A stretch of 13,656 nt of DNA, taken from the NCBI GenBank assembly GCA_002425885.1, contig DINC01000260.1, positions 1 to 13,656 of the forward strand. Direction: 5' to 3'. Source of the DNA: Spirochaetia bacterium UBA5550. GTDB taxonomy: Bacteria; Spirochaetota; UBA4802; UBA5550. Each line of letters opens with the position of its first letter. The stretch's first letter is position 1. Made by a program: the position numbers and the translations under genes. Shown in pieces: positions 1 to 13,656 of this stretch. A model generated the notes under the pieces. The model had not been told where the DNA came from. It saw only the letters and a program-made list of their open reading frames with translations, and did not search any database.

Positions 1-831
1 GAACCCACCCCATGCTGCCGGGCTTCTGTACCTGCTGTCATTCCGTGTCTTCTCCACTGCTGATGCGAATGAATCAACCAGTGTACTTCCGCTGTTTACT
101 GACCTGTAAAATTCCCCTGCAAAAACCCCCCTGTTCAGTTCATTTACAGGTGATGTGTTAATAACAGCAGCTTTAACTCCCGCACCCCTTGCATTAAGAA
201 TAAAATCAACAGGGCCCGCTCCATGATATTCGCTTATTGCAGCATAGAGAAAATCCGGTGTTCCTATGGCAGAAACAAATCCTTTACCATCCAGCAGATA
301 CCCCTTTTCAGGAGAACTGTATGAAATCTCACCTGTTATATGGGCAATACCGGCTGAGACTGAATCTGCATCCAAACTCTTAATTCCCGATTCACGCACA
401 GCCACCTTCTCAACATGGGGCTGAAATGCCTGGCCCGGTTTTCCGATAAAACGTACAGGTGATCCGAAATTCCCTTTAGATGATGAGTGCAGGAGAGGTG
501 ACGCGATGTAGCTTATCTTCACCTCTTCAGAGAGCATTTTTCCCTTACCGATAATTTCAAAGGGTATCTGTTCTGTGAATGAATCTGTTGAAAATACAAC
601 CTGCTTTCTGCTTTTAAAGTATGTCTCAAGGGGCTGAAAATACTCAGCAAGGTCTGATGATGCTTTCTTTATATCAGATTCCTTCAACGCTGAAAGCCTG
701 TATTTCGGAAGCAGCTCTGAAAGTGTTTTGTACCCGTTTTCTATCCAGAGGGCCTTCTTCATTTTGCTGTCAACAATCCAGATAAATATATCGTTTTTAA
801 CTTTTGATATATTGATATAGCCGCACCTTTC
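1..831 (-). other. Second, C-terminal CHAT-like domain of the giant lipoprotein, lacking the His-Cys dyad
   Basis: Residues about 2260-2536 are better conserved than the first copy. They show an ALPERCGYINI entry, DSFTEQIPFEII (2342-2353) for the family's 'DG-LH-LPFE', then EEVKISYIASPLL for 'erY-vsYaPSl'. IAHITGE (2421-2427) stands for 'LHLATHG' and FVSAIGT (2444-2450) for 'vLSACxT'. Further on are GAGVKAAVINTSPV for 'AGARsVvaSLWpV', FYRSVNSG, and PAAWGGF at the edge. Glu2427 (codon 328-330) sits where the catalytic His is expected and Ile2448 (codon 265-267) where the Cys is expected. There is no cysteine at all from residue 2337 to the window edge, so no alternative alignment can restore the dyad. 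Confidence 0.75.
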
Positions 832-3800
832 CGGCAGCGCCTGCTGAATTGCTGTTATGTCTATTGTGCCTGCTGATTTTACAAGGTTTACCCCTGTTAT
901 AGATGAAGTGATTAAGAGCTTTTTCATCTCATTGTAGAAGTGCGCATCTGAATGCTGTCCGGTTTTCATCTTGTAGTTGATGTATTCATCAAAGACGCTC
1001 ACTGTCATATCCCTGTATCCGTGTATGTTCAATATTCCCGGATTAAGCTTCAGTACAGCAAGTGATGAGGTGAAGAGCTTTTCAAATTCAGCTGCATCCT
1101 GTGATGTTGCTTTTTTAAGTGAGCGGAGCCTGTTAAGTTCCAGCATGGAGAGCTGAAGATCAAGAAGGTACTTCTCCTCTGTTTTGAGCGGGCTAATGTT
1201 TTTTACGATGGTACACCTGTTTTCAGCTTTTTTAAAATCCTCCCCCCTTATAAGAAGATTTGCGAGGAGGAGCTGAATTGCAGCATAGCCCCTGTCATCA
1301 GGACTGAACCTTTCGTCCGCAGCGGATGCTTCATTATAAGCTCCCCTGTAATCCCCTGATATCATAAGCTCCACAGCTATCCTGTACATCGATTCCCTGA
1401 TTACATGGAAAACAGATGAGTCGGATGAGACTTTTTTCATCATCTGAAGAATTTTTATTTTTTCAGCGTTTGTTCCGTTCTCAGGTATTGATGCATAGCA
1501 CTTCTGAAGCAGTGCTATTATTGCAGGTGTGTATGATGCCGGTGCAATCTTTTCAAGGTCGAGCCCGGTTATGTAGGAAACAGCATCCTCCTTAACTGCT
1601 CCCCCTGCCAGCACAACCAGCGGAGGGAAAGCGGAGAGCGAATCAAAATGATCGCCGGATTTTATAAGTTTCATGCTCTCATCAGCGGTTTTACTCCCTG
1701 AGTTCCCCAGGGCAGCGATACGGTCAACTCTCGGAGAGAACCCTGCATCCGGCTTATCCCCTGTTATTACAAAGTTCATCATCCTTTCATTCAGTGAGAG
1801 CTGCTTCATAGGTGTCAGTTTCATCACCCGTTCGCTCATCTCAGGGTTAAAAAGATAAATGTATTCAGCAGCAAGTACCAGGTATCTTTCAGCAGGTATC
1901 AGTGTGTTGTACGGTTTCGCTATTTTAAGGATTCTATCTGATGCAGAATCGCGGCCGTTCACTGCGTCGAAAATTGCATCAATAAATTCAAGGTCAGGGT
2001 ATTTCTCCATCCCCGCAATTTTTTTTCTTAAAACTACTGCTTCAGCAAAATCACCTTTATGCAGAAGAGTGTAGAGTTTTCTGAACAGCAGTGAAGCCCC
2101 TTCGTCGGGATTTGCCGGGTTATAGGATTCCAGCGCTTTAAGTGAAGAGGGGTAGTCCCCTTTAAGAAGATGAAGGAGCCATGCTGAAGTCATATATCTG
2201 AATTTCTCTTCAGGGGATACTGCTCTCCATCTTGCCAGGTGAACAGCAGCGCTGTCAAAGTCAGCTTTATTAACAGCTCCTGTGAAGAGAGCGAATTCAG
2301 ATGCCGCTGTTTTTTTATTGTCTGCGGGTTTTGCGTCAGATAGCGCGTTGATGTATCCGGATTTTATATGTGTTGAATTTCTGTTTCCGCTGCCGCTGTA
2401 CAGGGCTTTGATAATAGAGGATATGTTCCTGCTGTCACTGCTCAGTGAATAGATGATGCTCCCTGTTCCTGAATAGAGCGCAGCTTCAAGCATAAGGGAG
2501 AGGTGTGAAGCATCATCAGCAGTCCCTGCAAGAATTATGCAGTAAGGTGATATCCCTTTTTCAGAGAAGAGTTTATCCCTGCTTATAAGGCTTCCGTTAT
2601 CCGGTGAATCTACAATAACAGAATAGCCGGATAGGTGCATATCTTCTGATGGAGGCTCGACTTTCACATCAGCAGAGGGGCTTTCGATCCCTTTTACTGA
2701 AGAGATAATATCACCCGCAGGAAGGGCTCCCTTTGAAAAAATATCTGCCCTGTCCATAGTATTTATGAAGGAGAAGTTTCCGCTGATTTCCCCCCTGTGC
2801 CTGTTGACAAGCTTAAGGGATGTGTCATTCAGCAGGATAAATATTCCTCTCTTTGCTGAGCCTTCATTTATCATGGATGACAGAGCTTCTGCGGAATCAG
2901 CTTTCATGTACCCTGAAGTTATCCTTCCATCTGAAAGCTTCCATGAGTAGATCCCCTTTCCTGTTTCCATGAATGTGTATATGTCATGATCTGTTTTCAG
3001 CTTAACATCGCTCAGTTCAAGGTATGGGGCTATGGGTCTCTGTTTACTTTCAATTTCACGGAAGAGTTTAGCGAGTCTCTCCTCCTGTGCTTTCTCTTTT
3101 TTATTAAGTTCTTCCACTTCTGGAGACGCGGCAGCAGAGCCTGAAACAAGGAGTGCGGATCTCTTCTCCCGTATTTCACCTAATTTTGCGATCTCAGAGA
3201 GATAAGAGAAATAGGCGTTTCTGTGGTATTCATCGCCGAATACAGGGTTTATTGAGTTTACAGAGGTTATCCTTTCAACACGGTTAAGTCTCTCCTGTAA
3301 ATGGAACCCGCGATCACCTTTCCCTGTATTTACAAGAAATTCAGCGTACCTGTTGTATATCTTTCTGATCTTCCCTGCGCGCGGGGTATAGAGCAGCGGG
3401 TGTTCCTCAATACGGGATACTGCTGCTGACATATATCTTTCAGCAAGCACTCTGTAGTCACCGCTCTCAACCTCTCTTCCGTAATCAGCAAGAAATGAAC
3501 CCAGTGCGAAATCCGCATTTATCCCTGTCCACCCGAACCTGTTCTGCCCGGATATGTTTCTTGCATCTATGAGCGCAACGTATGCTCTTTCATATTCGCT
3601 GATCTTTTCATAACAGTGCGCCGCGTTCACAAGGAGTTTAACTTTAAGTTCCCTGTTCCCCTGTTTATCCGCAGCAGATATTGCTCCCTCGAACATTCTA
3701 AGGGCTTCAGCGTAGAGATTATATATATCCCTGTTGTGCGTATAGAGATTATATGACGGGTCCTGATTTTTTGAAATGACAGCTGCGGAGTATAGAAGCT

Positions 3801-6800
3801 CAGCCCTGTAGAATTTCATCATTGCGATAGATATATCAAGGGAGTAATAGATCTCAGATGTCTGTTTTTCTATGTCGCTTCTTAATTTTTTTATCTGTTC
3901 AGGAGTAACTTCAGTTTTCTTTGCCTCTGCTGCTGCTTCGAGGGCCTCTTTCCCCTGGGTGAAACGCATGTCGAAATAGTTGTTTCTGTATTTCTCAATT
4001 TTAGCGAGAAATTTTTCAGTTTCAGATATCCAGTTGCGGCCTTCGTTCTTCCCTTCATCGATCATAAGTGCATAAAGGTTCGCAAGATTCATCATTGAGG
4101 AGAATATCCCCTGGAGGTTGTTTTTTTCTGACGCAAGTTCACCTGCTTCGTTGAATCTCTTTTCAGCTTCAGCAATGCTGCCTGACCTGAAGTAGTAGTA
4201 ACCGAGGTTGTTCAGAGATCTGATCCGGGTTTCATAAGCTACGGATGTTTTGTTTTCCTCAAGGAGAGATATCTTCTTTTTCAGGTATTCTATTGCACCT
4301 GCATAGTTGCTGTTCTTCACTGCGAGTTCTTCAAGCATCGAAATGCTGAGGAGTTTTTTGTTCCACCTGTCCAGCGGGTAGAATATCTTGTTGTCTCCGA
4401 TAACTGCGGTGTCAGGCCCCATGTTGAAAACAGGGAATGGGCCTATGCCGAAGAGTTTTATGCGGAGGTAGTATTTTTTTGTGTCATCAGGGTAATCCCG
4501 CAGGAGCCGGTCAGCTGTATCTATGTATGATTTGGCTGTATCGTAGTCTCCAAGTTCCTTGCAGCAGAAGGCGATCTCCTGCATGTACCGGGCTTTATCA
4601 ATTTCGATTTTATTTTCTTCGGCATGTTTAATAATCTTTTTGTACCAGTTAATGGCCTCAGTGAATTTCTCCTCGTATCTGCTGAAAAGGGCAAAATACC
4701 TGTAAAGGGCAAGTATCTGTTTTCTGTATTTAGCAGATGAACCTGCTGCAAGTGTGCTGTATATGCCGTAGGCCCTGGTTATCTCTTCACGCGCTTCTTT
4801 AACTTCACCATTCTGCCACAGGGTGTAACCTGTATGAAAATGGAAAAGAGCCTTCTCTATGTCAGAGCTGAAGGTTTTTTTGAATTTACGCGCTGTGCTG
4901 TAATGGTTCAGAGCTCTCGGATAATTGACCAGGAGGAAGTATGTGTTACCCATGTTAATATGGATATTCCCCTCGTTTTCCGGATAGAGCTTTTCGTTGT
5001 TTGCATTCAGCGCTTTATCGAGTAATGGTATATTTTTTTCCCAGAGTCTCTTGGGGAAGTAGCCGCCGATTGCAGATTCAATATCCTCTCCGTACTCCTT
5101 TCTCTGAAGATCGATGAAAAGATATATCCAGCTTTTCAGCAGGTATGGTTCAATAAATGTATCGTCAAGGAATAGAGCCCATTCGATCTGCTTATCAGCG
5201 AGGTAGAGATTTTCGAATACTTTATCTCTGGAAAAAGTTGAGATCAGAGCCTGTGCATCGGAGTCGATGAGCATTGCTTTCTTTGTGTAGATGTAGGCAA
5301 GGCCGTAGAGAGCTGCACGGTTAAAGTCCATCCTCAGTACAGGGAGTTTCGAGTTGTAACTCTTCTCAAGTTCATTAATCCCCTCTTCACCCTTCCATCC
5401 TGTGTAAGCGTCTATGTAAAGTACATGGGCACGGGGAGCGTATTCAGTATAGATTTCCGGGTAGATCCGTTTGTTGTGCATAAGTGTAATGAGATTGATA
5501 TACTTGTCATAAATCTGCGATGCAGCGGCAAAGTCCCCTTTTGATGAGCTTCTTTCACCCGCCTGTTCGTAATAATTTATAATCCATAAAAGTTTATCAC
5601 GGAAGTTTTCTGTTTTAAATCTCCGTGAATAGCGGTTCACACCTGCGCTGTAATATTTTTCTGCTTCGGCATTTCTGCCGGACCGTCTCTCCATCTCCGC
5701 GAGCCTGATATTGGCTGCGTAGTATGTCAGGTCATTGGGGTGCGAGAGTTTTATCGATTCTTCCAGATCATTTTTTGCAGTGTCAGTTTTCCCTGCGCTG
5801 TCACTGATGATTCCGGAAGCCAGGGTCAGTATTGCCATGATTTTTTTATCTGCGGAAAATTTCTTTTTCAGATTTCCTATGTTGCGAAGAGCTTCAGATG
5901 CATCTGCGGATGAAAATCTGATTTTCTCAAGCGGATTAATAAGATTTGAGGTAACAGAAATTTTCTGGTTCGTGTTCCCTTTATTTATAATTGTAACAGC
6001 TGCATCTGAAAGTGTTCCTTTGCGGAGGTCATCACTGATTATTGAAAATTTAGTCAGAACATCAGTCCCTCTTTCAAAATCAGGAAATTTTTTCAGCAGG
6101 TCTTTGTAGAGTGCTGCAGCTTCATTCTTTTTTCCTGAAAGCAGGGTCAGATCACCAAGATCCTCAATGGCGAATGGAGCGAAATACCTGTTGTTTTTAT
6201 CTTCACTCATTTTCAGGATAAGAGCATCAGCCTGAGATCTCCGGTTCTCAATGAGGTCAATGAGAAATGCGGCATAGAGGTCATTACCTGCGGCCTTCTT
6301 TTTAAGGAGAGCAGTGGCGGAAGATCCCTCTGCGCTGTTTTTTACTGACTGGTGGTAAAGCGCAGCCTCCTTCAGAGATCTGTTAACATATGCGCGGGAT
6401 GAACTGTCACCGGCTTTCCCGTAAAAGTTGTAAACAGAACCAAGCGCCATGACATATCTCTCTTCATCGTCATATTCAGAGATATATGTTTCACAGAGTT
6501 CATACTGAAGTTTTGCATTAAGTTTTTTCGGAATTATCCCCAGTTCAGGGATGATGTTGAGGTTTATATTCTCACCGGTTATGTCAGTATAGATAATTAC
6601 ACCATTGTAATCCCTTGTATTCAATACCGGGAGCCATTTTGCCTTGAATGATGTATCCGATTTTTTTGTAAGCGGATAACTTAGTTTCTCTTTCAGATCG
6701 TATAGCCTTATGACAGATCTGTCCTGAAGATCAAGTTCCCCGTTGCCATTAGTATCATTTTCGATGGAGGAGTATATTATTTTATCGCTCCCTCCGCTGT

Positions 6801-7608
6801 ATGACGGGTAGAGTTTGATTGAATCACCTGTTGTGAGCCGTTCAGATTTACCTGATGCAATTTCCACAGAATAGATGTCGCCGTAAATATTATCGCTGTA
6901 TGAAGTATATACAATCTTCTTTCCGTCAGGGGAGAATGCAGGGTAAAATCCGTCTTTTGGCGAAATTTTTCTTTTCGAGCTTCCGTCTCTCTCCATAAGC
7001 CAGATGCTGCCGCTTCCATCTTTAGATGATGAGAAAGCGAGAAGTTTTCCATCCGGGCTCCAGCATGGATTTGAATCTTTTATGTTGATGATAACACCTG
7101 TGTCAGGATTTTTCTCAGCAGTAATGTTTACAGCTGTGTTGTCAAGTGGGGGGATCTCCTCACCGGATGAGGCCCTCTTCAGCAGTTCCTCAGGCTTTAA
7201 TTTAATAATAAAAATATCACCTTCCGGGTCGTCTCTGAAAGAGACAAAGGTCACTCTCCTGCCGTCCGGGGATATAACAGGGCTTGTATCCTTTGAAGGG
7301 TGAGCAGTGAGGCGTACTGTTGTGATATCACCCATGAGCCTCAGGTATATGTCGAAATTTCCTCCGTCCATATTTGAAGAGTAAAAGAAGTAGTTACCGT
7401 CAGCGGAAATGTCCCCGTCAGTTTCAATGGACTGGCTTATTGTGACAGGAATAACACGGCCCACATTGAACCTGTACTCCTTGTCAATAATGCCGCGATA
7501 ACTGAATTGTACATCAGCAGTTTTTTTATCATCGCATGAGATGATAACCGCAGCCTGCAAAAGTATTGAGAGAGGTAATATATATTTTAAGAGAATCTTC
7601 ATGTTCAT
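1..7608 (-). CDS. Giant lipoprotein with PD40 propeller, TPR arrays and two degenerate CHAT domains (3' end outside window)
   Basis: One frame stays open from ATG at 7608 to base 1: 2536 codons with no stop. The N-terminus is a lipoprotein signal (hydrophobic residues 4-24, lipobox IIS-C, Cys25, then Asp-Asp). PD40/TolB-like propeller repeats follow, with S-x-D-G motifs at residues 68-71, 113-116, 184-187 and 226-229. Residues about 370-1450 are TPR-like helix pairs (clear ones near 470-500, 880-950, 1010-1040, 1130-1160, 1325-1350). A charged coiled coil spans about 1475-1522. A CHAT-like domain lies at about 1528-1750, a second helical array at 1757-2250, and a second CHAT-like domain from 2260 to the edge. 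The sequence stops at a P-A-A-W-G-G-F motif that normally sits near the CHAT C-terminus, so only a few residues are probably missing. The start at 7608 is preferred over ATG at 7602 because AGGA (7619-7622) is 10 nt upstream. The gene begins 2 nt after the DUF1318 stop, so it is probably translationally coupled. Cellular role unknown; a periplasm-facing or surface scaffold is inferred. Confidence 0.85.
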   Translation of the reverse strand, partial: MNMKILLKYILPLSILLQAAVIISCDDKKTADVQFSYRGIIDKEYRFNVGRVIPVTISQSIETDGDISADGNYFFYSSNMDGGNFDIYLRLMGDITTVRLTAHPSKDTSPVISPDGRRVTFVSFRDDPEGDIFIIKLKPEELLKRASSGEEIPPLDNTAVNITAEKNPDTGVIINIKDSNPCWSPDGKLLAFSSSKDGSGSIWLMERDGSSKRKISPKDGFYPAFSPDGKKIVYTSYSDNIYGDIYSVEIASGKSERLTTGDSIKLYPSYSGGSDKIIYSSIENDTNGNGELDLQDRSVIRLYDLKEKLSYPLTKKSDTSFKAKWLPVLNTRDYNGVIIYTDITGENINLNIIPELGIIPKKLNAKLQYELCETYISEYDDEERYVMALGSVYNFYGKAGDSSSRAYVNRSLKEAALYHQSVKNSAEGSSATALLKKKAAGNDLYAAFLIDLIENRRSQADALILKMSEDKNNRYFAPFAIEDLGDLTLLSGKKNEAAALYKDLLKKFPDFERGTDVLTKFSIISDDLRKGTLSDAAVTIINKGNTNQKISVTSNLINPLEKIRFSSADASEALRNIGNLKKKFSADKKIMAILTLASGIISDSAGKTDTAKNDLEESIKLSHPNDLTYYAANIRLAEMERRSGRNAEAEKYYSAGVNRYSRRFKTENFRDKLLWIINYYEQAGERSSSKGDFAAASQIYDKYINLITLMHNKRIYPEIYTEYAPRAHVLYIDAYTGWKGEEGINELEKSYNSKLPVLRMDFNRAALYGLAYIYTKKAMLIDSDAQALISTFSRDKVFENLYLADKQIEWALFLDDTFIEPYLLKSWIYLFIDLQRKEYGEDIESAIGGYFPKRLWEKNIPLLDKALNANNEKLYPENEGNIHINMGNTYFLLVNYPRALNHYSTARKFKKTFSSDIEKALFHFHTGYTLWQNGEVKEAREEITRAYGIYSTLAAGSSAKYRKQILALYRYFALFSRYEEKFTEAINWYKKIIKHAEENKIEIDKARYMQEIAFCCKELGDYDTAKSYIDTADRLLRDYPDDTKKYYLRIKLFGIGPFPVFNMGPDTAVIGDNKIFYPLDRWNKKLLSISMLEELAVKNSNYAGAIEYLKKKISLLEENKTSVAYETRIRSLNNLGYYYFRSGSIAEAEKRFNEAGELASEKNNLQGIFSSMMNLANLYALMIDEGKNEGRNWISETEKFLAKIEKYRNNYFDMRFTQGKEALEAAAEAKKTEVTPEQIKKLRSDIEKQTSEIYYSLDISIAMMKFYRAELLYSAAVISKNQDPSYNLYTHNRDIYNLYAEALRMFEGAISAADKQGNRELKVKLLVNAAHCYEKISEYERAYVALIDARNISGQNRFGWTGINADFALGSFLADYGREVESGDYRVLAERYMSAAVSRIEEHPLLYTPRAGKIRKIYNRYAEFLVNTGKGDRGFHLQERLNRVERITSVNSINPVFGDEYHRNAYFSYLSEIAKLGEIREKRSALLVSGSAAASPEVEELNKKEKAQEERLAKLFREIESKQRPIAPYLELSDVKLKTDHDIYTFMETGKGIYSWKLSDGRITSGYMKADSAEALSSMINEGSAKRGIFILLNDTSLKLVNRHRGEISGNFSFINTMDRADIFSKGALPAGDIISSVKGIESPSADVKVEPPSEDMHLSGYSVIVDSPDNGSLISRDKLFSEKGISPYCIILAGTADDASHLSLMLEAALYSGTGSIIYSLSSDSRNISSIIKALYSGSGNRNSTHIKSGYINALSDAKPADNKKTAASEFALFTGAVNKADFDSAAVHLARWRAVSPEEKFRYMTSAWLLHLLKGDYPSSLKALESYNPANPDEGASLLFRKLYTLLHKGDFAEAVVLRKKIAGMEKYPDLEFIDAIFDAVNGRDSASDRILKIAKPYNTLIPAERYLVLAAEYIYLFNPEMSERVMKLTPMKQLSLNERMMNFVITGDKPDAGFSPRVDRIAALGNSGSKTADESMKLIKSGDHFDSLSAFPPLVVLAGGAVKEDAVSYITGLDLEKIAPASYTPAIIALLQKCYASIPENGTNAEKIKILQMMKKVSSDSSVFHVIRESMYRIAVELMISGDYRGAYNEASAADERFSPDDRGYAAIQLLLANLLIRGEDFKKAENRCTIVKNISPLKTEEKYLLDLQLSMLELNRLRSLKKATSQDAAEFEKLFTSSLAVLKLNPGILNIHGYRDMTVSVFDEYINYKMKTGQHSDAHFYNEMKKLLITSSITGVNLVKSAGTIDITAIQQALPERCGYINISKVKNDIFIWIVDSKMKKALWIENGYKTLSELLPKYRLSALKESDIKKASSDLAEYFQPLETYFKSRKQVVFSTDSFTEQIPFEIIGKGKMLSEEVKISYIASPLLHSSSKGNFGSPVRFIGKPGQAFQPHVEKVAVRESGIKSLDADSVSAGIAHITGEISYSSPEKGYLLDGKGFVSAIGTPDFLYAAISEYHGAGPVDFILNARGAGVKAAVINTSPVNELNRGVFAGEFYRSVNSGSTLVDSFASAVEKTRNDSRYRSPAAWGGF
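2359..3027 (-). other. First CHAT-like domain of the giant lipoprotein, lacking the His-Cys dyad
   Basis: Residues about 1528-1750 follow the usual CHAT build. They are preceded by an E-R-x-x-R-V-E-R helix (near 1450) and a Lys/Glu-rich coiled coil, as in canonical TPR-CHAT proteins. Then come an opening strand pair (IYTFMETGKGIYSW), a strand-turn like 'PDG-LH-LPFE' (FILLNDTSLKLVN, 1590-1601), a MHLSGYS segment (1657-1663) at the place of 'LHLATHG', and YCIILAGT (1689-1696) at the place of 'vvLSAC'. At the catalytic His position there is Tyr1662, and at the catalytic Cys position Thr1696. Cys1690 lies six residues too early. The following EAALYSGTGSIIYSL matches 'RAFLxAGARSVVxSLW'. The assignment is by eye from motif order and spacing; no profile search was possible. 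Confidence 0.55.
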
Positions 7609-7610
7609 AA

Positions 7611-8204
7611 CTATTTTTTCCTGGTCCACTTGCCTGAATTGTCCTGAACCCAGTCACCCTTCTGCGCAAGGGCCCTCTGCTCTTCTGAAAATATTTTTCC
7701 GAATGAATCTATTTCGTTTTTTGAAGGTTCCTTCCCCCCGCTTTTTGCAAGGGTCTTCACGAATATCTCTCTGCGGGCTTTATTCTCTTCATCAATAACT
7801 GTGAGAAGAACTTTTTTCAGCTCCGGTGATGATTCGTATTGCGAGGCCTCAATATATGACACATATCCCGCTGCGGTTTCCCCTATTGCACCTTCAGTTT
7901 TATACTCCCTGATTTTGCCTGCGTGGAACTCACGCACTTTAATAGATTTGATGATCTCCGGGTCCCCGCTCCCCTGGGCTCCCCCTTCAGTTTTACCAAC
8001 AGTTGTGCGGATAGAAGAGACTGTCCATGCGTCCTTCTCCAGTTCCATGTAATCACCGACAATCTGTCTTTCAATAACAGTCTTCTCACCTGTGAGGTTG
8101 ATCTCAGGGGGAACAACAGTAAGGCAGCTTGGTGTGGATTTACACCCGGAGAGAGAATGGCACACCAGGGTCATTATAATTGCAGCGAATAGATTTTTTT
8201 TCAT
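7611..8204 (-). CDS. DUF1318 / YdbL-like lipoprotein
   Basis: A 197-residue protein with a textbook lipoprotein signal: MKKN, a hydrophobic stretch, and lipobox LSG-C with Cys21. The C-terminal half (about 95-197) matches the YdbL/DUF1318 family in motif order. It has T-E-G-x-I-G-E-T-x-x-G-Y (103-114), an E-E-N-x-x-R-R-E helix (139-146), and the closing G-D-W-V-Q-D-N-S-G-K-W-T-R-K (183-196), equivalent to 'PGEYVQGINGKWVRK' of E. coli YdbL. Residues 32-66 form an extra N-terminal block (PPEINLTGEKTVIERQIVG, then acidic) not present in E. coli YdbL. In E. coli, YdbL is a periplasmic partner of the AsmA-like YdbH and the small lipoprotein YnbE. GGAGG at 8214-8218, inside the last codons of the upstream gene, lies 9 nt before the ATG, and the stop-to-start gap is 1 nt, so the two are almost certainly co-translated. 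Family assignment is from memory of the motifs. Confidence 0.8.
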   Translation of the reverse strand: MKKNLFAAIIMTLVCHSLSGCKSTPSCLTVVPPEINLTGEKTVIERQIVGDYMELEKDAWTVSSIRTTVGKTEGGAQGSGDPEIIKSIKVREFHAGKIREYKTEGAIGETAAGYVSYIEASQYESSPELKKVLLTVIDEENKARREIFVKTLAKSGGKEPSKNEIDSFGKIFSEEQRALAQKGDWVQDNSGKWTRKK

Positions 8205-8205
8205 A

Positions 8206-11151
8206 TTATTTTGCCTCCGAAACTTTTCTTAAATATTCCTGAATCGGTATCCGTTCAAATGATACCTGCGAGTTGTCAACTGTAACAAAAAGACTCAGCA
8301 TCTTTCTTGTGAAAGAAACTGTGGTATACACAAGGCCTTTATCCAGCCTGAAGTCAAATCCCTTGATCAGCATGGAGTTGTCCACTGCAAACTGAACAGG
8401 AGCACCGAGTTTCGATTTCCCCTGTTCTTCAGAAAGTCCCCGCATGAGCCTGTTCGCGAAGTCAGCTCCGATTTTGTAGATATTGACATAGCCTGAAGCT
8501 GTGAGTTCTTTTTTAATATTAAGGCCTTTGCCGGAGAAGTTGGCGTTAAGTGAAAGCTCGGCGTCCTTTTCCCCTTTCTTCGGGTCAGGGTCATCAAGGC
8601 GGGCGATGTTGATATTTGATGCATCAAGTATAAGGCTGAACTCCATATTCTCTGGTTTGAAGTCAGCAAGGTTGAAGAGTATTGACCTTCCGTAAATTGA
8701 ACCATCCATAATCGAAGCTTTAAGGTCTGAGATCCTGAATACATTGTCACTGAATATCATATAGGCTGAAAAACCTTTCAAATATTCATAGGGAATTTTC
8801 CTTGCCGGGTGTTTGGCGCTTATGGATTTAATTGTGAAGTTCGCTTTTTCGCTGAAATAATCGCTGTCAATAACCTGTTTCTGTGTAACAGAGATGTATG
8901 ATTTCCCCGCTTTGCGTGCTTTGAATTCATACTCAAAGGGGAAGTTCATGTCAAGGTCGGCAAGTGCCAGCATATCTTCGTCATTCCGGACATTGAATTT
9001 ATTGAATACAAGATTGCCTGAAGCTTTCCCTGTCTCAAGATCACCTTTCATCTTCGCTGAAAGCTTCATCACGCCGGATGTTTTCCAGGGCCCGAAGACA
9101 CTCCTCAGCGCCGGGTTGTTCAGTTCCAGTGATACGCGGAGATCGGAATCGGAGAGCGGCGCTTTCTTCAGATCAACTGTTCCGTTTGCAGCAAGGAGGA
9201 GGTTCATGCTTCTGCTGCCGAGATTTACTTTGTTAATGCGGACTCTCTTTGCCTCAGCATCCTGCTCAACTGATGCATCAAGTGCCAGGTCGTTCACTCC
9301 GTAATCCGGTATCTTTGCAAGCATGTTAAGAGTCGCGGAGGTTTTACCTCCTGAGAGAGAGAATCCTGTACCTATTGTAATATCAACAGGTTTTTTGAGA
9401 GGGATATCCGCAACCTGTTTTTTAAATCGGCCGGGAACCATCGCAGGGAGCGGATGAGTGTTAATACGGAATTTATCGATGCTGATATTTCCGCTCATGG
9501 CCTTCCCGAGATTTACGAAGCCGCCGAGATTCATAGACACTGCCTTCTCCCCTCCGGCAGGATTATAAAAATCGAAAGAGACTCCGTTTATCCTGACCTG
9601 TGAAAAATTATTAATCCCGGATGCCCTGGCAGAGAGCTTAATTCCGTTATCTCCGGACTTGCTCCCTTCAATTGTGTAGGTGAGGTGAGGAACTGCAAGG
9701 TCAGCACCAAGATCCATTGAACTTCCATACATCTTCATAAAGTATCCAAGGGAGAGGAGGGGGACCCTCGCCTCAATTCCGGGATTTTTAAAAAACAGGT
9801 TTCTGAGATTAATTGCTCCGTCAACTTCAGGAGCCTTTGCTGTGCCGCGTACAGAGAACGGTGCAAGTGAAGCCTCTCCGCTCCATCTCATTGTTCTGTC
9901 CCCTGTCATGATAACGTAGTAGGGGTAGAGATCCCCCAGCGGTATGCGGCTCTCATCCATCTTTATATCGAGCACCTGGTTTTTTGTAACGCTGCTGACT
10001 CTCCCCGAAAGCCTGATCCAGTTGCTGTTCTGGAAGCTGACAGAGAATGAATTGATTTTAAGTATGTCATTTATCGGATTATAAAAAATATCGTAAGCTA
10101 TAAGAAAACTGAAAGGGGAGAGAAATTTGTTCTGCAGCCTCAGAGGCATCCTCTTCGCTCCGGCATTCAGCGTGCTGCTGAACTGCGGAGTATCACCGTT
10201 GCTGAAATTGAGCATCCAGTTAAGTATAAGCTCAGGCTCTGTTGCAGCAGCAGCGGAGTAGAACTTCACGTTCATACTCCTTTCCGGGTTAAGCTCGAAC
10301 TTCATGGTTTTAAGTATCCGCACAGCCTCGACTGATCTGGGGATAGTTTTAAATGGAGGTACATCAATGAGAGCTTTGAAGGTGAGACCTGTCATGTCGG
10401 CCTTCATGTCGCTCCCTCTTACATAAACAGAAAGATCATCCAGAATAAAGTTGAAGAGAAAATCAACAGATATGGGGAGTTCAATGTCGCCTGTTGAAGG
10501 TTCGGTTTCATCCTCCTTCTCTTTCTCTTTTTCCGGTTCAGGCTTCTTCTCCGAAGGTTTCATCAGTGTGGCAGCGTTCCACACACCGTTTTTTTCATTG
10601 AGGTAAACCCTCGGTTTATACAGACCGATCTCAGGGAACCTTATGCTCCCTGTGAAAATTTTAAAGAACCCGTACCTGAAAACAATCTTTTCCACTTCAA
10701 AGAGTTTTTCGTTATTAAAATCAGATCCGCTCCGTACAACAATATTGTTTATTGCAAAGCCGCTGTATGGATTGAAATCCTCAACCTTAAGCTCAAGTGT
10801 GCCGTTGGACATGCCGTTGAATGAGCTCTTCGCAAGATTTTCCACTGTTCCCGGTGTAAGGTATATTTTCGCGAAAAGGAGAACAGCAGCAATTATCACC
10901 GCAAGGGTAAGAGGAATTCTTATGAAGAGAGTTTTACCGATCTGAATCAGTATGCGCAGCGGGAGAGGACGTGACTTGCGTTTCAGCTTCGCTTCTAATT
11001 TCTTTTCGTTTTTTGAGGGCTTACGTTTTTCAACGGCCTGCTCCGCGGACTGTTCTGCTGATCCGGAAACCGGTTCTATAGAAGCTTCAATTATTTCAGT
11101 TTCATTTTTTTTTACGGTCTTTTTCTTCGGCGGGTTCTGTTTTTTTGACAT
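8206..11151 (-). CDS. AsmA-like / YdbH-type inner-membrane-anchored intermembrane bridge protein
   Basis: A 981-residue protein. Residues 1-66 are a very Lys-rich, disordered-looking cytoplasmic tail, one transmembrane helix spans about 76-97, and the rest is a long periplasmic beta-rich region of AsmA/TamB type. Right after the helix comes the family-like pattern of a helix plus 'NGTLELKVEDFNPYSGF' (117-132). A low-complexity Lys/Glu/Pro insertion lies at about 200-222. The C-terminal repeat-like strands (from about residue 855) resemble the AsmA C-terminal domain. E. coli YdbH, of comparable size (about 880 residues), is one of three redundant AsmA-like proteins needed for phospholipid transport to the outer membrane. 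The following DUF1318 gene makes the YdbH-like assignment more likely than generic AsmA. The start has a weak AGG (11161-11163) 9 nt upstream of the ATG. First gene of a three-gene operon. Confidence 0.8.
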   Translation of the reverse strand: MSKKQNPPKKKTVKKNETEIIEASIEPVSGSAEQSAEQAVEKRKPSKNEKKLEAKLKRKSRPLPLRILIQIGKTLFIRIPLTLAVIIAAVLLFAKIYLTPGTVENLAKSSFNGMSNGTLELKVEDFNPYSGFAINNIVVRSGSDFNNEKLFEVEKIVFRYGFFKIFTGSIRFPEIGLYKPRVYLNEKNGVWNAATLMKPSEKKPEPEKEKEKEDETEPSTGDIELPISVDFLFNFILDDLSVYVRGSDMKADMTGLTFKALIDVPPFKTIPRSVEAVRILKTMKFELNPERSMNVKFYSAAAATEPELILNWMLNFSNGDTPQFSSTLNAGAKRMPLRLQNKFLSPFSFLIAYDIFYNPINDILKINSFSVSFQNSNWIRLSGRVSSVTKNQVLDIKMDESRIPLGDLYPYYVIMTGDRTMRWSGEASLAPFSVRGTAKAPEVDGAINLRNLFFKNPGIEARVPLLSLGYFMKMYGSSMDLGADLAVPHLTYTIEGSKSGDNGIKLSARASGINNFSQVRINGVSFDFYNPAGGEKAVSMNLGGFVNLGKAMSGNISIDKFRINTHPLPAMVPGRFKKQVADIPLKKPVDITIGTGFSLSGGKTSATLNMLAKIPDYGVNDLALDASVEQDAEAKRVRINKVNLGSRSMNLLLAANGTVDLKKAPLSDSDLRVSLELNNPALRSVFGPWKTSGVMKLSAKMKGDLETGKASGNLVFNKFNVRNDEDMLALADLDMNFPFEYEFKARKAGKSYISVTQKQVIDSDYFSEKANFTIKSISAKHPARKIPYEYLKGFSAYMIFSDNVFRISDLKASIMDGSIYGRSILFNLADFKPENMEFSLILDASNINIARLDDPDPKKGEKDAELSLNANFSGKGLNIKKELTASGYVNIYKIGADFANRLMRGLSEEQGKSKLGAPVQFAVDNSMLIKGFDFRLDKGLVYTTVSFTRKMLSLFVTVDNSQVSFERIPIQEYLRKVSEAK
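8214..8218 (-). promoter_or_regulatory. Ribosome binding site embedded in the end of the AsmA-like gene
   Basis: On the minus strand GGAGG stands 9 nt before the ATG at 8204 and is formed by the Ser-Glu-Ala codons that end the AsmA-like protein. It fixes the start of the DUF1318 lipoprotein and implies translational coupling. Confidence 0.8.
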
Positions 11152-11335
11152 ATGATTAAACCTGTTTCTGTTATATACTTATCCATGAGTTAAATGCTAT
11201 AGCTCAGCCGGAATTCCGGATATGCGGTGTTAAGGCTGAATATCTGTTAATCAGAGAATATATTAATGATCAGGGATTGAGGATTTAAAATCAAGTAAAA
11301 AGTTGATTATCGTGCTGAAGATGTGATGGTAAAAA
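11152..11335. other. 184-bp spacer before the AsmA-like operon
   Basis: AT-rich non-coding stretch between the DUF4105 stop and the AsmA-like start. It should hold the operon promoter, but I see no convincing -35/-10 pair. A TATATA near 11171-11176 (minus strand), about 20 nt before the start codon, lacks a good -35. A weak AT-only inverted repeat (11289-11308) follows the DUF4105 stop and is not a convincing terminator. A 12-bp palindrome is listed separately. Confidence 0.5.
11208..11219. repeat. 12-bp perfect palindrome CCGGAATTCCGG
   Basis: A GC-framed palindrome in an otherwise AT-rich spacer, centred about 62 nt upstream of the AsmA-like start codon. The symmetry stops at the flanking bases and no U-tract follows, so it is not a terminator. 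It could be an operator for a dimeric regulator, or chance. Confidence 0.4.
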
Positions 11336-13270
11336 TCAGAAATAAAAATTAACTTTTCCGCTGAACTCATGCCATTTAAAAGAGTAATCTTTATTATATG
11401 AATAGTCAGCAAGAACTGAAACGGAATTTGCAATTTTAATTCTTTCTGAAAGGCCTGCTGACCATCTTGTATGTTTCTCTCCGAATTCAGCGTGATAAGC
11501 TGAAGCATAGATATGGTTTTTCCACGGGCCTAAGATTGTAAGTATTCCGGCTTCACCGCCGCCGAGAATGTCGCTGTTATTTTCATAATCGGGATTAAAG
11601 TATGATTTAACTCCTGCAAAAAAATATATCTGAACTTTCTTAGCAAGAAGTGTGCTTAAACCTGCATTACCTTTCAAATGGAAAGCTAATGTCTCTTTTT
11701 CACCTTCACTTATATTCTGTATCAGCCCTGTGTTCAGTACATAACAGGGATTTATAAAGAATGAGTCTGACGGAGGAAGGGAGACCAGATCAACAATATC
11801 AAGCCTCTGAAGCACAAAACGTTTATCATCATAATAATAGCGGCCCTGGATATTGCCGAAAACAATCTGGGAGTTCATGTTGTATCCGTCATCAGGGTCC
11901 ATAATTTCATGACATGACTGTCTGTAAGCGAGCTGTGAATAAACTCCTTCAAGAGAATGGCCTGTTTCAACGGCGATTCTGCGGGATTTGTGAGACTCAT
12001 CAGGGGCCACAGGTTCAGGGATATCTTTTATCGGGTCATATTTACCCATGGAATTCCGTTTTGTCAATACAGCCATAAACCTGGTTCTATAATCCTCTTG
12101 CGAGATATCTTTTTTAACAGCCATGAATTTAAGATAATCTGTGGCGAGATCACACATTATTATCTTTTTCTCTTCGTCTCCGGTGAGCGAGTCTATGCCT
12201 GACAACTCATGCTCCCCTCTGCAGTAATCGAGAACAAAACTCTGTTCTTTTTTATCCAGCTTTGATCTGAAGAACTGAATTTTTGAATATAATGAAGGCC
12301 TGAAGACTCTTCTGCTGACTATCTTTTTATCCCGGGCAGCACGGAGTGTATCAACAGGCTCAACGCCCCACCAGAAGTAATCGGTGATCTCTGTCTCCGG
12401 TTTTGCAGCCTCTATGAGGAATAATAAACTATAAGAGCAGTTTTCATCAATAAAGAAGTAATCGGAGTATATATTCTCCATCTCCACCACATGACGAACC
12501 ATTCTCTCCTTTTCTTCAGGAGTCATGGAGATTTCATATTCCCAGAGGTCTCTCTGTTCTGTGTCGCTGTATTCACGTATCTTCTGGTAATAGGGGAGAA
12601 ATGAATAGTAGCCTTTGTATAGCCCCAGGAGCCCCTTGTAAACAAATAGCGGGAGCAGCGCATCGTCAGTGGCAGCGGCATAATTCAGGGATTTAGCGAG
12701 AAGTCTGCTCCCTTTTTCTGTCTCCACAAGAAGAAGCGTGTGCCCGTACATTGAAGCAGGGTTATTCATAAAACCTGCGGGGAACACAAGTGTTACGGTT
12801 GATGGATTGATCTCTTTGTAAAACTGACTGAACCATATATCACCGTCATGCGGCAGTTTTGCAGTGTCAATATTCAGTTTATCTTTCAGCCACCCGTATC
12901 TTGCGGAGAATTTTTCAGTGGGATGCATCATAACATTTTCTTTTGGCCTGAAAAAACTCCTTATAGTTTCATCAAGTTCAGCTTCAGGGCTATGTTTACC
13001 TTTTTTTGCGAAGAAAAAAGCCGGATCATCAACCTGGCTGGTGAAACCGCCGGTAAAATTTTTTTTATAATGAAGAATAATATGCCAGTATGGATCATCC
13101 GCAAGTTTCAGTTCTTTTGCTTTTGCAATGAGTTCAGAAATATACCTGTTGGTATCCTCTTCGGACACAGGGGAATCTTCTCCGTATGAAATTCCATGGA
13201 GGAAGATTAATAAAACAAGTACGGCCTGGAAGCCGTACTTGACATTTTTTTTGAAATGTTTAAAGATCAC
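11336..13270 (-). CDS. DUF4105 (Lnb N-terminal periplasmic domain) protein with C-terminal beta-barrel-like region
   Basis: A 644-residue protein starting at GTG. The N-terminus is a Sec signal peptide (basic 4-11, hydrophobic 15-24, probable cut after Gly30). The central region carries the DUF4105 signatures: N-N-P-A-S-M-Y-G-H-T (169-178), L-N-Y-A-A (195-199), the Gly/Tyr-rich Y-K-G-Y-Y-S-F-L-P-Y-Y block (218-228), R-D-L-W-E-Y-E (240-246) and D-E-N-C-S-Y (275-280). His177 before Cys278 recalls a permuted NlpC/P60-LRAT arrangement, so a thiol-hydrolase or acyltransferase activity is possible; this is inference. From about residue 440 the chain is rich in alternating aromatic strands and ends in V-N-F-Y-F, a terminal Phe as in outer-membrane beta-barrels. 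The GTG is chosen because it is the only start that keeps the signal peptide: the next Met is near residue 114. No Shine-Dalgarno is visible, and the upstream gene's stop is 2 nt away, so translation may depend on coupling. Confidence 0.75.
   Translation of the reverse strand: MIFKHFKKNVKYGFQAVLVLLIFLHGISYGEDSPVSEEDTNRYISELIAKAKELKLADDPYWHIILHYKKNFTGGFTSQVDDPAFFFAKKGKHSPEAELDETIRSFFRPKENVMMHPTEKFSARYGWLKDKLNIDTAKLPHDGDIWFSQFYKEINPSTVTLVFPAGFMNNPASMYGHTLLLVETEKGSRLLAKSLNYAAATDDALLPLFVYKGLLGLYKGYYSFLPYYQKIREYSDTEQRDLWEYEISMTPEEKERMVRHVVEMENIYSDYFFIDENCSYSLLFLIEAAKPETEITDYFWWGVEPVDTLRAARDKKIVSRRVFRPSLYSKIQFFRSKLDKKEQSFVLDYCRGEHELSGIDSLTGDEEKKIIMCDLATDYLKFMAVKKDISQEDYRTRFMAVLTKRNSMGKYDPIKDIPEPVAPDESHKSRRIAVETGHSLEGVYSQLAYRQSCHEIMDPDDGYNMNSQIVFGNIQGRYYYDDKRFVLQRLDIVDLVSLPPSDSFFINPCYVLNTGLIQNISEGEKETLAFHLKGNAGLSTLLAKKVQIYFFAGVKSYFNPDYENNSDILGGGEAGILTILGPWKNHIYASAYHAEFGEKHTRWSAGLSERIKIANSVSVLADYSYNKDYSFKWHEFSGKVNFYF
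13209..13241 (-). terminator. Intrinsic-terminator-like hairpin inside the DUF4105 signal-peptide codons
   Basis: A perfect 10-bp stem (CAAGTACGGC / GCCGTACTTG, 13216-13241) with a 6-nt loop is followed on the minus strand by TTTTATT. On the plus strand the stem is followed, after ACA, by a run of eight T, so it could act both ways. It begins 32 nt after the DUF3015 stop, where that gene's terminator is expected, but covers codons 10-19 of the DUF4105 gene. Confidence 0.7.
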
Positions 13271-13272
13271 TA

Positions 13273-13593
13273 TCAGCTGTTAACTTTATTAATGTTTGCA
13301 ACTACATCTTTTGATGTTACATCTTTTGATGTATAGATGTTGTTGAAATTTTTATGAAGTTTGTCTTTGAAAGCATCTTTATTTTCAACTTTCATAAGGT
13401 GAGCAAGAGTATCAACATATTCGCCATCACCTTTAGCTATGTCATTTGCAAGTGAATCCATGTTTTCAGCAACATATACATCAACGATGTTAACACCGAT
13501 TACTGCGCCTTCTTTATAGCCCAGAGTACCGGTTGTGATTGCGAATGTACCGTTACCGCAGATACCGTTAAGACATGTAGCAACAAGTTCCAT
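13273..13593 (-). CDS. DUF3015-family protein (5' end unresolved at window edge)
   Basis: From ATG at 13593 the frame gives 106 residues. Family motifs are clear: T-C-L-N-G-I-C-G-N-G-T-F-A-I-T-T-G-T (6-23), E-N-M-D-S-L-A-N-D-I-A-K-G-D-G-E (43-58), L-A-H-L-M (63-67), and the C-terminal N-F-x-x-I-Y-T-S-K-D-V (82-92). These proteins are usually secreted and begin with a signal peptide followed by a short G-C-G-x-G block. Here the frame upstream of the ATG still reads like the family (G-C-S-P-I-G-I-G-T-V-L-L) until an in-frame TAG at 13651-13653. The true start is therefore probably outside the window and the ATG may be internal, although AGGGG 6 nt before it could serve as a ribosome site. The gene may be broken or the edge sequence wrong. 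Function unknown. The stop lies 2 nt before the DUF4105 GTG, followed by a terminator-like hairpin. Confidence 0.65.
   Translation of the reverse strand: MELVATCLNGICGNGTFAITTGTLGYKEGAVIGVNIVDVYVAENMDSLANDIAKGDGEYVDTLAHLMKVENKDAFKDKLHKNFNNIYTSKDVTSKDVVANINKVNS
13304..13333. repeat. 15-bp tandem direct repeat encoding Thr-Ser-Lys-Asp-Val twice
   Basis: Two adjacent copies of a 15-bp unit (ACATCTTTTGATGTT and the same ending in A) give T-S-K-D-V-T-S-K-D-V near the C-terminus of the DUF3015 protein. The near identity at DNA level suggests a recent in-frame duplication or a slippage-prone site. Confidence 0.75.
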
Positions 13594-13656
13594 TACTTTC
13601 CCCTGTTTGCCTTTGAGGAGAACTGTACCGATACCAATTGGACTGCACCCCTAAAA
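13594..13656 (-). other. Upstream continuation of the DUF3015 frame, closed by an in-frame TAG
   Basis: Nineteen codons directly upstream of the ATG translate to family-like sequence with a Gly-Cys at the start. The codon before them is TAG (13651-13653). No ATG, GTG or TTG in this stretch can start the frame. Confidence 0.6.

Follow-up and report, generated by a model that had tools for sequence, protein, structure and literature searches.

Architecture of the giant protein

The locus examined here raises the question of what a giant protein with two CHAT-like domains may be doing when both domains have lost the catalytic residues of the protease fold. The window, a stretch of 13,656 nucleotides constituting the whole of contig G000:C277 in a genome assembly of 83.6% completeness, carries the giant frame on its minus strand, where it runs from a GTG start at 7629 to position 1 and comprises 2543 codons, or 2536 when counted from the ATG at 7608, from which all residue numbers are counted here. 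No stop codon is present and the 3' end runs off the contig; as the relative in genome G002 (93% identical) has 2555 amino acids, about 12 C-terminal residues are missing. The initial annotation had called the frame intact, which holds over 2536 codons but only up to the contig end, where no stop has been reached. Its coordinates, 1 to 3027, covered only residues 1528-2536, and it made no mention of the 3' end being open, of the lipoprotein signal and propeller, of the conserved AsmA/DUF1318 operon or of the relatives lacking one or both CHAT domains. Those relatives that bear names belong to the Spirochaetota or Spirochaetia, and a literature search of titles and abstract openings gave no sign of the giant protein having been described.

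A lipobox precedes a propeller, a first TPR array and two CHAT-fold domains separated by a second helical stretch (Table 1). By a simple pattern, a lipobox-like Cys was found in 64 of 70 giant-family proteins; by the rule known from E. coli, Asp at position +2 after this Cys would point to retention at the inner membrane, which counts against the role favoured below. The propeller also matches part of the NCBIfam model TIGR02800 (TolB), with a score below the cut-off. Between 7656 and 5257, which spans the propeller and the start of the TPRs, DNA identity to locus L033 of G002 is mostly 93-99%, with a single block of 73.5% (6456-6257), whilst most other 200-base blocks show 80-93%; the dS of the propeller is 0.086, versus 0.45-0.54 in other parts of the gene. 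This looks like recombination or mosaic assembly.

Table 1. Features of the window, with residues of the giant protein numbered from the ATG at 7608
Feature	Position	Strand	Basis
Giant PD40-TPR-pseudoCHAT1-helical-pseudoCHAT2 lipoprotein, 2543 codons, 3' end cut by contig end	1..7629	-	ORF and Pfam
Lipobox IISC, lipidated Cys25	7534..7545	-	lipobox pattern
TolB-like PD40 beta propeller, residues 31-360	6529..7518	-	Pfam PD40, 79.8 bits, 4 stretches
First TPR array, residues ~400-1460	3229..6411	-	Pfam TPR_12, TPR_2; ends approximate
CHAT-fold domain 1, residues 1535-1760	2329..3006	-	
Loop equivalent to His site of domain 1, SPDNG, S1668-G1672	2593..2607	-	strand order in model; inferred
Equivalent of Cys site of domain 1, G1695-T1696	2521..2526	-	strand order in model; inferred
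Second helical/TPR stretch, residues ~1775-2250	859..2286	-	Pfam TPR_19 at 2081-2131; model helices from 2130 on
CHAT-fold domain 2, residues 2255-2536	1..846	-	
H2423, other conserved CHAT His, four residues before E2427, kept in 61/69 rows	340..342	-	alignment
E2427 at catalytic His site	328..330	-	alignment
I2458-S2459 at catalytic Cys site	232..237	-	alignment
DUF1318/YdbL-family protein, 197 aa, lipobox LSGC by eye	7611..8204	-	Pfam, 49.4 bits, cut-off 27
AsmA-like protein, 981 aa, NCBIfam LIC_11026 family	8206..11151	-	NF047499, 344.4 bits, cut-off 325
Lnb_N/DUF7840/DUF7843 protein upstream of operon	11336..13270	-	
DUF3015 protein upstream of operon	13273..13593	-	

Two CHAT-fold domains without a catalytic dyad

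Superposition of predicted models placed both domains in the caspase-like CHAT/separase fold, as the initial annotation had anticipated, with the TPR-CHAT protease Csx29 as the best structural match of domain 2 and separase as that of domain 1. Profile searches agreed for domain 2 only. When residues 2130-2536 were scored alone, Pfam CHAT (PF12770) gave 27.6 bits against a cut-off of 24, over profile positions 219-284 of 289; in the full-length protein the score was 21.3 bits, below the cut-off. A match at E<=1 was obtained for 15 of the 20 members of the domain 2 alignment, the window included. For domain 1, PF12770 gave no window match at E<=1, and the family was found in none of 24 sequences among the best 25 of 27 families listed. 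Searches of solved structures with both domain profiles returned nothing significant (best E-values 0.082 and 0.1), the CHAT protein 8tl0 appearing at E 0.39.

The proposal that the scaffold had arisen by internal duplication was not upheld, as profile-profile comparison of domains 1 and 2 gave a non-significant probability of 5.6% over 31 columns. Given this value and the lack of CHAT matches in the domain 1 sequences, the kinship of the two domains is indicated by their predicted fold alone.

At the dyad sites of domain 2, the Glu previously reported in place of His was recovered as E2427. The Ile reported in place of Cys is I2458, one residue from S2459, to which the Cys site aligns; gaps in the loop leave the column uncertain by one residue, and neither residue is Cys. 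The last Cys of the protein is C2262, so that none occurs over 2263-2536, in keeping with the reported absence over some 200 C-terminal residues. Domain 2 thus lacks the His-Cys dyad of an active CHAT protease. In domain 1, for which Tyr and Thr had been reported, the Thr fits T1696 whilst the Tyr does not, and His is lacking in either case. The strand preceding the Cys site contains C1690, a position occupied by Cys in 4 of 24 rows; across 74 rows, a His occurs around the His site in two and a Cys around the Cys site in two.

The replacements extend to the orthologues. None of 69 spirochaete rows (non-redundant at 90% identity, from 77 before filtering) has His at the His site of domain 2 or Cys at its Cys site, with gaps in two and eight rows respectively, whereas all 18 homologues from other bacteria carry both residues. 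These 18 are the proteins of the series P0067-P0085 long enough to enter the alignment and were not chosen by their dyad; P0065 and P0066 (outside the order) and P0074 (too short) had been dropped before counting. They are likewise PD40-TPR-CHAT proteins by Pfam, some labelled Desulfobacterales or Magnetococcales, and their C-terminal CHAT aligns to domain 2, but similarity spans only 4-18% of the query. The 69 rows include L053-L055 from outside the order, whose homology to CHAT in this region is uncertain. In an earlier alignment the counts were 0 of 68 spirochaete rows and 14 of 14 others. Widening the sites found a His within two positions in 3 of 69 rows and a Cys within three in one. As the orthologues also lack the dyad, neither local loss nor a sequencing error can account for its absence. 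For loci outside the order no dyad count applies, because among 19 proteins (the window plus 18 drawn from 20 such loci, two open-ended ones being excluded) only that of the window matched Pfam CHAT in its C-terminal 450 residues. Together, models and alignments support two CHAT-fold domains, each behind helices, that lack the catalytic dyad and are conserved as pseudo-enzymes.

Selective constraint and variation within the family

In a single species pair, the window and G002, domains 1 and 2 gave dN/dS values of 0.137 and 0.097. The second helical part stood at 0.070, the first TPR array at 0.079 and the whole giant gene at 0.089, and the values for the AsmA-like and DUF1318 genes were 0.074 and 0.114. 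The CHAT positions W2277, Y2501, P2530 and W2533 are kept in 62-64 of the 69 rows, D2342, P2349, E2351 and N2492, which are the clade's own, are fixed in 64-69, and position 2490, Glu in the window, is Asp in 61. The low dN/dS and the fixed positions bear out the view of a conserved pseudo-protease that has not freshly decayed.

The family search scored 7982 candidates sharing most words, such that proteins shorter than about 1395 amino acids could not appear. Amongst the 70 proteins retained, 53 exceed 2300 amino acids, nine (1782-1807) have the length of the core plus domain 1, and six (below 1600) are without both CHAT domains, as judged by length and ends; one of 1885 lacks the N-terminus and one of 2027 is of unclear make-up. 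In G001, which shares the genus of the window, the giant protein ends at 1452 amino acids with the operon in place and no CHAT domain. The giant protein of G003 (1429 amino acids) also lacks both. Together with the nine proteins of core-plus-domain-1 length, these indicate that the CHAT modules are not needed for the role of the core. In G007 (L056, L057), the C-terminal part of the giant protein is spread over three successive frames and the AsmA-like gene over two, reflecting either assembly errors or decay.

Genomic context

The genes on the minus strand are ordered DUF3015 protein, Lnb_N/DUF7840 protein, AsmA-like protein, DUF1318 protein and giant frame. The DUF1318 frame extends over the GTG at which the giant frame starts and lies 1 bp from the AsmA-like frame. 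The latter belongs to the LIC_11026 family, a name from Leptospira; its matches to Pfam AsmA and DUF748 are below the cut-offs, and two of seven tested orthologues pass that of AsmA. Across 33 loci, several of which end short of the region, the Lnb gene was seen in G002 and G003 only and the DUF3015 gene in G002 only, where its frame is longer; the window copy may be cut by the contig end.

Of the 46 genomes of the order, 36 have both DUF1318 and the giant core, once propeller-only matches are set aside, and the other ten have neither; the AsmA-like gene tracks this pattern, the sole exception being a weak and partial match in G004. In 35 of these 36 genomes, the DUF1318 and giant genes lie on the same contig and strand with less than 70 bp between them, whilst in G044 each match extends to the end of a contig. 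Seven of the joint absences fall in G004 and six genomes of one genus, which are 90-99% complete. Shared ancestry among these genomes means that the counts do not represent independent observations, and missing contigs may account for joint absence.

Across 198 genomes of the phylum, all 47 with a DUF1318 match (E<=0.001) also have a giant match (E<=1e-10), as do 48 of the 151 without DUF1318; some giant matches are to the propeller only, for instance G182 and G011 among the 47 and G030 and G057 among the 48. At 20 loci outside the order, the three genes occur together in L115, L117 and L118, and also in L116 when the position of its DUF1318 match from the phylum-wide search is taken into account; DUF1318 stands directly upstream of the giant gene in L112, L114, L123 and L124, and the next upstream frame in L119 is AsmA-like; the remaining 11 show neither neighbour, the contigs of L111 and L122 beginning just upstream. 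Two giant PD40-TPR proteins, possibly paralogues, occur in G072, where the L114 copy adjoins DUF1318 and the L113 copy does not, and likewise in the genome holding L126 and G193:C186. A frame of 11,060 residues in G011 was almost wholly N and was dropped.

Comparison with known systems

Csx29 of Craspase shares with the giant protein a TPR array followed by a CHAT fold, but has the dyad, a single CHAT domain and a CRISPR effector partner, whilst the giant protein has no dyad, two CHAT-fold domains, a lipobox, a propeller and an envelope operon. No CRISPR Cas7-11 neighbourhood exists on this contig, where the neighbours are DUF1318, AsmA-like, Lnb_N and DUF3015 genes. In a TPR-CHAT protein, the dyad is formed by H585 and C627 (PMC9729208). 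Separase similarly combines a helical array with a caspase-like domain, yet is an active eukaryotic protease, whereas the giant protein is bacterial and dyad-free. The transmembrane anti-sigma factor DdvA (PDB 8rot, 8rw5) is a bacterial membrane protein with a CHAT-like C-terminal fold, likened to the giant protein by fold match alone; the literature names it as an anti-sigma factor in passages that are silent on its fold.

The context resembles ydbH-ynbE-ydbL of E. coli, in that AsmA-like and DUF1318/YdbL genes share one locus. It differs in that no gene of YnbE size lies between them and a giant lipoprotein follows, and the AsmA-like protein is of the LIC_11026 type and need not be YdbH. Passages of the E. 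coli literature state that YdbH works with the outer-membrane lipoprotein YnbE (PMC12977461, PMC11784454), and that a plasmid bearing ydbH-ynbE-ydbL enables growth on MacConkey agar in a mutant lacking TamB and YhdP (PMC8593681).

Proposed role

At a probability of roughly 55%, we favour the reading that this is a giant envelope lipoprotein of the Spirochaetota, with dyad-free CHAT modules, acting as a periplasmic scaffold for an AsmA-like and DUF1318 lipid-transfer system. Loss of the cutting residues, together with an old operon containing a protein of a lipid-transport family, indicates a probable role as structural scaffold rather than enzyme. The lipid anchor would hold it at the membrane facing the periplasm, where the propeller and TPR array, as its conserved core, may bind partners. 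Both CHAT-fold domains would have lost their dyad before the order radiated and could extend the binding surface as non-catalytic interaction modules. Such a scaffold would serve the AsmA-like protein, as a putative physical partner, and the DUF1318 lipoprotein; their operon is likely an inter-membrane lipid-transfer system, the conserved neighbours pointing to an AsmA-type bridge. By analogy with E. coli, the giant protein might tentatively be placed as the outer-membrane-side partner of that bridge, replacing YnbE.

The domains might instead be functionless, decaying relics of an ancestral PD40-TPR-CHAT protease. The vanished dyad, a domain 1 beyond sequence recognition, the relatives without one or both domains and the three frames of G007 would suit such decay, but we consider it unlikely, since dN/dS of both domains (in the one species pair) is similar to that of the AsmA-like and DUF1318 genes, most family proteins exceed 2300 amino acids and positions are fixed across the 69 rows. 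Less probable still is that one domain remains catalytic through a rebuilt active site, for which D2342, E2351 and N2492 could be considered, being present in 64-65 of the 69 rows where the commonest residues of the 18 dyad-bearing rows differ (His, Ala, Ser). The Asp, Pro and Glu at 2342-2351 may presumably be simply a general CHAT core strand. No conserved His or Cys column remains at the former sites, H2423, which the dyad-bearing rows share, is distinct from the catalytic His, and a Ser variant of a TPR-CHAT protein is inactive (PMC9729208).

Equally improbable is a role as a sensor of periplasmic stress in which the CHAT-like part relays a signal, as the fold of DdvA might, given that the Pfam search found no anti-sigma domain and that the giant gene shares its operon with genes for a DUF1318 lipoprotein and an AsmA-like protein. 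The doubt of most weight, although we do not favour it, is that the gene is merely co-transcribed with its neighbours; this would account for the giant matches in genomes without DUF1318 and for G053, which has DUF1318 and giant matches and no AsmA-like match. However, the giant and DUF1318 genes are both present though apart in G049, G053 and G056, and many of the 48 genomes are from genus g34, where weak DUF1318 matches are seen in five further genomes, so that DUF1318 may be missed there.

CHAT domains have mainly been studied as proteases in cell death and CRISPR immunity. If the scaffold reading is true, a caspase-fold module has been recruited as an envelope scaffold in the Spirochaetota, and the dyad-free tandem, deeply conserved within an envelope operon, would show the CHAT fold reused structurally. 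The giant protein is a candidate partner for the AsmA-like protein in a phylum where little is known of how the outer membrane is built, and it makes testable the question of which components anchor AsmA-type bridges at the outer membrane beyond the Proteobacteria.
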